Of a stretch of 64,000 bases of DNA, positions 1 through 64,000 are shown piece by piece. The notes under the pieces are model-generated. The model was not told the origin of the DNA. It searched no databases and saw only the letters and a program-made list of their open reading frames with translations. Within the stretch, counting starts at the first letter, position 1. Each line of letters starts with the position of its first letter. Both the position numbers and the translations under genes were made by a program. Source of the stretch: Sphingopyxis alaskensis RB2256 (lineage in GTDB: Bacteria; Pseudomonadota; Alphaproteobacteria; Sphingomonadales; Sphingomonadaceae). Location: contig NC_008048.1 of assembly GCF_000013985.1 (NCBI RefSeq), forward strand, positions 2,170,001-2,234,000. Reading direction: 5' to 3'.

Positions 1-308
1 CCACCGCGGCGCTCGGCGGCTGCATCACCATTCCCGGCCTCGACGGCCGCAAGCACGAAATCGCCATCCCCGCGGGCATCCAGTCGGGCAAGCAGCTCCG
101 CCAGCGCGGCGCGGGGATGCCCGTGCTCAACGGCCGCGGCCACGGCGACCTGGTCATCCAGATCGACGTCGAAACCCCCACGCGGCTGACCGCGAAGCAG
201 AAGGAATTGCTGCAGGCGTTCCGCGACACCGAAACCGGCGAGGAATGCCCCGCAAGCCAGGGCTTTTTCGGGCGCATCAAGGATATGTGGGAAGATCTGA
301 CGGATTAG
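1..308 (+). CDS. dnaJ: Chaperone DnaJ, C-terminal end (5' truncated by window)
   Basis: This is the last ~101 codons of the Hsp40 co-chaperone DnaJ, which delivers unfolded clients to DnaK and stimulates its ATPase. The reading frame is open from base 3 to the TAG at 306-308. Visible features are the second C-terminal substrate-binding sub-domain (IPGLDGRKHEIAIPAG, then GKQLRQRGAGMPVLNGRGHGD and LVIQIDVETP), followed by the short C-terminal tail QKELLQAF, which matches the DnaJ dimerisation end. The J-domain and zinc fingers lie upstream of the window. The identification is firm because the order of beta-sandwich motifs is characteristic of DnaJ. Confidence 0.93.
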   Translation, partial: TAALGGCITIPGLDGRKHEIAIPAGIQSGKQLRQRGAGMPVLNGRGHGDLVIQIDVETPTRLTAKQKELLQAFRDTETGEECPASQGFFGRIKDMWEDLTD

Positions 309-310
309 GG

Positions 311-485
311 TCAGATGCGCGCGCAGATGCGTTTGACGGCGGCGAGGTCGTTTTCGGGGCCCTTGTCGTATCGGGTGGCGATGCGTCGGACGTCTTTGGG
401 ACGGCAGAACAGGTCTTGACCCGCCAGCGGTCCTCGTAGCGGCGTTCGTCATCCTGGATCGGGCATTTGCGCCTGGCCGCAATCA
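311..485 (-). pseudogene. IS5-family transposase remnant (C-terminal end, frameshifted)
   Basis: Reading the minus strand gives CPIQDDERRYEDRWRV and then, after a one-base frame change near 414, NLFCRPKDVRRIATRYDK followed by NDLAAVKRICARI and a TGA at 311-313. This is the usual C-terminal end of IS5-type transposases, the region around the third catalytic residue (R-Y-x-x-R-x-x-E-x-x-F-x-R-L-K-D pattern). The expected Glu codon falls at the frame break. No N-terminal part and no inverted repeats were found, so it is a dead fragment left between dnaJ and the sigma-factor gene. Confidence 0.7.
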
Positions 486-503
486 GTCGAAGCCCGCCAT
501 GAC

Positions 504-1373
504 TCAATGCACATGCCGCAGCTTGTCCGGGTTGCGCATGACATAAATGCCGGTGATCTTGCCGTCCTCGATCGCCAGCGCGGTGGTCTGAAGCTCGCCG
601 TCGGCCTCGCGCGTCACGAAGCCCGGCAGGCCGTTGATGATGCCGGTGTGAACCAGCGTCGAGCCATATTTGCGCAGCAGAACCGCGATGCTGCGCTGAA
701 CCGTCAACACCAGTTTCCTTCCGAGGATCGGGACCGCGGCCGCCGGGCGCTTGCCGCCGCCATCGGCCCACATGCCGACATCGGCGGCCAGCAGGGCGCC
801 GAGCGTCTCCATATCGCCGCTGCGCGATGCCTCGAAAAAGGCGCGCGCGATTTCCAGCCCCCGCGCTTTTTCGAGCTTGTAGCGGGGGCGCGCGTCGCGG
901 ACGTGGGAGCGCGCCCGCGCGGCAAGCTGGCGCGCCGCGGCGGGATCGCGGTCGATCGTGGCCGCGACCTCGTCGAAGCCGACGCCGAACACGTCGTGGA
1001 GCAGGAAAGCCGCGCGCTCCAGGGGGGAGAGCCGTTCGAGCGCGAGCATCAGCGGCAGCGTGACATCGTCGTCGGCCTCGTCCTCCTCGACCAGCGGGTC
1101 GGGGAGCCAGGGGCCGATATAGGTTTCGCGCTGTGCCCGCGCCGATTTGAGCTGGTCGAGGCAGAGCCGCGTCACGGTACGGCGGAGGAAGGCGGCGGGC
1201 TCGCGCACCGCACCGCGATCGGTGCCAAGCCAGCGGATGAAGGCATCCTGCACGACATCCTCGGCATCGGCGACCGAACCCAGCATTCGATAGGCAACGC
1301 GCGTGAGCATCGGGCGCAGCGGGTCGAAAAGACCCGCCGCGCCCGCCGCATCGCCGGAGCGCGTCGCCGCCAT
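504..1373 (-). CDS. ECF41-type RNA polymerase sigma factor with SnoaL-like C-terminal domain
   Basis: An extracytoplasmic-function sigma factor of 289 residues. Residues ~15-80 form sigma region 2 (LFDPLRPMLTRVAYRMLGS, DAEDVVQDAFIRWLG). Region 4 follows at ~110-165 (LSPLERAAFLLHDVFGVGFDEVA). The last ~110 residues form the NTF2/SnoaL-like extension ending in a MRNPDKLRH motif, which in ECF41 proteins modulates promoter activation. The start at 1373 is chosen because its ATG shares a base with the stop of the upstream AhpD-like gene (TGATG), giving translational coupling; longer readings upstream are only the other frame of that gene. An adjacent carboxymuconolactone decarboxylase-family gene is the hallmark context of ECF41 factors. 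It is probably autoregulated from the promoter at 1861-1889. Confidence 0.9.
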   Translation of the reverse strand: MAATRSGDAAGAAGLFDPLRPMLTRVAYRMLGSVADAEDVVQDAFIRWLGTDRGAVREPAAFLRRTVTRLCLDQLKSARAQRETYIGPWLPDPLVEEDEADDDVTLPLMLALERLSPLERAAFLLHDVFGVGFDEVAATIDRDPAAARQLAARARSHVRDARPRYKLEKARGLEIARAFFEASRSGDMETLGALLAADVGMWADGGGKRPAAAVPILGRKLVLTVQRSIAVLLRKYGSTLVHTGIINGLPGFVTREADGELQTTALAIEDGKITGIYVMRNPDKLRHVH

Positions 1374-1828
1374 CAGGCCGCCCTGGCCGCCGGGGTTTCG
1401 AGCCACAGGTCGAACCCGACCGCGATCCGGTTCCAGCCGTTGATGATGTTGATCATCAGGGTCAGCTTCACCTGTTCCTCCGGGGTGAAATGCGCTTCGA
1501 GCGCCTCTTTCGCGGCCTTCTGTGTGTGGCCTTGCGACAGCGCGGTCAAGGCGTCGGTCCAGGCGAGCGCGGCGCGTTCGCGCGGCGTATAGACGGGTGC
1601 CTCGTGCCAGGCGGCGAGCAGATAGATGCGCTGTTCGGTTTCGCCCTTCGCGCGGGCTTCGGCCGTGTGCATGTTGATGCAATTGGCGCAGCCGTTGAGG
1701 ATCGACGCCCGGATCTTGACCAGCTCGATCAGGCTCGGCTCAAGGCTGTCCTGCACCGCAAGGCTGACGCCTATCCACTGTTTCATCAGCTGCGGGGCGG
1801 CGGCGAAGGGGTCGGTTACGTGGGTCAT
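1373..1828 (-). CDS. AhpD-like carboxymuconolactone decarboxylase family protein
   Basis: A 151-residue alkylhydroperoxidase AhpD-core protein. The redox motif is NGCANCINMH (Cys-x-x-Cys-x-x-x-His) at about residues 46-55, within LIELVKIRASILNGC, the typical helix. Family members are small trimeric or hexameric disulfide reductases/peroxidases; the actual substrate cannot be told from sequence. It is the first gene of a two-gene operon with the ECF41 sigma factor, overlapping it by one base. ECF41 factors are known to sit next to, and to control, exactly this class of gene. A Shine-Dalgarno AAGGAG lies about 10 bases before the ATG. Confidence 0.88.
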   Translation of the reverse strand: MTHVTDPFAAAPQLMKQWIGVSLAVQDSLEPSLIELVKIRASILNGCANCINMHTAEARAKGETEQRIYLLAAWHEAPVYTPRERAALAWTDALTALSQGHTQKAAKEALEAHFTPEEQVKLTLMINIINGWNRIAVGFDLWLETPAARAA

Positions 1829-1860
1829 GTCCTATCTCCTTCAAGAGGGGTTGTGCAGAC

Positions 1861-1889
1861 ATGACGAGGCAGGGGCGGCGCGTGTGACA
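1861..1889 (-). promoter_or_regulatory. ECF41-type promoter of the ahpD-sigma operon
   Basis: On the minus strand TGTCACA (1889-1883) and CGTCAT (1866-1861) are separated by 16 bases. This matches the TGTCACA / CGTC pair described for ECF41-controlled promoters. It lies about 35 bases upstream of the AhpD-like start codon. The inference is that the sigma factor drives its own operon. The match is exact in both hexamer cores; activity is untested. Confidence 0.75.
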
Positions 1890-1965
1890 TGACGCGCCGA
1901 AAAAGTTTCGCACGCACCCGAAAATGGGTTAGCTTCGCCGCCTCATCAGCATGAGGGGGCGTGTC

Positions 1966-2343
1966 ATGAAGTTTCTCGATGGCTATGGCGAACAGGCGTT
2001 TGCGTTGCTGCGGATCGTGTCGGGGCTGTTGTTCCTCGCGCATGGTGTGCAGAAGTTCTTCAACTTTCCGGTCGCCTTTCCCTATCCGCTCAACCCGATG
2101 CTCCATGCCGCGGGGACGATCGAGATCGTCGCCGGCGCGCTGATCGCCATCGGGCTGTTCACCCGTCCCGCGGCCTTCATTGCAAGCGGCATGTCGGCGG
2201 TCGGCTATTGGGTCGCGCATGGAAGTCAGGGACTCTATCCGATTGCCAATGGCGGCGAGACGATCGCGCTTTACTGTTTCATCTTCCTGTTCATCGCGAC
2301 GCGCGGCGCGGGGATGTGGAGCGTCGAGGGGATGAAGAAATAA
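1966..2343 (+). CDS. DoxX family membrane protein
   Basis: A 125-residue integral membrane protein of the DoxX/DoxD family. It has the family signature RIVSGLLFLAHGVQKFF in the first helix, then segments around TIEIVAGALIAIGLFTRPAAF and YCFIFLFIATRGAGMWS, which suggests four membrane helices. Bacterial DoxX proteins are linked to redox stress and thiosulfate:quinone metabolism, but the function of this one is unknown. The ATG at 1966 is preferred over one at 1951 because AGGGGG sits 7 bases upstream of it. It is transcribed away from the ECF41 operon and shares the intergenic region with it. Confidence 0.85.
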   Translation: MKFLDGYGEQAFALLRIVSGLLFLAHGVQKFFNFPVAFPYPLNPMLHAAGTIEIVAGALIAIGLFTRPAAFIASGMSAVGYWVAHGSQGLYPIANGGETIALYCFIFLFIATRGAGMWSVEGMKK

Positions 2344-2390
2344 CAGCGCAGTGCGGAGTTGATGGCGGTTTTCGACCGATTGCGGTCATA

Positions 2391-2528
2391 AAGCCCTCTC
2401 ACCTCGGGAGAGGGTTGGGTGAGGGTGTCTGAGGTGGGTTCGTAATCGAGGGTGATCCCCTCACCCAACCTCGGCTAGGTTGCTACGCAACCAAGCCTGC
2501 GTATCCCTCTCCCGATGGGAGAGGGAAC
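2391..2528. repeat. REP-like palindromic element, paired arms
   Basis: Two complementary stretches flank a ~50-base centre: CCCTCTCACCTCGGGAGAGG and GGTTGGGTGAGGG on the left, and CCCCTCACCCAACC then CCCTCTCCCGATGGGAGAGG on the right. Each arm is itself a small hairpin and the arms are inverted copies of one another, the organisation of REP doublets. A further inner palindrome (CTAGGTTGCTACGCAACCAAG) is present. It lies between convergent doxX and phoH. No transposase of the RAYT type is in the window. Confidence 0.65.
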
Positions 2529-2837
2529 GTCCCCTCTCCACCCCATACCGGACACCGGCGCGGGAAAAAACGCTGTCCTACATGACCCGGCTGTGCCAGC
2601 CTTCGGCTCTGCTCTTTCGGTATGTGGACAAAAGCGATTGCTGCCCGGTCTGTGAGCGGAGACAGCAGCCCGGTGCGGCTGCACGACCGGAGCGGCAGAT
2701 TGGCGGCCGCACAAGGCTGACTTTTACTGAACTTTGGAATGATTCCTCGGTCTCTGAGCCAATCGGATCGCGGACCCCGCCCGGCATGACCGAAAACGAC
2801 TGGCAGGTCCCTACCCCAAAGCCGTCATCGTCGGCCC
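2529..2837. other. Unassigned intergenic stretch between doxX and phoH
   Basis: About 300 bases with no supportable gene. A minus-strand frame of 69 codons at 2578-2787 is open but has no Shine-Dalgarno sequence and no recognisable domain. The stretch contains a Cys-rich conceptual segment in several frames and may be a decayed coding sequence. The gene usually found downstream of phoH, ybeY, is not here, so this is probably a rearrangement joint. Confidence 0.4.
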
Positions 2838-3845
2838 TTAGCTCCCCGGCCCCTCATAGGCTTCGACGATGCGCCCGACGATCGGGTGGCGGACGACGTC
2901 GGCGCTGGTGAAGCGGCTGACGTTGATGCCTTCCAGCCCTTCGAGCCGTGCGACCGCGTCGGCAAGGCCCGAGGTCGCGGGCACCGGCAGGTCGACCTGC
3001 TTGGGGTCGCCGCAGATCACCATGCGGCTGTTCATGCCGAAGCGGGTGAGGAACATCTTCATCTGCGGGATCGTCGTATTCTGCGCCTCGTCGAGGATGA
3101 TGAAAGCATCGGCGAGCGTGCGCCCGCGCATGAAGGCGAGCGGCGCAATCTCGATCTCCCCGCTCGCGATCCGGCGCTCGACCTGCTCGGCGGGCAGGCA
3201 GTCGTGGAGCGCGTCGTAGAGCGGGCGCAGATAGGGATCGACCTTTTCCTTCATGTCGCCGGGCAGGAAGCCCAGCTTTTCGCCCGCCTCGACCGCGGGG
3301 CGCGACAGGATCAGGCGCTGGACGCTGCCGGTGATGAGCTGCGCCACCGCCTGCGCCACGGCGAGATAGGTCTTGCCGGTGCCTGCGGGGCCGAGCGCGA
3401 AAATCACATCGTCGCGCGCGAGCGCCTGCATATAGGGGACTTGCGACGGCGCGCGCGGGACGATCGTCTTTTTGCGCGTGCGGATCATCACCGGCGGGGC
3501 TTCGTCCTTGTCGTGACGGATGATGCCGTCGAGCGTCGGCTGCGCCGACATCGCGATCACGCCGTCAACCATGCCGGCGTCGACCTCCTGCCCCTTTTCG
3601 ATGCGGTCATAGAGGTCGGTGAGCACGTCGCGCGCGCGGGCGGCGGCTTCGGCCTCGCCCTCGATCTGCACGCGGTTGCCGCGCGCGGAGATATAGACGC
3701 CGAGGCGGTTTTCGATCGCGACGAGATTGCGGTCGAACTCACCGAACAGGATACCCAGAAGCTGTGTCCTCTCAAACTCGGCCGTCAGTCGAACGCGATC
3801 GCCCGGTTCGGCGGGGGTGGCGGCGGTCAGCGGGCGTTTGGACAC
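2838..3845 (-). CDS. phoH: PhoH-like ATPase
   Basis: A 335-residue PhoH family P-loop ATPase, a predicted RNA-associated NTPase related to the helicase superfamily. The N-terminal ~100 residues form the KH-like region (FDRNLVAIENRLGVYISARG). The ATPase core has a Walker A GPAGTGKT at ~150 and a Walker B FIILDEAQNTT at ~240, followed by RMVICGDPKQVDLP. A GTG start at 3845 is chosen because GGAG lies 10 bases before it; an upstream extension would run into a REP element. It follows miaB, the usual arrangement, but ybeY, normally next, is absent, which suggests a local rearrangement. Confidence 0.93.
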   Translation of the reverse strand: MSKRPLTAATPAEPGDRVRLTAEFERTQLLGILFGEFDRNLVAIENRLGVYISARGNRVQIEGEAEAAARARDVLTDLYDRIEKGQEVDAGMVDGVIAMSAQPTLDGIIRHDKDEAPPVMIRTRKKTIVPRAPSQVPYMQALARDDVIFALGPAGTGKTYLAVAQAVAQLITGSVQRLILSRPAVEAGEKLGFLPGDMKEKVDPYLRPLYDALHDCLPAEQVERRIASGEIEIAPLAFMRGRTLADAFIILDEAQNTTIPQMKMFLTRFGMNSRMVICGDPKQVDLPVPATSGLADAVARLEGLEGINVSRFTSADVVRHPIVGRIVEAYEGPGS

Positions 3846-3880
3846 GTGGGCAAGGCTCCTTCGATCAATAGCAACCTGTG

Positions 3881-3962
3881 TACTCCCGCGAAGGCGGGAG
3901 TCCATCACCGATGGTTTGGAAACTCGACGGCCGGAAATGAATCCCCGCTTTCGCCGGGATAC
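3881..3962. repeat. Pair of short REP palindromes between miaB and phoH
   Basis: Two hairpins, ACTCCCGCGAAGGCGGGAGT and ATCCCCGCTTTCGCCGGGAT, lie in opposite halves of the miaB-phoH gap, about 40 bases apart. They belong to the same CCCGGCGAAGGCCGGGAT-type family seen at 52638 and 63720 but are more diverged. Their position within an operon may affect mRNA stability. Confidence 0.65.
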
Positions 3963-3980
3963 AGATAGCCCAAAGCCGCA

Positions 3981-5315
3981 CTAGGCGATCGCCATCAGCG
4001 GCTCGGCGCCCAGGCTGTTCGGGCCGGCCGAGGTGATGCGCACGTCGATCATGTCGCCGATCGCCAGCCCCGGCGCGGTGACATGCACCGATTGCAGCCA
4101 CGGCGACTTGCCGATCAGCTGGCCTTCGCGCTTGCCCTTGCGTTCGAGGAGCAGGCGGGTCGTGCGGCCGACGGTCGCTTCGTTGAACGCCTGCTGCTGC
4201 TCGTTGAGCAAAGCCTGCAACCGCTGGAGCCGCTCGTTCATCACCGCTTCGTCGATCTGATCGTCCATCGTCGCCGCCGGCGTGCCGGGGCGGCGCGAAT
4301 ATTTGAAGCTGTACGCCATCGCATAGCGAGTGGCGCGAACGATATCGAGCGTTGCCGCGAAATCGGCCTCGCTCTCGCCGGGAAAACCGACGATGAAGTC
4401 GCCCGAGATGGCGATGTCGGGGCGCGCTTCACGGACGCGCTCGATGACCTTCAGATAGGATTCGACACTATGGCTGCGGTTCATCGCGGCGAGGATGCGG
4501 TCGCTGCCCGCCTGCACCGGCAGGTGGAGGAAGGGCATCAGCTTGTCGACCTCGCCATGCGCGACGATCAGCCCGTCGGTCATGTCGTTGGGGTGGCTGG
4601 TGGTGTAGCGGATGCGTTCGAGCCCGTCCTCTTTCGCCAGTTCGCGGATCAGCCCGTCGAGCCCGATTGCCCGGCCCTTGGCATCCTCGCCGATCCAGGC
4701 GTTGACATTCTGCCCCAGCAGCGTGATCTCGCGCACCCCGCCCGCGACGAGCGCGCGCGCCTCGGCGATCAGGTCGGCGAAGGGTCGGCTGATTTCCGCC
4801 CCGCGCGTATAGGGCACGACGCAATAGGTGCAGAATTTGTCGCAGCCTTCCTGCACGGTCAGGAAGGCGGTCGGGCGCTGGTTTCCGCTACGCTTTGGCA
4901 GCGCGCCGAACTTGCTTTCCGCCGGCATGTCGAGGTCGATCGCCTTCTCACCCCGCTCGGCACGCGCGATCAGTTCGGGCAGACGGTGATAGGCCTGCGG
5001 TCCGACGACGACATCGACCGACGGCGCACGCCGCGCAATCTCCGCTCCCTCGGCCTGCGCGACGCAGCCCGCGACGGCAATCGTCGGCGTGCTGCCATCG
5101 TCACGCTTCAGTCGTCCGATGTCCGAATAGACTTTCTCGGCGGCTTTCTCGCGAATGTGACAGGTGTTCAGCACGACCAGATCGGCGTCGGCGCCGTCAG
5201 CGGCGGGCACATAGCCCTCAGCGCCCAGCATCTCGGCCATGCGCTCGCCGTCATAGACGTTCATCTGGCAGCCGAAGGATTTGACGTGAAAGGTTTTGGG
5301 GGAGTCGGATTTCAT
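3981..5315 (-). CDS. miaB: tRNA-2-methylthio-N6-dimethylallyladenosine synthase MiaB
   Basis: A 444-residue radical-SAM methylthiotransferase that adds the 2-methylthio group to i6A37 in tRNAs. The N-terminal MTTase domain holds three cluster cysteines ([36 protein letters not shown]). The radical-SAM motif is [17 protein letters not shown] (Cys-x3-Cys-x2-Cys). The C-terminal TRAM domain begins near [20 protein letters not shown]. The ATG at 5315 gives the conserved N-terminus; longer readings add an Arg-rich shadow of plsC. It is seven bases downstream of plsC and upstream of phoH, so these are probably co-transcribed. Confidence 0.95.
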
Positions 5316-5322
5316 CGGCGCG

Positions 5323-6057
5323 CTATAGGCGATGCGGCGCCGCGGCGGAAGAGCGCACGATTTCCGCCGCGATCGCGGCGCGCGCCGCCTCGGCGAGCAA
5401 CTTGCGATCGCCCTCGACCGCATCGGGCAGCGGATCGAGATAATGGATCGTCAGATGCACCGGGCGCTTGCGCGCGAGCAGCCGCTTGAAATTGTCGAGA
5501 CCCGATTCGGGATCGAGCCAGGCGATGTCGCTCGCCGCGGCGCCATAGTCGAGGAACACCGGCTGGACGCGCAGCCGCGGCGGTGTCGGGATCACCGCCT
5601 GGAGCAGCGAGGGACGAAAGGGAAGGAGCCCGTCGCCGGGACCGGTCGTCCCTTCGGGAAACAGCGTCACCGGCCGCCCGCGCGCGAGCGCGTTGCGCAG
5701 GTCGTTGGCCTGGTTGTGGATCTCGCGCCGCGCGTCGCGCTGGACATAGACGGTGTGATTCTGGTCGGCGAGCCAGCCGACGAGCGGCGTCGTGCCGACC
5801 TCCGCCTTCGACACGAAGGCCGAACGCGCCGCCCCCCCCAGCGCCAATATGTCGAGCCAGCTGACATGGTTCGACACGAACAGCACGTCGCGGCGGAGCC
5901 GCGTCCCCGTGGTGCGAATGCGCAGCCCGGCGATCCAGCCGGCGGCGTTGAGAAAGGCCATGACCATCGGCGACGGACGCCCGATGGCGCGATAGAGGAG
6001 ATGCGGGACGATCAGGAACAGCAGCGTCAGCACCATCAGCGCCAGGCGGAAAGACAT
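5323..6057 (-). CDS. plsC: 1-acyl-sn-glycerol-3-phosphate acyltransferase (PlsC family)
   Basis: A 244-residue membrane-associated acyltransferase that would make phosphatidic acid from lysophosphatidic acid. It has a hydrophobic N-terminal helix ([18 protein letters not shown]). The family motifs are NHVSWLD (the HX4D catalytic pair) and FPEGTTGPG. The start is taken at 6057, after the fur stop; an alternative GTG at 6108 would overlap fur by 29 bases and has no better ribosome site. It is placed between fur and miaB on the same strand with short gaps. Substrate specificity (acyl donor, ornithine lipid versus phospholipid) cannot be judged. Confidence 0.88.
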
Positions 6058-6079
6058 CCGCCAGGTGATCGATGGGCGA

Positions 6080-6505
6080 TCAGTCGCGCTTGCGATCGAT
6101 GGCGACACCGTAAAGCTCCATGCGGTGATCGACGAGGCGGAAGCCCAGCCGTTCGGCGATCACCTTCTGCAACGCTTCGAGTTCGGGATCGACAAACTCG
6201 ATCACCTTGCCCGTCTCGACATCGATCAGATGGTCGTGATGTGCCTCCGGCGCGGCTTCGTAGCGCGAGCGGCCATCGCCAAAATCGTGGCGGTCGAGGA
6301 TGCCCGCTTCCTCGAACAGGCGCACCGTGCGGTAAACGGTGGCGATCGAAATGCCGCTGTCGATCTTCGACGCGCGATCATAGAGCGTCTCGACATCGGG
6401 GTGATCCTCCGATTCCGAGATGACACGCGCGATGATGCGGCGCTGTTCGGTGATGCGCAGCCCCTTTTCGTGGCACAGCGCTTCAAGGTCGATATTGCCG
6501 GACAT
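6080..6505 (-). CDS. fur: Ferric uptake regulator family protein
   Basis: A 141-residue Fur-family metalloregulator. The winged helix is at ~10-75 (GLRITEQRRIIARVISESEDHPD, ISIATVYRTVRLFEEAGI) and the metal site includes EAHHDHLIDVETGKVIEF. The CxxC pairs found in enterobacterial Fur are lacking, as is normal in alphaproteobacteria, so an iron or manganese sensing role (Fur/Mur) is not settled by sequence. It probably controls iron genes such as the TonB receptor at 26772. It is the first gene of the fur-plsC-miaB-phoH run. Confidence 0.92.
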   Translation of the reverse strand: MSGNIDLEALCHEKGLRITEQRRIIARVISESEDHPDVETLYDRASKIDSGISIATVYRTVRLFEEAGILDRHDFGDGRSRYEAAPEAHHDHLIDVETGKVIEFVDPELEALQKVIAERLGFRLVDHRMELYGVAIDRKRD

Positions 6506-6640
6506 GCTTGCCTTTCCTGCCGATGCAGCCGCGTCTGTATTCGTCAAAAACTGTATAGGCACACGCCGACGATAGGACAAGGGCGGCACCCCGCAGGCGC
6601 CGCCCTTCGCTGTCCCGCCGGGACGGTCGTTCGCGAATGC

Positions 6641-7075
6641 TTACGCCTTGGTCTTGCGCCGACGGCCGCCGCCGCGCCCCTTGGTGCCGAGGCCGATTTC
6701 CTTCGCCAGCGCGCGGCGCTTTTCGGCATAGTTGGGCGCGACCATCGGATAGTCGGCGGCCAGGCCCCATTTCGCGCGATAATCGTCGGGGGTCATCCCA
6801 TAATGCGTCATCAGGTGGCGACGGAGCATCTTCAGCTTTTTGCCGTCCTCGAGGCAGACGATATAGTCGGGCTTGACCGACGCGCGCACCGATACCGCGG
6901 GCACGGGCTTCTCCTCGACCACCGGCGCCCCGCCGAGGCCCGAAAGCGCCGCGTAGACATTGTTGATGAGCAGCGAAAGATCGGAAATGGCGACGCTGTT
7001 GTTGCTGACGTGCGCCGCAACAATATCGGCGGTCAGCGTAACGAGCATTTCGTTGGTGTCGGCTTGTTCGGACAT
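6641..7075 (-). CDS. mucR: MucR/Ros family zinc-finger transcriptional regulator
   Basis: A 144-residue regulator of the Ros/MucR family, alphaproteobacterial repressors of exopolysaccharide, motility and cell-cycle genes. The zinc-finger segment is CLEDGKKLKMLRRHLMTHYG (Cys, Asp, His, His ligands) followed by MTPDDYRAKWGLAADYPMVA, which is the conserved MucR sequence. The N-terminal ~55 residues form the oligomerisation part, and the C-terminus is basic (KGRGGGRRRKTKA). An AT-rich stretch upstream (7080-7150) contains the AT steps MucR is known to bind, so autoregulation is plausible. Confidence 0.93.
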   Translation of the reverse strand: MSEQADTNEMLVTLTADIVAAHVSNNSVAISDLSLLINNVYAALSGLGGAPVVEEKPVPAVSVRASVKPDYIVCLEDGKKLKMLRRHLMTHYGMTPDDYRAKWGLAADYPMVAPNYAEKRRALAKEIGLGTKGRGGGRRRKTKA

Positions 7076-7197
7076 GAGACTAATCCTTGTATCAGGGTCA
7101 GGGCCCTGGCTTCCCAGAAGTCAGGTCGGCGATTATTATGCCTATTCTTTCGCCGGTCGGACCAATGCCACTTTGAAGCCCGTTTCGCAACGTCCGT

Positions 7198-7680
7198 TCA
7201 ACCCGACGTGTCGCTCGATCCCGAACGTCGCATCGTAATCGCGTCGCGCATTACGCCATCCTGACCGCGATAATAAGCAGCGCGGCGCCCGCATTCCGAA
7301 AAGCCTGCACTGGCATAAAGACGAACCGCATCATTATCGGCGCGCATTTCAAGGAAATAGTCTTCGGCGCCCTGTTCGGCGGCCCATGCCTGCCAATCGG
7401 TCATCAACCGCCGACCGATCCCGCGACCGCGATAGGCAGGATCGACCGCAAGCAGCAGAAGCTCGCTTTCAGGTCCGGCCATCCGCGCGGCCGAAAAGCC
7501 GCAGGCGCGTTCGCCATCCCACGCGATCGCGACGCGCGCCGACGGCAGGGCGAACAGGGTCAGAAGCTGCGCCGTGCTCCACGCCTCGCCATAGGCGGGA
7601 TCGAAGGCGGCGTCCATCACGCGCATCACCGCGGCAACGTCGCCGACCCGCGCGGTGGCGATGCGGATCGCGCCGGTCAT
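7198..7680 (-). CDS. rimI: GNAT acetyltransferase, RimI-like
   Basis: A 160-residue GNAT-fold acetyltransferase. The acetyl-CoA loop is seen in LLLLAVDPAYRGRGIGRRLM (motif A, Q/RxxGxG/A), followed by FLEMRADNDAVRLYASAGF (motif B). RimI acetylates the N-terminal Ala of ribosomal protein S18. Its start codon overlaps the tsaB stop (ATGA), and the tsaB-rimI pair is conserved in bacteria, which supports the assignment. The C-terminus RRSGSSDTSG is a short unstructured tail. Confidence 0.87.
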   Translation of the reverse strand: MTGAIRIATARVGDVAAVMRVMDAAFDPAYGEAWSTAQLLTLFALPSARVAIAWDGERACGFSAARMAGPESELLLLAVDPAYRGRGIGRRLMTDWQAWAAEQGAEDYFLEMRADNDAVRLYASAGFSECGRRAAYYRGQDGVMRDAITMRRSGSSDTSG

Positions 7681-8303
7681 GCGCCGCTCATCGGTCGGGC
7701 GTCGGGCGCGCGACCATAAATGGGGCTCGGCGGGTTGGTCAGCGCGCCGCGCGGCAGGCGCAGAAATGCGCGCGCGTCGGGCAGCATGGCCAGCGCGCGC
7801 CCCGACCCGCGGCGCGCAACGAAGGCCTCGGCGCGATTGCCGACGATGAGCACATCGTTCAGCGCGACCGCCGCGTCGGGAAGCAGCGAACACGCATCGG
7901 CGCGCGGCGACAGGTCGGCGGCAAAGGGCTGGACGAACCATTGGCCGTGACCGCCCTCCATCACGACGAGCGCGCCGCCCGCCTCGCCGATCGGATCGGC
8001 CGCACCGGCCGCGACGAGGGCGAGGGTCGAAAAGCCATGCGCGGGTACCTGCCAGCCAAGCGCGAGCGCGCGCGCCGCGGCGACGCCGATCCGCACGCCG
8101 GCGAAACTGCCGGGGCCGCAGCCGATCGCGATGGCATCGGCGCGCCCGCCGTCCGCGAGTTCGGCGATCAGCGGAACGAGGCGCTCGGCGTGGCCGCGCC
8201 CGATCACCTCATGGCGAAAGTCGACGACGCGCCCGCCTGCCACCAGCGCGACCGAGCAGGCCTCGCTGGCGGAATCGATGACGAGCGTTGGCGCGTCAGA
8301 CAA
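7677..8303 (-). CDS. tsaB: tRNA threonylcarbamoyladenosine biosynthesis protein TsaB
   Basis: A 208-residue ASKHA-fold protein that partners TsaD in making t6A37 of tRNAs. The motifs are LVIDSASEACSVAL at the N-terminus and AIGCGPGSFAGVRIGVAAAR, the strongly conserved TsaB signature. A TTG start at 8303 is proposed: it overlaps the stop of the upstream nitroreductase gene and places the first beta strand at the normal position. The alternative ATG at 8366 would add ~21 residues with no counterpart and overlap the neighbour by 71 bases. It is coupled to rimI by an ATGA overlap. Confidence 0.9.
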   Translation of the reverse strand: MSDAPTLVIDSASEACSVALVAGGRVVDFRHEVIGRGHAERLVPLIAELADGGRADAIAIGCGPGSFAGVRIGVAAARALALGWQVPAHGFSTLALVAAGAADPIGEAGGALVVMEGGHGQWFVQPFAADLSPRADACSLLPDAAVALNDVLIVGNRAEAFVARRGSGRALAMLPDARAFLRLPRGALTNPPSPIYGRAPDARPMSGA

Positions 8304-8889
8304 GGCGGTTGAAGCGATCAAAGTCCGGCCGCGGGCTGCGGTCGAAGATCGTCGCGGGATCGCCATAGCCGAGCGTCGAGATGAAATTGCTCTTCACCTT
8401 CGGTTGATCGGCAAAGAAGGCCTTGTCGACCGCGTCATTGTCGAACCCCGACATCGGGCCGGTATCGAGCCCGAGCGCACGCGCCGCGAGCAGAAAATAG
8501 GCGCCCTGCAGGCTCGAATTACGGAAGGCGGTCGTCTCGGCAAGCGCATCCTTGCCCGCAAACCAGCTGCGCGCGTCGGTGTGCGGGAAAAACTCGGGCA
8601 AATGTTCGTAAAACTCAAGGTCCATGGCGATGATCGCGGTAACCGGCGCGGCGAGGATCTTTTCGGCATTGGCGGGCATCGCGTGCGCCGCGAGCTTCTC
8701 TTTCGCCGCATCCGACATGCACCAGACGATCCGCGCCGGCAGGCTGTTCGCGCTCGTCGGCCCGAACTTCATCAGATCCCAGATGGCGTGCAGCTGCGCC
8801 TCCGACACCGGCTTGTCGAGATAGCCGTTATAGGTGCGCGCGGTGCGAAAAAGCTGGTCGAGAGCGCTGTCGGAAAGCGGCTCGCTCAT
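8296..8889 (-). CDS. Nitroreductase family protein (RutE/HadB-like)
   Basis: A 197-residue FMN-dependent nitroreductase of the malonic semialdehyde reductase (RutE) subgroup. Features are RTYNGYLDKPV, KFGPTSANSLPARIVW near residue 45, GAYFLLAARALGLDTGPMSGFD near 130-150 and NFISTLGYGDP near the end. RutE acts in pyrimidine degradation, but no other rut gene is nearby, so the physiological substrate is unknown and a general NAD(P)H-dependent reductase role is as likely. It overlaps the start of tsaB by a few bases. Confidence 0.85.
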   Translation of the reverse strand: MSEPLSDSALDQLFRTARTYNGYLDKPVSEAQLHAIWDLMKFGPTSANSLPARIVWCMSDAAKEKLAAHAMPANAEKILAAPVTAIIAMDLEFYEHLPEFFPHTDARSWFAGKDALAETTAFRNSSLQGAYFLLAARALGLDTGPMSGFDNDAVDKAFFADQPKVKSNFISTLGYGDPATIFDRSPRPDFDRFNRLV

Positions 8890-8914
8890 AGATTGGTCTC
8901 CTGAAACGGATGGG

Positions 8915-9508
8915 TCAGACGGCGTGAACTGCCGTTACCTCGGGCACATAATGTTTCAAGAGCGACTCGATGCCATTTTTCAGCGTTGCGGTCGACGACG
9001 GACAGCCGGCGCAGGCGCCCTGCATCTTGAGATACACATTGCCCTTGTCGAAGCCGCGATAGACGATGTCGCCGCCGTCGTTGGCGACCGCGGGGCGCAC
9101 GCGCGTTTCGATCAATTCCTTGATCTGTTCGATGATGTCGGCATCGGCCGGATCATCGGCGAAGCCCGCATCTTCCGGTGGCACCGCAGAACCGGCGCTG
9201 GCAGCGTTGAACAACGGCACCCCGGCCAGAAAATGATCCATGACGATGCCAAGCACATCGGGCTTCACATCGGCCCATTCGGCGCCGGGGGCGATCGTCA
9301 CCGACACGAAATCGCGGCCGAAGAAAACCCCGGTGACGTCGCCCAGCGAAAAGAGCGCGCTGGCGAGCGGCGAGGCTTCGGCTTCTTCGGCGCTGGCAAA
9401 GTCGCGCGTTCCCGTTTCCATCACCGTCCGACCGGGCAGGAATTTGAGCGTCGCGGGATTGGGCGTCGATTCGGTTTCGATGAGCATGAGGCGCATGTGG
9501 GATGCCAT
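8915..9508 (-). CDS. NifU/NfuA-type iron-sulfur cluster scaffold protein
   Basis: A 197-residue scaffold or carrier for Fe-S cluster maturation. The N-terminal Scaffold Nfu domain (IETESTPNPATLKFLPG) is followed by a NifU C-terminal domain with the cluster-binding motif QGACAGCPSSTATLKNG (Cys-x-x-Cys) and RPAVANDGGDIVYRGF. The start is uncertain: ATGs at 9508, 9496 and 9487 are all in frame; 9508 is chosen because AAGGGCG precedes it. The gene is transcribed divergently from the gene at 9551. Confidence 0.9.
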   Translation of the reverse strand: MASHMRLMLIETESTPNPATLKFLPGRTVMETGTRDFASAEEAEASPLASALFSLGDVTGVFFGRDFVSVTIAPGAEWADVKPDVLGIVMDHFLAGVPLFNAASAGSAVPPEDAGFADDPADADIIEQIKELIETRVRPAVANDGGDIVYRGFDKGNVYLKMQGACAGCPSSTATLKNGIESLLKHYVPEVTAVHAV

Positions 9509-9550
9509 CGCCCTTTGTGCAAGCGCGATTGGGGCGTTAGGGGCGGTTCC

Positions 9551-10423
9551 ATGCGCCGCTTCACTCATTTCGCCGCCCTCGACTGGTCGGGCGCGCGCGG
9601 CGAACGCCAGCGCGGCATCGCGCTCGCCGTCGCCAATGGCAAGGGCGCCCCGGCGCTCGTCCGTCCAGGGCATGTCTGGTCGCGCGCGGAGATATTGGCG
9701 TGGCTGGAGGGCGTCGCAGAAACCGGTGCCGATATGCTGATCGGCGTTGATTTTTCGGCCGCCTTCGCCTTTGCCGACCGCGGCGGCTATTTCCCCGAAT
9801 GGGACGAGAGCCCGCCCGACATGCCCGCGCTCTGGTCGCTCGTCGAACGGCTCGCGGCCGCCGACCCGCATTATGAGGCAGGCAGCTTTCTGCACCACCC
9901 CGAGGCCCGGCGCCATTTCCGCCACGGCCGCGGCGATGTCGGCGACCTGTTCGCGCCGGGCGCGGGGCGGCTGCGCGTCGTCGAACAGCATCAGCGCGCG
10001 ACGCGGCAGGCGGCAAGCGTCAGCAATTTCAACCTCGTCGGCGCGGCGCAGGTCGGCAAGGCGAGTCTTTCGGGCATGCGGCTGCTGCACCGGCTGCGCG
10101 GACGCATCCCGCTCTGGCCGCTCGACCCGGCGCCCGACAAAGGCCCGCTGCTCGTCGAAATCTACACCAGCCTTGCCGCGCGCGCCGCGGGAATCCGGCC
10201 CGGCCGCAGCAAGATCCGCAACGGCGCGGCGCTCGATATCGCGCTCGCAATGCTCGGCTCGCCGCCCGCCGACATCGCCGGGCCGATAAGCGATCATGCC
10301 GCCGACGCGCTGCTCGCCGCGGCGTGGCTGCGCGACATAGCGGCGAACGCCGCCCCCTGGTCGCCAGCCCCGCTCTCCGACGCGCTCGCGCGAACCGAGG
10401 GCTGGACCTTTGGCATCATCTGA
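9551..10423 (+). CDS. Conserved protein with RNase H-like fold (DUF429-like)
   Basis: A 290-residue protein starting HFAALDWSGARGERQRGIAL, the strand-D-W-S pattern typical of DUF429/RNase H-like nuclease-fold proteins. Other conserved acidic positions are GVDFSAAFAF (~70), LLVEIYTSLAARAAGI (~195) and ISDHAADALLAAAWLR (~255). The spacing of these Asp/Glu residues fits the metal-binding set of that fold, but no activity is known. It starts with the ATG at 9551, divergent from the NfuA-like gene; readings further upstream are antisense to that gene. Confidence 0.7.
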   Translation: MRRFTHFAALDWSGARGERQRGIALAVANGKGAPALVRPGHVWSRAEILAWLEGVAETGADMLIGVDFSAAFAFADRGGYFPEWDESPPDMPALWSLVERLAAADPHYEAGSFLHHPEARRHFRHGRGDVGDLFAPGAGRLRVVEQHQRATRQAASVSNFNLVGAAQVGKASLSGMRLLHRLRGRIPLWPLDPAPDKGPLLVEIYTSLAARAAGIRPGRSKIRNGAALDIALAMLGSPPADIAGPISDHAADALLAAAWLRDIAANAAPWSPAPLSDALARTEGWTFGII

Positions 10424-10500
10424 GATTTTTCCGGCAGGACGCATTTTCCGCTCGCCAGATATTTCCATCCGCCCGAAAAACGCCTAGGGGCGCGCGAGAC

Positions 10501-10576
10501 GCCGGCTTAGCTCAGTTGGTAGAGCAACCGCCTTGTAAGCGGTAGGCCGTCAGTTCGAGTCTGACAGCCGGCACCA
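10501..10576 (+). tRNA. tRNA-Thr (TGT)
   Basis: A 76-base cloverleaf with encoded CCA. The acceptor stem pairs GCCGGCT with AGCCGGC. The D arm contains AGCTCAGTTGGTAGAGC, the anticodon loop is CTTGTAA with anticodon TGT, and the T arm is GTTCGAGTC. It immediately precedes the heat-shock protein region, so it could have served as an integration site. Confidence 0.97.
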
Positions 10577-10607
10577 TTTGCCCAGCCACCGCAAGCGGCG
10601 CGCGGCC

Positions 10608-10636
10608 CTTGAATCCGGTCCGGGCGTTCCTAATTT
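10608..10636 (+). promoter_or_regulatory. Candidate heat-shock (RpoH-type) promoter of the hsp20 operon
   Basis: CTTGAA (10608-10613) and CTAATTT (10630-10636) are separated by 16 bases. CTTGAA is the expected -35 of sigma-32 promoters; the -10 is only an approximate match. The predicted transcript would carry a leader of about 95-100 bases before hsp20. Confidence 0.5.
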
Positions 10637-10642
10637 TGAGTT

Positions 10643-10740
10643 GCCGGATGCCAGTCCGGGTCCGGTGGACATGGAGAGCGTCGGCTCTTCCTTACCGGCG
10701 CATCTCATGCCCGAATTGCTTCGCAAAGGAGGATTTGGAG
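10643..10740 (+). promoter_or_regulatory. Candidate ROSE-like RNA thermometer in the hsp20 leader
   Basis: The leader can form successive hairpins (around TTGCCGGATGCCAGTCCGG and the GTCCGG...TACCGG region). It ends in TTGCTTCGCAAAGGAGGAT, where a conserved TTGCT lies just upstream of the GGAGGAT Shine-Dalgarno. ROSE elements of alphaproteobacterial small heat-shock genes have this length and this TTGCT/GGAGGAT pairing in their last hairpin. The call is by motif and position only. Confidence 0.45.
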
Positions 10741-11220
10741 ATGAGAAGCAACTTTGACTTTACGCCTTATCGGCGTTCCACGGTCGGCTTCGACCGTCTT
10801 TTCGACCTGCTCGAAGCCGGAACGCGCAGCGATGCCGCCGATGGCTATCCGCCCTTCGACATCGTGCGGGAGGGTGAGGACAGCTATCGCATCACGCTTG
10901 CGGTCGCAGGTTTTCGTCCCGACGAAATCGAGGTGATCGCGCAGCAGAACCAGCTCACCGTCACCGGCAAGCGCGCCGAGGATGACAGCCAGGGCAAATA
11001 TCTGCACCGCGGCATCGCCGCACGCGACTTCGAGCGACGCTTCCAGCTTGCCGATTTCATCGAGGTCGGCGAGGCGGATTTCGACAATGGCCTGCTTTCG
11101 ATCGAGCTGAAGCGCGTCGTCCCCGAAGCGATGAAGCCCCGCAAGATCGCGATCGGCAACGGCAAAGCCGCATCCGAACGCATCGAATCACGCCGGGACA
11201 AGGCGCTCGAATCCGCCTGA
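10741..11220 (+). CDS. Hsp20/IbpA family small heat-shock protein 1
   Basis: A 159-residue alpha-crystallin-domain holdase that binds unfolding proteins without ATP. The N-terminal arm (FDFTPYRRSTVGFDRLFDLL) resembles class A (IbpA-type) proteins. The alpha-crystallin domain runs from PPFDIVREGEDSYRITLAVAG to DFDNGLLSIELKR, including the L-x-I-x-L pattern near the end. The ATG at 10741 is preceded by AAGGAGG. It is the first gene of a two-gene hsp20 operon downstream of tRNA-Thr, with probable heat-shock promoter and thermometer. Confidence 0.93.
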   Translation: MRSNFDFTPYRRSTVGFDRLFDLLEAGTRSDAADGYPPFDIVREGEDSYRITLAVAGFRPDEIEVIAQQNQLTVTGKRAEDDSQGKYLHRGIAARDFERRFQLADFIEVGEADFDNGLLSIELKRVVPEAMKPRKIAIGNGKAASERIESRRDKALESA

Positions 11221-11311
11221 CCGATGCGAAAAAGCCGAAACGCCGTCCGGCACCGCCGCGCAAGGCGGGCCGGTCGGCCACCTTGTTCCAGTGCCTAAGG
11301 AGATGATCATC

Positions 11312-11833
11312 ATGTCACTTCGTGATCTCATTCCCTGGAGCCGGCAGGACAATCGGCTCCCCATATCCACGGACCCGCAGGGCGGCGGGGACTATGACGC
11401 GTATCCGCTGCTTTCGCTGCACCGCGAGGTAAACCGCCTGTTCGACGATATGTTTCGCGGCTTTGGCGGCGCGCTGCCGGGGCGGCTCGACCCGCGCGGC
11501 GTGTGGCCCCATGTCGAGCTTAGTGAAACCGACAGCGAGGTCCGCATTGCCGCCGAACTGCCGGGGCTTGACGAGAAGGACGTCGAGCTTTGCATCGAGG
11601 AGGGCGTACTGACCCTGCGCGGCGAGAAACGTGCGGACGTCGAAGACCGCGATCGCGGCTATTCGGAGCGAAGCTATGGCCGCTTTGAACGGCGCATCAG
11701 CCTGCCGCAGGGTATCGACCGCGAACAGGCGAACGCGACGTTCAGGAACGGCGTGCTCACCGTGCGGCTGCCCCGGACGGAGGCGGCGAGGAAAAATGTT
11801 CGCCGCATCCCGATCAATGGCAAAGCCGCCTGA
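11312..11833 (+). CDS. Hsp20 family small heat-shock protein 2
   Basis: A 173-residue small heat-shock protein of the other bacterial class (HspC/class B-like: MSLRDLIPWSRQD, HREVNRLFDDMFRGFGG). The alpha-crystallin domain starts at VELSETDSEVRIAAELPGL. It contains VLTLRGEKRAD and FERRISLPQGID, and the C-terminal NGVLTVRLPRTEAARKNVRRIPI carries an I-x-I-like tail. The start at 11312 is chosen because AAGGAG lies nine bases before it. It is separated by about 90 bases from hsp20-1, so the pair may form mixed oligomers. Confidence 0.93.
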   Translation: MSLRDLIPWSRQDNRLPISTDPQGGGDYDAYPLLSLHREVNRLFDDMFRGFGGALPGRLDPRGVWPHVELSETDSEVRIAAELPGLDEKDVELCIEEGVLTLRGEKRADVEDRDRGYSERSYGRFERRISLPQGIDREQANATFRNGVLTVRLPRTEAARKNVRRIPINGKAA

Positions 11834-11861
11834 CACGGCCGCCCGGGCCGTCCGCCCCGCG

Positions 11862-12350
11862 ATGGTCGCCAACGACAATCGGCCCGGACGGCCCGGGTGG
11901 TCCGGAACCAGCGGGTCGATCCCCGACGATGCACGGGCGGTCGTCGAACCCGTCCCGCGGCCCGCGACATCGGGTCGTCGGCTTCGCGACCGCTGGCGGG
12001 TGCGCTTCGTGCCGCGATGGGGGCCTTCGATCGACCCGCTGACGGGCTGGAGCGGTGGCGGCGATCCGCTTGCCAGCGTGGAACTGCGTTTCGCCAGCCG
12101 CACGTCCGCCGAGGCCTGTTGCCGTCGGATGGGCATCCCTTTCGAGAGCCGCGGCGCGCCGCCGGACCCGCCGCGCGCGGCGGCGCCACGTCCGTCTGGC
12201 GAAGCGACGCCGCTGTGCTGCTGGCCGACCGGTCCGCATCCGCTGTGTTGCGGACACTATCCGGTCGCGGGGCGATATGCGGCGCAGAACGACGACGGCG
12301 CGCGATACGCTTTCCGGCGCACCGCGGCATCGCTCACTGGATCGCGATGA
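11862..12350 (+). CDS. NDUFS4-like protein (complex I accessory subunit domain) with Cys-rich tail
   Basis: A 162-residue protein whose middle part, WRVRFVPRWGPSIDPLTGW and then DPLASVELRFASRTSAEACC, followed by MGIPFE, matches the ETC complex I NDUFS4 domain (W-x-x-x-F-x-P-R, I-D-P-L-x-G-W, L-x-F-x-S-x-x-A, G-I-P-F/Y-E). The true NDUFS4-type accessory subunit helps assemble the NADH dehydrogenase module. The last ~55 residues carry two Cys-Cys pairs (PLCCWPTG, PLCCGHY) that are not part of the family. No ribosome site stands out before 11862, so translation may be coupled to hsp20-2, whose stop is 29 bases upstream. Its 3' end overlaps the convergent usg gene by 17 bases. Confidence 0.6.
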   Translation: MVANDNRPGRPGWSGTSGSIPDDARAVVEPVPRPATSGRRLRDRWRVRFVPRWGPSIDPLTGWSGGGDPLASVELRFASRTSAEACCRRMGIPFESRGAPPDPPRAAAPRPSGEATPLCCWPTGPHPLCCGHYPVAGRYAAQNDDGARYAFRRTAASLTGSR

Positions 12351-12603
12351 CACCGTCGACCGCGCGCCATTCGGCCGGACGGACCAATCGCTCGTGCGCG
12401 ATCCGCACCGAATGGAGCGCGGCCTCGATCTCGCGCCGCCAATGATCGAGAAAATCGAACAGCACCGGGAAGTCGGGCGCGAGGTCATATTCCTGCCAGA
12501 CAAAAAGCTGCAGAAGCGAGGGATGATCGGGCCGGTAATAGTGAATTTCGGCCGTGGTCAGGCCATAGCCCCGCAGTTGCCTGGCCAATGCGGAATCGCT
12601 CAT
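12334..12603 (-). CDS. usg: Usg family protein
   Basis: An 89-residue protein with the conserved core LRGYGLTTAEIHYYRPDHP, LLQLFVWQEYDLAPDFPVL and DHWRREIEAALHSVRI, which define the Usg family. In other alphaproteobacteria usg lies next to tryptophan genes and has no proven function. Here it is translationally coupled (ATGA overlap) to the small gene at 12600-12836 and lies back to back with the groESL2 operon, which points to a stress-linked expression. Confidence 0.87.
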   Translation of the reverse strand: MSDSALARQLRGYGLTTAEIHYYRPDHPSLLQLFVWQEYDLAPDFPVLFDFLDHWRREIEAALHSVRIAHERLVRPAEWRAVDGVIAIQ

Positions 12604-12836
12604 TGGGGTCGCGGTCGCCCCCCGCTCCTGCCATCGATCATCCGCAGCGCCGCCTGCACGTCGCGCGTCGTGCGGGCGCGATAGGCGCCAGGCGGCCGAC
12701 GCAGCACGGACCGGCTGCAAGGCGCCGCGCGGTCCGATGTCCAGCGCGCCAGCAGGGCGCGCGCGACCTCCGGCTCGGGCCGCGGATGGCGGTCAACGTC
12801 AAAGGGATGAAGAATACGGGAAAATGGCTGCGACAT
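12600..12836 (-). CDS. Small conserved hypothetical protein, upstream of usg
   Basis: A 78-residue basic protein (SQPFSRILHPFDVDRHPRPE, EVARALLARWTSDRAAPC, VLRRPPGAYRARTTRDV, QAALRMIDGR). No known domain is recognised. It is judged to be real because AAGGAGG stands nine bases before the ATG, the frame is the one used by usg's operon, and its TGA overlaps the usg ATG. A conserved single Cys lies in RAAPC. A candidate heat-shock promoter lies about 60-90 bases upstream. Function unknown. Confidence 0.7.
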   Translation of the reverse strand: MSQPFSRILHPFDVDRHPRPEPEVARALLARWTSDRAAPCSRSVLRRPPGAYRARTTRDVQAALRMIDGRSGGRPRPQ

Positions 12837-12895
12837 GATCGTGCCTCCTTCCTGCGTCGCTCCTTTTCGTCGCCGCGGCGTATCGCCGCCGGGAC

Positions 12896-12925
12896 AATTT
12901 CGGACCGGACATGAGTCGCGTCAAG
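12896..12925 (-). promoter_or_regulatory. Candidate heat-shock promoter for the small-gene/usg operon
   Basis: On the minus strand CTTGAC (12925-12920), a 17-base spacer, then CGAAATT (12902-12896). The surrounding CCCCTCTTGAC repeats the CCCCTCTTGAA of the divergent groES promoter almost exactly, which suggests the same sigma factor. The -10 is a weak match. Confidence 0.4.
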
Positions 12926-12954
12926 AGGGGAGCAGGCGCGGAAAAGCGCAGGCC

Positions 12955-12979
12955 TGGCACTCACTGGCCAAGAGTGCCA
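12955..12979. promoter_or_regulatory. CIRCE operator (HrcA binding site)
   Basis: TGGCACTC (12955-12962), nine bases, then GAGTGCCA (12972-12979): a perfect 8-base inverted repeat with the invariant 9-base CIRCE spacer and the GCACTC/GAGTGC core. It lies in the middle of the divergent region between the usg operon and groES, about 18 bases upstream of the groES -35 box. HrcA would repress groESL and possibly the divergent operon. The hrcA gene is not in the window. Confidence 0.88.
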
Positions 12980-12997
12980 ATTTTTTTTCGTTCCCCT

Positions 12998-13026
12998 CTT
13001 GAAGCACGAAAATCGCTTTCCTAGCT
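12998..13026 (+). promoter_or_regulatory. Candidate heat-shock (RpoH-type) promoter of groESL
   Basis: CTTGAA (12998-13003), 17 bases, then CTAGCT (13021-13026), followed about 67 bases later by the groES start. The -35 is canonical for sigma-32; the -10 is weak. Confidence 0.5.
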
Positions 13027-13093
13027 CGATCTCGCCGCCCGTCCGGGAGGCGGGCGGTTCGCATCATATCGTTATGCAAAAAGGAGGTTATGC

Positions 13094-13408
13094 ATGCATT
13101 TCCGTCCCTTGCACGACCGTGTGGTCGTCCGCCGCATCGAAGCCGAGGAGAAAAGCTCGGGCGGCATCATCATTCCCGACACCGCCAAGGAAAAGCCGCA
13201 GGAAGGCGAAGTCGTGGCCGTAGGTCCGGGCGCGCGCGCCGAGGACGGCACAGTGACTGCACCCGATGTCAGGGTCGGCGACCGCGTCCTGTTCGGCAAA
13301 TGGTCGGGCACCGAGGTCCGCATCGACGGCGAGGATCTGCTCATCATGAAAGAGAGCGATATCCTGGGCGTTATCGAGCAGGCCGAAGCGCTCAAGAAGG
13401 CGGCGTGA
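13094..13408 (+). CDS. groES: Co-chaperonin GroES
   Basis: A 104-residue Hsp10 lid protein of the GroEL cycle. The mobile-loop region is [19 protein letters not shown]; the rest has [31 protein letters not shown]. It is about nine residues longer than the usual ~95 because of the C-terminal extension [17 protein letters not shown] stands eight bases before the ATG. It is the first gene of a groESL operon with CIRCE and heat-shock promoter elements. The extension and the partner GroEL's tail suggest a second, stress-type chaperonin set rather than the sole housekeeping copy. Confidence 0.95.
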
Positions 13409-13445
13409 CGGCCTTCGTTCCGCGAATATCGTGAAAGGAATCTGA

Positions 13446-15080
<1,635 letters not shown>

Positions 15081-15087
15081 ACCACCT

Positions 15088-15115
15088 CGGGGGTGGCGGG
15101 ATTCCGCCGCCCCCC
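15088..15115 (+). terminator. Hairpin after groEL, terminator-like
   Basis: GGGGGTGGCGG pairs with CCGCCGCCCCC around a short loop, starting eight bases after the groEL stop. There is no T tract, so it may protect or attenuate mRNA rather than act as a classic terminator. Confidence 0.4.
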
Positions 15116-15151
15116 ATTGCAGCGGCGCGCTGAAAGAAAATTGCGTGGGAT

Positions 15152-15660
15152 TTACCCGTCAAAATCCCCCCCCCCGACCCACGCCGACATGACGTCGCCA
15201 TCCTTCAGGAACAGACCGCGCCCCATGCCGGCCCCCGCGGGGGTGCCGGAGGCGATCAGATCGCCTGCCCGGAGTTCGAGGATCGTCGAAAGACAGGCAA
15301 TCTGTTCATAAATAACGGAAAGTCGCTCCGCCGCGTGCGGTCACGTGCCGACACGTCATTGACCACCGTATAGCCTGCGATCAGTGCGTGCGCGTCGGCC
15401 ACCGCGACATTCTTTCCCGCCTTGCCGATCGCGACGCCCAGTTCGACCTCCCAGTCCGGGCGTTCCACCTGCGGCGGCACCGCGACCGTGTCGCCGGGAC
15501 CGACGACGCTCTCGACGGTCTTGAGAAAGATATAGGGATCGCTTTTTCGTCTTGGCGGCAAGCCTGGTCTGCATCTCCGCGGCATGTTCGATGAAGTTCG
15601 ACGCCGCACCAAAGATGTGCCGCGGCTCGAACGGCACGACGAGGTGGGGTAATCGCGCGC
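15152..15660 (-). pseudogene. Fumarylacetoacetate hydrolase family gene, decayed
   Basis: Pieces of an FAH-family protein are found in order but in different frames on the minus strand: VVPFEPRHIFGAASNFIEHA (N-terminal strand and HAAEM motif), a frame change near 15545, then YIFLKTVESVVGPGDTV, RPDWEVELGVAIGKAG (the metal-binding E-x-E-L segment) and GYTVVNDVSARDRTRR. A deletion removes the centre near 15310, and then ELRAGDLIASGTPAG and LFLKDGDVMSAWV follow to a stop at 15152-15154. The start region is missing. Family members split C-C bonds in aromatic or sugar-acid catabolism. It is non-functional. Confidence 0.82.
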
Positions 15661-15664
15661 GCAA

Positions 15665-16240
15665 GCCGCCATGGCCGCGCTGCAAAAGCCGGTGCCGATC
15701 GTGGACATCGGCGAACTGGTGGCCCGGTCGGACGTCATCGTCGACAGCGCGCCGACCGCCGCGTTCCACGACATCGCGACCGCGGCGCTCGGCGCCGGCA
15801 AACATTGGTCACCGTCAGCGGCGCGGCTCTGATGCAATGGCCCAAGGCCGTCGGGATCGCGCGCGCGCGCGGTACGATCCATTCGGTCACGATGGTTGTT
15901 ACGCGCAAGCCGGTGATGTCGCTGATCAAGGCCGATCATGTCGTGCGCAACCGGATCGACTTCGGCGAACTCACCGAACCGCTCCGCATTTTCGAGGGCA
16001 GCGCCCGCGAGGGTGTGATCGCCTTTCCCGCCAATGTCAATGTCGCCGCCGCTCTCGGCCCTGCCGGTCACGCTCGAAGGCGCGGGCTCGCGGATCGGCG
16101 CGACGACGCATGCGAATGTCGAACTGTCGGCGGCCGCCGCCTATTTCATGGACATAGTCCACGAGGTCGCGGCCGAAATCCGCGCCGAACTGGGACAGGC
16201 TCAACCTGTATCGACATTCAGCCTAAATCCCCACAAGCCT
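15665..16240 (+). pseudogene. L-aspartate dehydrogenase-like gene, decayed
   Basis: The plus strand gives VPIVDIGELVARSDVIVDSA (Rossmann C-half), a frame change near 15805, then LVTVSGAALMQWPKAVGIAR, HSVTMVVTRKP and TEPLRIFEGSAREGVIAFPA followed by NVNVAAAL. The last two segments are signatures of the NadX/aspartate dehydrogenase family (F-x-G-x-A-x-E-x-x-x-x-F-P-x-N-x-N-V-A). Downstream of another frame change near 16065 lies a 45-codon segment (GSRIGATTHANVELSAAAAY) that I cannot assign. The NAD-binding start is absent. It stands head to head with the decayed FAH gene; the two probably belonged to one catabolic locus. Confidence 0.72.
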
Positions 16241-16255
16241 TAGCGTCATCGCGCT

Positions 16256-16903
16256 CTAACACGGGCGCAACCCCTTTTGCTCCATCCGCCATTTCGCCAT
16301 TTCGATGCGGTCCTGCCCGAAAAAGGGTTCGCCCTCGAACACCAAAGTCGGTACGCCCCAATGCCCCGCAATCTCCAGCGCGACCTGGTTGGCCGCGATC
16401 TCATTGTCGAGCGCCACGGCATCGTCGACGGCCTCGATTTCCAGTTCAGCGAGATCGAGTCCGGCACGGCGCGCCGCGCCCGCCAGATGATCGCCGATGT
16501 GCCAGTCCACCGCGCCTCCCCAGATAATCTGCCCCGCTTCATGCGCAAAGGCGAGTCCCTTGCCGCGCCGCGCCGCCGCCTGCCCCAGTCGCGTGAGACG
16601 ATAGATATGCGGCTGCTCCTCGGCGATCGCGCGCGTCCGCACGTCCTGCACGATCGGGTCCGGGCGCGGCGGGCCGAAAGGAATGCCGTGAAACTGCGCG
16701 ACACGGATCATGTCGCGCATCGTATAGCTCAGCCAGTTGGGATGATTGCGCTCGAAAAAATCGGGCTGGCGGATCGCGAGCGGATAGACGGGACGCAGGT
16801 TGATCGTCACGTCATGGCTCGCGGCGAGCGCGCGATAGCGGCCGACCGCGAGATAGCTGTACGGCGAGCGAAAGGACCAGAAAAGGTCAGCGGTCAAGGT
16901 CAT
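16256..16903 (-). CDS. DsbA-fold oxidoreductase / 2-hydroxychromene-2-carboxylate isomerase family
   Basis: A 215-residue thioredoxin-fold protein of the kappa-class GST/HCCA isomerase group. The N-terminus LFWSFRSPYSYLAVGRY has Ser in place of the DsbA cysteine, as expected for the isomerase branch. The C-terminal part EIAGHWGVPTLVFEGEPFFG is the typical cis-Pro segment. Such enzymes act in degradation of polycyclic aromatics or in glutathione-dependent isomerisations. The start at 16903 places the first beta strand correctly. It is divergent from the MarR gene, so it may be a MarR target. Confidence 0.82.
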   Translation of the reverse strand: MTLTADLFWSFRSPYSYLAVGRYRALAASHDVTINLRPVYPLAIRQPDFFERNHPNWLSYTMRDMIRVAQFHGIPFGPPRPDPIVQDVRTRAIAEEQPHIYRLTRLGQAAARRGKGLAFAHEAGQIIWGGAVDWHIGDHLAGAARRAGLDLAELEIEAVDDAVALDNEIAANQVALEIAGHWGVPTLVFEGEPFFGQDRIEMAKWRMEQKGLRPC

Positions 16904-16999
16904 CCCCACATCCTGCCCAAAAATCAGCGCCATGCAAGCATTGTAAATAATTTTTACACCATATTCGAGAAGGTTGCCAATCCCGCAAGAGCGTTGAAT

Positions 17000-17019
17000 A
17001 TAGTAGCTATTGCTATTAT
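17000..17019. promoter_or_regulatory. Candidate MarR operator
   Basis: ATAGTAGC-TATT-GCTATTAT is a 20-base imperfect inverted repeat (one mismatch per arm) in an AT-rich gap directly before the MarR start codon. A second AT-rich palindrome (GTAAATAATTTTTAC) lies at about 16944-16958 near the divergent gene. Both fit operators of the autoregulated MarR family. Confidence 0.5.
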
Positions 17020-17029
17020 ATGCCATGCC

Positions 17030-17476
17030 ATGACGGAAACGATCGGCTTCATCCTCAACGATACCGCGCGCCTTTACCGCCGCGCGTTCAACGCGCGCGC
17101 CAGGGACAGCGGCATCACCGCGCTGCAATGGCGGCTCATCACCTATCTGAAACGCCACGAGGGCATAAGGCAGGGTCCGCTCGCCGAATTGATCGAGGTC
17201 GAACCGATCACCCTGTCGCGCATGATCGACCGGCTGGTCGAGGCCGGGCTGCTCGAACGCCGCGCCGACCCGGCAGACCGCCGCGCGTGGCAGCTTTACC
17301 TGACCGCGCGCGCCGCCGAACTGCTCGGCGGCATCCGCCCCGCGGTCGAGGCGCTGAACGAGGAGGCGCTCGAAGGACTGAGCGCCGCCGAACGCGACCA
17401 GCTCGTCGATCTGGTCGAGCGGGTGCGCGCCAACCTGTCGCGCCGCGTCTGCCCGAAAGAAGCGGAGCCCGCCTGA
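17030..17476 (+). CDS. MarR family transcriptional regulator
   Basis: A 148-residue winged-helix regulator. The recognition region is GPLAELIEVEPITLSRMIDRLVEAGLLERR followed by the wing DPADRRAWQLYLT; long N- and C-terminal helices provide dimerisation. Its stop overlaps the start of the emrA-like gene (TGATG), so it is the first gene of a drug-efflux operon and very likely its repressor, released by phenolic or lipophilic compounds as in EmrR/MarR systems. Confidence 0.93.
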   Translation: MTETIGFILNDTARLYRRAFNARARDSGITALQWRLITYLKRHEGIRQGPLAELIEVEPITLSRMIDRLVEAGLLERRADPADRRAWQLYLTARAAELLGGIRPAVEALNEEALEGLSAAERDQLVDLVERVRANLSRRVCPKEAEPA

Positions 17477-18591
17477 TGGACCAGCTCGCCCCCAGCCGTC
17501 CCGAGGCCGAAGCTGCGGCGCCGCCGCCCGCCGCGCCCAGGGCCGACCCCTTGCCGTCCCCCGCCGCCGATACTGCGGCGCGCCCCGGCTGGCGGACGCG
17601 CCTGATCATGTTCGGCCTGCCGCTGGCGCTCGTCGCGGGCGGCGCCGGCTGGTGGCTGCTGAGCGGCGGGTCGGTGTCGACCGACAATGCCTATGTCCAG
17701 ATGGACAAGGTCTCGGTCGCCGCCGAGGTCGGCGGGCGCATCACCGAAGTAGCCGTCCGCGACGGCGAGCAGGTCGCCAAGGGGCAACTCCTTTTCCGCA
17801 TCGACAGCGAACCCTATGCGCTGAACGTCGCTCAAGCCACCGCCGCCATCGACGCGGCGCGGGTCGAGGTCGGCAATCTCGCCGCGGGCGCGAACACATC
17901 CGCCGTCGAAATCGCCGCGGCGCGCGAGGAGGTGAGATTCGCCCAGGTCAATTTCGAGCGGCAGGCGGCGCTGATGGAAAAGGGCTTCACGACGCGCGCC
18001 GCCTATGATGCGTCGCGCCACGCGCTCGCCCAGGCACGCGAGCGCGTGCGGCAGGCCGAGGCCGCCGCGGTGGAAGCGCGCACCAGGCTCGCCGCCGGTC
18101 CCGCAAGCGGCATCAATCCGCAGGTCGAGGCCGCGCGCGTCCAGCGCGCGCAGGCCGAGGTCAACCTCGCGCGCACCAGCGTCCGCGCGCCCAGCGCGGG
18201 CCGTGTCGCGCAGGCCGACCGGCTGCAGGTCGGACAGGCGATGGTCGCCGGGCTGCCCGCGCTCACCCTCGTCGACACCGCGCACCCGTGGGTCGAAGCC
18301 AATTTCAAGGAAACCGACCTCGCCGACATGCGGGTCGGCCAGCGCGCCGAAATCCGCTTCGACGCCTATCCGGGACTCAAAGTCCGCGGCCATGTGCTGA
18401 TGATCGGCGCGGGTACGGGGAGCGAGTTCTCGGTGCTTCCGGCGCAGAACGCCACCGGCAACTGGGTCAAGGTGACGCAGCGCGTCCCCGTGCGCATCGC
18501 CTTCGACGAAAAGCCCGCGCGCGACATGATCGCCGGGCTGTCGGCCGAGGTGACGGTGTTTACCGGCGGCGGGACGGTGGCGGGGAAGTAG
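17476..18591 (+). CDS. emrA: HlyD/EmrA family membrane fusion protein
   Basis: A 371-residue periplasmic adaptor for a DHA2-type efflux pump. A Pro/Ala-rich cytoplasmic leader (~45 residues) precedes one membrane helix (RLIMFGLPLALVAGGAGWWL). The first lipoyl half is VSTDNAYVQMDKVSVAAEV, with a coiled-coil hairpin at ~110-215 (Ala/Glu/Arg heptads), a second lipoyl half with RTSVRAPSAGRVAQADR, and a beta-barrel (HPWVEANFKETDLADM). It is coupled to the MarR gene and followed, after a REP-rich gap, by emrB. Confidence 0.92.
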   Translation: MDQLAPSRPEAEAAAPPPAAPRADPLPSPAADTAARPGWRTRLIMFGLPLALVAGGAGWWLLSGGSVSTDNAYVQMDKVSVAAEVGGRITEVAVRDGEQVAKGQLLFRIDSEPYALNVAQATAAIDAARVEVGNLAAGANTSAVEIAAAREEVRFAQVNFERQAALMEKGFTTRAAYDASRHALAQARERVRQAEAAAVEARTRLAAGPASGINPQVEAARVQRAQAEVNLARTSVRAPSAGRVAQADRLQVGQAMVAGLPALTLVDTAHPWVEANFKETDLADMRVGQRAEIRFDAYPGLKVRGHVLMIGAGTGSEFSVLPAQNATGNWVKVTQRVPVRIAFDEKPARDMIAGLSAEVTVFTGGGTVAGK

Positions 18592-18617
18592 GGGTGCGCA
18601 CCATGTCAAGCCATTGC

Positions 18618-18768
18618 CACCTCGACAATCCTCCCCATCGACTTGCGATGGGGAGGTGGCAGCCCGCAGGGCTGACGGAGGGGCGATGACACCGCCGTCG
18701 CGGCCCCTCCACCCCTCGCTGCGCGAGCGGTCCCCCTCCCCATCGCAAGTCGATGGGGAGGATTTTAA
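18618..18768. repeat. Large REP doublet between emrA and emrB
   Basis: TCCTCCCCATCGACTTGCGA at about 18629 is matched in inverted orientation by TCGCAAGTCGATGGGGAGGA at about 18744, with about 110 bases between. Inner arms (GGAGGGGC / GCCCCTCC) also pair. The pattern is that of a REPIN-like doublet. It separates two genes that are usually contiguous, so it may tune the EmrA:EmrB ratio or stabilise the upstream mRNA. Confidence 0.7.
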
Positions 18769-18780
18769 CGCTGTTCCCTA

Positions 18781-20370
18781 ATGGCCTCCCGCTCCCTCCC
18801 CCGCCGTCCTGCTGCCGCGGCGCTCCCCGCTGACGATATGATCCCGCTCCACGAACGCGTGCGCTACCGCGGCCTGCTCACCGTCGCCGTCATGGGCGCG
18901 TCGATCATGCAGATCCTCGACACGACGATCGCCAATGTCGCCATCCCGCACATGCAATCGGCCTTGGGCGCGACGAGCGAAACGGTGACGTGGGTGCTCA
19001 CCAGCTATATCCTCGCAAGCGCGATCGCGATGCCGATCACCGGCTGGCTCGCCGACCGCATCGGGCGGCGCGAGCTGTTCCTTGCCGCGATCGCGGGGTT
19101 CATCGTCGCGTCGATGGCGTGCGGCGCGGCGCAATCGCTCGAACAGATGGTCGCCTTCCGCTTTTTGCAGGGTATTTTCGCGGCCTTCATCGGCCCGCTG
19201 TCGCAGTCGGTGATGCTCGACATCAACCCGCCCGAGCGCCATGCGCGCGCGATGTCGATCTGGGGCATGGGGATCATGATCGGACCCATTCTCGGCCCCG
19301 TGCTCGGCGGCTGGCTGACCGAAAGCGCGAACTGGCGCTGGGTCTTTTACGTCAACCTGCCCGTCGGGCTGGTCACGCTCGCGCTGATGTGGGCGCTGCT
19401 GCCCGCGATGCGCCGGACAAGCCGCAAGTTCGATCTCTTCGGCTTTTCGATGCTCGCGCTGGGGCTCGCCGCGCTGCAACTGATGCTCGACCGCGGCGCG
19501 CATCTCGACTGGTTCGACAGCATCGAAATCTGGATCGAACTCGGCGTCGCGACGGCCTGCCTCTGGATGTTCTTCGTCCATCTCTTCACCGCGCGCGCGC
19601 CGCTGTTCAGCCGCGCGATGCTCGCCGACCGCAACCTCGTCACCGCGATGGGCTTCATGATCGTCATCGGCATCGTGATGTTCGCGTCGATGGCGCTGCT
19701 GCCGCCGATGCTGCAAAATCTCTTCGGCTGGCCGGTGATCGACACGGGGCTGGTGCTCGCGGTGCGCGGCGTCGGCATCCTCGCGAGCATGTGGGTCGCG
19801 GGGCAGTTGCTGGGCAAGGTCGACGCGCGCTGGCTCGTCGGCACCGGCCTTGCCATCGCCGCCTATTCGCTGTGGCAGATGAGCCACTGGTCGCTCGCCA
19901 TGGGGATGCAGCCGGTGATCGTCAGCGGGCTGGTGCAGGGGCTGGGCATGGGGCTGATCTTCATTCCGCTCAACACCATGGCCTTTGCAACGATCGCGCC
20001 GCAGCACCGCACCGACGGGTCGAGCCTGCTGAACCTGCTCCGCAGCCTCGGCGCCTCGGTCGGCATTTCGGTGGTGACCACCCTGCTCGGCATCAATATC
20101 CAGACCAGCCATCAGGATCTCGCCGCGCATGTCACCAACAGCTCGGTCGCGCTCATCGACCCCTCGACCGCCGACCGCTTCGGCGTCGTCGGCGACACCG
20201 CGCTGGCGATGGTCAACGCCGAGATCAACCGGCAGGCGGCGATGGTCGCCTATATCGACGATTTCTGGCTGATGATGTGGGTGACTTTGCTTTCGGTCCC
20301 GCTCGTCCTCCTGCTCCGCCCGCCCAGGGCCGGCGCGCCCAAGGCCTCGGCGGCCGACATGGGGCATTGA
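18781..20370 (+). CDS. emrB: DHA2 family MFS multidrug efflux transporter EmrB
   Basis: A 529-residue 14-helix major facilitator. Motif C-like and family signatures include QILDTTIANVAIPHM in helix 1, SYILASAIAMPITGWLADRIGRRELF (motif A) and GPILGPVLGGWLTE (motif C of DHA2 antiporters). The pump exports lipophilic drugs with EmrA as adaptor. The start at 18781 directly follows a REP element and lacks a clear ribosome site; an internal ATG at 18838 (MIPLHERVRY) is an alternative start. Confidence 0.93.
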   Translation: MASRSLPRRPAAAALPADDMIPLHERVRYRGLLTVAVMGASIMQILDTTIANVAIPHMQSALGATSETVTWVLTSYILASAIAMPITGWLADRIGRRELFLAAIAGFIVASMACGAAQSLEQMVAFRFLQGIFAAFIGPLSQSVMLDINPPERHARAMSIWGMGIMIGPILGPVLGGWLTESANWRWVFYVNLPVGLVTLALMWALLPAMRRTSRKFDLFGFSMLALGLAALQLMLDRGAHLDWFDSIEIWIELGVATACLWMFFVHLFTARAPLFSRAMLADRNLVTAMGFMIVIGIVMFASMALLPPMLQNLFGWPVIDTGLVLAVRGVGILASMWVAGQLLGKVDARWLVGTGLAIAAYSLWQMSHWSLAMGMQPVIVSGLVQGLGMGLIFIPLNTMAFATIAPQHRTDGSSLLNLLRSLGASVGISVVTTLLGINIQTSHQDLAAHVTNSSVALIDPSTADRFGVVGDTALAMVNAEINRQAAMVAYIDDFWLMMWVTLLSVPLVLLLRPPRAGAPKASAADMGH

Positions 20371-20456
20371 GACGCCGCGACTCCCGCAAAGGCAGGCCCC
20401 GGAGACGGGGAGAGAGAGGACCGCTCCGGACGGCCCGCCTTCGCAGGAAAGGATGC

Positions 20457-21347
20457 TCAGGCCGCAGCCGCGGCCCGGTCGGGGCGCGACGAATGCGCCG
20501 GCATCACCGCGTCGGCATAGTCGCTTTCATATTTGCCGATCAGCGCGCGGTCGTCGTGGTTCCACGGGTGGAAACCCGGCATGAAATAGGACAGCCAGGG
20601 CAGAAAGCTTTTGCGCAGCACGCCCGGCGAACCGAGCAGATACCACCAGATACGCGCGGTGACGCGCCAGCCGGTCAGCCCGTCCTGCCGCAGCAGCGCC
20701 TTCATCCCCTTCACCCGCTTGGGCCAGAAGCGCGCGGTGACGAGCAGCATCATCAGCGACCTGGCGCGCCAGCGCCTAAGCCGGCTCCAGTCCCTCGTCG
20801 CGTGCAGCCAGGTGTCATAGGCGACGCCCTTATGCTCGATTTCCTCGATTGCGTGCCATTTCCACAGCATTGCCCATTCGGGTTCGGCGCCCGCATACAT
20901 TTTCTCGTCGCGCAGCATCACCGCCGCCATCATCGCGGTATAATGTTCGAGCGCGATCGTCGCCATCAGGTTGACGATCGGCGGCCGCGCCTTGATGATG
21001 TCCATCACCTCGTCGACGTCGGCTTCGAGTTCGCTGAGGTCATACCCCGCCTCGGCCGCCTTCCTGTTGAACACCACATGCTCGCGGCTGTGGATCACTT
21101 CCTGCTGGGTAAAGGCGCGGATTTCGCGCGCCAGCTTTTCGGGAACGCCGCCCCGGTGCGCCTTCACCGCCTCGATGAACATCGCCTCGCCCTTGGGAAA
21201 GGTGACCGACAGCGCGGTGTGAAAGGCCGAGGCGATCGGATCGCCGTTCAGCCACCAGCGGCCCTGTTTGTCGTCGCGGCCAAAGCGCATGTCGCGCGGG
21301 GTGATCGACAGATCGGCGGGGGTGGGAGACCGGGAAAGGCTGGACAT
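20457..21347 (-). CDS. Predicted metal-dependent hydrolase (PF10118-type)
   Basis: A 296-residue protein of the 'predicted metal-dependent hydrolase' family. It has a helical core with probable diiron ligands: EAMFIEAVKAH, QQEVIHSREHVVFN, ATIALEHYTAM and WKWHAIEEIEHKGVAYD. The spacing of Glu and E-x-x-H pairs resembles ferritin-like diiron proteins. The C-terminal part is amphipathic (WWYLLGSPGVLRKSFLPWLSYF) and may associate with membrane. The enzyme's reaction is not established. It is divergent from, and probably controlled by, the TetR gene at 21406. Confidence 0.82.
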   Translation of the reverse strand: MSSLSRSPTPADLSITPRDMRFGRDDKQGRWWLNGDPIASAFHTALSVTFPKGEAMFIEAVKAHRGGVPEKLAREIRAFTQQEVIHSREHVVFNRKAAEAGYDLSELEADVDEVMDIIKARPPIVNLMATIALEHYTAMMAAVMLRDEKMYAGAEPEWAMLWKWHAIEEIEHKGVAYDTWLHATRDWSRLRRWRARSLMMLLVTARFWPKRVKGMKALLRQDGLTGWRVTARIWWYLLGSPGVLRKSFLPWLSYFMPGFHPWNHDDRALIGKYESDYADAVMPAHSSRPDRAAAAA

Positions 21348-21393
21348 ATGGCGTTTACCGTCGAAAAGGGGTGTCGGGGTCAGCAATAGGGTT

Positions 21394-21412
21394 TAACTTA
21401 CATAAATGTCAA
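21394..21412. promoter_or_regulatory. Candidate TetR operator overlapping the TetR start
   Basis: TTACATAAATGTCAA contains an ACAT-AA-ATGT inverted repeat at the TetR start codon, in the 58-base divergent gap. The overlap with the ATG suggests a short or absent leader and tight autoregulation. The motif is short, so confidence is low. Confidence 0.35.
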
Positions 21413-22014
21413 TAGTCAAAAAGCGTCTCAGTCCCGAAGAAAGCCGTTCGGCGGCGCTCGAGGCGGCGCGCCAGATCCTCGTCGAAATGGGGCCCGCCGC
21501 GGTGACGCTGAAGGCCGTCGCGGCGCGGATCGACCGCACCCACGCGAACCTGCTCCACCATTTCGGCAGCGCCGCGGGGCTGCAAAAGGCGCTCGCCGCC
21601 TATCAGGCCGAAACCGTGTGCGCGACGATCGGCAAAAAAATGGCCGAATCGCCGCCGGGCGAACGCAATGTGCGCGAGATCGTCGACCTCGCCTTCGACG
21701 CCTTCAACAGCGGCGGCGCGGGCGCGCTCGCGACATGGATGGCGGCGACGGGCAACGACGACGCGCTCGACCCGATCGTCGAGGCGATCCACCGCCTGAT
21801 CGACGGCATGGCGCCCGATGCCGACGAAAAACGGCTGATGCACGAAGACACGCTCGCGCTCGTCCTGATGGCGCTCGGCGACGCGCAGCTCGGCGGCCCG
21901 ATGGCCGAAGCGCTCGGCCTGCCCCGCGACACCGCCCGCGTCCTCGCCACCGAACTGATCACGGGCCGCATCGCGAAATTCTGGGCCGACCATGGAGGGA
22001 AGGCGGCGGGCTGA
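21406..22014 (+). CDS. TetR family transcriptional regulator
   Basis: A 202-residue one-component repressor. The HTH is at ~15-60 (AARQILVEMGPAAVTLKAVAARI, THANLLHHFGSAAGLQKAL). The rest is an all-helical ligand domain. No Shine-Dalgarno sequence precedes the ATG, so the message may be leaderless. It is divergently placed from the predicted metal hydrolase, its likely target. Confidence 0.9.
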   Translation: MSIVKKRLSPEESRSAALEAARQILVEMGPAAVTLKAVAARIDRTHANLLHHFGSAAGLQKALAAYQAETVCATIGKKMAESPPGERNVREIVDLAFDAFNSGGAGALATWMAATGNDDALDPIVEAIHRLIDGMAPDADEKRLMHEDTLALVLMALGDAQLGGPMAEALGLPRDTARVLATELITGRIAKFWADHGGKAAG

Positions 22015-22216
22015 GGGGTTGGTTGAGGCGCGGCGGCGAACCGAAGCCGCGTCGCGCCCCGGCGGTTCCAACCCGCCGCGCGCGCCGACGAAGGACGGAA
22101 TCTCTCCCGTCGGCAAAACCGGTCAGCGGGATTCCGGCGCTCCCGCCCGCCCCCGATTCCATCGTTGAAATATAACGCTATGTATTATATATGATCAGCG
22201 ACGCGGGAGAACCGCC

Positions 22217-22606
22217 ATCACGCGCATCTTCAAAAATGGCTGGTTCGAGCGCTTCGCGCGCAAGGAAAGGATCGATGACGCGGCGCTACGGGATGCGGTG
22301 CGGCGCGCCGAAAGCGGGCTGGTGGATGCCGACCTCGGCGGCGGTGTCATCAAGCAGCGCGTGGCGCGACCGGGCAAGGGCAGGTCGGGCGGCTATCGCA
22401 CACTGATCCTGTTCCGGCGGGGCGATCGCGCGATATTCGCCTTTGGCTTCGCCAAGAGCGCGCAGGCGAACATATCGAAGGCGGATCTGGCGCTGCTGCG
22501 TGATGCGGCGGCCGAGGCGCTGGAATGGAGCGGCGCGCAACTGGACCGGCTGGTAGCGTCGGAAACGCTGGTGGAGATTGAAAATGACACGGACGGCCAA
22601 GGATAA
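22217..22606 (+). CDS. RelE/HigB-like toxin (type II TA), start codon unclear
   Basis: The frame encodes ITRIFKNGWFERFARKERI followed by DLGGGVIKQRVARPGKGRSG, GYRTLILFRRGDRAIFAFGF, AKSAQANISKADLALLR and ~40 further residues (129 codons from 22217). This matches PF06296-type RelE toxins, which normally begin Met-x-x-I-F-K. No ATG, GTG or TTG precedes the conserved start in frame; the only Shine-Dalgarno-like site, GGGAGA, lies six bases before an ATC. Either a rare ATC start is used or one base has been lost after the out-of-frame ATG at 22191. It overlaps the antitoxin gene by 23 bases. Confidence 0.72.
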   Translation: MTRIFKNGWFERFARKERIDDAALRDAVRRAESGLVDADLGGGVIKQRVARPGKGRSGGYRTLILFRRGDRAIFAFGFAKSAQANISKADLALLRDAAAEALEWSGAQLDRLVASETLVEIENDTDGQG

Positions 22607-22916
22607 GGGCTATCGCAGCGAGATCGCGGGCGCGATCCATGAGATGATCAGCGACGCGCATGACGCGGGCGTCGTGTCGCGCACGACTTTGCGCAGCTTT
22701 GACGAAGCGTGCCTTGCCCCGGCGCCGACGCTGGCGGGCGACGAAATCCGCGCGATCCGCGAGCGCGAGCATGTGTCGCAACCGGTGTTCGCCGCCTATC
22801 TCAACGTCTCGCGCAATCTGGTGTCGGACTGGGAACGCGGCGTAAAGCGGCCGGGCGGCCCCGCCCTGCGGCTGCTCTCCATCATCCAGCGCAAGGGATT
22901 GCAAGCCGTCGCATGA
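22584..22916 (+). CDS. XRE/HigA-like antitoxin
   Basis: A 110-residue DNA-binding antitoxin. The C-terminal HTH is IRAIREREHVSQPVFAAYLN then VSRNLVSDWERGVKRPGGPA, the usual form in toxin-first pairs. The N-terminal ~55 residues bind the toxin. It starts inside the 3' end of the toxin gene and is therefore translationally coupled. The order toxin-antitoxin is that of HigBA. It would repress the AT-rich promoter at about 22160-22195. Confidence 0.88.
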   Translation: MTRTAKDKGYRSEIAGAIHEMISDAHDAGVVSRTTLRSFDEACLAPAPTLAGDEIRAIREREHVSQPVFAAYLNVSRNLVSDWERGVKRPGGPALRLLSIIQRKGLQAVA

Positions 22917-22999
22917 TCGCCCCTTACGGCGCCGTCCAGACATGAATGTTTACTTAACGCCCAAGTCACCCGTCGGATAGCCTCAAGAGCGCCGCCCCC

Positions 23000-23650
23000 T
23001 CACCCACCCAAAACCTTCGCCATCATCCGCTCTTCCTTGGCGATCCACGGCGCCATGCTCGGCCGCGACAATATCGCTTCGCTCCACGCCGCAATCTTCG
23101 GATGCCTGGCCGCGTCGATGCACGATCCGCAATGGCGCAGGTTGATCAGCGGCGACGCGACCGCGAGGTCGGCGAGCGTCAGCCGGTCGCCGACGAGGAA
23201 GCCCGATGCGGGGATCGCGCCCTCCAGATAGTCGAGCAGCTTGGGCAGCTCCTCCGCCTCGGCCGCCGCGGCGGCGGCCAGGTCGCCGTCGCGGCCGAGG
23301 AACTTGGGCGCGACGATGCGGTTGAAGAACATCTTGCCGCCGCACGCCGCGAACACCGTGTCGGCGAACTCCTCCCACCAGATGACCTGCCCGCGCTCGC
23401 GGGGGTCGGCGGGGATCAGCGCTGGTTCGGGATGCTTCGCCTCCAGATAATGGATGATCGCGCTCGAATCGGCGAGCAGGAAACCATCGTCGTCGATCGC
23501 GGGCATCTTGCCGAGCGGCGAGGCGGCCTTGAACCCCGGATCGGGATCGCCCAGGCCGACGCCCTTCAGCTCGAAATCGATCCCCTTTTCGCCCAGATAG
23601 GCGAGCAGTTTGCGTACGAAGGGCGACACGATCGAACCATAAACAATCAT
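23000..23650 (-). CDS. Glutathione S-transferase family protein
   Basis: A 216-residue GST. The N-terminal thioredoxin-like domain has the active-site start MIVYGSIVSPFVRKLLAYLG (Ser-Pro) and the cis-Pro and glutathione segment PLGKMPAIDDDGFLLADSSAI. The all-helical C-terminal half has the N-capping motif VGDRLTLADLAVASPL. The ATG at 23650 is chosen because AAAGGA lies 7-8 bases upstream. Substrate unknown. Confidence 0.92.
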   Translation of the reverse strand: MIVYGSIVSPFVRKLLAYLGEKGIDFELKGVGLGDPDPGFKAASPLGKMPAIDDDGFLLADSSAIIHYLEAKHPEPALIPADPRERGQVIWWEEFADTVFAACGGKMFFNRIVAPKFLGRDGDLAAAAAAEAEELPKLLDYLEGAIPASGFLVGDRLTLADLAVASPLINLRHCGSCIDAARHPKIAAWSEAILSRPSMAPWIAKEERMMAKVLGG

Positions 23651-23820
23651 CACAAATCCTTTCTGCGAAAGTGGCGCGAGCATAGGCCAGGGGTTGCGAT
23701 TCGCAACCCGTCAGGCATCGCCGTTATGGTATGAAATAAACTTGCCATCGGCGGCGCGGCATGGAAGATCGGGCGCCAGAGGGGGGCGCTGCTGCGGCAG
23801 CCAGCAGGCAGGACAGAGAC

Positions 23821-25500
23821 ATGCGCCCTTCGTCATGGGCAGACCGGCTGCTCGCGCTCTCGGCCCGCTTCGTCGGGTTCGTCATCCTCATCGCCACGCT
23901 CGCCGCCGCGGCGGGCAGCTTCTTTTACAATCGCGCCGACGAGCGCGCCCGCGCCGAGCGCGTCGCGATGCAGATCGACACGCGGCTGCGCGATCATGTC
24001 GCGCTGCTCGAAGGGGTGCGCGCGCTCTATCGGTCGGACAGCCGGTCGAGCGGTCCCGGCGTCCGCGCCTATCTCAACGCGCTGCAGCCGCAGGTCCATG
24101 CGCCGGGGCTGGAGGGGATCGGCATCGCGGTCGCGATGCGCCAGCGGACCCCCGCCGCGGCCGAGGCGATGCTGCGCGAAAATTACGGCCGCGACATTGC
24201 GGTCTGGCCGGTCAGCGACCAGCCCATCGGCTTTCCGATCGTCCTGCTCGAACCTCCGACGCCGCGCCGCGACCAGGCGCTGGGGTATGACATGTACAGC
24301 GAGCCGGTACGCCGCGCGGCGATGCGCCGGGCCTGGCAGACGGGAGCGCCCGCGGCGAGCGGCATCGTCGAGCTGGTGCAGGAAGGGGCGGCGACGCGGC
24401 GCCAGGCGGGGTTCCTCATCTATGTCCCCGTCTATGCCGACCAGCCGGCGCCCGGCGTCGGCGCCCCTGCGCTCCCCGGCGACCCGCCGCGCGCCGCGAC
24501 CCGTGCCAGCGCGCCGGGCGCGCGGCCGATCGAGGCGTTCGTCTATGCGCCCTTCCGCATCGACGACCTGATGACCGCAATCCTCGGCGCGCAGCTCGAC
24601 ACGATCGACGGGATCGAAATCCGTGCCGGCGAAGGACCGGCGGCGCCGCTCGCCTATCGTCACGGCACGATGGGCTGGGACCCGCACGAACAGGTGCTGC
24701 GCGTCGCCGACCGCCAGTGGACGATGCGCATTTCCTACAGCCGCCTGTTCGAGCGGCTCGGCCGGCCGGTCGCCATCTTCCTCTTCGGCTTTGCGATCAT
24801 GCTGCTCGCAATGCAGCTCATGCGGCTCCAGCACCGCCGCGTCGACGCCTTTCGCGCGCTCGCCGACGAACAGGCGCTGCGCGCCGCAGACCGCGAGCTG
24901 ATGATCGGCGAAATGGCGCACCGGATGAAGAACGCCTTTGCGCGCATCGGCGCGCTCGCGCGCATAACCTTGCGCGAATCGGCCAGCCTCGACGAGTTCG
25001 AGGCGAAGTTCGACGGCCGGATGCGCGCGCTGTCCGATGCCAAGCAGATGCTCGTCACCGGCGCGGTCGACACGGTCGAACTCGAACGCATCGTCCACCG
25101 CGAGCTCGACCTCGCCGGGGTTCCACCCGACCGGCTTGCCGCCATCACCGGCCCCGCGGTGCGGCTCGATGACGAGGGCGCGCAGGCGATCTCGCTCGCG
25201 GTCCACGAATTCGTCACCAACAGCATCAAATATGGCGCGCTGGCGGGCGAGGGCGAGCTCAGCGTCGGCTGGCACCGCGAGGATGGTCAGGTGACGCTCG
25301 ACTGGACCGAAAGCGGGCTGCCCGAAACCCCGAATATCGAGCAGGAAAGTTTCGGCACCCGGTTCATCCGCACGCTGATCGAACGTCAGCTCAAAGGGAG
25401 ATGGACGCGCACCGCCGCCGCGGGGCGGCTCTCGATCGTCATCCGCTGGCCCGATGCCGCCTCGGCGACCGGCGCGACCGCAGCGTCGCCCGCACGTTGA
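23821..25500 (+). CDS. CHASE-domain sensor histidine kinase, HWE family
   Basis: A 559-residue membrane sensor kinase. The first membrane helix (FVGFVILIATLAAAAGSFFY) is followed by a periplasmic CHASE domain at ~45-300 (ALYRSDSRSSGPGVRAYL, GIGIAVAMRQRTPAAAEAML). A second helix follows (VAIFLFGFAIMLLAMQLM). The H-box GEMAHRMKNAFARIGALARI, N-box AVHEFVTNSIKYGAL and the W-x-E signature LDWTESGLP define the HWE/HisKA_2 group. No response regulator is next to it. An ATG at 23761 is possible, but 23821 has AGGA at the right distance. Confidence 0.9.
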   Translation: MRPSSWADRLLALSARFVGFVILIATLAAAAGSFFYNRADERARAERVAMQIDTRLRDHVALLEGVRALYRSDSRSSGPGVRAYLNALQPQVHAPGLEGIGIAVAMRQRTPAAAEAMLRENYGRDIAVWPVSDQPIGFPIVLLEPPTPRRDQALGYDMYSEPVRRAAMRRAWQTGAPAASGIVELVQEGAATRRQAGFLIYVPVYADQPAPGVGAPALPGDPPRAATRASAPGARPIEAFVYAPFRIDDLMTAILGAQLDTIDGIEIRAGEGPAAPLAYRHGTMGWDPHEQVLRVADRQWTMRISYSRLFERLGRPVAIFLFGFAIMLLAMQLMRLQHRRVDAFRALADEQALRAADRELMIGEMAHRMKNAFARIGALARITLRESASLDEFEAKFDGRMRALSDAKQMLVTGAVDTVELERIVHRELDLAGVPPDRLAAITGPAVRLDDEGAQAISLAVHEFVTNSIKYGALAGEGELSVGWHREDGQVTLDWTESGLPETPNIEQESFGTRFIRTLIERQLKGRWTRTAAAGRLSIVIRWPDAASATGATAASPAR

Positions 25501-25552
25501 CAAGCCGCGTCCTCCCGGCGAGAGACGGGCCGGGAGGGGGAGAGACGCCGCC

Positions 25553-26569
25553 ATGACCGCAAAGATGCTGCGCCCGACTTCGTTCGACGTCGCCGAGCGC
25601 GCGGGCGTATCGCAATCGACCGTCTCGCGCGCGCTTCGCAACTCGCCCGGCGTCAACGCCGAAACGCGCGCGCGCGTCGCCGCCGCCGCGCGCGAACTGG
25701 GCTATGTCGTCGACCGCCACGCCTCGTCGCTGCGCCTCAAAAGCAGCGAGACGATCGCGCTCGTCACCATCTGCCGCCCCGGCGAGGACAGGAGCGCAAT
25801 CAATCCCTTCTACTTCGCGCTGCTCGGCAGCATCGCCGCCGCAACGTCGGCGCGCGGCTTCAACCTGCTCGTCAGCTTTCAGGAAAATCCCGACAATTTC
25901 CGCGCCGATTTCGTCGCCTCGGGGCTCGCCGACGCGATGATCGTCATCGGCACCACCAGCAACCGCGCCGCCTGGGATTATTTCGCAGAGGCGCAGGCGT
26001 CGGGGCTCGACTTCGTCTGCTGGGGCAGCCCCGGCAGCCCCTTTCACTGGATGCGCAGCGAAAATGACGAGGGCGGCCAGATGGCGGCCAACCATCTGGT
26101 GGGGCTCGGTCGCCGCCGCATCGCCTTCGTCGGGCCGCAGCAATCGCCGCAGCGCCAGTTCGACGAGCGCCGCGACGGCTTCACCGCCGCCCTCGCCGCG
26201 CACGGCCTGACGCCCATCGTCGCCGAGCCGCCGCCCGCCACCGACCGCCACGCACAGGGCGTCGCCGCCGCGCAGGCGCTGCTCGCCGCGCACCCCGACG
26301 TCGACGCCATCTTCGCGGCCAGCGACATGCTCGCGCTCGGCGTGCTGCAAGGCCTCAAGGACGCCGGCCGCCGCGTCCCGCACGATGTCGCGCTGATCGG
26401 CTTTGACGGCATCCGCGCCGGCACCCTCGCCGACCCCGCGCTGACCACGCTCGAGCCCGACCTCGACGCCGCGGGCGAGGCGCTCGTCGCGATGGCGCTG
26501 GAGGATGACGAGCGCACGCGCAGCGGCACGCGCGTTCCCGTGCGCCTCGTCCTGCGCGGCACCGCCTGA
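25553..26569 (+). CDS. LacI family transcriptional regulator
   Basis: A 338-residue repressor. The HTH FDVAERAGVSQSTVSRAL and hinge helix (DRHASSLRLKS) are followed by a periplasmic-binding-like sugar domain (IALVTICRPG, FYFALLGSIAAATSARGFNL, VDAIFAASDMLALGVLQGLK, DVALIGFDGIRAG). Ligand unknown. It lies between the kinase and the TonB receptor on the same strand; gaps of 52 and 202 bases suggest independent transcription of the receptor. Confidence 0.92.
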   Translation: MTAKMLRPTSFDVAERAGVSQSTVSRALRNSPGVNAETRARVAAAARELGYVVDRHASSLRLKSSETIALVTICRPGEDRSAINPFYFALLGSIAAATSARGFNLLVSFQENPDNFRADFVASGLADAMIVIGTTSNRAAWDYFAEAQASGLDFVCWGSPGSPFHWMRSENDEGGQMAANHLVGLGRRRIAFVGPQQSPQRQFDERRDGFTAALAAHGLTPIVAEPPPATDRHAQGVAAAQALLAAHPDVDAIFAASDMLALGVLQGLKDAGRRVPHDVALIGFDGIRAGTLADPALTTLEPDLDAAGEALVAMALEDDERTRSGTRVPVRLVLRGTA

Positions 26570-26705
26570 GCCATCTTCGCCCCACGTCCCGGCACGCGCG
26601 CGCCGGACCGCACATCATAGAGCGGCAGGCGGCTCGTCCGACCGGCGGTGCGGATTGCATGGCCGTCCTCTCGCCACCCATTTTTTTCGCACAATCGCGC
26701 AACAG

Positions 26706-26732
26706 TGTTGCAATTCGCTCGCATTAGCGTTA
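26706..26732 (+). promoter_or_regulatory. Possible Fur-type operator before the TonB receptor
   Basis: TGTTGCAATTCGCTCGCATTAGCG, about 45 bases before the receptor start, has a GCAAT...CATTAGC near-inverted arrangement and lies where a promoter is expected. A TonB siderophore receptor is normally Fur-controlled and fur is at 6080. The match is loose. Confidence 0.3.
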
Positions 26733-26771
26733 GCGGCGCCGCGACGATCAGCGAATCCAACAGGGGGCCAT

Positions 26772-28862
26772 GTGAAGAAACTGTTTTTGCTTACCGCTGC
26801 CGCGGCGACCTTTCCGGCGACGGCGGTCGCCAGCGAGGCCGAGCGCGAGGATGCGCGCACCATTTTGGTGATCGGCAAGTCGGATGGCTATGTCGCCACC
26901 AATTCGGTCACCGCGACCAAGACCGACACACCGCTGATCGATGTGCCACAGACGATTTCGGTGGTCACGCGCGAGCGGCTGGACGATCAGGCGTCGCGTT
27001 CGATCGCCGACGTCCTGCGCTATGTCCCCGGTACCACCATCGGCCAGGGCGAGGGCAATCGCGACCAGATCACCCTGCGCGGCCAGAACACGACCGCCGA
27101 CTTCTTTCTCGACGGGGTGCGCGACGACGTCCAGTATTTCCGCAGCCTGTATAACATCGAGCGGGTCGAGATACTGAAAGGCCCCTTTGCGATGATCTTT
27201 GGCCGCGGCGGCAGCGGCGGCGTCATCAACCGGGTTCAGAAGACGCCATCGGCCGATGCGCTGGCAGTTGGCGGCACGGTCAGCGCCAACAGCTTCGGCG
27301 CCTGGGACGTTTCGGCGGATGTCAATGCGCCCCTTGGTGGCGGTGCGGCGTTCCGGCTCAACGCAAATTACGAGAGCCTCGACAATCATCGCGATTTCTT
27401 TGAAGGCGAACGTTATGCCATCAATCCCTATGTCGCGGCCGATCTGGGCCGCTGGAAGCTCGGACTGTCCTACGAATATGTGAACGACGACCGCGTGACC
27501 GACCGCGGGGTGCCGTCGATCGCGACCGCGCCCGGACGGCCGAACCGTCCGATCACGGGCTATCGCGACACTTTCTTTGGTGTGCCGGGCGTCAATCGCA
27601 CGGGGCTGGAGGCCCATATCGTCAAGGCGCGGATCGACGGCGAGCTGGCGGAGGCGCTGACATGGTCGACCACGCTGCTCTATGGCGACTATGACAAATA
27701 TTATACCAACGTCTTTGCCAATGGCCCCGCCACGAGCCCGACCGGCACCGTCGCCTTGTCGAGCTATACCGATGCGACCCGGCGTCAGAACTTTATCGCG
27801 CAGAGCAACCTGCTTTGGGACGTCGACCTGGGCGGGATCGACAACCGGATTCTGTTCGGCCTCGAATATGGCGACCAGGATTCGACGAACCAGCGCCGCA
27901 ACGGCACGCTGTCGAACGGCACCCTCGACCTCGCCAACATCGTCTATCCGACGGTCAGTTTCGGCCCGCTGGTCCGCAACACCGATTCGCGCGTCCGGTT
28001 CTTCTCGGCCTATGCCCAGGATCAGATTGCATTCGGATCGCATGTCGATCTGGTCCTTGGCGTGCGTTACGACCGGTTCGAGATCAAGGGCACCGACCTG
28101 ATCGGCGCCCCGCGTCCGTTCGCCCGTACCGACGAAAAACTGTCGCCGCGGATCGGCCTGATCCTCAAGCCACGGGAAAATGTTTCGATCTACGGCAGCT
28201 ACAGCCGCTCCTTCCTCCCGCGGTCGGGCGATCAGTTCCTGACCCTGGCGCCCGCGTCGGGATCGTCCCCGGCGCAGGAGGATCTGACGCCCGAACGGAT
28301 GATCAATTACGAAGTCGGCGCCAAATGGGACATCCGGCCCGATCTCAATGTCACAGCGGCGCTGTTCCAGCTCGACCGCAACAACACCGCCGTGCCGGTC
28401 GCGGGCGTGCCGGGATCGCAATTCCTGACCGATACACGGACCAGGGGTGTCGAGCTGGCGCTGACCGGCCGGATTACGCCGAACTGGCAGGTGAGCGGCG
28501 GCTACACCTGGCAGGACGCCCATCGCAAGAATGACGACAGCATCCGGCTCGGCCAGGTGCCCGAACATCAGTTCGCGCTGTGGAACCGCTATGATTTCAA
28601 CCGCAATGTCGGGATGGGTCTGGGCGTTGTCCATCAGTCGAGCCAGTTCGCCGCGATTCGCACCGCGCCCACGACCACCCGGCTGCCCGCCTTCACGCGC
28701 GTCGATGCGGCGCTGTTCGTCAAGGCGAACGAGCGGGTTGCATTTCAGGTCAATGTCGAAAATCTGTTCGACGAGCGCTATTTTTCGGACGCGCACAACC
28801 TCAACAACATCACGCCGGGGGCGCCGATCAACGCCCGCTTCACGGCGCGCGTCAAATATTGA
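26772..28862 (+). CDS. TonB-dependent siderophore receptor
   Basis: A 696-residue outer-membrane receptor. A cleavable signal (KKLFLLTAAAATFPATAVAS) is followed by a plug domain with TPLIDVPQTISVVTRERLDD and GRGGSGGVINRVQK. The 22-strand barrel ends in the canonical C-terminal pattern VENLFDERYFSDAH...INARFTARVKY with terminal aromatic. It lacks an obvious N-terminal signalling domain. Its plug (VPQTISVVT, EVLRYVPG-like) is of the ferric-siderophore class. A GTG start at 26772 is preceded by AGGGGG. Confidence 0.94.
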   Translation: MKKLFLLTAAAATFPATAVASEAEREDARTILVIGKSDGYVATNSVTATKTDTPLIDVPQTISVVTRERLDDQASRSIADVLRYVPGTTIGQGEGNRDQITLRGQNTTADFFLDGVRDDVQYFRSLYNIERVEILKGPFAMIFGRGGSGGVINRVQKTPSADALAVGGTVSANSFGAWDVSADVNAPLGGGAAFRLNANYESLDNHRDFFEGERYAINPYVAADLGRWKLGLSYEYVNDDRVTDRGVPSIATAPGRPNRPITGYRDTFFGVPGVNRTGLEAHIVKARIDGELAEALTWSTTLLYGDYDKYYTNVFANGPATSPTGTVALSSYTDATRRQNFIAQSNLLWDVDLGGIDNRILFGLEYGDQDSTNQRRNGTLSNGTLDLANIVYPTVSFGPLVRNTDSRVRFFSAYAQDQIAFGSHVDLVLGVRYDRFEIKGTDLIGAPRPFARTDEKLSPRIGLILKPRENVSIYGSYSRSFLPRSGDQFLTLAPASGSSPAQEDLTPERMINYEVGAKWDIRPDLNVTAALFQLDRNNTAVPVAGVPGSQFLTDTRTRGVELALTGRITPNWQVSGGYTWQDAHRKNDDSIRLGQVPEHQFALWNRYDFNRNVGMGLGVVHQSSQFAAIRTAPTTTRLPAFTRVDAALFVKANERVAFQVNVENLFDERYFSDAHNLNNITPGAPINARFTARVKY

Positions 28863-28940
28863 CCGGAATGCGGGAAGGCGGGCGGCCGTCTTCCCGCCCC
28901 GGTCGAAATCGCCGCCCGGCGCCCACCTCGCGCTCACGCG

Positions 28941-29729
28941 TTACGCAGCGGCGCCGGCTTCGGCGTCCATCTCCGCCTCGGCGTCGCGCGCCACGGCGAG
29001 CCGCGCGGCCGCTGCTCCGCTCGCCAGCTGGCCGCAGCGCATACAGCGCCCGCTTTCGGCTTCCTCGTCGACCGCCGCTGCGCGCATCCGATAGAGCTTG
29101 TCGGCCAGCCTTTCGCGCGCGCTGCCCGGATGGAAGTATTTGATGCCTGCGCCGTCGAAGCGCCAGCCCTCCATATGCTCCTCGGCGCTGATCGCCGCAT
29201 CGCCGTCATAGCGCGCGTAAAGCGTCCGCGCCGCGCCGCCCTCCCCCAGCTCGCCGCGTTTCAAAAGCAGCCCCAGCATCGCGTCCGACGGCATGATCCG
29301 CCGCTCGACCTCCTGCCCGCCGCGCAGGATCACCGTCTCGCGCCCGACCACCGCGCGTTCATAGGCGACCGCCTGCAGCCCGCGCAGCGCCCGCGCCAGC
29401 GCGGTCGAACAGGCGCGATCGAATGGCTCGAAGCGCCGCCGCGCGTCGTTCACCGCCTTGCGGCTCATCCCCGCGACGCGCGCCGCATCGGTGACGCACC
29501 CCGACTGCGCGAGCACCGCCAGAAACGTCCGCGTCCGCGCCGCGGTCCACCCATCCTCGCGGATGCGCAGGCCCGGCATGAGGGGATTTTCCCTGCCCCC
29601 CGCCTCACCGTCCGCCTTGCTCCCCTCCCGCTTGCGGGAGGGGTTGGGGGAGGGCCTGTTTCTCACGTCGCCGCCGCCCGAAACCGCATCCGATTCCCCC
29701 CGCGAACTCCGCACCACCTTAGCCGCCAT
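28941..29729 (-). CDS. HTH protein of unknown function with an in-frame REP segment
   Basis: A 262-residue protein. A helix-turn-helix of terminase-small-subunit type is at ~75-110 (TRTFLAVLAQSGCVTDAARV, GMSRKAVNDARRRFEP). The middle contains SDAMLGLLLKRGELG. A C-terminal Cys-x-x-Cys (GRCMRCGQLAS) is followed by an Ala-rich tail. The start at 29729 has GGGAGA at the correct distance; the segment RPSPNPSRKREGS at residues ~25-37 is encoded by a REP palindrome (29621-29655) inserted in frame. A start after the REP (29579, MPGLRIRED) is an alternative. DNA binding is likely; biological role unknown. Confidence 0.65.
   Translation of the reverse strand: MAAKVVRSSRGESDAVSGGGDVRNRPSPNPSRKREGSKADGEAGGRENPLMPGLRIREDGWTAARTRTFLAVLAQSGCVTDAARVAGMSRKAVNDARRRFEPFDRACSTALARALRGLQAVAYERAVVGRETVILRGGQEVERRIMPSDAMLGLLLKRGELGEGGAARTLYARYDGDAAISAEEHMEGWRFDGAGIKYFHPGSARERLADKLYRMRAAAVDEEAESGRCMRCGQLASGAAAARLAVARDAEAEMDAEAGAAA
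29621..29655. repeat. REP palindrome inside the 5' part of a coding sequence
   Basis: CTCCCCTCCCGCTTGCGGGAGGGG followed by TTGGGGGAGGG: the hairpin and tail match the CCCTCTCCC-type REP family seen at 2391. It lies within the HTH gene frame and adds 11-12 codons without breaking it. Confidence 0.7.
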
Positions 29730-29820
29730 AGCGCCATCTCCCGAATCACTGGAATGAATCGGAATGATTTTGAACCTATTTGGATAATGTAGGAAAGCGA
29801 AAAATGTGACGCCCCCCAAA

Positions 29821-29850
29821 TCGTCATCCCGGACTTGATCCGGGATCCAT
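29821..29850. repeat. Single REP palindrome
   Basis: CGTCATCCCGGACTTGATCC followed by GGGATCCATG; the core ATCCCGGACTTGATCCGGGAT is a near-perfect hairpin, common in sphingomonad genomes. It lies between the HTH gene and parD. Confidence 0.65.
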
Positions 29851-29963
29851 GCGACGACGCAGAAACAGACTGGCGGAGAAACGCCCCTCGACCGAGGGGG
29901 ACGAAGCGCGAAATTGACCCACCTTCCGTCCCCATGATATGACATTGTCATAGGAGAACGCCC

Positions 29964-30236
29964 ATGGCCTCGCGCGCCGAAAAGCCCGTCACCGTCACCC
30001 TCGGCCCGCTCACCCGCGCCGCGCAGGATCGCGTCAAATCGGGCCGCTACGCCTCGGTCAGCGAGGTCGTCCGCGCGGGCCTGCGCGCGCTCGAGCGCGA
30101 GGAAGCGCTGCTCGACGAACTGCTCAAGGTCCGCGTTGCCGAAGCCCTCGCCGACCCTCGCCCCGTCCAGCCCGCCGAAGACGTCCGCACCGCCCTCGCC
30201 GCCCGCCACGCCAAGCGGACGGGCAAGCCCGCTTGA
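29964..30236 (+). CDS. parD: ParD-like ribbon-helix-helix antitoxin
   Basis: A 90-residue antitoxin of the ParD/CopG group. The RHH domain is VTVTLGPLTRAAQDRVKSGR followed by YASVSEVVRAGLRALE; the C-terminal half binds the toxin. GGAG lies before the ATG. The downstream parE frame starts with a TTG overlapping the parD stop, the usual coupling. Since the toxin gene is broken, this antitoxin is an orphan here, though it could neutralise toxins encoded elsewhere. Confidence 0.88.
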   Translation: MASRAEKPVTVTLGPLTRAAQDRVKSGRYASVSEVVRAGLRALEREEALLDELLKVRVAEALADPRPVQPAEDVRTALAARHAKRTGKPA

Positions 30237-30550
30237 CCAAGCCGCTCCGCACCGTCTGGCGCCAGACCGCAACCGACGACCTCTACCGCCTCTACGACTG
30301 ATACCGCCTCTACGACTGGATCGCCGACCACGCCGATCCCGACACGGCGTTCGCCTACACCAGCGCGATCGAAGCCCACGCCGCCGACCTCGCCACCTTT
30401 CCCGAACGCGGCACCCCACGCGACGACATCGCGCCGGGCGTGCGAACGCTCAATTTTCGCGGGCGGACGGTTATTGCCTATCGGGTGGGGGATGCGGTTG
30501 AGGTATTGCGCATTTTCCATGCGGGGCAGGAATTGGGGTTGGTGGAGTGA
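30233..30550 (+). pseudogene. parE: ParE-like toxin gene with nonsense codon in an 18-base duplication
   Basis: The frame reads TKPLRTVWRQTATDDLYRLYD-stop-YRLYDWIADHADPDTAFAY, then EAHAADLATFPERG, GVRTLNFRGRTVIAYRV and VEVLRIFHAGQEL. This is a full ParE/RelE-type toxin apart from a tandem 18-base duplication (30284-30301 and 30302-30319) in which the last codon of the first copy is TGA while the second copy has the Trp codon TGG. The duplication alone would be in frame; the single base change truncates the protein after ~22 residues. Confidence 0.85.
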
Positions 30551-30560
30551 GCGAGGCAGC

Positions 30561-30581
30561 CAGGGGAATAACCGTCCCCTG
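30561..30581. repeat. Inverted repeat at the left edge of the tcmP cassette
   Basis: CAGGGGA and TCCCCTG enclose a 7-base loop (ATAACCG) between the dead parE and the tcmP stop. It could act as a terminator stem for tcmP, though no T run follows, or mark the border of the low-GC insert. Confidence 0.5.
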
Positions 30582-30585
30582 ATCC

Positions 30586-31761
30586 CTAGGTGGGCGAGAC
30601 GGCTTGGGCCAAAATCAAGCGTTGGCTGTCCTCGGGGATCTGCTTTCGTTCGCTTGGCCACCCCGGTGCTAAAATCCGGCCCGCTTTACGCATGTCATTC
30701 ACTTGGTGGCCAAGCCAAGATCGCGTGACGGAAAAATCCTCTAGGATAGGAGGCCAAAGGTTTCCCCAAACCATTCCGCTTGAGCCGGCGGTCATTATTT
30801 GCGCTCCAAGGGCACGAATGGCATCTTGCCGGCTTTGCCTGATCACCTGAGAGCTTCGATCATTTGGTACCGCATCTTCCCCGTCGGCAAACAAATCTCC
30901 AATTGGCGAGCTTTCGGCCCTCTTCTTTGCTTTTGATGCAGACCGAGCCGTTGCTTGCGTGTCCAGCGCTTTCGCCTCGCTGTCTCGGAAGACCTTCAAG
31001 CCTTCGGCATGCCTTGAAAGAAAGATTAGCTTGTACAGCGGCCGATTATGAAGAACTTTGTCCACCGTAATAACAGGTGAAAACGAGTAAGCGCCGGTAA
31101 TCTGTAATGCTTCGGCAGCCAATCTTTCTAGCTTCCGTTCGCGCTCGGAGCCTGAGAGCCCCTCGACCTCTTGGCGCCAACCCACGCTTCCCAATGCGGA
31201 AAGCCAATCTTCTAACGCTGGTATAAGGTCAGTACCTGCAAACCGATTAGCAAAATCGAACATGAAATTAACGAGTGCTTCTGCATGTTCCCTCTTAAGA
31301 AGAGGGAGCATTGCTCCGATATCTGGAAATCCTTTGGGGTCAATCAGTGTAAAGGAGAACGCTGATTGTGGAATGCACGAAGCGATCCTTGCGGCATGCG
31401 CCTCCATCAACCCATTTAAAGGAATAATCTCAATTTTTGGAAACCGCGCTATGGCGCGTTCCAGTTGCGCAAATGAGCTAGGGTCCTTTTCCACGAGGAA
31501 TGCTCGCATTCTTATATTTCGACCTTTACTGAGGTATAGAAGGCGCTGCGCCGTCATGTGAGTAAGCGCGATACCAAATGAAGTATCGTCGAAGCTTTCT
31601 CCCGCGGCAGATTGCCAAGGACCGGCAAAGCCATCGACATAGACGAACTCGTCGTATCGTGAGCACACTTTTCCAATTAGAGATGGAAGATATCGATCAA
31701 GAAATGTGTGCTTTACGAGCGCTTGCTCACGCCCAATATAATGTGCGGAGTCAATTGCCAT
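30586..31761 (-). CDS. tcmP: Three-Cys-motif partner protein TcmP
   Basis: A 391-residue protein with a Rossmann/methyltransferase-like first half: EFVYVDGFAGPWQSA (loop after strand 1), RMRAFLVEKDPSSFAQLERA (acidic end of strand 2) and FTLIDPKGFPDIGAMLPLL (D-P-x-G, motif IV-like). The second half has FMFDFANRFAG and a Ser/Lys-rich linker at ~285 before a winged-helix-like C-terminus. This is the family known to be paired with Gp37/Gp68 (DUF5131) proteins. Its ATG shares a base with the stop of that upstream gene (TAATG). Base composition is clearly lower in GC than its neighbours, indicating transfer. Reaction unknown. Confidence 0.85.
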   Translation of the reverse strand: MAIDSAHYIGREQALVKHTFLDRYLPSLIGKVCSRYDEFVYVDGFAGPWQSAAGESFDDTSFGIALTHMTAQRLLYLSKGRNIRMRAFLVEKDPSSFAQLERAIARFPKIEIIPLNGLMEAHAARIASCIPQSAFSFTLIDPKGFPDIGAMLPLLKREHAEALVNFMFDFANRFAGTDLIPALEDWLSALGSVGWRQEVEGLSGSERERKLERLAAEALQITGAYSFSPVITVDKVLHNRPLYKLIFLSRHAEGLKVFRDSEAKALDTQATARSASKAKKRAESSPIGDLFADGEDAVPNDRSSQVIRQSRQDAIRALGAQIMTAGSSGMVWGNLWPPILEDFSVTRSWLGHQVNDMRKAGRILAPGWPSERKQIPEDSQRLILAQAVSPT

Positions 31762-32498
31762 TATCCGGAAGCTGCTTTCATAGAAGGAAAGTCATTCCAC
31801 TCGCGCCCATCAAGATCTCTACCGCCACTTTTTGGCCTTATACCTCCCCACTGCTTGAAAAAGAAAGATACATTTTGCCTTTCGCATTCGTCTCTGATTT
31901 GTCGCGCCCATTCTATATTAAGAATCCGAGCGCCGGGACCACTCTCTCCTCCGGCAATCACCCAATGGATATCTGACAGATCGACCTCTCCGACAGGGCC
32001 GATAAGGGGTTCAACGGAAAGAAAGCGCACGCTGGCGGGCGCAGCACGGAGATGCTCTATGCGTGCTGCTCCTTTTGCGTCCTCGACAGAAACGCCGAGC
32101 CAGATATGTTGCGGAGGCGTGCGTTGCTCGTAACGACTTTTCAGGTAATCGCGCATCCGCGAACTTCTCTTTGTAAGTACCTGAAAAATATGCCAATCAG
32201 CTGCTTCCATTGTCTCGAACACGGCGTCAACGAACGACTTGGGCACACCTTTGTGGAAGAGGTCACTCATGGAATTGACGAAGATCATCCGGCTTCGTTT
32301 CCAGCGAAGCGGCTGGTCAAGCCGCTCTGGTCGAAGAACTAAGTCGAAGCCATTTTCGAAGGGATGCCCAGGAATGCCGCGCCAACGCTCTGCAAAGCGC
32401 TCAGCATAACAGTTATCGCAGCCAGTCGTGATCTTGGTGCAGCCCGTAACGGGATTCCAAGTTGCGTCGGTCCACTCAATTGCACTGCCGTCGGCCAT
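31761..32498 (-). CDS. Phage Gp37/Gp68-like three-Cys-motif protein (DUF5131)
   Basis: A 245-residue protein of the Gp37Gp68 family. The signature IEWTDATWNPVTGCTKITTG followed by CDNCYAERFAERW gives Cys-x6-Cys-x2-Cys, an iron-sulfur or radical-SAM-like metal site. Further motifs are SMSDLFHKGVP, HIFQVLTKRSSRM, IWLGVSVEDAKGAARI, RFLSVEPLIGP and IHWVIAGGESGPGAR, arranged like a TIM-barrel radical enzyme. AGGA precedes the ATG at 32498 by 7-8 bases. It is the first gene of a two-gene operon with tcmP and has the same low GC. The family occurs in phages and mobile elements; substrate not established. Confidence 0.88.
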   Translation of the reverse strand: MADGSAIEWTDATWNPVTGCTKITTGCDNCYAERFAERWRGIPGHPFENGFDLVLRPERLDQPLRWKRSRMIFVNSMSDLFHKGVPKSFVDAVFETMEAADWHIFQVLTKRSSRMRDYLKSRYEQRTPPQHIWLGVSVEDAKGAARIEHLRAAPASVRFLSVEPLIGPVGEVDLSDIHWVIAGGESGPGARILNIEWARQIRDECERQNVSFFFKQWGGIRPKSGGRDLDGREWNDFPSMKAASG

Positions 32499-32829
32499 AA
32501 CATTTCCTAAGATTTCTATCGTTAGCGTGCTGCATAATTCCAGCATTACGCTCGGATTTTCCCAATTTCATTAGAGAATCACAGCCAGCCATCTGAGGCA
32601 AGTGATAGTTCGACTGGCGAAGCACGTAGCGCCCGGCCCTCGCACTGTCGAATAGCGCTGCCCGCTGCATCCACACGCCAACCAACCACCCCCACCCCCT
32701 TGCATTTCCCCGCTCCCGGCGTAAGGCGGCGCCAACATAAACCCGCGCGTGCGACTCCCGCTGGCCCCGCTCTCCCGCTGCGCCGCCGGACAGTCATTCC
32801 CCGCCGCGCCAACATGGGGACTGCATCCT

Positions 32830-35505
<2,676 letters not shown>

Positions 35506-35530
35506 CGCCGCCATCGACTGACGCCGCAAG

Positions 35531-35559
35531 CGCCCGCCCCTTCACGGGGCGGGCGTTTT
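35531..35559 (+). terminator. Rho-independent terminator after acnA
   Basis: CGCCCGCCCC-TTCA-GGGGCGGGCG followed by TTTT. The stem has 10 perfect pairs and starts 26 bases after the acnA stop. Confidence 0.85.
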
Positions 35560-35577
35560 CATATGGAGACGAAGCGC

Positions 35578-35844
35578 ATGTCCGCCGTAACGATCATCAT
35601 CGAAGTCATCGGCTGGGCGGCGGCGGCGATCATCCTTGCCGCCTATGTCCTGCTGTCGCTCGGCAAGCTCGAGGCGCGCGGCTATGCCTATCAATGGATG
35701 AATGTCGCGGGCGCGGGCGGCTTCATCGTCAATTCGGGCTATAACGGCGCGATCCCGTCGGCGGCGCTCAACATCGTCTGGGCGGCGATGGGGCTGTTCA
35801 CGCTATGGACGGTATGGCGCGCCAGCCGTCCGGCGCGTTCCTGA
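35578..35844 (+). CDS. Small CBU_0592-like integral membrane protein
   Basis: An 88-residue protein with three predicted membrane helices (IIIEVIGWAAAAIILAAYVL, YQWMNVAGAGGFIVNSGY, ALNIVWAAMGLFTLWTVW). The G-W-x-G/A-A start and the N-x-x-G/A-G-x-F pattern of helix 2 resemble the CBU_0592 family of bacterial membrane proteins of unknown function. GGAG lies 9-10 bases before the ATG at 35578. It lies after the acnA terminator, so it may use its own promoter or readthrough. Confidence 0.72.
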   Translation: MSAVTIIIEVIGWAAAAIILAAYVLLSLGKLEARGYAYQWMNVAGAGGFIVNSGYNGAIPSAALNIVWAAMGLFTLWTVWRASRPARS

Positions 35845-35867
35845 TCCGGGCAAGGCCTGTCGGATGA

Positions 35868-35943
35868 TGGTGGGCGCTGACGGGCTCGAACCGCCGACCC
35901 TCTCGGTGTAAACGAGATGCTCTACCAGCTGAGCTAAGCGCCC
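35868..35943 (-). tRNA. tRNA-Val (TAC)
   Basis: A 76-base cloverleaf on the minus strand with encoded CCA. The acceptor stem is GGGCGCT/AGCGCCC, the D arm is TAGCTCAGCTGGTAGAGC, the anticodon loop is TTTACAC with anticodon TAC, and the T loop is GTTCGAGCC. Confidence 0.96.
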
Positions 35944-36003
35944 CCGAAGGGAAGCGCGCCCCTGCCACAAGGCGCCGCGGCTGGCAAGCCGTGCGTCGGG
36001 CTA

Positions 36004-36975
36004 TCAGAGCCAGCCGATGCGTTTGAAGCGCCAATAGAGGGTGAGGCAGATCGCGGTCATGCCGCCGACGATCAGCGGATAGCCGAAGGGCCAGCGAAGT
36101 TCGGGCATATAGTCGAAGTTCATCCCATAAATGCCTGCGATCGCGGTCGGAACCGCGAGGATCGCAGCCCACGCCGCGAGCTGGCGGGTGATCGCGCCCT
36201 GGCGTTGTTGTTCGAGCATCCCGTTGGTTTCGATCACCGACACCGCAATGTCGCGCAGCCCCGCCAGACGATATTCGGCACGCTGGACATGGTCCCAGAC
36301 GTCACGGAAAAAGGGGCGCACGACGGGGTCGATCGCGGGCAATTCGTCGCCATTGGCCAGCCGCGCCGCGACTTCCTTCATCATCCCGACGAGCCGCTGG
36401 AAACGGATGATTTCGTGCCTTTGTTTGTAGAGATGGCGAATGTCCGCGGCGCTGAGCGGCGTGTCCATCACCCGGTCCTCGACGCCCAGCATACGATCCT
36501 CGATCGCGTCGATCACCGGGAAATAGCCGTCGACGATGAAATCGAGCACCGCGTAGAGCACATAATCGGGTCCATGCGCGAGCTTGGCGGGCAGGCTTTC
36601 GAGCCGGGCACGAACGTCGGTGTGCGCGCGCGCCGATCCGTGGCGAACGCTCACGAGAAAATGCCGACCAAGGAACAATGCGGTTTCGCCCGCGTGGATC
36701 GCCTCGCCGTCGAGCGTGGCGGTGCGCGCGACGACGAATAGCTGGTCACCATAAACCTCGACCTTTGGCAGCTGGTTCGCCTTCAGCGCATCTTCGACCG
36801 CGAGCGGGTGAAGGCCAAAGCGTTTCGCGATGCTCGACAGCTCTTCGGGGGTTGGCGCAAACAGGCCGAGCCAGAAGAAATCGCCGGGATCGCAATCCTC
36901 GGGCAACGCTTCGTGCGGCCCCAGGTCGCGGACCAGCTTGCCCCGATGATAAACGCGAGCGGCCATGATCGGCAT
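36004..36975 (-). CDS. corA: CorA family magnesium/cobalt transporter
   Basis: A 323-residue pentameric divalent cation channel. A long cytoplasmic alpha/beta and helical part is followed by two C-terminal membrane helices. The selectivity motif IYGMNFDYMPEL lies between them, with ILAVPTAIAG in helix 1 and FGYPLIVGGMTAICLTLYW in helix 2. The ATG at 36975 is preceded by AAGGAGG ten bases upstream. Other ions (zinc, nickel) cannot be excluded. Confidence 0.93.
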   Translation of the reverse strand: MPIMAARVYHRGKLVRDLGPHEALPEDCDPGDFFWLGLFAPTPEELSSIAKRFGLHPLAVEDALKANQLPKVEVYGDQLFVVARTATLDGEAIHAGETALFLGRHFLVSVRHGSARAHTDVRARLESLPAKLAHGPDYVLYAVLDFIVDGYFPVIDAIEDRMLGVEDRVMDTPLSAADIRHLYKQRHEIIRFQRLVGMMKEVAARLANGDELPAIDPVVRPFFRDVWDHVQRAEYRLAGLRDIAVSVIETNGMLEQQRQGAITRQLAAWAAILAVPTAIAGIYGMNFDYMPELRWPFGYPLIVGGMTAICLTLYWRFKRIGWL

Positions 36976-37072
36976 TGCGGACGATCCTCCTTTGTCGAAG
37001 CCGTCCTATAGGGACTGCACCGCCCAACGGGAATCCCCAACGGACCGGAGCCGCCGTCGCCACCAATCCGGC

Positions 37073-38107
37073 CTATTCGTCGAGTGCCTCGAAATAGCGG
37101 GAAAGCGCGTCGAACGCGCCCTCAGCCAGCGCGATGAAGATGCGGCGGCCGTCGTGGGGATCCTGTTCACGCAGGAACAATCCCGCATCGGTCATCGTCT
37201 TGATCCAGCGCAGCGCGGTGGTCGCGGGAACCGCGGCGGCGATGCAGAGGCTCGACACCGAGACGGGCTGGCGTTCGAGCCGAGCGGCATACAGGTCGAG
37301 CAGCATGTCCCACGCCGGATCGGCGAACAGGTCGGCGGGGAAATATTGTTCGCGCATCCGCCGCTGGCGCAGCATTCGCCGTACCTGCTTGGCGCGCTGG
37401 CGGTCGAGCGTCCGCTCCTCGGGCACGAAGCTGCGCGGCATGGCGGCAAAATCGCGCGCGGGCGAACGAAGCTGCCCGACAAAATCGACGTCACCCCCGC
37501 GCGGCGCGAAGCCGGTCGGAGCGCCGGGCAATCCACCTTGCCGCGCCGCGAGGTCGCCCAGCGTCCGCGCGATGCGCGCCACCTCTTCCTGCAGCCGGTC
37601 GATGCTTTCCATCGCATCATCGCGCGACACGTCGTTTAGCTCGGCAAAGCGCGTGCGCCGCGCCGCCGCGAGCGCGACGAGCTTGTCGGCCGGGTCGGCA
37701 TCGACGAGCAACTGAACATCGACCGATGCCGGAATCGCGGCGGCCACCCGGTCGAGCGCCGCCAAGGTGGTTTCGCAGACGAGCGCGCAGCCGCGCTGCT
37801 CGATCGCCGCACAGATTTCGGCAAAGGTCGGGGATCCGATCGTTTCGGCCGCCGCGAGCCAGACGATGTCGAGCATCACGACCTGGCGGATATAGGCCGC
37901 CGCGCGCGGCGGCGCGAGCGCGCTGACGAGGCGCACCTCGGCATGCGCCGCCTGCCCGAGCCAGTCGCCCGGCGCCCCGACGAGCAGCATCGGCGACGCG
38001 ACGCCGCGGGCAATCGTCCCACCCATCGGCGCCGCCGGAAACGCCCCGCCAAAACCGTCGCCGTCGTCCGACGGGCCGAACCAAGGCTCCACTCCATGAT
38101 CCATCAT
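37073..38107 (-). CDS. MarR-like regulator with divergent receiver-like N-terminal region
   Basis: A 344-residue regulator. The C-terminal ~95 residues form a winged helix (LLDLYAARLERQPVSVSSLC, IAAAVPATTALRWIKTMTDA, GLFLREQDPHDGRRIFIALA). The ~90-190 part alternates beta and alpha (YIRQVVMLDIVWLAAAETIG, QRGCALVCETTLAALDRV, VDVQLLVDADPADKLVAL) like a degenerate receiver or sensor. A coiled-coil stretch (MESIDRLQEEVARIARTLGD) links the two. GGGGGTGA precedes the ATG at 38107. It faces the thermonuclease gene across a 233-base divergent region. Target unknown. Confidence 0.75.
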   Translation of the reverse strand: MMDHGVEPWFGPSDDGDGFGGAFPAAPMGGTIARGVASPMLLVGAPGDWLGQAAHAEVRLVSALAPPRAAAYIRQVVMLDIVWLAAAETIGSPTFAEICAAIEQRGCALVCETTLAALDRVAAAIPASVDVQLLVDADPADKLVALAAARRTRFAELNDVSRDDAMESIDRLQEEVARIARTLGDLAARQGGLPGAPTGFAPRGGDVDFVGQLRSPARDFAAMPRSFVPEERTLDRQRAKQVRRMLRQRRMREQYFPADLFADPAWDMLLDLYAARLERQPVSVSSLCIAAAVPATTALRWIKTMTDAGLFLREQDPHDGRRIFIALAEGAFDALSRYFEALDE

Positions 38108-38340
38108 GACGTCACCCCCTGTATTACCTCTCCACCCTGACGTGATCTTGCCGTCATTTCGGTGCAACCCGCATTTTGTTCGCTCCTGTTCGCCACCAAT
38201 CCGGAGCAATATGCGGACCGGGAGCGGCAGGGCGCGCATCGACCGGGCCGGATCGCTCCATTTTGGACACGTTTTGTTCTTATCGTCAACCTCTTATTAG
38301 GCCTTGCCAAGCCGCCGCGTCGCGATCAGGCGAGGCGGCG
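38108..38340. other. Divergent intergenic region
   Basis: 233 bases between the MarR-like gene (minus) and the nuclease gene (plus). It contains AT-richer stretches (around 38110-38125 and 38275-38300) fit for promoters, and TTGTTC/GAACAA-like short repeats, but no motif strong enough to name. No gene is seen. Confidence 0.4.
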
Positions 38341-38919
38341 ATGATGCGGCGCCCCTCTCCTCCCGCCCGGCTGGTCTGGCGCAAACGGCTTCGCGCCGCC
38401 GGGGCGGCGCTGCTGCTCGCGGGGCTGGCGTTCGCTGCCTGGTTCGCGCGGCCGTTGCCCACCCGATCGGTGCCACTGGTGCAGGTGATCGACGGCGACA
38501 GCCTGATCGTCCGACACGATGGCGCGCGCGTGACGATCCGGCTGACAGGGATTGATGCGGTCGAATATCGACAGGCCTGCGCGCGCGCCGGAACCCCATG
38601 GCCGTGCGGGCGCGAAGCGCGGCAGGCGCTCGAGCGGCTTGCGGGGCGCGGGCCGCTGCACTGCACGCTGTCGTCGAGGGACCGATATGGCCGTACGCTC
38701 GCGAGCTGCCGGACCGCGCCCTTTCCCGAAGGCGTCGATCTGGGCGCCGAAATGGTCCGGCAGGGTTGGGCGGTTGCGAGCGACAGCGACTATCGCAGCG
38801 AAGAAGCCGCTGCCGAGGCTGCCCGGCGCGGCATCTGGCAGGGCGAGTTTAGCGCGCCCGCCGACTGGCGCGTCGCGCACGAGCGCCCCGCGAAGGCCGA
38901 CGCGATCCCCGGCGCATAG
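38341..38919 (+). CDS. Thermonuclease (SNc) family protein, membrane-anchored
   Basis: A 192-residue staphylococcal-nuclease-like protein. A signal anchor (AAGALLLAGLAFAAWF-like) is at ~20-38. The SNc fold has VQVIDGDSLIVRHDG, TIRLTGIDAVEYRQ, the active-site region HCTLSSRDRYGRTLASC (Arg and the Asp/Arg pair), GAEMVRQGWAV and the C-terminal AARRGIWQGEFSAPADWR. It would be an exported calcium-dependent nuclease; two extra cysteine pairs (RQACARAGTPWPCG) may form disulfides. The start is the first of two ATGs at 38341; the Shine-Dalgarno is weak. Confidence 0.87.
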   Translation: MMRRPSPPARLVWRKRLRAAGAALLLAGLAFAAWFARPLPTRSVPLVQVIDGDSLIVRHDGARVTIRLTGIDAVEYRQACARAGTPWPCGREARQALERLAGRGPLHCTLSSRDRYGRTLASCRTAPFPEGVDLGAEMVRQGWAVASDSDYRSEEAAAEAARRGIWQGEFSAPADWRVAHERPAKADAIPGA

Positions 38920-38964
38920 CAATGCGCCTTTGCCTCGCCGCGGATTCGGGCTAGGGCGAGCGGC

Positions 38965-39345
38965 ATGAACAGCCTGTTTCCCGTCATGGTTGGTGGCGCG
39001 GTCGGCGCCGGAGCCCGCCACCTGGTCGGGCAGGCGATGCTCGCGCGGTTCGGCCCCGGCTTTCCGTGGTGGACGCTTTCCGTCAATATCGTCGGCAGTC
39101 TTGCCATGGGGCTGCTGATCGGACTGCTTGCGCGCAGCGGCACGGGCGGCGAGACGACACGGCTGTTCGTCGGAGTCGGCATGTTGGGTGGATTCACGAC
39201 CTTCTCCAGCTTCAGCATGGAGTTCTGGCTGCTGTTCGAACGGGGGCAGAGTGTTCAGGCGGGCCTTTATGTGGTCGCATCGGTCGTCGGGGCGCTGCTG
39301 GCCTGCGGTGCCGGCATGATCCTGATCCGGCAGCTTCCGGCATGA
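38965..39345 (+). CDS. crcB: Fluoride efflux channel FluC/CrcB
   Basis: A 126-residue four-helix dual-topology channel that exports fluoride. Family motifs are GGAVGAGARHLVGQA, WWTLSVNIVGSLAMGLL (the Asn-Gly signature) and GMLGGFTTFSSFSMEFW (the T-T-F-S-S-F sodium/fluoride site). Its stop overlaps the rluC start (ATGA). No fluoride riboswitch is visible in the 45-base gap upstream. Confidence 0.95.
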   Translation: MNSLFPVMVGGAVGAGARHLVGQAMLARFGPGFPWWTLSVNIVGSLAMGLLIGLLARSGTGGETTRLFVGVGMLGGFTTFSSFSMEFWLLFERGQSVQAGLYVVASVVGALLACGAGMILIRQLPA

Positions 39346-40559
39346 ACGCGCGCAAGACGCCGCTCGACGACGCGGTCATAGGCGAAGAGGACGACGGCAT
39401 TCGCCTCGACCGCTGGTTCAAGCGCCACCGGCCGGGGACGCCGCACGCGCTGCTCGCGCGCTGGGCACGGTCGGGGCAACTGACGCTCGACGGCAGGAAG
39501 GCCGATGTGTCCGACCGGATCGCGGTGGGACAGAGGCTCGTCATGCCTGTGCCGCCGGTCGAAGCCGAGGCGCGACCGGCGCGCAAGGACCGTCCGCTGA
39601 CCGAAGCCGACGTCGCACTCGCCGAATCGATGCTGATCCACCGCGACGCGAGCGCCATCGTTCTCAACAAGCTGCCCGGCCTCGCGACGCAGGGGGGGAC
39701 GAAGACCGAGCATCATGTCGACGGACTGCTTGACGCGCTGAAATATGACGCGCCGGTGCGCCCCAAGCTGGTCCACCGGCTCGACAAGGATACGTCCGGC
39801 GCGCTGCTGATCGCGCGCACCCCGCGCGCCGCGGCCTGGTTCGCCAAGAGCTTTTCGAACCGCAGCGCGAAGAAAACCTATTGGGCGATCGTCGTCGGCG
39901 TGCCCGACATCGCGCAGGGCGAGATTGACCTGCCGCTCGCCAAACAGCCGGGGTCGGGGGGCGAAAAGATGCACGTTCACGACAGCGGCCTTGCCTCGAA
40001 AACGCGCTATCGCGTGATCGACCGCGCGGGGAACAGTGCGGCGTGGGTGGAGCTGCAACCGCTGACGGGCCGTACGCACCAGTTGCGCGTCCATATGGCA
40101 GCGATCGGCCATCCGATCGTCGGTGACGGCAAATATGGCGGCAAGGGCGCCTTCCTGACCGGGACGATCAGCCGCAAGCTACACCTGCACAGCCGGCGGC
40201 TGCGCATCGACCATCCCGACGGCGGCGTGATCGACGTGAGCGCCGACGTGCCCGACCATTTCGCCGCGAGCCTCGACGCGCTCGGCTTCGACCCGCTCCT
40301 CGGCGAGGTCGAGATCGATGACGACGCCAGGGGACCGCCGCCGAAAGCTTCGGCAAAAGCCGCTGCCAAGGCGTATGCCAAGCAGATCCGCAAGGCACGG
40401 CGCGGCGAACGCCGCGGGCGCACCGCAACCAGCAAGCCGACCGACCATGTCGGCAAGGCCAAACCCAAGGCCAAGGCGAAAATCGCCAAGCCGACGGGAC
40501 GCAAGCCCGCCGCGAAAAAGCCGTCGGCGCACCCCACGCGACCGCGCTCGCACAGTTGA
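39342..40559 (+). CDS. rluC: Ribosomal large-subunit pseudouridine synthase, RluC/RluD type, with basic tail
   Basis: A 405-residue RluA-family enzyme. An S4 domain (RLDRWFKRHRPGTPHALLAR) is at ~20-75. The catalytic domain has LVHRLDKDTSGALLIART with the catalytic Asp, plus KTYWAIVVG and LQPLTGRTHQLRVHMAAIGH. After ~320 there is a 75-80-residue Lys/Ala/Arg/Pro-rich disordered tail (KAKPKAKAKIAKPTGRKPAA) not found in enterobacterial RluC, likely binding rRNA. It is coupled to crcB by ATGA. Confidence 0.92.
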   Translation: MNARKTPLDDAVIGEEDDGIRLDRWFKRHRPGTPHALLARWARSGQLTLDGRKADVSDRIAVGQRLVMPVPPVEAEARPARKDRPLTEADVALAESMLIHRDASAIVLNKLPGLATQGGTKTEHHVDGLLDALKYDAPVRPKLVHRLDKDTSGALLIARTPRAAAWFAKSFSNRSAKKTYWAIVVGVPDIAQGEIDLPLAKQPGSGGEKMHVHDSGLASKTRYRVIDRAGNSAAWVELQPLTGRTHQLRVHMAAIGHPIVGDGKYGGKGAFLTGTISRKLHLHSRRLRIDHPDGGVIDVSADVPDHFAASLDALGFDPLLGEVEIDDDARGPPPKASAKAAAKAYAKQIRKARRGERRGRTATSKPTDHVGKAKPKAKAKIAKPTGRKPAAKKPSAHPTRPRSHS

Positions 40560-40590
40560 TGCGCCACCTCGGCGGCGATAGGGAGGGCGC

Positions 40591-40827
40591 ATGACCCCGG
40601 CCGACGACACACTCGCCAAGAAGCGCTTTTTCGCGATGACGATCATGCGCCTGATGGGCGTCGCCTTCATCGCGATCGGCTTCATCCTCATCAGCGGCGG
40701 ATTTGCGCTGGCGGGCCAGCCGACCGACCGCTGGATCGGGGTTGCGATCGTGCTGATCGGCGCGTTCGATTTTGCGGTGATGCCGCTGCTGCTCGCACGC
40801 CGCTGGCGCTCGCCCAGAGACCTGTGA
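40591..40827 (+). CDS. Small two-helix membrane protein
   Basis: A 78-residue protein with two membrane segments (MGVAFIAIGFILISGGFAL and WIGVAIVLIGAFDFAVMPLL). Its stop overlaps the GTG start of the ATP12 gene, so the two are co-translated. A polytopic helper of unknown function; no family assigned. Confidence 0.72.
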   Translation: MTPADDTLAKKRFFAMTIMRLMGVAFIAIGFILISGGFALAGQPTDRWIGVAIVLIGAFDFAVMPLLLARRWRSPRDL

Positions 40828-41513
40828 AGCGCTTCTGGAAAGAGGTGACCGTCGTCGCCGAGGGCGTCGGCTGGAGCATCGCGCTCGACGGGCGGCCGGT
40901 GCGCACGCCGCAGCGCGCGACGCTGATGGTTGCGAGCGCGGCACTGGCCGAAGCGATCGCGGCCGAATGGGACGACGTCGGCGAAACGATCGATCCCGCC
41001 GCGATGCCGATGACGGGACTGGCCAACGCCGCGATCGACCTCGCCGCGCCCGACCTCACCGCCTTTGCCGCGCCGATCGCGGCCTATGCGACGAGCGACC
41101 TTCTCTGCTACCGCGACGCGCGCGACGCGACGTTGCAGGCCGAACAGGCGGCGGCGTGGAACCCGCTGCTCGCCTGGGCCGAGGAACGCTACGGCGTCGA
41201 GTTCGCGCTGACACAGGGCGTGATTCCGGTCGACCAGCCCGCCGCAACCGTCGCGGCGCTGCGGGATGCCGCGTTCGCGCAGGACCAGTGGCGGATCACG
41301 GCGCTGACTCCGCTGGTGACGATCGGCGGTTCGCTCGTCGCGGGGCTGGCGCTCATCGAAAACGCCTTCGACGCCGACGCCTTGTGGCAGGCGGTCAGCC
41401 TCGATGAGCTGTATCAGGAACGCCGCTGGGGCGCCGACGGCGAAGCACAGAAAGCGCGCGCGGCGAAGCAGCGCGACTGGGACAATGCGGCCCGGTTCCT
41501 GGGTCTGCTTTAG
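40824..41513 (+). CDS. ATP12 family F1-ATPase assembly chaperone
   Basis: A 229-residue ATP12-type chaperone that binds the F1 alpha subunit before assembly. Signatures are FWKEVTVVAEGVGWSIALDG, RPVRTPQRATLMVASAALAE, AIAAEWDDVGETIDPAAMPM, TSDLLCYRDARDATLQAEQA and the C-terminal ERRWGADGEAQKAR. A GTG start overlaps the previous stop. The TAG stop (41511-41513) sits exactly at the edge of an insertion sequence. Confidence 0.92.
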   Translation: MKRFWKEVTVVAEGVGWSIALDGRPVRTPQRATLMVASAALAEAIAAEWDDVGETIDPAAMPMTGLANAAIDLAAPDLTAFAAPIAAYATSDLLCYRDARDATLQAEQAAAWNPLLAWAEERYGVEFALTQGVIPVDQPAATVAALRDAAFAQDQWRITALTPLVTIGGSLVAGLALIENAFDADALWQAVSLDELYQERRWGADGEAQKARAAKQRDWDNAARFLGLL

Positions 41514-42828
41514 CAGGCTGCGGAAAAACTGTTCCCGTTCGGGGCTCGGCGTGATTCAATGGCGGCGTTGAGCTGGGGGGGGGGGCAGCATGCGGGGGGA
41601 CGACATTGGGACGGAGAGGCTGTTTTCCTATGTGAGTTGCGAGGCTCGGGTTTCTGCGAGCCATCCGCTTCGGCCGATCCGGGCGATTGTCGATGAAGTG
41701 CTGGAGGTGCTGCCGGCCGATTTTGAGGGGATGTACGCGAAGACGGGGCGTCCCTCGATCGCGCCTGGGAAGCTGCTGCGCGCGTTGCTGCTACAAGCCT
41801 TTTATTCGATCCGATCGGAACGCCAGTTGATGGAGCAGATGGACTACAATCTGCTGTTCCGCCGGTTCGTGGGTCTGTCGATGGATGCGGCGGTTTGGGA
41901 CGCCTCGGTGTTCACCAAGAACCGTGATCGGCTTCTGGAAGGCGATGTGGCGACCAGGTTCCTCGCCGCGGTCGTGGCGCAGGCCCGAGGCCGCGATCTC
42001 CTTTCAGACGAGCATTTCTCGGTGGACGGCACGCTGATCGACGCCTGGGCTTCGATGAAGAGCTTCCGCCCCAGGGATGATGGCGAGGGACCGGCGGGGG
42101 CCGGGCGCAATGCCGAACGCGACTTTCGCGGCGAGAAGCGGTCGAACCAGACGCATGCCTCGACCACCGATCCCGAAGCGAAGCTCTATCGCAAGGCCAA
42201 CGGTCAGTCGTCGCGCATGGCCTTCATGGGGCATGGGCTAATGGAGAACCGCAATGGCCTGGTGGTCGGCGCGCTCGTCACTCAGGCCACAGGCACCGCC
42301 GAACGTGAGGCGGCACTGGTTTTGGTCGATGAACTCAAAGCCACCGGCCGCATCACCCTGGGCGCGGACAAGGCTTACGACGCACGCGCGTTCGTTCAGG
42401 CTCTGCGCGCCCGCAAGGTCACGCCGCATATCGCTCGCAACGAGCAGATCAACCAGGCCGGTGAACGACGACGCAGAAGCGCCATCGACGGTCGCACCAC
42501 CCGCCATCCCGGCTACGCCATCAGCTTGGCGGTTCGCAAGCGGATCGAAGAAGTGTTCGGTTGGGCCAGGACCGTCGGTGGCCCGCGTAAAACGCGCCAC
42601 AAGGGCACCGATCGCGTCGGCCAGGCTTTCACCTTGACCGCCGCCACCTGCAACCTCGTCCGGCTGCCGAAGCCAATGGTGGCCGCATGACCATGCCCGC
42701 ACTCCGCCTCAAATCGGATCAATCCCGGGAAATGGCCGAAAAGACCGCCTCAAACCCCTCGCCGAAACGCGTCTAAGCCTCGGTCCGTTGGAGAAAAGGC
42801 CGAACGCACCCGCTTTTCCGCAGCCTGC
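41513..42828 (+). mobile_element. IS5-family insertion sequence
   Basis: About 1316 bases with 15-base perfect terminal inverted repeats GCAGGCTGCGGAAAA (left, 41513) and its complement (right, ending 42828). Including flanks, TAG CAGG... on the left is matched by ...CCTG CTA on the right, so the duplicated target is TA, TAG or a one-base-diverged TTAG/CTAG. One intact DDE transposase lies inside. A run of 12-13 G bases at about 41574-41586 precedes the transposase gene. Confidence 0.9.
41590..42690 (+). CDS. IS5-family transposase
   Basis: A 366-residue DDE transposase, apparently intact. The N-terminal DUF772-type region contains HPLRPIRAIVDEVLEVLPAD, RPSIAPGKLLRALLLQAFYS and YNLLFRRFVGLSM. 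The catalytic residues are placed in HFSVDGTLIDAWAS (Asp1), LGADKAYDARAF (Asp2) and RKRIEEVFGWARTVGG (Glu). It cuts and pastes the surrounding element. It is full length for this group, so the copy may still be active. Confidence 0.95.
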   Translation: MRGDDIGTERLFSYVSCEARVSASHPLRPIRAIVDEVLEVLPADFEGMYAKTGRPSIAPGKLLRALLLQAFYSIRSERQLMEQMDYNLLFRRFVGLSMDAAVWDASVFTKNRDRLLEGDVATRFLAAVVAQARGRDLLSDEHFSVDGTLIDAWASMKSFRPRDDGEGPAGAGRNAERDFRGEKRSNQTHASTTDPEAKLYRKANGQSSRMAFMGHGLMENRNGLVVGALVTQATGTAEREAALVLVDELKATGRITLGADKAYDARAFVQALRARKVTPHIARNEQINQAGERRRRSAIDGRTTRHPGYAISLAVRKRIEEVFGWARTVGGPRKTRHKGTDRVGQAFTLTAATCNLVRLPKPMVAA

Positions 42829-43289
42829 TAGGGCTCTTCCAGGGGCGGCGGCGTTCCCGTTTCGGGGTCGGTGCGCTCCTTTGCCATCTCATAAAGCGCA
42901 TTATATTCGGGGCCGGGTTTCATGCGGCCGCCGATCGATATCCAGTTATAGGGCAGCTTGTCGAGGCTCATCGCCCGCGCTTCGGCGCGCGGCAGCTTCG
43001 GCGGCGCCTCGCGACCTTCCTGCGCGATCGCGCGCAGTTCGGGGGTCAGGCGGTGGCGCTCGGTGTCGGTGCCGCAGACGTTGATCGTTCCGTCCTCGGT
43101 AGGTTTGCAGCGCCGGATGGGATCGACCAGTTCCTTCGCATTCGCGACCGCGCTTTCGGCGTCGCGCGGCGGCGGCGGTGCGGGCGGCCCCTGCATCTGC
43201 GCACCCGCCGTCACGGGCATGACGCATGAGAGCGCGAAAGCCGCGGCGAATCGGGTGAAGCATTCTCGACAAGCGGGGCGGCGGGCCAT
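42828..43289 (-). CDS. Exported conserved hypothetical protein
   Basis: A 153-residue protein with a signal peptide (FAAAFALSCVMPVTAGAQ) and a Pro-rich start of the mature part (GPPAPPPPRD). It has a Cys pair in IRRCKPTEDGTINVCGTDTE typical of sphingomonad periplasmic proteins of unknown function, and a conserved end YNWISIGGRMKPGPEYNALY. It converges on ATP12; its stop codon is formed by the last bases of the insertion sequence and its flank. Confidence 0.7.
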   Translation of the reverse strand: MARRPACRECFTRFAAAFALSCVMPVTAGAQMQGPPAPPPPRDAESAVANAKELVDPIRRCKPTEDGTINVCGTDTERHRLTPELRAIAQEGREAPPKLPRAEARAMSLDKLPYNWISIGGRMKPGPEYNALYEMAKERTDPETGTPPPLEEP

Positions 43290-43343
43290 ATGGCGCCCAC
43301 CATGCCGAACGGGCGCAGCAAGTAAAGACGGAGAGTGGTGGAG

Positions 43344-44315
43344 ATGACGAACAGCGGCAGCAACCTCGACCGGGTGCTCGTGCTCGAGATGGTGCGCGTC
43401 ACCGAAGCCGCGGCGATCGCCGCCGCGAAGCTGATCGGCCGCGGCGACGAAAAGGCCGCCGATGCCGCCGCGGTCGAGGCGATGCGGGGCGCCTTCAACA
43501 CGCTGTACATGGACGGCACCATCGTCATCGGCGAGGGCGAGCGCGACGAAGCGCCGATGCTCTATATCGGCGAAAAGGTCGGGAATGCGCCCGGCAAGGG
43601 GCCAAAGATCGACATCGCCGTCGACCCGCTGGAGGGCACGACGATCACCGCCAAGGCCGGTCCCAACGCGCTCGCGGTGCTGGCGATCGCCGAGGAAGGC
43701 TGCCTTTTGAACGCCCCCGACGTCTATATGGACAAGCTGGCGGTCGGCCCCGGCTATTCGCCCGACATCATCGGATTCGACAAGAGCGTGCGCGAGAATG
43801 TCGCGGCGGTCGCGCGCGAAAAGGGCGTCGCGCCCGAAGAGATCATCGTGTGCGTGCTCGACCGCCCGCGTCACGAGGCAATCATCGCCGAACTGCGCGC
43901 GATCGGCTGCGGCGTCGCGCTGATCCCCGACGGCGACGTCGCCGGGGTGATCGCGACGACCAACCCCGATACCAATATCGACCTTTACATGGGATCGGGC
44001 GGCGCGCCCGAGGGCGTGCTCGCCGCCGCGGCGCTGCGCTGCGTCGGCGGCCAGTTCAAGGGCCGCCTGCTCTTCCGCAACGACGACGAGCGGCTGCGCG
44101 CGAAAAAATGGGGAATCGAGGATCTCGACCGCGTCTATGACCTGGGCGATCTGGCCAGGGGCGACGTGATCTTCGCCGCCACCGGCGTCACCGACGGATC
44201 GCTGCTGCGCGGCGTCAAGCACCGCCGCGGCGGCGGGCTGACCACCGAAAGCGTTGTCATGCGCGCCTCGTCGGGCACGGTGCGCTGGGTGCGCGGCGAG
44301 CATCGCGCCGGCTGA
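43344..44315 (+). CDS. glpX: Class II fructose-1,6-bisphosphatase
   Basis: A 323-residue GlpX-type phosphatase of gluconeogenesis. Metal-site motifs are TIVIGEGERDEAPMLYIGEK, IDIAVDPLEGTTITAKAGPN and the sugar-phosphate part VLDRPRHEAIIAELRAIG, MGSGGAPEGVLAAAALRC and GVTDGSLLRGVKHR. The ATG at 43344 has GGAG 10 bases upstream; a GTG at 43335 is an alternative. It is divergent from the exported hypothetical gene. Confidence 0.95.
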   Translation: MTNSGSNLDRVLVLEMVRVTEAAAIAAAKLIGRGDEKAADAAAVEAMRGAFNTLYMDGTIVIGEGERDEAPMLYIGEKVGNAPGKGPKIDIAVDPLEGTTITAKAGPNALAVLAIAEEGCLLNAPDVYMDKLAVGPGYSPDIIGFDKSVRENVAAVAREKGVAPEEIIVCVLDRPRHEAIIAELRAIGCGVALIPDGDVAGVIATTNPDTNIDLYMGSGGAPEGVLAAAALRCVGGQFKGRLLFRNDDERLRAKKWGIEDLDRVYDLGDLARGDVIFAATGVTDGSLLRGVKHRRGGGLTTESVVMRASSGTVRWVRGEHRAG

Positions 44316-44399
44316 TCGGGCGCTTCACGAAGGAGAGGACACCGTGCGCCGACGCAAGGCTTTGCCATGGCGCGTCAGCCTTGCTATCGGCGGCCGATA

Positions 44400-46700
44400 A
44401 TGGCCAGCACAACCGACGACCTTCCCCCTTCCGAGTCCGGCACCAGCATCGATACCCCGTTCGACAGCGCGCTGTCGCAGCGCTATCTCGTCTATGCGCT
44501 GTCGACGATCACCGCGCGCTCGCTCCCCGACCTTCGCGACGGGCTGAAGCCCGTCCACCGCCGCCTTTTGTGGGCGATGCGCGCGATGCGGCTCGACCCG
44601 AGCCAGGGCTACAAGAAATCGGCGCGCGTCGTCGGCGACGTCATCGGCAAGTTCCACCCGCACGGCGACACCGCGGTTTACGACGCGATGGTCCGCCTCG
44701 CGCAGGATTTTTCGCTCCGCTATCCGCTCGTCGACGGCCAGGGCAATTTCGGCAATATCGATGGCGATAACGCCGCCGCCTATCGCTATACCGAAGCGCG
44801 CCTGACGCGCGTTGCGGTCGACCTGATGCAGGGGCTCGACGAAGGCACGGTCGATTTCCGCCCGACCTATAATGGCGAAGACGAAGAGCCCGAGATCATG
44901 CCGGGGCTTTTCCCGAACCTGCTCGCCAATGGGGCGAGCGGGATCGCGGTCGGGATGGCGACGAACATCCCGCCGCACAATGCCGCCGAGGTGATCGACG
45001 CCGCGCTGCTGCTGATCGACAATCCAAAAGCCGGGCTGTCCGATCTGCTCGACCATGTGAAGGGCCCCGATTTCCCCACCGGCGGCATCGTCGCCGAGAA
45101 TGCGGAGACGATCGCGCAGGCCTATGAAAGCGGGCGCGGCAGCTTTCGCGTCCGCGCGCGCTTTTCGATCGGCAAGGATGCTGACGGCAAGTGGGAAGCC
45201 GACGGGATCGAGAAGCTGTCCGGCGGCACCTGGCAGCTCGTCATCAGCGAGATTCCCTATGGCGTTGCCAAGGGAAAGCTGATCGAACAGGTGGCGCAGC
45301 TGATCGCCGACAGGAAACTGCCAATTCTGGAAGATGTCCGCGACGAAAGCGCGGAGGATCTGCGCATCGTGCTGGTGCCCAAGAGCCGCAACGTCGACGC
45401 CGAGGTGCTGAAGGACAGCCTCTATCGCCTGACCGACCTTGAAAGCCGTTTCGCGCTCAATCTGAACGTGCTCGACGCGACGCGCACGCCCAAGGTCATG
45501 GGGCTGAAACAACTGCTCACCGAATGGCTCCAGCACCAGATCATCGTGCTCGTCCGCCGCGCCGAGCACCGGATCGCGAAGATCGACGACCGGCTGGAGC
45601 TGGTCGCCGGTTACATCATCGCCTTTTTGAACCTTGACCGGATCATCGAGATCATCCGTACCGAGGACGAACCCAAGCCGGTGATGATCGCCGAGTTCGA
45701 GCTGACCGACCGGCAGGCCGAGGCGATATTGAACATGCGGCTGCGGTCCTTGCGCAAGCTCGAGGAAATGGAGCTGAAGCGCGAGCAGACCGATTTGACC
45801 GCCGAGCGCGAGGAACTGGCAAAGCTGGTCGAGAGCCCCGCGCGCCAGCGCACCCGGCTGCGCAAGGACCTCGAAAGGCTGCGCGGCGTCTATGGCCTCG
45901 ACACGTCGCTTGGCGCGCGCCGCACGACGATCGCCGAAGCCGCGCCGACGCGGGAGATTCCGCTCGACGCGATGATCGAAAAGGAGCCGGTGACGGTGAT
46001 CCTGTCGAAGCGCGGCTGGATTCGCGCGCAGCGCGGCCATGTCGCGCCCGACCAGTGGGGCGAGTTCAAGTTCAAGGAAGGCGACGAATTGTTGTTCGCC
46101 GCGCATGCGCAGACGACCGACAAGCTGTTGATCGCCGCGAGCGACGGGCGCTTTTTCACCGTCGGGGCGGACAAATTGCCCGGCGGGCGCGGGTTCGGCG
46201 AGCCGCTGCGGCTGATGGTCGACATCGACCCCGACGCGCGGATCGTCGCGATGGTCCCCGCGAGCGCCGGGGGCCGCCTGCTGCTCGCCTCGACGAGCGG
46301 GCACGGTTTCATCGTCAACACCGACGATGTCACCGCCGAAACGCGCAAGGGCCGCAATGTCGTCAATCTGAAACCCAGGGCGGCGCTTGTCGTCGCCCGC
46401 CCGATCGCGCCGGGCGACGACAGCGTCGCGGTGGTCGGCGACAATCGCAAGCTGGTTGTATTCCCGCTCGCCGAAGTGCCGGTGATGGGGCGCGGCCAGG
46501 GCGTGATGCTGCAACGTTATCGCGACGGCGGCCTGTCCGACGCAGTGAGCTTTGTCCTTGCCGAGGGACTGAGCTGGGCGATGGGCGGCGACAGCGGCCG
46601 CACGCGCACCGAAACCGACCTGGCACCCTGGCGCGTCGCGCGCGGCGCGGCGGGACGGATGCCGCCAACCGGTTTTCCGCGCAACAACCGCTTCGCCTGA
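44400..46700 (+). CDS. parC: DNA topoisomerase IV subunit A
   Basis: A 766-residue type IIA topoisomerase subunit that decatenates chromosomes with ParE(B). The winged-helix has [20 protein letters not shown] and the quinolone-region [20 protein letters not shown]. The active-site Tyr is in [11 protein letters not shown]. The GyrA/ParC-type C-terminal domain is short with three or four blades ([40 protein letters not shown]) and lacks the GyrA-box, favouring ParC over GyrA. Confidence 0.94.
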
Positions 46701-46759
46701 CCGCAAAAGCGCGTCGCCGTAAATCCCTTCTTTACTCCCCGCACCCTAGTCATGGGGAA

Positions 46760-48472
46760 ATGGGGAAAGGTCGCACAAAACCCGCTGTTATGCCTATTGA
46801 TCGAACCGGCGAAGACCGGCCCTTGCTGTTTGTCGGCTGGATCGACGCGCTGCCCGTTCCGGCGGCGCTGGTCAGGCCGATGGCGCGCGGCAATTTCCGG
46901 CTCCACGCGAGCAATGCCGCCTTCGACCGACTGAAGCTGTCGCCGGTCGGCGCCGACGCGCCGATCGAGCTTCTGCGCGCAGTCGAACGCGCATCGCAGC
47001 ATCCCGACGAGGTGCAGGAGTTTTCGTGCCAGCTCGGCGAGGGACCGGCGGCGCGCGACCTGCGCGGACATATCGGCCCGCTGCCCACCGAAACGGATGA
47101 CGACGGGCTGTTCCTGCTGACGCTGATCGATCGCACCCAGGAAATGATGACCGAGCGCAATCTGCGCCGCGAGCTGGTGTCCGACAGCCTGACCGGCCTG
47201 CCCAACCGCGCCGGGTTCGAGGAGCTGGTCGAACAGCGGGCGCACCGCGATGCGCCGGGCGCCGATCACGCCATACTGCTGCTCGACCTCGCGCGCTTTT
47301 CGCGCATCAACGAACATATCGGCCCGATGGCGGGCGACGAGCTGATCATCACCGTCGCACGGCGGTTGAAATCGAGCCTGCGCAGCGGCGACATACTGGC
47401 GCGCACCGGCGGTGACGAATTCGCCATTTCGACACGAATCGCGGGCGGGCGCGCCGATGTGCGCGAAATGGCGCGGCGCATCCGCGGCTGTTTCGACCAT
47501 CCCTTTCGTATCGGCGAACTGAAGGTCAGCGTCGATTGCGCGCTCGGCTGTTCGATCCAGCCGACCAGCGAGATCGACGTCGCCAACCAGATCCGCCACG
47601 CGCAGATCGCGCTCAAGCGGGCGAAGCAGACCGACCGCATCGAAATCTATGAACCCGAAGCGGCGATGCTGTCGGACAATCGTTTCGGGCTCGAGACCGA
47701 ACTGCGCAACGCGATCGAGGAAGACCGGCTGCATCTCGCCTTCCAGCCGCTCATCGAGATGGCGAGCGGGCGCGTCGCGGGGTTCGAGGCGCTCGCGCGC
47801 TGGGACAATAGCAGCGGGGTCGCGGTGTCACCGACCGAATTCATTCCGATCGCCGAGGATTCGGGGCTGATCGTCCCGCTGGGCCAATGGGCGATCGGCA
47901 AGGCCGCGGCGGTGCTCGCCGACTGGGACCGGCAGAATGGCGGGCAGGTCGTCAACGCCTATTTCTCGGTCAATGTCTCGGCGATCCAGCTGGTGCGTGA
48001 CGACGTCGCGGGGGTGGTTCGCCAGGCGCTCCAAAAGCATGGCATCGGCGGCGAGCGGCTGATGATCGAGCTGACCGAAAGCGCGATCATCGGCGATCCC
48101 GACCTGGCGCTGTCGGTGCTGCGCGAACTGAAGGCACTCGACGCGCGCGTCGCGATGGACGATTTCGGCACCGGCTATTCGAACCTTGCCTATCTTCAGC
48201 GGCTGCCGATCGACGTGCTCAAGATCGACCGCAGCTTTGTCGAACATATGGTCGACGACCGCGACAAGGTGGCGATCGTCCGCACGATCCAGAGCCTCGC
48301 CGAAGTGCTGGGGATGAAGACCACCGCCGAGGGGGTCGAGACAACCGATCAGGCGCGGCTGCTGTCGGCGCTCGGCTGCGACTTCGGGCAGGGCTATCTG
48401 TTCGCGCGGCCGATGGATGGCAAGGCGGCGCTCGATTACTGGCGTCAGTCGCTGACGCGGCCGATCTTCTGA
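46760..48472 (+). CDS. GGDEF-EAL bifunctional cyclic-di-GMP protein with PAS-like sensor
   Basis: A 570-residue cytoplasmic protein. The PAS-like part at ~1-130 (FRLHASNAAFDRLKLSPVGA, GLFLLTLIDRTQEMM) is followed by a GGDEF domain (DSLTGLPNRAGFEEL, SGDILARTGGDEFAIS, intact motif). The EAL domain has FQPLIEMASGRVAGFEALAR, MDDFGTGYSNLAYLQ, LKIDRSFVEHM and TAEGVETTDQARLL, with the catalytic E-A-L, the D-D-F-G and K/E residues all present, so phosphodiesterase activity is likely. The start could be 46760 or 46790. It ends 28 bases inside the convergent CCA gene. Confidence 0.9.
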   Translation: MGKGRTKPAVMPIDRTGEDRPLLFVGWIDALPVPAALVRPMARGNFRLHASNAAFDRLKLSPVGADAPIELLRAVERASQHPDEVQEFSCQLGEGPAARDLRGHIGPLPTETDDDGLFLLTLIDRTQEMMTERNLRRELVSDSLTGLPNRAGFEELVEQRAHRDAPGADHAILLLDLARFSRINEHIGPMAGDELIITVARRLKSSLRSGDILARTGGDEFAISTRIAGGRADVREMARRIRGCFDHPFRIGELKVSVDCALGCSIQPTSEIDVANQIRHAQIALKRAKQTDRIEIYEPEAAMLSDNRFGLETELRNAIEEDRLHLAFQPLIEMASGRVAGFEALARWDNSSGVAVSPTEFIPIAEDSGLIVPLGQWAIGKAAAVLADWDRQNGGQVVNAYFSVNVSAIQLVRDDVAGVVRQALQKHGIGGERLMIELTESAIIGDPDLALSVLRELKALDARVAMDDFGTGYSNLAYLQRLPIDVLKIDRSFVEHMVDDRDKVAIVRTIQSLAEVLGMKTTAEGVETTDQARLLSALGCDFGQGYLFARPMDGKAALDYWRQSLTRPIF

Positions 48473-49641
48473 TCGACCAGCTCGGCGACGCGCGCGGCGT
48501 CCGGGAAATCTTCGGCCACCCACGCGGCCTCGACCGCCTTCAGGATGCGCGCCACCTCAGGCCCCGCCGCAATGCCGCGCGCGACGATGTCCCCGCCCTT
48601 CACCGGGAGCATGGGGACCTGCCAGTCCGACAGCGTCCGAAGCGCGGCAGGATCGCCCGCCAGCAGATGCACGTCGCGCGCCGCCTCGATCCCGATGGCG
48701 TACGCCAGCTGGCGCACCGGACGCGCGACATCGTGGCGGTGGCCGCCGAGCGCGGCGAGATGCTTGCGCTGGCGTGTCGACAGGCGCAGGCGGCTCGCCA
48801 CCTGTTCGGCGATCGCGACATCGGCGGGGAGCAGCGCGGCGAGGCGGCGAAGCGCCGCGGGCACAGCACCGGCCACCGCTTCGTTTGCGAACAGCCGGTC
48901 GAGCGCCGCCGCAAAGCCGGCGTCGAGTTCGGGCAGCAGCACGGCGAGGATGCCGTCGGCGTGCATCTGCGCGACGATCGCGCGCGGGTCGGGCAGCGCC
49001 AATATCTTGGCGAGTTCGTCGGCGATGCGTTCGCGCGACAGGCTTTTGAGCGATTGCCGCGCCGCGACAACCGCGGCATGGCTTGCGGGATCGAGGTCGC
49101 CACGCCCGAAGCGCGCGGCGAAGCGGTAAAAGCGCAGGATGCGCAGATGATCCTCGGCAATGCGCGAGGCGGCGTCGCCGATGAACGCGACGCGGCCGCG
49201 GTCAAGATCCGCAAGGCCCCCGAACCAGTCGTCGATCGCGCCCGTCCGGGGATCGGCATAAAGCGCGTTGATCGTGAAGTCGCGGCGCGCCGCATCCTCG
49301 CGCCAGTCGTCGGCGAAGGCCACTGTCGCACGGCGGCCGTCGGTCGCGACGTCGCGGCGAAGCGTCGTGATCTCGTGATGGTCGCCGCTGGCGATCGCGG
49401 TGACGGTGCCGTGCGCGATTCCGGTCGGGATCACCTTGATTCCCGCCGCTTCCAGCCGCCGCGTCACCTCTCCGGGGACAAGCGGGGTCGCAAGGTCGAC
49501 GTCGGTGACATCAAGGCCGAGCAAGGTGTCGCGCACCGCGCCACCGACGACCTTGACCGCGCCGCCATCGTCGGCAAGCGCGGCGACGATGCGGCGCAGC
49601 CCCGGCCGGTCGCGCCAGGCGGCGTCGGGCAGCCGCGTCAC
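48445..49641 (-). CDS. CCA tRNA nucleotidyltransferase / poly(A) polymerase family
   Basis: A 398-residue class II nucleotidyltransferase. The catalytic motif VKVVGGAVRDTLLGLDVTDV followed by DLATPL has D-x-D, and the ERxxxD-like region is TINALYADPRTGAIDDWFGG followed by EDHLRILRFYRFAARFGRG. It would add or repair CCA ends of tRNA or polyadenylate RNA; the family cannot be split by eye. A GTG start overlaps the Nudix stop (GTGA). It is the last gene of a DUF1285-Nudix-CCA run, a common alphaproteobacterial arrangement. Confidence 0.9.
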   Translation of the reverse strand: MTRLPDAAWRDRPGLRRIVAALADDGGAVKVVGGAVRDTLLGLDVTDVDLATPLVPGEVTRRLEAAGIKVIPTGIAHGTVTAIASGDHHEITTLRRDVATDGRRATVAFADDWREDAARRDFTINALYADPRTGAIDDWFGGLADLDRGRVAFIGDAASRIAEDHLRILRFYRFAARFGRGDLDPASHAAVVAARQSLKSLSRERIADELAKILALPDPRAIVAQMHADGILAVLLPELDAGFAAALDRLFANEAVAGAVPAALRRLAALLPADVAIAEQVASRLRLSTRQRKHLAALGGHRHDVARPVRQLAYAIGIEAARDVHLLAGDPAALRTLSDWQVPMLPVKGGDIVARGIAAGPEVARILKAVEAAWVAEDFPDAARVAELVDQKIGRVSD

Positions 49642-50222
49642 CGGTGCCACCCCGCGGGCAGGCGGCGCGCCAGATTGACGATGATACCCGCGGTCACGCC
49701 CCAGATCCGCCGTCCCTGCCACTCCATGTCATAATAATGCCGGTCCTGCCCCTGCCAATGCGCGTGCTGGCGCGCATAATTGCCGGGGTCGAACAATATG
49801 TCGAGCGGCACTTCGAACCAGTCCTCGACCTCGTCGGGATTGGGGTCGAAGCGAAGGTCGGGCGGGATGACGCCGAGCACCGGGGTGATGCGATAGCCGC
49901 TTCCCGAACGATAGGGCTCGGTTGCACCGGCGATCATCACATCATGGCGGCTGAGGCCGATTTCCTCCTCGGCCTCGCGCAGCGCGGCGTCGATGGCGTC
50001 GCGGTCGCCGGGGTCGATCTTGCCGCCGGGAAAGGCCACCTGCCCCGCATGACTGCGCAGCCATTGCGGCCGCTGGGTCAGGATGACGCCGGGATCCGCG
50101 CGGTCGGTGAAGGCGATCAGCACCGCGGCATCGCGCAACGTCGGCGTGCCCAGATAGGCCTCGTCCTCACCCGGTTCGGGCAGCAGATTGGCGAGCGCGT
50201 CGCGCAATTTGGCCGACAGCAT
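49638..50222 (-). CDS. Nudix hydrolase, CoA pyrophosphatase (NudL-like)
   Basis: A 194-residue Nudix enzyme that splits CoA or other nucleotide diphosphates. The CoA-pyrophosphatase leader LTQRPQWLRSHAGQVAFPGG runs into the Nudix box GGKIDPGDRDAIDAALREAE followed by EEIGL; the first Glu of the box is replaced by Asp, as often in this subfamily. Its start shares a base with the stop of the upstream DUF1285 gene (TGATG). Confidence 0.9.
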   Translation of the reverse strand: MLSAKLRDALANLLPEPGEDEAYLGTPTLRDAAVLIAFTDRADPGVILTQRPQWLRSHAGQVAFPGGKIDPGDRDAIDAALREAEEEIGLSRHDVMIAGATEPYRSGSGYRITPVLGVIPPDLRFDPNPDEVEDWFEVPLDILFDPGNYARQHAHWQGQDRHYYDMEWQGRRIWGVTAGIIVNLARRLPAGWHR

Positions 50223-50806
50223 CAGCGATCGACCAGGGGAAATTGCGCGCCATTCGACCATATCACGGGCGGATCGTCACCCCCGGCGAGCGCCATCTCG
50301 ACGATTTCGTAATAAAGCGCGCGGTCGATGCGCGCCTCGAGCCCGTTGCCGATGGTGCCGCGCACATGCAGCCGCGGGTCGGGGCGGTCGGGGTCGCTGC
50401 CGAAGGACAGCGGATGGTCCGGGCCCGCAAGCACGAGGTCGTCGGTGTCGAGGCGAAAGACGAGTTTGCGCGCCGCCCCCTCGCCTTCGCTCTTCATCTC
50501 GACCGCGCGAAAGGGCGTGTCCTCGACCGCGATGGCGAGCTTTTCGGCCGGGGTGACGAGGACGTGGCTGCCGTCGGCCTCGCGCCGCAGAATCGTCGAG
50601 AAAAGCCTGACCATCGCCGGCCGGTTGATCCGTCCGCCCTCGTGATACCAGCTGCCGTCGGCGCGGATCTCCATCGCGCTGTCGCCGCTGCGTTCGGGAT
50701 GCCAGCTTTCGACCGGCGGCAGCGTCTGCGCCGCGAACCGCTCGGCAACTTCGGCGAGCGAAAGCTGTGCAAAGTCGCTGGAAAGCGAAGGTGACGGGCC
50801 GATCAT
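50222..50806 (-). CDS. DUF1285 family protein
   Basis: A 194-residue protein with the DUF1285 pattern: SWHPERSGDSAMEIRADGSW, YHEGGRINRPAMVRLFSTIL, then VLVTPAEKLAIAVEDTPFRA and a C-terminal LEARIDRALYYEIVEMALA. The family has two repeated beta sandwich-like halves and no known activity. It is the first gene of the DUF1285-Nudix-CCA operon. Confidence 0.88.
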   Translation of the reverse strand: MIGPSPSLSSDFAQLSLAEVAERFAAQTLPPVESWHPERSGDSAMEIRADGSWYHEGGRINRPAMVRLFSTILRREADGSHVLVTPAEKLAIAVEDTPFRAVEMKSEGEGAARKLVFRLDTDDLVLAGPDHPLSFGSDPDRPDPRLHVRGTIGNGLEARIDRALYYEIVEMALAGGDDPPVIWSNGAQFPLVDR

Positions 50807-50861
50807 GCCTCCGACATAGGGGGCCGGGCGCGTCGCGCAACCCTCACAGCTGCCCGATGGG

Positions 50862-51365
50862 TCAGCGCGGCCCGATCATGCCCGCGCCGACCGGCGGATC
50901 ATAGCCGTTCACCGGGCGCGCAAGCAGGCGCCGCCGCTCGAACGGTCCCGGCAGATCCCATTCGCCCGTGGCATCGACCGTAAAGCCGAAGAAGCGGCCA
51001 TAATATTCGGGATCGCCGATCATCATCAGCGCACCGTCGGCCGCAGTTTCGGCGGCGGCGAGCATCTGCGCCATCAGCGCGCGGCCGTACCCGCCGCGCT
51101 GGACGTCGGGGCGCACCGCGACGGGGCCGACCATGACGAGCGGCGTCGCCGTGCCGTCGGCAGCGCGGTGCGCGACCGGCCAGCACTGGATCGCGCCAAC
51201 GAGCGCCCCCTTTTCGACCGCCGCAAAGCTGAGCGCAGGCACCGCTTTCATGCCGTTGCGGATGCGATAGGCGATGCGTTCAAAGCGGTCGGCGCCGAAC
51301 GCCGCGTCGAGCAGATCCTCGACCGCCGCCGGTTCGATGTTCGACAATGGAAGTAACTCGACCAA
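50862..51365 (-). CDS. GNAT family N-acetyltransferase
   Basis: A 167-residue GNAT enzyme. Acetyl-CoA site VGPVAVRPDVQRGGYGRALM (Q-x-G-G-x-G) and C-terminal MMIGDPEYYGRFFGFTVDAT resemble the YhbS-like group. Substrate unknown. It is divergent from folB, with a 90-base gap. Confidence 0.85.
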   Translation of the reverse strand: MVELLPLSNIEPAAVEDLLDAAFGADRFERIAYRIRNGMKAVPALSFAAVEKGALVGAIQCWPVAHRAADGTATPLVMVGPVAVRPDVQRGGYGRALMAQMLAAAETAADGALMMIGDPEYYGRFFGFTVDATGEWDLPGPFERRRLLARPVNGYDPPVGAGMIGPR

Positions 51366-51455
51366 CGCGCACCCTTTCGCTAATGCGGCGGCGCTTTAGG
51401 GGTGCGGGGTGGCGATGCAAAGCCGAATGTCGCACCCGGTGGACAGGAATATCTT

Positions 51456-51827
51456 GTGACCGATACATTGTGGCTGGAGGTGGACGGAATCACCACCCAG
51501 GTGCTGACCGGCATCTATTCCGAAGAAACGCACCTGCCGCAGCCGCTGCGCATTTCGGTGCGCGCACGGCTGGCGATCGCCGATCATTATGAGCCGACGA
51601 CGCCGCTCAGTCGGTCCAAAAATTATATGCACCTGAAATTCGCGGCGACCGAGGCCATTCCCAAGGATGTGCATTTCGTGCTGATCGAAAGCGTCGCCGA
51701 TCATATCATCGACACCTTGTTCCTGCAGGACGACAAGGTCGAGGAGGTCGAGGTCAAGATCGTCAAGCTGGCGATCGCCGAAGAAGGCGAAGAGATCGGG
51801 ATCACCATGCGGCGGGTTCGCAAATGA
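51456..51827 (+). CDS. folB: Dihydroneopterin aldolase FolB
   Basis: A 123-residue FolB-type aldolase/epimerase of folate synthesis. It has WLEVDGITTQVLTGIYSEET, QPLRISVRARLAIADHYEPT, the pterin-binding Glu in HFVLIESVADHIIDTLF and VKIVKLAIAEEGEEIGITM. A GTG start at 51456 is chosen with AGGA 8-9 bases before it; an upstream frame adds non-homologous residues. It overlaps the following SDR gene by an ATGA. Confidence 0.88.
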   Translation: MTDTLWLEVDGITTQVLTGIYSEETHLPQPLRISVRARLAIADHYEPTTPLSRSKNYMHLKFAATEAIPKDVHFVLIESVADHIIDTLFLQDDKVEEVEVKIVKLAIAEEGEEIGITMRRVRK

Positions 51828-52585
51828 CGCAAAAGCTCGCTCTCGTCACGGGCGGGCTCCACCGCGTCGGCGCCGCGATTTCGGCGCGGCTCGCGCGCGA
51901 GGGCTATGCGCTGGCGATCCACAAGCGCAGCCCCGGCGAGGCCGACCCGGTGCTGGCCGAAGCACTCGCCGAGACCGGCGCGGTCAGCCATCGCTTTGCC
52001 GCCGACCTGTCCGATCCGGCGGCGGTCGAGGCGCTGGTCCCCGCAGTGATCGAACGATTCGGCCGCGCGCCCGACCTGCTCGTCAACAATGCGGCGCTGT
52101 TCGCCGAGGGCGAATGGGCCGACCTGTCGGCGGCTGCGCTCGCCGAAATGATGCAGGTCAATCACCATGCGCCGGTAATGCTCGCCAGGGCGCTCGTCGC
52201 GGCGAGCGAGGGCAGGCGCCCCGCGATCGTCAATATCGTCGATCAGCGCGTCGCGCATCCGGTGCCCGACCAGATCGCCTACAGCCTGTCGAAAGCGGCG
52301 CTGTGGCAGGCGACGGCGACGCTGGCGGTCGCGTTCGGCAGCCGCGCGCGCGTCAACGCCGTCGCGCCGGGGCTGACGCTGGCGACCGGCGATTATTCGG
52401 CGGCGCAGGTCGAACGGCTGGCAAAGCGGATGCCGCTGGGCGCGCTGCCGACCCCCGCCGAGGTCGCCGACGCGGTCGCCTGGCTCGCGCGCGCCGAGGC
52501 GGTGACAGGGCAGACGATCTTTGTCGACGGCGGCGCGCATCTGGCGCCGCTGGGACGCGATTTTGTGGCGCTGGACCGGGATTGA
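51824..52585 (+). CDS. SDR, pteridine reductase/FolM-like
   Basis: A 253-residue short-chain dehydrogenase. The nucleotide loop VTGGLHRVGAAISARLA has Arg at the NADPH-selective place found in pteridine reductases (T-G-x-x-x-R-x-G). It also has LLVNNAALF, the catalytic YSLSKAALW (Tyr-x3-Lys) and VNAVAPGLTLATGDYS, and IFVDGGAHLAPLG near the end. Coupling to folB suggests a dihydromonapterin or dihydrofolate reductase role as in FolM/PTR1. Confidence 0.85.
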   Translation: MTQKLALVTGGLHRVGAAISARLAREGYALAIHKRSPGEADPVLAEALAETGAVSHRFAADLSDPAAVEALVPAVIERFGRAPDLLVNNAALFAEGEWADLSAAALAEMMQVNHHAPVMLARALVAASEGRRPAIVNIVDQRVAHPVPDQIAYSLSKAALWQATATLAVAFGSRARVNAVAPGLTLATGDYSAAQVERLAKRMPLGALPTPAEVADAVAWLARAEAVTGQTIFVDGGAHLAPLGRDFVALDRD

Positions 52586-52637
52586 GCGTTGCTGGCTGAC
52601 GTTGGCCGGTTTCGACCAACAGCAGCCATTTCTATCG

Positions 52638-52717
52638 TCGTCATCCCGGCGAAGGCCGGGATCTCACCCTCTCGTCCTGACGCACCGGCGAGATCCCGGC
52701 CTTCGCCGGGATGACGA
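52638..52717. repeat. REPIN-like doublet, copy 1
   Basis: GTCATCCCGGCGAAGGCCGG and its inverse CCGGCCTTCGCCGGGATGAC enclose a ~35-base spacer containing CACCCTCTCG and ACGCACCGGCGAG. Both hairpins and the spacer recur in opposite orientation at 63720-63797. It follows the folB-SDR operon. Confidence 0.8.
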
Positions 52718-52776
52718 ATAGCGGTAGGGCAGCCCTTCACCCCAAACCACCATTCGCCTGAGCGCCGTGCGGCGCA

Positions 52777-54210
52777 TCAATAAATATGCACCGCCTTCGT
52801 CACCAGATAGCCGTCCAGCCCCTCGGGCCCGCTTTCGCTTCCGAAACCCGATTCCTTGATCCCGCCGAAGGGCGTGTCGAGCGCCGAGATGACGAAGCTG
52901 TTCACCCCGACCATCCCGCTTTCGATGCTGTCGACGATCCGGTTGATGCGCCGCCCATTCTCGGTGAAGGCAAAGGCGGCGAGGCCGTAGGGCAGGCGAT
53001 TGGCCTGTTCGAGCGCCTCATCCTCGGTGCCGAACGGGCGGATCAGCGCCAACGGGCCAAAGGGTTCGTGGTTCATCGCGTCGGCCTCGACCGGCACATC
53101 GGCGATCGCGGTGGGCTGGAAAAAATAGCCCTCGCCCGTCGCCTCGCCGCCCGCGATCACGCGCGCGCCCTTTGCTTTTGCATCGGCGACGAGCGCCTCC
53201 AGCGCGGGAATGCGGCGCGCGTTGGCGAGCGGACCCATCTGCGTGTCGGCGTCGAGGCCGCTGCCAATCTTCACCTTGGCGGTACGCTCGGCAAAGCCCT
53301 TTACGAAGGCGTCGTAGATGCCCTGCTGGACATAGAAGCGCGTCGGCGAGATGCACACCTGTCCAGCATTGCGGAACTTCTGCCAAACGACGCGATCGAG
53401 CGTGGTTTCGAGGTCGCAGTCGTCGAAGATCAGCACCGGGGCATGGCCGCCCAGTTCCATCGTGATGCGCTTCACCCCGTCGGCGGCGAGCCGCATCAGA
53501 TGCTTGCCCACGGCGGTCGAGCCGGTGAAGCTGACCTTGCGGATCACGGGACTGGCAAGAAGATGTCGGCTGATCATGTCAGGATCGCCATAGACCAGCT
53601 GCGCCACATCGCCGGAAATCCCTGCGTCGGCGATGCAGCGCATCACCGCGCTGGTGCAGCCGGGCGTTTCCTCGGGCGCTTTTGCGATCACGACGCAGCC
53701 CGCGGCGAGCGCGGGGGCGATTTTCTTGACCATCAGATTGACCGGGAAGTTCCACGGGCTGAAGCCCGCGACCGGGCCGACCGGATGTTTGGTGACCATC
53801 GCGCGCTGGCCGAGCGGGCGCTGGAGCACGCGGCCCTCGATGCGTTTGCCCTGCTCGGCGAAATAGTCGAACAGCCCCGCCGCCGAGAGCACCTCGCCGC
53901 GCGCTTCGGCGATCGGCTTGCCCTGTTCGAGCGTCAGTAACGTCGCGATGTGATCGACGCGCTCACGGATCAGCCCCGCAGCCTTGTGCATCAGCGCGGC
54001 GCGCTCGTCGGGGGTCCTGGCGCGCCAGGCCGGCCAGCCGCGTTCGGCAGCGGCGAGCGCTTCGTCGAGGTCGGCGCTGGTCGCCACCGGCAGCGCGGCG
54101 ATCGTGCCCGCGGTCGCCGGGTTGAACACCGGCCGCTCGTCGCGCCCCTCGCCGCTCCGCCAGGCGCCGTTGATGAAGAGCTGGAGGTCGGCGTCGTAGG
54201 TGGCGGTCAT
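52777..54210 (-). CDS. NAD-dependent aldehyde (succinate-semialdehyde type) dehydrogenase
   Basis: A 477-residue ALDH. It has FSPWNFPVNLMVKKIAPALA, the cofactor loop SFTGSTAVGKHLM, the catalytic Glu in ITMELGGHAPVLIF and Cys in FRNAGQVCISPTRFYV, and C-terminal NSFVISALDTPFGGIKESG. The latter and AKAPEETPGCTSAVM point to the GabD/succinate-semialdehyde branch. There is no recognisable Shine-Dalgarno at 54210. A palindromic REP lies immediately upstream. Confidence 0.88.
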   Translation of the reverse strand: MTATYDADLQLFINGAWRSGEGRDERPVFNPATAGTIAALPVATSADLDEALAAAERGWPAWRARTPDERAALMHKAAGLIRERVDHIATLLTLEQGKPIAEARGEVLSAAGLFDYFAEQGKRIEGRVLQRPLGQRAMVTKHPVGPVAGFSPWNFPVNLMVKKIAPALAAGCVVIAKAPEETPGCTSAVMRCIADAGISGDVAQLVYGDPDMISRHLLASPVIRKVSFTGSTAVGKHLMRLAADGVKRITMELGGHAPVLIFDDCDLETTLDRVVWQKFRNAGQVCISPTRFYVQQGIYDAFVKGFAERTAKVKIGSGLDADTQMGPLANARRIPALEALVADAKAKGARVIAGGEATGEGYFFQPTAIADVPVEADAMNHEPFGPLALIRPFGTEDEALEQANRLPYGLAAFAFTENGRRINRIVDSIESGMVGVNSFVISALDTPFGGIKESGFGSESGPEGLDGYLVTKAVHIY

Positions 54211-54239
54211 GGGAAACACTTTCGCTGCGCCCCCGAAAT

Positions 54240-54321
54240 CCGTTCGTGTCGAGCGAAGTCGAGACACCCATCGGAACAGCGCAAGGCCGAGAGGCGTCTC
54301 GACTTCGCTCGACACGAACGG
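54240..54321. repeat. Inverted-repeat REP upstream of the aldehyde dehydrogenase
   Basis: CGTTCGTGTCGAGCGAAGTC at the left and GACTTCGCTCGACACGAACG at the right, each containing GTCGAGCGAAGTCGAGAC-type hairpins, with a ~26-base centre. It lies between two minus-strand genes (2OG oxygenase and ALDH). Confidence 0.75.
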
Positions 54322-54364
54322 GAAGAGGGCATAGTCTAACAGATGCGCGCGATATAGGATTGGC

Positions 54365-54964
54365 TCAACGATAGTTAAAGCTGATGCTGATCCGCTCGCC
54401 CTTGCCCGCGTGCGGCATCACCTCGTGCCTCAGCCAGCTTTCCCACAAAAAGACGCGGCCCGCGGCGGGTTCGGCGTAGACGAAGGGGCGGAGATATTCG
54501 GGGGCATCGTCGGTACGTCCCGGCGCCGCCATCAGCATCGGCAGGCGCGGGTCTTCGAGCTTGAGCGCGCCCGACCCCGGCGGCACGGCGACGTAGAAGG
54601 TGCCCGAGACGATGGAATGCGGGTGGATATGGCCGCTGTGCGTGCCGCCGGGTTTCAGGATATTGACCCACAGGCTGTCGAGTTTCAGCGGTTTGGCAAG
54701 GTCGAAGTGGCACGCCCCGGCAAAGGCCTTCACCTGCTTGTCGAGCAGTTTTTTCAGATCGTAAAAGGCCGGGTCGCGTTCGGGCAGGTCGCCGAGACTC
54801 GCGTAGCTGGTATAACCCTTATAGCCATGCTCGCGGCTCCACGCTTTCCCGGCGCCATCCTCTTCGGCGAACAGGCGGCAGCTTTCCTCCAGCGCATCGA
54901 GCAGGTCGGGGGTGCCGATGTCGGCTTCGTAGAAAGTGCTGGCGAAGAGCGTGCGAACGGGCAT
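54365..54964 (-). CDS. 2OG-Fe(II) oxygenase family protein
   Basis: A 199-residue protein of the putative 2-oxoglutarate/Fe(II) oxygenase group (PF13759-type). Iron ligands are in GGTHSGHIHPHSIVSGTFYV (His-x-His) and LRHEVMPHAGKGERISISFN (distal His and Arg for 2OG). The N-terminus VRTLFASTFYEADIG is family-typical. An upstream ATG (54985) is possible. Substrate unknown. It is divergent from the SMP-30 gene. Confidence 0.82.
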   Translation of the reverse strand: MPVRTLFASTFYEADIGTPDLLDALEESCRLFAEEDGAGKAWSREHGYKGYTSYASLGDLPERDPAFYDLKKLLDKQVKAFAGACHFDLAKPLKLDSLWVNILKPGGTHSGHIHPHSIVSGTFYVAVPPGSGALKLEDPRLPMLMAAPGRTDDAPEYLRPFVYAEPAAGRVFLWESWLRHEVMPHAGKGERISISFNYR

Positions 54965-55010
54965 GATGGCCGCAAAGCACAGCCGATGAGCGAGAGCAAG
55001 GGAGATGGGG

Positions 55011-55931
55011 ATGGCCGAGTTTGAACTGATCGCCGACGGACTGCGCTTTCCCGAGGCGCCGGTGGTGATGGACGACGGCAGCGTCATCGTCACCGAAGTC
55101 GCCGCGGGGCGGATCACGCGCTGCTGGCCCGGTGGCAGAAAACAGGTGATCGCGACACCCGGCGGCGGCCCCAACGGCCTGGCGATCGGTCCCGACGGCA
55201 AGCTCTATTGCTGCAACAATGGCGGGTTCAACTATGTCGAATCGAACGGCTATCTGGCGCCGCACGGCATCGCCGACGATTATTCTGGCGGGCGGATCGA
55301 GCGGATCGACATCGCGACGGGCGCGGTCGAGGTGCTTTACCAGTCGGGCGATCACGGCGTGGTGCTGCGCGGCCCCAACGACCTGATGTTCGACAGCCAC
55401 GGCGGCTTCTGGTTCACCGACCATGGCAAGGTCGATTATGCCAAGCGCTGTCACGACATCGTCGGCATCTTTTATGCCAAGGCCGACGGCAGTTTTATCG
55501 AGGAAGTGATCTTTCCGAGCTATAACCCCAACGGCATCGGCCTCTCGCCCGACGGGAGCAAGCTCTACGCCGCGGAAACCTATACCTGCCGGCTGACCCG
55601 GTTCAACATCGTCGCGCCCGGCAAGGTCGACGATGCCGCAGGACCGGGCGGCCCCGGCATTCCGCTCTATCGCCCCGCGGGCTATAAGTTCTTCGACAGC
55701 CTTGCGATGGAAGCGAACGGCAATATCGCCGTCGCGACGATCGGCGAATGCGGGATCAGCGTCGTTTCGCCCACGGGCGAGCTGGTCGAGTTCGTCGCCA
55801 CCGACGATATTTTCACGACCAACATCGCCTTTGGCGGGCCCGACCGGCAGGATGCCTATATCACCCTGTCGGGAACCGGAAGACTGGTGAAGACACGCTG
55901 GACGCGGCCGGGATTGCCGTTGCCATATTGA
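55011..55931 (+). CDS. SMP-30/gluconolactonase/LRE family protein
   Basis: A 306-residue six-bladed beta-propeller lactonase. It has LRFPEAPVVMDDGSVIVTEV with the metal Glu, GGPNGLAIGPDGKLYCCNNG, LRGPNDLMFDSHGGFWFTDH, YNPNGIGLSPDGSKLYAAET (metal Asn/Asp) and DSLAMEANGNIAVAT. It probably hydrolyses a sugar lactone. The start at 55011 is preceded by AGGGAG seven bases upstream. It is ten bases before the VIT gene. Confidence 0.9.
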   Translation: MAEFELIADGLRFPEAPVVMDDGSVIVTEVAAGRITRCWPGGRKQVIATPGGGPNGLAIGPDGKLYCCNNGGFNYVESNGYLAPHGIADDYSGGRIERIDIATGAVEVLYQSGDHGVVLRGPNDLMFDSHGGFWFTDHGKVDYAKRCHDIVGIFYAKADGSFIEEVIFPSYNPNGIGLSPDGSKLYAAETYTCRLTRFNIVAPGKVDDAAGPGGPGIPLYRPAGYKFFDSLAMEANGNIAVATIGECGISVVSPTGELVEFVATDDIFTTNIAFGGPDRQDAYITLSGTGRLVKTRWTRPGLPLPY

Positions 55932-55941
55932 GAGGGCCGCG

Positions 55942-56631
55942 ATGCACGAGGAAAATCACGCGGTCACGCGCATCGGCTGGCTACGGGCGGCGATCCTGGG
56001 CGCCAACGACGGGATCGTCTCGACGGCAAGCCTGATCGCGGGCGTCGCGGCGGCGGGCGCGTCGGAAGCGTCGATCCTCATCACCGGCAGCGCCGGGCTC
56101 GTCGCGGGCGCGATGTCGATGGCGGCGGGCGAATATGTCTCGGTCAGCTCGCAGGGCGACGCCGAAAAGGCCGATGTCGAACTGGAGAGACGGCACCTTG
56201 CCGCGGACCCGGAGTTCGAGCTGGAAGAGCTGACGCAAATCTATGAGGCGCGCGGGCTCGACCGGCTGCTCGCCGAACAGGTCGCGGTGCAGCTGACCGC
56301 GCACGACGCGCTCGACACGCATTTGCGCGACGAGTTGGGGATGAGCGCGGTATCCGCAGCGCGGCCGATTCAGGCGGCGGCGGCATCGGCGGCGAGCTTT
56401 TCGGTCGGCGCGGCGCTGCCGCTCGCGACGGTGCTGCTCGACCGCGGCACGTCGCTGCCATGGACGGTGTCGGCGGCGTCGCTCGCCTTCCTCGCGATCC
56501 TTGGCGCGCTGGGCGCATGGGCGGGGCAAGCACCGATGGTGCGCGCGGTCGTCCGCGTGACCTTTTGGGGCGCCTTTGCGATGGCCGCGACGATCGCGAT
56601 CGGGTCGCTGCTCGGCACGACGGTGGGTTGA
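55942..56631 (+). CDS. VIT family Fe/Mn transporter
   Basis: A 229-residue VIT1/CCC1-type transporter. The first helix GANDGIVSTASLIAGVAAAG and the second SAGLVAGAMSMAAGEYVSVS contain the signature Asp and Met/Gly residues; a cytoplasmic Glu-rich helix pair (ELERRHLAADPEFELEELTQ) binds metal; three more helices follow. It would move Fe2+ or Mn2+. It probably shares a transcript with the SMP-30 gene. Confidence 0.92.
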   Translation: MHEENHAVTRIGWLRAAILGANDGIVSTASLIAGVAAAGASEASILITGSAGLVAGAMSMAAGEYVSVSSQGDAEKADVELERRHLAADPEFELEELTQIYEARGLDRLLAEQVAVQLTAHDALDTHLRDELGMSAVSAARPIQAAAASAASFSVGAALPLATVLLDRGTSLPWTVSAASLAFLAILGALGAWAGQAPMVRAVVRVTFWGAFAMAATIAIGSLLGTTVG

Positions 56632-56718
56632 GACCGGCGGCGATTGTCAGCGGCGCCCCCATCTGTATGACTGGCGACCGGCCCGCGTCCGCGGGAAAAG
56701 CAATCGGAGGGGTCCGCA

Positions 56719-57825
56719 ATGAACGCAAACCGCTGGGCGATCGACATCGATCGCGACGATATCACGCAAGCCCGATTGGTCGAGGAAGCCCGCGAGCCGC
56801 TCGCGCCGGGTCAGGTGCGCGTGCATCTCGACAGCTATGCAATGACCGCGAACAACATCACTTATGCGGTGTTCGGCCAGCCGGCGGGCCTGTTCGGCAA
56901 CGACCAGGGCTATTGGGATTTCTTTTCCGAACCGGGCGCCCCTGGCCGCCTGCCGGTGTGGGGTTTCGCGACAGTGACCGAAAGCGCGGTCGAGGGCGTC
57001 GCGGCGGGCGAGCGTTTCTATGGCTATTATCCGATGGCGAGCGATGCGGTGCTGACCGTGGGCAAGGCCGGGCCGGGCGGATTTACCGACGTGACGCCAC
57101 GGCGCACCACCCTGCCCCCGATCTATAACCAGTATCAGCGGATCGAGGCGCTGGAGGGCTATCGCGCCGCCGACCATGATTATTGGCCGGTGTTCCGCCC
57201 GCTGTTCCTGACCGGCTGGCTGATCGCTGACCAGTTCGCGGACGAGGGCGATTATGGCGCCGACCAGATCCTGATCGCCAGCGCGTCGAGCAAGACCGCG
57301 ATCGGCCTGGGCTTCACATTGAAGCAGCGGCCCGAACCGCGCCCCGAAACGGTCGGCCTGACCAGCGCGGCCAATGTCGAGGCGCTCGCCGCGCAGGGCA
57401 TTTACGACCGGGTGATCAGCTATGACCAGATCATGACGCTCAACGCCGCCGCCCCCGCGGCGCTGGTCGACATGGCAGGCAATGGCGCGGTGACGCGCGT
57501 CGTGCACAGCCATTTCGGAAACAACCTCATGGCCTCCATCGTCGTCGGCAAGTCGCACTGGGATGCGCAGGCCGACGTCGAAGGCCTGCCCGGCCCCCAG
57601 CGGCAGGGTTTCTTCGCGCCCGGCCGCAGCCAGAAGCGCATCGCCGACTGGGGCGGGGCAGCCTTCGGTGCGAAGATCGCCGAGGCCTGGACCGCCTTCA
57701 TGGACGTTGCCCCGCGGCTGGCGGCGATCGACACGCGCAAGGGCGGCGAAGCCGCGCTCGCCGCCTATCGCGAGATGCTGTCAGGCGCAGCCGACCCGCG
57801 GAAGGGAATCGTCGTCGTGCCATGA
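56719..57825 (+). CDS. DUF2855 family protein (quinone-reductase-like)
   Basis: A 368-residue protein matching DUF2855: ARLVEEAREPLAPGQVRVHL, DSYAMTANNITYAVFGQPAG, VWGFATVTESAVEGVAAGER and FYGYYPMASDAVL, and a Rossmann half (ILIASASSKTAIGLGFTLKQ). It is related to medium-chain dehydrogenase/quinone reductases but with a divergent nucleotide loop (S-A-S-S-K-T-A). GGAGG precedes the ATG. Its stop overlaps the HAD gene start (ATGA). Confidence 0.85.
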   Translation: MNANRWAIDIDRDDITQARLVEEAREPLAPGQVRVHLDSYAMTANNITYAVFGQPAGLFGNDQGYWDFFSEPGAPGRLPVWGFATVTESAVEGVAAGERFYGYYPMASDAVLTVGKAGPGGFTDVTPRRTTLPPIYNQYQRIEALEGYRAADHDYWPVFRPLFLTGWLIADQFADEGDYGADQILIASASSKTAIGLGFTLKQRPEPRPETVGLTSAANVEALAAQGIYDRVISYDQIMTLNAAAPAALVDMAGNGAVTRVVHSHFGNNLMASIVVGKSHWDAQADVEGLPGPQRQGFFAPGRSQKRIADWGGAAFGAKIAEAWTAFMDVAPRLAAIDTRKGGEAALAAYREMLSGAADPRKGIVVVP

Positions 57826-58469
57826 CCTACACCACCGTCATTTTCGATTTCGGCGGCGTCATCACCGCCTCGCCCTTCGAGGCATTCAACCGGCTGGAGG
57901 CCGAGCGCGGGCTGCCGCGCGATTTCATTCGCCGCGTCAACGCCGCCGACCCCGACGGCAACGCCTGGGCCCGCTTCGAGCGCGCCGAGATCGACGCCGC
58001 GGCGTTCGACAGCCTGTTCGCGTCCGAGGCGCGCGCGATGGGCCACGAACTGGAAGGCGAAGCGGTGCTGGCGGTGCTCGCCGGTGCGGTGCGTCCGGCG
58101 ATGGTCGCGGCGCTCGACACGCTGAAAGCCCGCGACTTTGGCACTGGGTGCATCACCAACAATGTGCCGTCGGGCAAGGGCGCCGGGATGGCGCGCAGCG
58201 AAGAACTCGCGGCCGAAGTTGCGGCGATCATGGCGCGATTCGACCATGTGATCGAATCGAGCAAGGTCGGCGTGCGCAAGCCCGATCCGCGTATCTATGA
58301 AATGATGTGCGAGGCGCTGGGCGTGCAGCCCGCCGAATGCGTCTATCTCGACGACCTTGGCATCAACTGCAAACCCGCAAGCCAGTTGGGGATGCACGCG
58401 ATCAAGGTGACGAGCGGCGAACAGGCGCTCGCCGACCTGTCGGCGGTGCTGGGGATGGAGCTGCCCTGA
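57822..58469 (+). CDS. HAD-IA family hydrolase
   Basis: A 215-residue HAD phosphatase of the YihX/epoxide hydrolase N-domain type. Motif I is VIFDFGGVIT; motif II lies in TGCITNNVPSGKG; motif III/IV is SSKVGVRKPDPRIYEMM with CVYLDDLGINCKPA. In motif I the second Asp position is Gly (D-F-G-G-V), as usual in this subgroup. It is coupled to DUF2855. Substrate unknown. Confidence 0.88.
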   Translation: MTYTTVIFDFGGVITASPFEAFNRLEAERGLPRDFIRRVNAADPDGNAWARFERAEIDAAAFDSLFASEARAMGHELEGEAVLAVLAGAVRPAMVAALDTLKARDFGTGCITNNVPSGKGAGMARSEELAAEVAAIMARFDHVIESSKVGVRKPDPRIYEMMCEALGVQPAECVYLDDLGINCKPASQLGMHAIKVTSGEQALADLSAVLGMELP

Positions 58470-58497
58470 ATTGGCTGTTTTTTTGGGTGGGGAGTGG

Positions 58498-58538
58498 CCT
58501 GAAGCGATCCTCCCCCAACGGGGGAGGATCGCTTCAGG
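58498..58538. repeat. Perfect 19-bp palindrome between convergent genes
   Basis: Left arm CCTGAAGCGATCCTCCCCC (58498-58516), loop AAC, right arm the exact complement (58520-58538). It lies between the HAD gene (plus) and the LysR gene (minus) and can form a very stable hairpin on both transcripts, so it may act as a bidirectional terminator, though no T runs adjoin. Confidence 0.8.
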
Positions 58539-58567
58539 CCGCAATCGGTCGTTTCCGGCCGTCCGGT

Positions 58568-59461
58568 TCAAACCGCCACCTCAGCGAGGTCGAGCTTCGC
58601 CGCGCGCTCGAAGATTTGCGTCAGCACGGGCTCGGTGTCGGCGACGCGCATCGCGACGTGGAAGGCGACCGGGGCGAGCGCGGGCATCGCGGCAATTTCG
58701 ACGAGCGCGCCCGCCGCGATCTCGCCGCGCACCATCGGGCGGGGAAAGATGCCGATGCCGCCGCCCGCGCGCGCGATGTCGATCATCATGCGGGCGTTGT
58801 TGCAGAGGTTGAGCGATTTTTGCGCTATGCGCGACGCGGCGATCGCCTCGCGCATCCGGCCGTGAATCGGCGAATGGCTGGCGAGCGACCAGACCGGCGG
58901 CATCGCCTCGCCCCCTGCAAAGGCGGCGGCGACCGCCGGATTCGCGAGCCACACCAGCTCGACCTCACCGATCGGGCTGGTCTTGAGCGCCGGGTGCGCG
59001 ATCGGCCCCGCGGCAAAGGCAATGTCGGTGCGCCCGGTGAGCAGTTGCTGGATGAGGTTGGCGGTCAGGTCGATCTCGATCTCCAGCGCGACATTGGGCA
59101 TGTCGGCCTTCAACCGCGCGACAAAGGCGGGCAGACAGCTCGCCGCCGCAATCTCCCCCGCGCCGATGCGCACGACGCCGCTCGCCTCGGCAAAGCCGCC
59201 GCTGCCGAGCAGCGCGAGCTGCATGTCGCGCAGCAACGGGTCGCAGTCGCGCACCAGCTTGCGCCCCGCAGCGGTCAGCGCCATCGTCCGGCCGTCGCGG
59301 TGGAACAGCGGTGTGCCGAGCCTTTGTTCAAGCTCGCGCATCCGCGCCGACACCGCGGGCTGCGTCGTGTTGAGCCGTTCGGCGGCGGCCGAAAAGGTGC
59401 CGAGCCGGTCGATCCAGAGCAGGGTTTCGAGATGGTAGAGCGCGACGCGATTGATAGACAT
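58568..59461 (-). CDS. LysR family transcriptional regulator
   Basis: A 297-residue LTTR. The HTH is LYHLETLLWIDRLGTFSAAA and ERLNTTQPAVSARMRELEQR; the effector domain has GVVRIGAGEIAAASCLPAFV, LTGRTDIAFAAGPI and ARAGGGIGIFPRPMVRGEIA. It is divergent from scoAB, its likely target, so it may respond to acetoacetate or a related ketone-body or aromatic-degradation metabolite. Confidence 0.92.
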   Translation of the reverse strand: MSINRVALYHLETLLWIDRLGTFSAAAERLNTTQPAVSARMRELEQRLGTPLFHRDGRTMALTAAGRKLVRDCDPLLRDMQLALLGSGGFAEASGVVRIGAGEIAAASCLPAFVARLKADMPNVALEIEIDLTANLIQQLLTGRTDIAFAAGPIAHPALKTSPIGEVELVWLANPAVAAAFAGGEAMPPVWSLASHSPIHGRMREAIAASRIAQKSLNLCNNARMMIDIARAGGGIGIFPRPMVRGEIAAGALVEIAAMPALAPVAFHVAMRVADTEPVLTQIFERAAKLDLAEVAV

Positions 59462-59552
59462 AATTTATCCATAATCGAAAATTAGAACAATTAGAATTGA
59501 TGGATTATTTGCGCCAAGGTCGCGCCCGCACCCCCAGCCAGGAGGCCGTTGA
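59462..59552. promoter_or_regulatory. LysR-scoA divergent control region
   Basis: 91 bases, AT-rich. ATCCAT (59467-59472) is inverted at ATGGAT (59500-59505). Between them ATAATC, AAAATTAGAAC and AATTAGAATTG repeats are present; such repeated T-N11-A-like motifs are usual LTTR sites. AGGAGG precedes the scoA ATG. Confidence 0.55.
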
Positions 59553-60262
59553 ATGGCGAACAAGCTTTATCCCGACGCCGCTGCCGCGCTCGACGGTCTG
59601 CTCTTTGACGGGATGCAGATTTGCGCGGGCGGCTTTGGCCTGTGCGGCATCCCCGAACGGTTGATCGACGCGGTCCGCGACGCGGGGGTCAAGGATCTGA
59701 CCATCGCGAGCAACAACGCCGGGATCGACGGCGAAGGACTCGGCAAGCTGCTACGCACGCGGCAGGTCAAGAAGATGATCTCGTCCTACGTCGGCGAGAA
59801 CAAGGAGTTCGAGCGGCAATATCTGGCGGGCGAGCTGGAGGTCGAGTTCTGTCCGCAGGGGACGCTCGCCGAACGCTGCCGCGCGGGCGGCGCGGGCATT
59901 CCGGGCTTCTATACCAGAACCGGCGTCGGCACGCTCGTCGCCGAGGGCAAGGAAGTGAAGAGTTTCGACGGGCAGGATTATATCCTGGAGCGCGGCATCT
60001 TCGCAGACCTCGCGATCATCAAAGGGTGGAAAGCCGACGAAAGCGGCAACCTGATTTTCCGCAAGACCGCGCGCAATTTCAACCAGCCGATGGCGACCGC
60101 GGCCAGGATCTGCGTCGCCGAGGTCGAGGAAATCGTGCCTACGGGCAGCCTCGACCCCGACTGCATCCACCTGCCCGGCATCTATGTGAAGCGGATGATC
60201 GTCGGCGCGCCGTACGACAAGAAGATCGAGTTCCGCACCGTTCGCCCGAGGGAGACCGCCTG

Positions 60263-60263
<1 letters not shown>
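59553..60263 (+). CDS. scoA: 3-oxoacid CoA-transferase subunit A
   Basis: A 236-residue alpha subunit of succinyl-CoA:3-oxoacid CoA transferase. It has [76 protein letters not shown] and [18 protein letters not shown]. It activates acetoacetate to acetoacetyl-CoA with ScoB. The stop shares a base with the scoB start (TGATG). Confidence 0.94.
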
Positions 60264-60898
<635 letters not shown>

Positions 60899-60901
60899 AT
60901 A

Positions 60902-61351
60902 TTGGCTGACGTCGCGGCGCATCCGGGCTCGCCCTGGTTGCTCGTCGGCGGCTGCCTGTCGATCATCGCCGCGCTCGCGCACCTCGCCTGCATTTTCGGC
61001 GGGCCCGAATGGTATCGCTTCTTCGGCGCAGGCGAAGCGATGGCGCGCGCGGCGGGGCGCGGCGAATGGATGCCGACGCTGGTGACGCTGGGGATTGCGG
61101 CGATGTTGCTTCTCTGGGCCGCCTATGCGCTGTCGGGCGCGGGGCTGCTGCCGCGCCTGCCGTTGCTGCGCACCGGGCTGGTCGTCATCGTCGCCATTTA
61201 TTTGCTCCGCGCGCTGGCCTTTGTGCCGCTGAACCTTGTGACGTGCCACTATTCGGACGGCTTTGCGATCGTTTCGTCGCTGATCGTGCTGATTTACGGC
61301 GCGGTTTACGCTGTCGGCACCGCAAAAGCGTGGGACCATCTTGCACCCTGA
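60902..61351 (+). CDS. Four-helix membrane protein, unknown function
   Basis: A 149-residue protein with four hydrophobic helices (LLVGGCLSIIAALAHLACIF, TLVTLGIAAMLLLWAAYALS, TGLVVIVAIYLLRALAFVPL, GFAIVSSLIVLIYGAVYAVG). A TTG at 60902, three bases after the scoB stop, is the earliest start; no ribosome site stands out, so translation is likely coupled to scoB. The pattern resembles sphingomonad inner-membrane proteins of unknown function. Confidence 0.75.
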   Translation: MADVAAHPGSPWLLVGGCLSIIAALAHLACIFGGPEWYRFFGAGEAMARAAGRGEWMPTLVTLGIAAMLLLWAAYALSGAGLLPRLPLLRTGLVVIVAIYLLRALAFVPLNLVTCHYSDGFAIVSSLIVLIYGAVYAVGTAKAWDHLAP

Positions 61352-61397
61352 CCGGCGCCGCGGATAAGGGGCGCACACCACCCAGGCGGAGGATCAT

Positions 61398-62375
61398 ATG
61401 CGCGTTCTGCTCAGCGGATCGTCGGGATGGCTGGGACGCCATCTGGCGCCGCTGCTCGCACGAAATGGCCATGAGGTCATCGGACTCGACGTCGTCCCCG
61501 GCGTGCATACCCACGTCGTCGGCACCGTCGCCGACCGCGCGCTGATCGAGCGGACGATGGGCGAGCATGGCATTGACGCCATCATTCATGGCGGCGCGCT
61601 GCACAAGCCCGACATCGCGCGACATCCGCGCCGGGCCTTCATCGACGTCAATGTGACGGGCACGCTGAACCTGATCGAAGCGGCGGTCGCGGCGGGCAAC
61701 GACCGTTTCCTCTTCACCTCGACCACCTCGCTGATGGTGCGCGCCGAAGTCCGCGCGGGCGCGGGCGAGCGCGGCGCGTGGTGGATGGACGAGGATTTCG
61801 GTCCGCTGGAACCGCGCAACATCTATGGCATCACCAAGCTGGCCGCCGAGCAGGCGGTCAGGCTGGTCCACCGCGAGCATGGGATCAACGTCGCGATCCT
61901 GCGCACCGGGCGCTTCTTTCCCGAGGATGACGATACGCACGCCGTGCCGAGCGGCCCGAACCTGAAAGCGAATGAATTGCTCCACCGCCGCCTGACGGTC
62001 GAGGATGCCGCGGCGGCGCATCTCGCCGCGCTGGAGGCGGCGCCGACGATTGGCTGCGATAGCTTCATCCTTTCCGCGCCGCCGCCCTTCGCACGCGACG
62101 ATGCCGAGGAGCTGGCGCGCGACGCACGCGCGGTAATCGCACGCTATCACCCCGACGCCGCCGAGCTTTATGCCGCCAAAGGCTGGGTGCTCCCCGCGAC
62201 AATCGACCGCGTTTACGACCCGTCGCGCGCCGAGCGCCGCTTCGGCTGGCGCGCCAGGAGCAACTTCGGCAGCGTGCTCGCGGCGCTGCGCGACGGCACG
62301 CCGATGCCCTTTGCGCACGACCCCGGCTATGTCTCCCCCATGATCGCCCAGGAACGCGAAGCATGTATGAGCTGA
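61398..62375 (+). CDS. NAD(P)-dependent epimerase/dehydratase (extended SDR)
   Basis: A 325-residue extended SDR. It has the Rossmann loop LLSGSSGWLGRHLAPLL (G-x-x-G-x-x-G), IHGGALHKPDIARHPRRAF, FLFTSTTSLM and the active site NIYGITKLAAEQ (Tyr-x3-Lys). The Trp-Met-Asp-Glu-Asp-Phe segment and C-terminal DRVYDPSRAERRFGWR are typical of UDP-sugar or isomerase-type epimerases. GGAGG precedes the ATG. Its end overlaps the GST gene by 13 bases. Confidence 0.87.
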   Translation: MRVLLSGSSGWLGRHLAPLLARNGHEVIGLDVVPGVHTHVVGTVADRALIERTMGEHGIDAIIHGGALHKPDIARHPRRAFIDVNVTGTLNLIEAAVAAGNDRFLFTSTTSLMVRAEVRAGAGERGAWWMDEDFGPLEPRNIYGITKLAAEQAVRLVHREHGINVAILRTGRFFPEDDDTHAVPSGPNLKANELLHRRLTVEDAAAAHLAALEAAPTIGCDSFILSAPPPFARDDAEELARDARAVIARYHPDAAELYAAKGWVLPATIDRVYDPSRAERRFGWRARSNFGSVLAALRDGTPMPFAHDPGYVSPMIAQEREACMS

Positions 62376-63043
62376 TCACCGCCAACCGCAATTATTCGAG
62401 CTGGTCGCTGCGCCCGTGGATATTGATGAGGGGTCTGGACATCGCGTTTCGCGACCGCATCGAGCCCTTTACCAAGCCGAGCAATTACGAGGAGTTCCGC
62501 GCCTTTTCACCGACCGGACAGGTGCCCGTGCTGCTTCACGAGGGCCGGACGATCCACGATTCGCTGGGCATCGCGCTTTATCTCGCCGACCGGCACGCGG
62601 GCGTGTGGCCGACCGATCCCGATGCGCGCGCCTGGGCGGTCTGTGCCGCGTGCGAAATGCACAGCGGCTTTGCGGCGCTCCGCAATGATTGCACGATGAA
62701 CGTCGGGGTGCGCGTGACGCCGAAGCCGATGTCCGATGCCCTGTGCGCGAACGTCGCGCGCATCCGCGAATTGTTCGAGGAAGGGCTGGCGCGCTTTGGC
62801 GGGCCGTGGCTGGCGGGCGCCGACTTTACCGCCGTCGATGCCTTTTTCGCGCCGGTCGCCTTTCGTATCCGCACCTATGGCCTCGACGTCGGCGCAGGGC
62901 AGGCGTGGGTCGATCATATGCTGGCGCATCCGGCGATGCTGGAGTGGGAGCGGCAGGCGCTCGCCGAGCAATGGCGCGAAGAAAGCCATGAGGCCGAACT
63001 GGCGGCGGCGGGGGTGATTACGGCGGATTATCGGGTGGGTTAG
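62363..63043 (+). CDS. Glutathione S-transferase family protein
   Basis: A 226-residue GST. It starts LITANRNYSSWSLRPWILMR (Ser-Ser catalytic start of the beta/zeta-like group), with PTGQVPVLLHEGRTIHDSLG for glutathione binding and the C-terminal GPWLAGADFTAVDAFFAPVA capping motif. It may act with the upstream epimerase; substrate unknown. Confidence 0.9.
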   Translation: MYELITANRNYSSWSLRPWILMRGLDIAFRDRIEPFTKPSNYEEFRAFSPTGQVPVLLHEGRTIHDSLGIALYLADRHAGVWPTDPDARAWAVCAACEMHSGFAALRNDCTMNVGVRVTPKPMSDALCANVARIRELFEEGLARFGGPWLAGADFTAVDAFFAPVAFRIRTYGLDVGAGQAWVDHMLAHPAMLEWERQALAEQWREESHEAELAAAGVITADYRVG

Positions 63044-63057
63044 ACCGAACAAACTCC

Positions 63058-63154
63058 GTCATTGCGAGCGAAGCGAAGCAATCTCCAGCTATGCGCCATG
63101 CGCAAGGACGACAGCTTGAGATTGCCGCGTCGCCTTCGGCTCCTCGCAATGACG
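63058..63154. repeat. Palindromic repeat (CGTCATTGCGAGCG type)
   Basis: CGTCATTGCGAGCGAAGCGA at the left is mirrored by TCCTCGCAATGACGG at the right, with GCAATCTCCAGCT/AGCTTGAGATTGC as inner arms. This CGTCATTGCGAG family is widespread in bacteria as an intergenic repeat. It lies between the convergent GST and crtZ genes. Confidence 0.7.
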
Positions 63155-63156
63155 GA

Positions 63157-63675
63157 TTAATCGGCCAAAGCCTCGCGCACCACCGCGATCCCGGCCTCGC
63201 GCTGGGCTTTCAATTCGGCCTTCAGCTTCGCGGGATCGCGCGCAAAGACGAAGCCGAAACTCACCCCGCCCTCTTTGCCGATCGTCGCATGATGGAGCTT
63301 GTGCGCCTGCACGAGCCGCTTGGCATAGCCGCGGCGCGGGACCCAGCGGAAATAGCGCTGGTGGACGAGCCCGTCGTGCACCAGCGTATAGATGATGCCG
63401 TAAAGGAGGATGCCGAGCCCGATCCACGTTCCCGGCTTCCACGCCGCGGCACCCATGATCATCGGACTGCCGATGGCGAAGGCCGAAATGCTCATCGCCG
63501 CGCCGAACAGCGCGAACAGATCGTTCTTTTCGAGGCGGTTGTCGTGCGGTTCGTGATGGTCGCGGTGCCACGCCCAGCCAAAGCCATGCATGATATATTT
63601 GTGCGACGCCCAAGCGACGCCCTCCATCGCGATGACGGTGGCGAGGACAAGGAAAAGGATGGCGGGGAGCGACAT
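63157..63675 (-). CDS. crtZ: Beta-carotene hydroxylase CrtZ
   Basis: A 172-residue diiron membrane hydroxylase that converts beta-carotene to zeaxanthin. It has four His motifs: SHKYIMHG, WHRDHHEPHD, LVHDGLVHQR and AHKLHHATIG. Three to four hydrophobic segments include the N-terminal ILFLVLATVIAMEG. The C-terminal ~40 residues are charged. Sphingomonads make nostoxanthin-type carotenoids, which fits. No other crt gene is adjacent. Confidence 0.94.
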   Translation of the reverse strand: MSLPAILFLVLATVIAMEGVAWASHKYIMHGFGWAWHRDHHEPHDNRLEKNDLFALFGAAMSISAFAIGSPMIMGAAAWKPGTWIGLGILLYGIIYTLVHDGLVHQRYFRWVPRRGYAKRLVQAHKLHHATIGKEGGVSFGFVFARDPAKLKAELKAQREAGIAVVREALAD

Positions 63676-63719
63676 ATGGGGATTATAGGCGCGTCGAAGA
63701 CATGATGCCATACTCCGCG

Positions 63720-63797
63720 CGTCATCCCGGCGAAGGCCGGGATCCCGCCGGTGCGACATACCGATAGGGTGAGATCCCGGCCTTCGCCGGGATGACG
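63720..63797. repeat. REPIN-like doublet, copy 2
   Basis: GTCATCCCGGCGAAGGCCGG and CCGGCCTTCGCCGGGATGAC flank a spacer with CCGCCGGTGCG and AGGGTGAG. The spacer is the reverse complement of that at 52638-52717 with a few changes, so the two are copies of one element in opposite orientation. It lies between divergent crtZ and leuC. Confidence 0.8.
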
Positions 63798-63901
63798 ATT
63801 AAGAGAGGGCTGGGCACGGCGCGCGGGCCATTGCGACCGAAAATTGCGTTTTCCTTCGCCACTCGCTTGCAAAGTTATGCAGGCGGCGTAAGTGATCCCG
63901 C

Positions 63902-64000
63902 ATGACTCGGCCCCGCACGCTTTACGAAAAAATCTGGGACGCGCATGTCGTCGAACGGCGCGGCGACGGCACCTGCCTGATCTTCATCGACCGCCACCTC
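63902..64000 (+). CDS. leuC: 3-isopropylmalate dehydratase large subunit, N-terminal start (3' truncated by window)
   Basis: The first 33 codons read [20 protein letters not shown] then [12 protein letters not shown], the highly conserved start of LeuC, the aconitase-like [4Fe-4S] enzyme of leucine synthesis. The rest is beyond the window. Confidence 0.93.

Follow-up and report, generated by a model that had tools for sequence, protein, structure and literature searches.

A low-GC DUF5131-TcmP gene pair upstream of acnA in Sphingopyxis alaskensis, with predicted radical-SAM and methyltransferase folds and a possible role in anti-phage defence

Genes of the DUF5131 family (Gp37/Gp68, PF07505) and of the three-Cys-motif partner family TcmP (TIGR04474) form a two-gene pairing that is already catalogued by PADLOC, as PDC-M30 and PDC-M41, and hence has not gone unnoticed. 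In the excerpted text of PMC10855318, PDC systems are termed putative, i.e. without experimental validation, and PDC-M30 occurs in 32 of 100 Pseudomonas aeruginosa strains, 68.8% of which are resistant, a correlation only. Excerpts of two further papers tabulate the partner: SMa2243, a TcmP, shares a table with hna SMa2245 (PMC12445080), and TcmP is given among prophage ORFs (PMC12429752). A paper on the function of the DUF5131-TcmP pair was not found in the open-access literature, among the matches listed. Although TcmP is widespread, the open-access literature searched hardly mentions the pair.

The window, a stretch of 64,000 nucleotides from Sphingopyxis alaskensis RB2256 (NC_008048.1, positions 2,170,001 to 2,234,000), carries such a pair on its minus strand. 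The DUF5131 gene (31761-32498, 245 aa), the single DUF5131 match in the S. alaskensis genome, reaches 323 bits with PF07505 (cut-off 28.9, residues 21-254 of the 261-aa ORF), and tcmP (30586-31761, 391 aa) reaches 113.9 bits with TIGR04474 (cut-off 53); both family identities given in the original prediction are thus above their NCBIfam and Pfam cut-offs. The B components of PDC-M30 and PDC-M41 are matched at E 2e-102 and 2e-100, whereas the match of the window TcmP to the A models is marginal (E 2e-4 to 4e-4), i.e. its subfamily is only marginally covered there. The adjacent three-Cys-motif (CX6CX2C) gene called for by TIGR04474 overlaps tcmP by one base, with stop and start codon sharing it (TAA/ATG, read as TAATG), as had been noted from the sequence. 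GC content is 0.512 in tcmP and 0.530 in the DUF5131 gene and rises to 0.663 and 0.666 on either side, which bears out the clearly lower GC first remarked upon. The longest ORF of the DUF5131 gene extends from 32546 to 31761 (261 aa); translation likely starts at 32498, because the next Met there gives 245 aa and matches the length of relatives (243-246 aa in 111 of 120 listed, the shortest 242). An AGGA-like sequence lies just 5' of this start. Promoter-like sites (1 versus 1.3 in shuffles) and terminator-like sites (5 versus 3.3) in 30400-32860 are close in number to those of shuffled sequence.

The predicted model of the DUF5131 protein is a partial TIM-barrel of the radical-SAM fold, in agreement with the barrel-like enzyme suggested for this gene. 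Folds of the predicted models were compared by VIA-align; spore photoproduct lyase would be the closest, with three extra residues in the cluster loop of DUF5131. The canonical radical-SAM motif CX3CX2C is absent and CX6CX2C stands instead, formed by Cys20, Cys27 and Cys30 (codons within 32409-32441, minus strand). Cluster-motif spacings other than CX3CX2C are known in the radical SAM superfamily. These three cysteines, which had been noted from the sequence, are invariant in an alignment of 35 sequences, and one regular expression finds the motif in 105 of 128 distinct DUF5131-matching ORFs; 11 of the 23 ORFs that it missed were inspected and 10 of them possess CX6CX2C, the eleventh (L030) having a longer second gap. 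The match to TIGR04471 (radical SAM mobile pair protein A) has 62.5 bits, below the equivalog cut-off of 355, and indicates a relation to this family without membership. Spore photoproduct lyase (PF20903) is not among the Pfam matches up to E 0.1, and hhalign of DUF5131 against spore photoproduct lyase is not significant (E 0.07, probability 0.8%); since this profile link is not significant, the likeness to spore photoproduct lyase is drawn from the fold comparison only. Sequence-level searches of both proteins against solved structures gave no informative match. The control genome of Thermotoga maritima, a classical model thermophile, contains a DUF5131 match, a possible source of stable protein for biochemistry.

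For TcmP, the predicted model has a methyltransferase fold nearest to RlmJ, and ten RlmJ/DUF519 entries head the list of structural matches. Three motifs lie on conserved columns. The V-K-H motif (residues 16-18, 31708-31716, minus strand) aligns in hhalign to V-K-H of RlmJ, its K17 being conserved in at least 90%. Motif I, D43-G-F-A-G47 (31621-31635, minus strand), is of SAM-binding type and aligns in hhalign to DTHAG of RlmJ; all 42 sequences compared keep D43 and G47. Motif IV, D141-P-K-G144 (31330-31341, minus strand), has D141, P142 and G144 invariant in the same number of sequences; its counterparts read DPPY in RlmJ and DPYG in a Trm1 sequence, and in 114 of 138 distinct TcmP-matching ORFs the regular expression first hits D[PQ]xG. 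The methyltransferase-like motifs D-G-F-A-G and D-P-K-G, read at first from the letters, are thereby placed on conserved positions. Membership of TcmP in the RlmJ family was considered and rejected, as motif IV is DPKG with no DPPY, and no Pfam family is matched up to E 0.1, Trm1 (PF02005) included. Model secondary structure and sequence pattern delimit a winged-helix-like C-terminal part (residues about 326-391, 30589-30786, minus strand), which is less conserved than the methyltransferase core and possibly contacts nucleic acid. The structure prediction proposed for finding SAM sites in both proteins accordingly returns a SAM-type fold for each, and the models make it very probable that DUF5131 is a radical-SAM enzyme and TcmP an RlmJ-type methyltransferase. 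In another reading, DUF5131 would repair nucleic-acid lesions as spore photoproduct lyase does, with TcmP as its lesion-recognising, catalytically altered partner. We consider this quite improbable: D43, G47 and D141-P-x-G144 are invariant in the 42 TcmP sequences, which fits catalysis, the profiles of DUF5131 and spore photoproduct lyase show no significant similarity, and a patchy presence (15 of 80 same-genus genomes) together with a location in a variable slot would be odd for repair.

DUF5131 is adjacent to TcmP in 68 of 80 named loci of TcmP relatives, distributed over named bacterial and archaeal records, and in four of four viral-contig TcmP loci both genes are present. TcmP matches above the cut-off have DUF5131 within 2.5 kb in 24 of 25 cases of a family sample (in the odd one, G076, the two genes lie at contig ends) and in 27 of 27 cases of a phylum sample, where TcmP above the cut-off occurs in 24 of 398 genomes. 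Within the genus, the 15 genomes with TcmP above the cut-off include the window's own; DUF5131 stands beside TcmP in 15 of 16 other regions, and the remaining region (L294) ended at the end of TcmP. In the other 12 of the 80 loci, of which some are close to a contig end, DUF5131 is not adjacent. The four archaeal loci (L126, L136, L138 and L168) all belong here, L126 with a cut DUF5131 fragment 2.8 kb from TcmP and the other three with none; TcmP may therefore also work without DUF5131. The 68 adjacent pairs are arranged DUF5131-first (40), TcmP-first (18), convergently (9) or divergently (1). This variety is unlike most co-transcribed toxin-antitoxin operons and bears on the proposal that the pair is an addiction module, in which one enzyme modifies an essential RNA or protein and the other neutralises it. 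The genes are tightly coupled and TA genes lie nearby in several places, as such a module would have it; both proteins, by comparison, have invariant polar residues and the look of full enzymes, and a toxin-antitoxin nature appears very improbable.

The lengths of DUF5131 genes differ with pairing. Paired matches of at least 840 nt number 0 of 25 in the family sample, where one broken gene counts as two pieces, and 0 of 24 in the phylum sample, versus 20 of 26 and 10 of 25, respectively, among unpaired matches, short fragments included. The extended DUF5131 (at least 840 nt) thus occurs without TcmP, and its insert may replace TcmP. Among 50,697 phage records, DUF5131 relatives are found in 160 and TcmP relatives detectable with this query in 2, so that DUF5131 often stands without TcmP. 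Several loci have two TcmP genes near one DUF5131 (G526:C55, G552:C36, G606:C7 and L305, a P. aeruginosa plasmid), as though a single radical enzyme worked with two partners for specificity; the DUF5131 of L305 is broken into two frames, which lie between the two TcmP genes.

Distances of DUF5131 and TcmP correlate over 59 loci in which both proteins are long enough (r 0.47, maximum of 2000 permutations 0.16), which points to a modest co-divergence of the two. TcmP diverges faster. At a mean DUF5131 identity of 74% (one bin, 129 pairs), the mean for TcmP is 42%, ranging from 20 to 86%. In 148 pairs with DUF5131 70-90% identical, the linker (29%) and the C-terminal part (37%) of TcmP are least conserved and residues 1-50 most (59%). 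Because TcmP diverges fast relative to a conserved DUF5131, the sequences suggest that TcmP sets specificity and DUF5131 supplies a constant chemistry.

The pair is located in a variable slot (26572-32675) that reaches from a LacI-type regulator gene to acnA, delimited by blastn against 16 same-genus relatives, which were drawn from 60 genomes of the genus in a search with the acnA region as query. On the left, the regulator gene (25454-26569) is followed by a TonB-dependent receptor gene, both identified by family matches; the right border is acnA itself (aconitate hydratase AcnA, longest ORF 32749-35505, plus strand, NF006757 1422.8 bits), and homology with the 16 relatives resumes at 32667-32690. 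L252 represents the empty site, with only a few tens of bases between the regulator gene and the acnA leader, and in L258 this distance is 125 bp. Other relatives carry DarT and DarG (L244), HEC-06 and a PIN-like gene beside ParDE-type genes (L246), an EcoRII-type enzyme with cytosine methylase and Vsr (L247), ParE with HTH (L248), a PIN gene (L250), an AAA gene (L254), or ordinary genes such as metE (L245). Only 6 of the 16 relatives have a slot gene with a family match to a defence, TA or defence-like gene, the AAA and PIN cases being weak and L249, which resembles L248, left out of the count. The gene in L254 (11070-11900, minus strand) encodes an AAA/SMC-type ATPase with weak matches to LmuB, PtuA and AriA and is possibly another defence gene. 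A further genome outside the 16 (G694) has a different DUF5131-TcmP pair directly beside acnA; its DUF5131 is 50% identical to that of the window, and its TcmP, although lacking a BLASTP match to the window TcmP at E 1e-5, scores 204.7 bits to TIGR04474. The comparison supports the slot as an acquisition site that carries defence and TA genes in some relatives. With DarTG, RM, HEC-06, TA and two DUF5131-TcmP pairs, this hotspot upstream of acnA could be mined for defence genes in the genus.

Two neighbours in the slot had contributed to the impression of a defence or maintenance island. The first is a toxin-antitoxin locus described as dead, and indeed a ParD-type antitoxin gene of intact appearance (29964-30236, plus strand, TIGR02606 49.4 bits, cut-off 46.2) is followed by a ParE-like frame (30233-30551, plus strand) interrupted by an in-frame stop. 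This stop sits at a short tandem duplication. L246 possesses an uninterrupted counterpart of 99 aa, which has no NCBIfam match. The second is an HTH-like gene (28941 to about 29580) with no NCBIfam or Pfam family match; by blastn it recurs at this place in 8 of the 16 relatives whatever the cargo (L244-L248, L250, L253 and L254), and it is also found in L290, a relative with a different pair. Both were considered as members of the cassette and rejected, as both are in the slot of L246, whose cargo is another system. Given this, and the HTH gene in L290, the ParDE remnant and the HTH gene probably lie outside the cassette. The island character is supported by the defence and TA cargo of the slot in some relatives, and the two neighbours probably form no part of the pair's own cassette.

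Outside the slot, all 11 plasmid and phage regions inspected carry both families, on conjugative and mobilizable plasmids, one ICE-like plasmid and a phage, and together with the adjacency in named loci this agrees with the statement that the two families travel together in phages and mobile elements. Genes near the pair include ICE genes (P. aeruginosa plasmid), a GIY-YIG gene, an integrase and an antitoxin (A. tumefaciens), N-6 methylase and Eco57I-type genes (R. phaseoli), a restriction endonuclease (P. algeriensis) and TA genes (Sulfitobacter and S. americanum). Gordonia phage Jablanski has a convergent pair that is flanked by the immunity repressor and the integrase, with RelBE nearby. 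The plasmid contexts cover 10 of 21 plasmid matches, leaving out the near-duplicates H3, H4, H6, H14, H15 and H20 as well as H7, H10, H13, H16 and H21, and six regions elsewhere on six of those plasmids serve as controls. An annotated restriction or TA gene is near the pair in 5 of 10 contexts versus 1 of 6 controls, and with other nucleases and PIN, SIR2 and DUF262 added the numbers are 8 of 10 versus 2 of 6, in both cases too few to conclude. When the 140 neighbours of 20 pairs are compared, with PADLOC and Pfam, to 139 genes from 20 control places on the same contigs, no clear enrichment emerges, and this tally is not counted as support. It covers the first 25 families of 106 and 58 (PADLOC) and of 169 and 183 (Pfam). 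Among these are restriction of types III, IIG and IV, one DNA methylase, the candidate genes PDC-M48B and PDC-M65B, mad2 (3) and PycC (2) on the side of the pairs, and one methylase, SspD, two PDC-S07, two mad8 and two mad2 matches on the control side. Restriction and TA genes are thus present in the acnA slot of some relatives, and enrichment near defence genes is weak elsewhere. The same carriers fit a counter-defence role, in which the pair would serve the mobile element by modifying the element's own DNA or host RNA and so evade restriction or toxins: counter-defence genes also occur on such plasmids and phages, and RadC and TA genes lie near the pair on one plasmid. The window pair, on the other hand, occupies a chromosomal slot in which no integrase or transfer gene was recognised, like the defence cargo of relatives, and we regard counter-defence as unlikely.

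The two genes are closely paired and patchily present, and the slot of this copy is occupied by defence and TA genes in some relatives. The chances seem about even that they were acquired horizontally as a single module whose two SAM-using enzymes act jointly on nucleic acid, most likely in anti-phage defence. The defence role itself, to which the slot lends moderate support and the general context weak support, is likewise a balanced proposition. Judging from the RlmJ-type fold and the winged-helix-like part, TcmP would bind nucleic acid and might methylate a base nitrogen through its DPxG site; the 5'-deoxyadenosyl radical of DUF5131 might then attack the methylated base or its new methyl group, and the outcome would be a hypermodified or crippled base, either a self mark or a block on phage nucleic acid. 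This order of events, methylation followed by a radical step, is tentative. More speculative is a new defence chemistry with specificity and radical step in separate genes, where a fast-evolving TcmP marks the base, the CX6CX2C enzyme converts the marked base by radical chemistry to a hypermodified or lethal form, and the extended DUF5131 proteins lacking TcmP are solo variants with a recognition insert of their own. The fold assignment and the split of specificity and chemistry in divergence turn an anonymous candidate into a testable one.

Among known systems, spore photoproduct lyase differs from DUF5131 in its CX3CX2C motif (versus CX6CX2C) and its length (338-361 aa in the sequences compared, versus 245 aa); DUF5131 moreover lacks a Pfam match to it and has a conserved partner enzyme. 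RlmJ, the 23S rRNA m6A2030 methyltransferase, has DPPY where TcmP has DPxG, and TcmP possesses the additional C-terminal winged-helix-like part and a patchy presence. Trm1, the tRNA guanine-26 methyltransferase, is likewise set apart from TcmP by the missing Pfam match up to E 0.1. In wybutosine synthesis TYW1 acts after Trm5, and the pair may be likened to this succession as a mechanistic analogy only, not for a tRNA target or for the order of steps. The window copy belongs to a family that is catalogued and uncharacterised, its TcmP subfamily being barely covered by the PADLOC models. Prokaryotic viperins represent a radical-SAM immune strategy, and the DUF5131-TcmP pair would join them as radical-SAM immunity if it indeed defends by hypermodification of nucleic acid.
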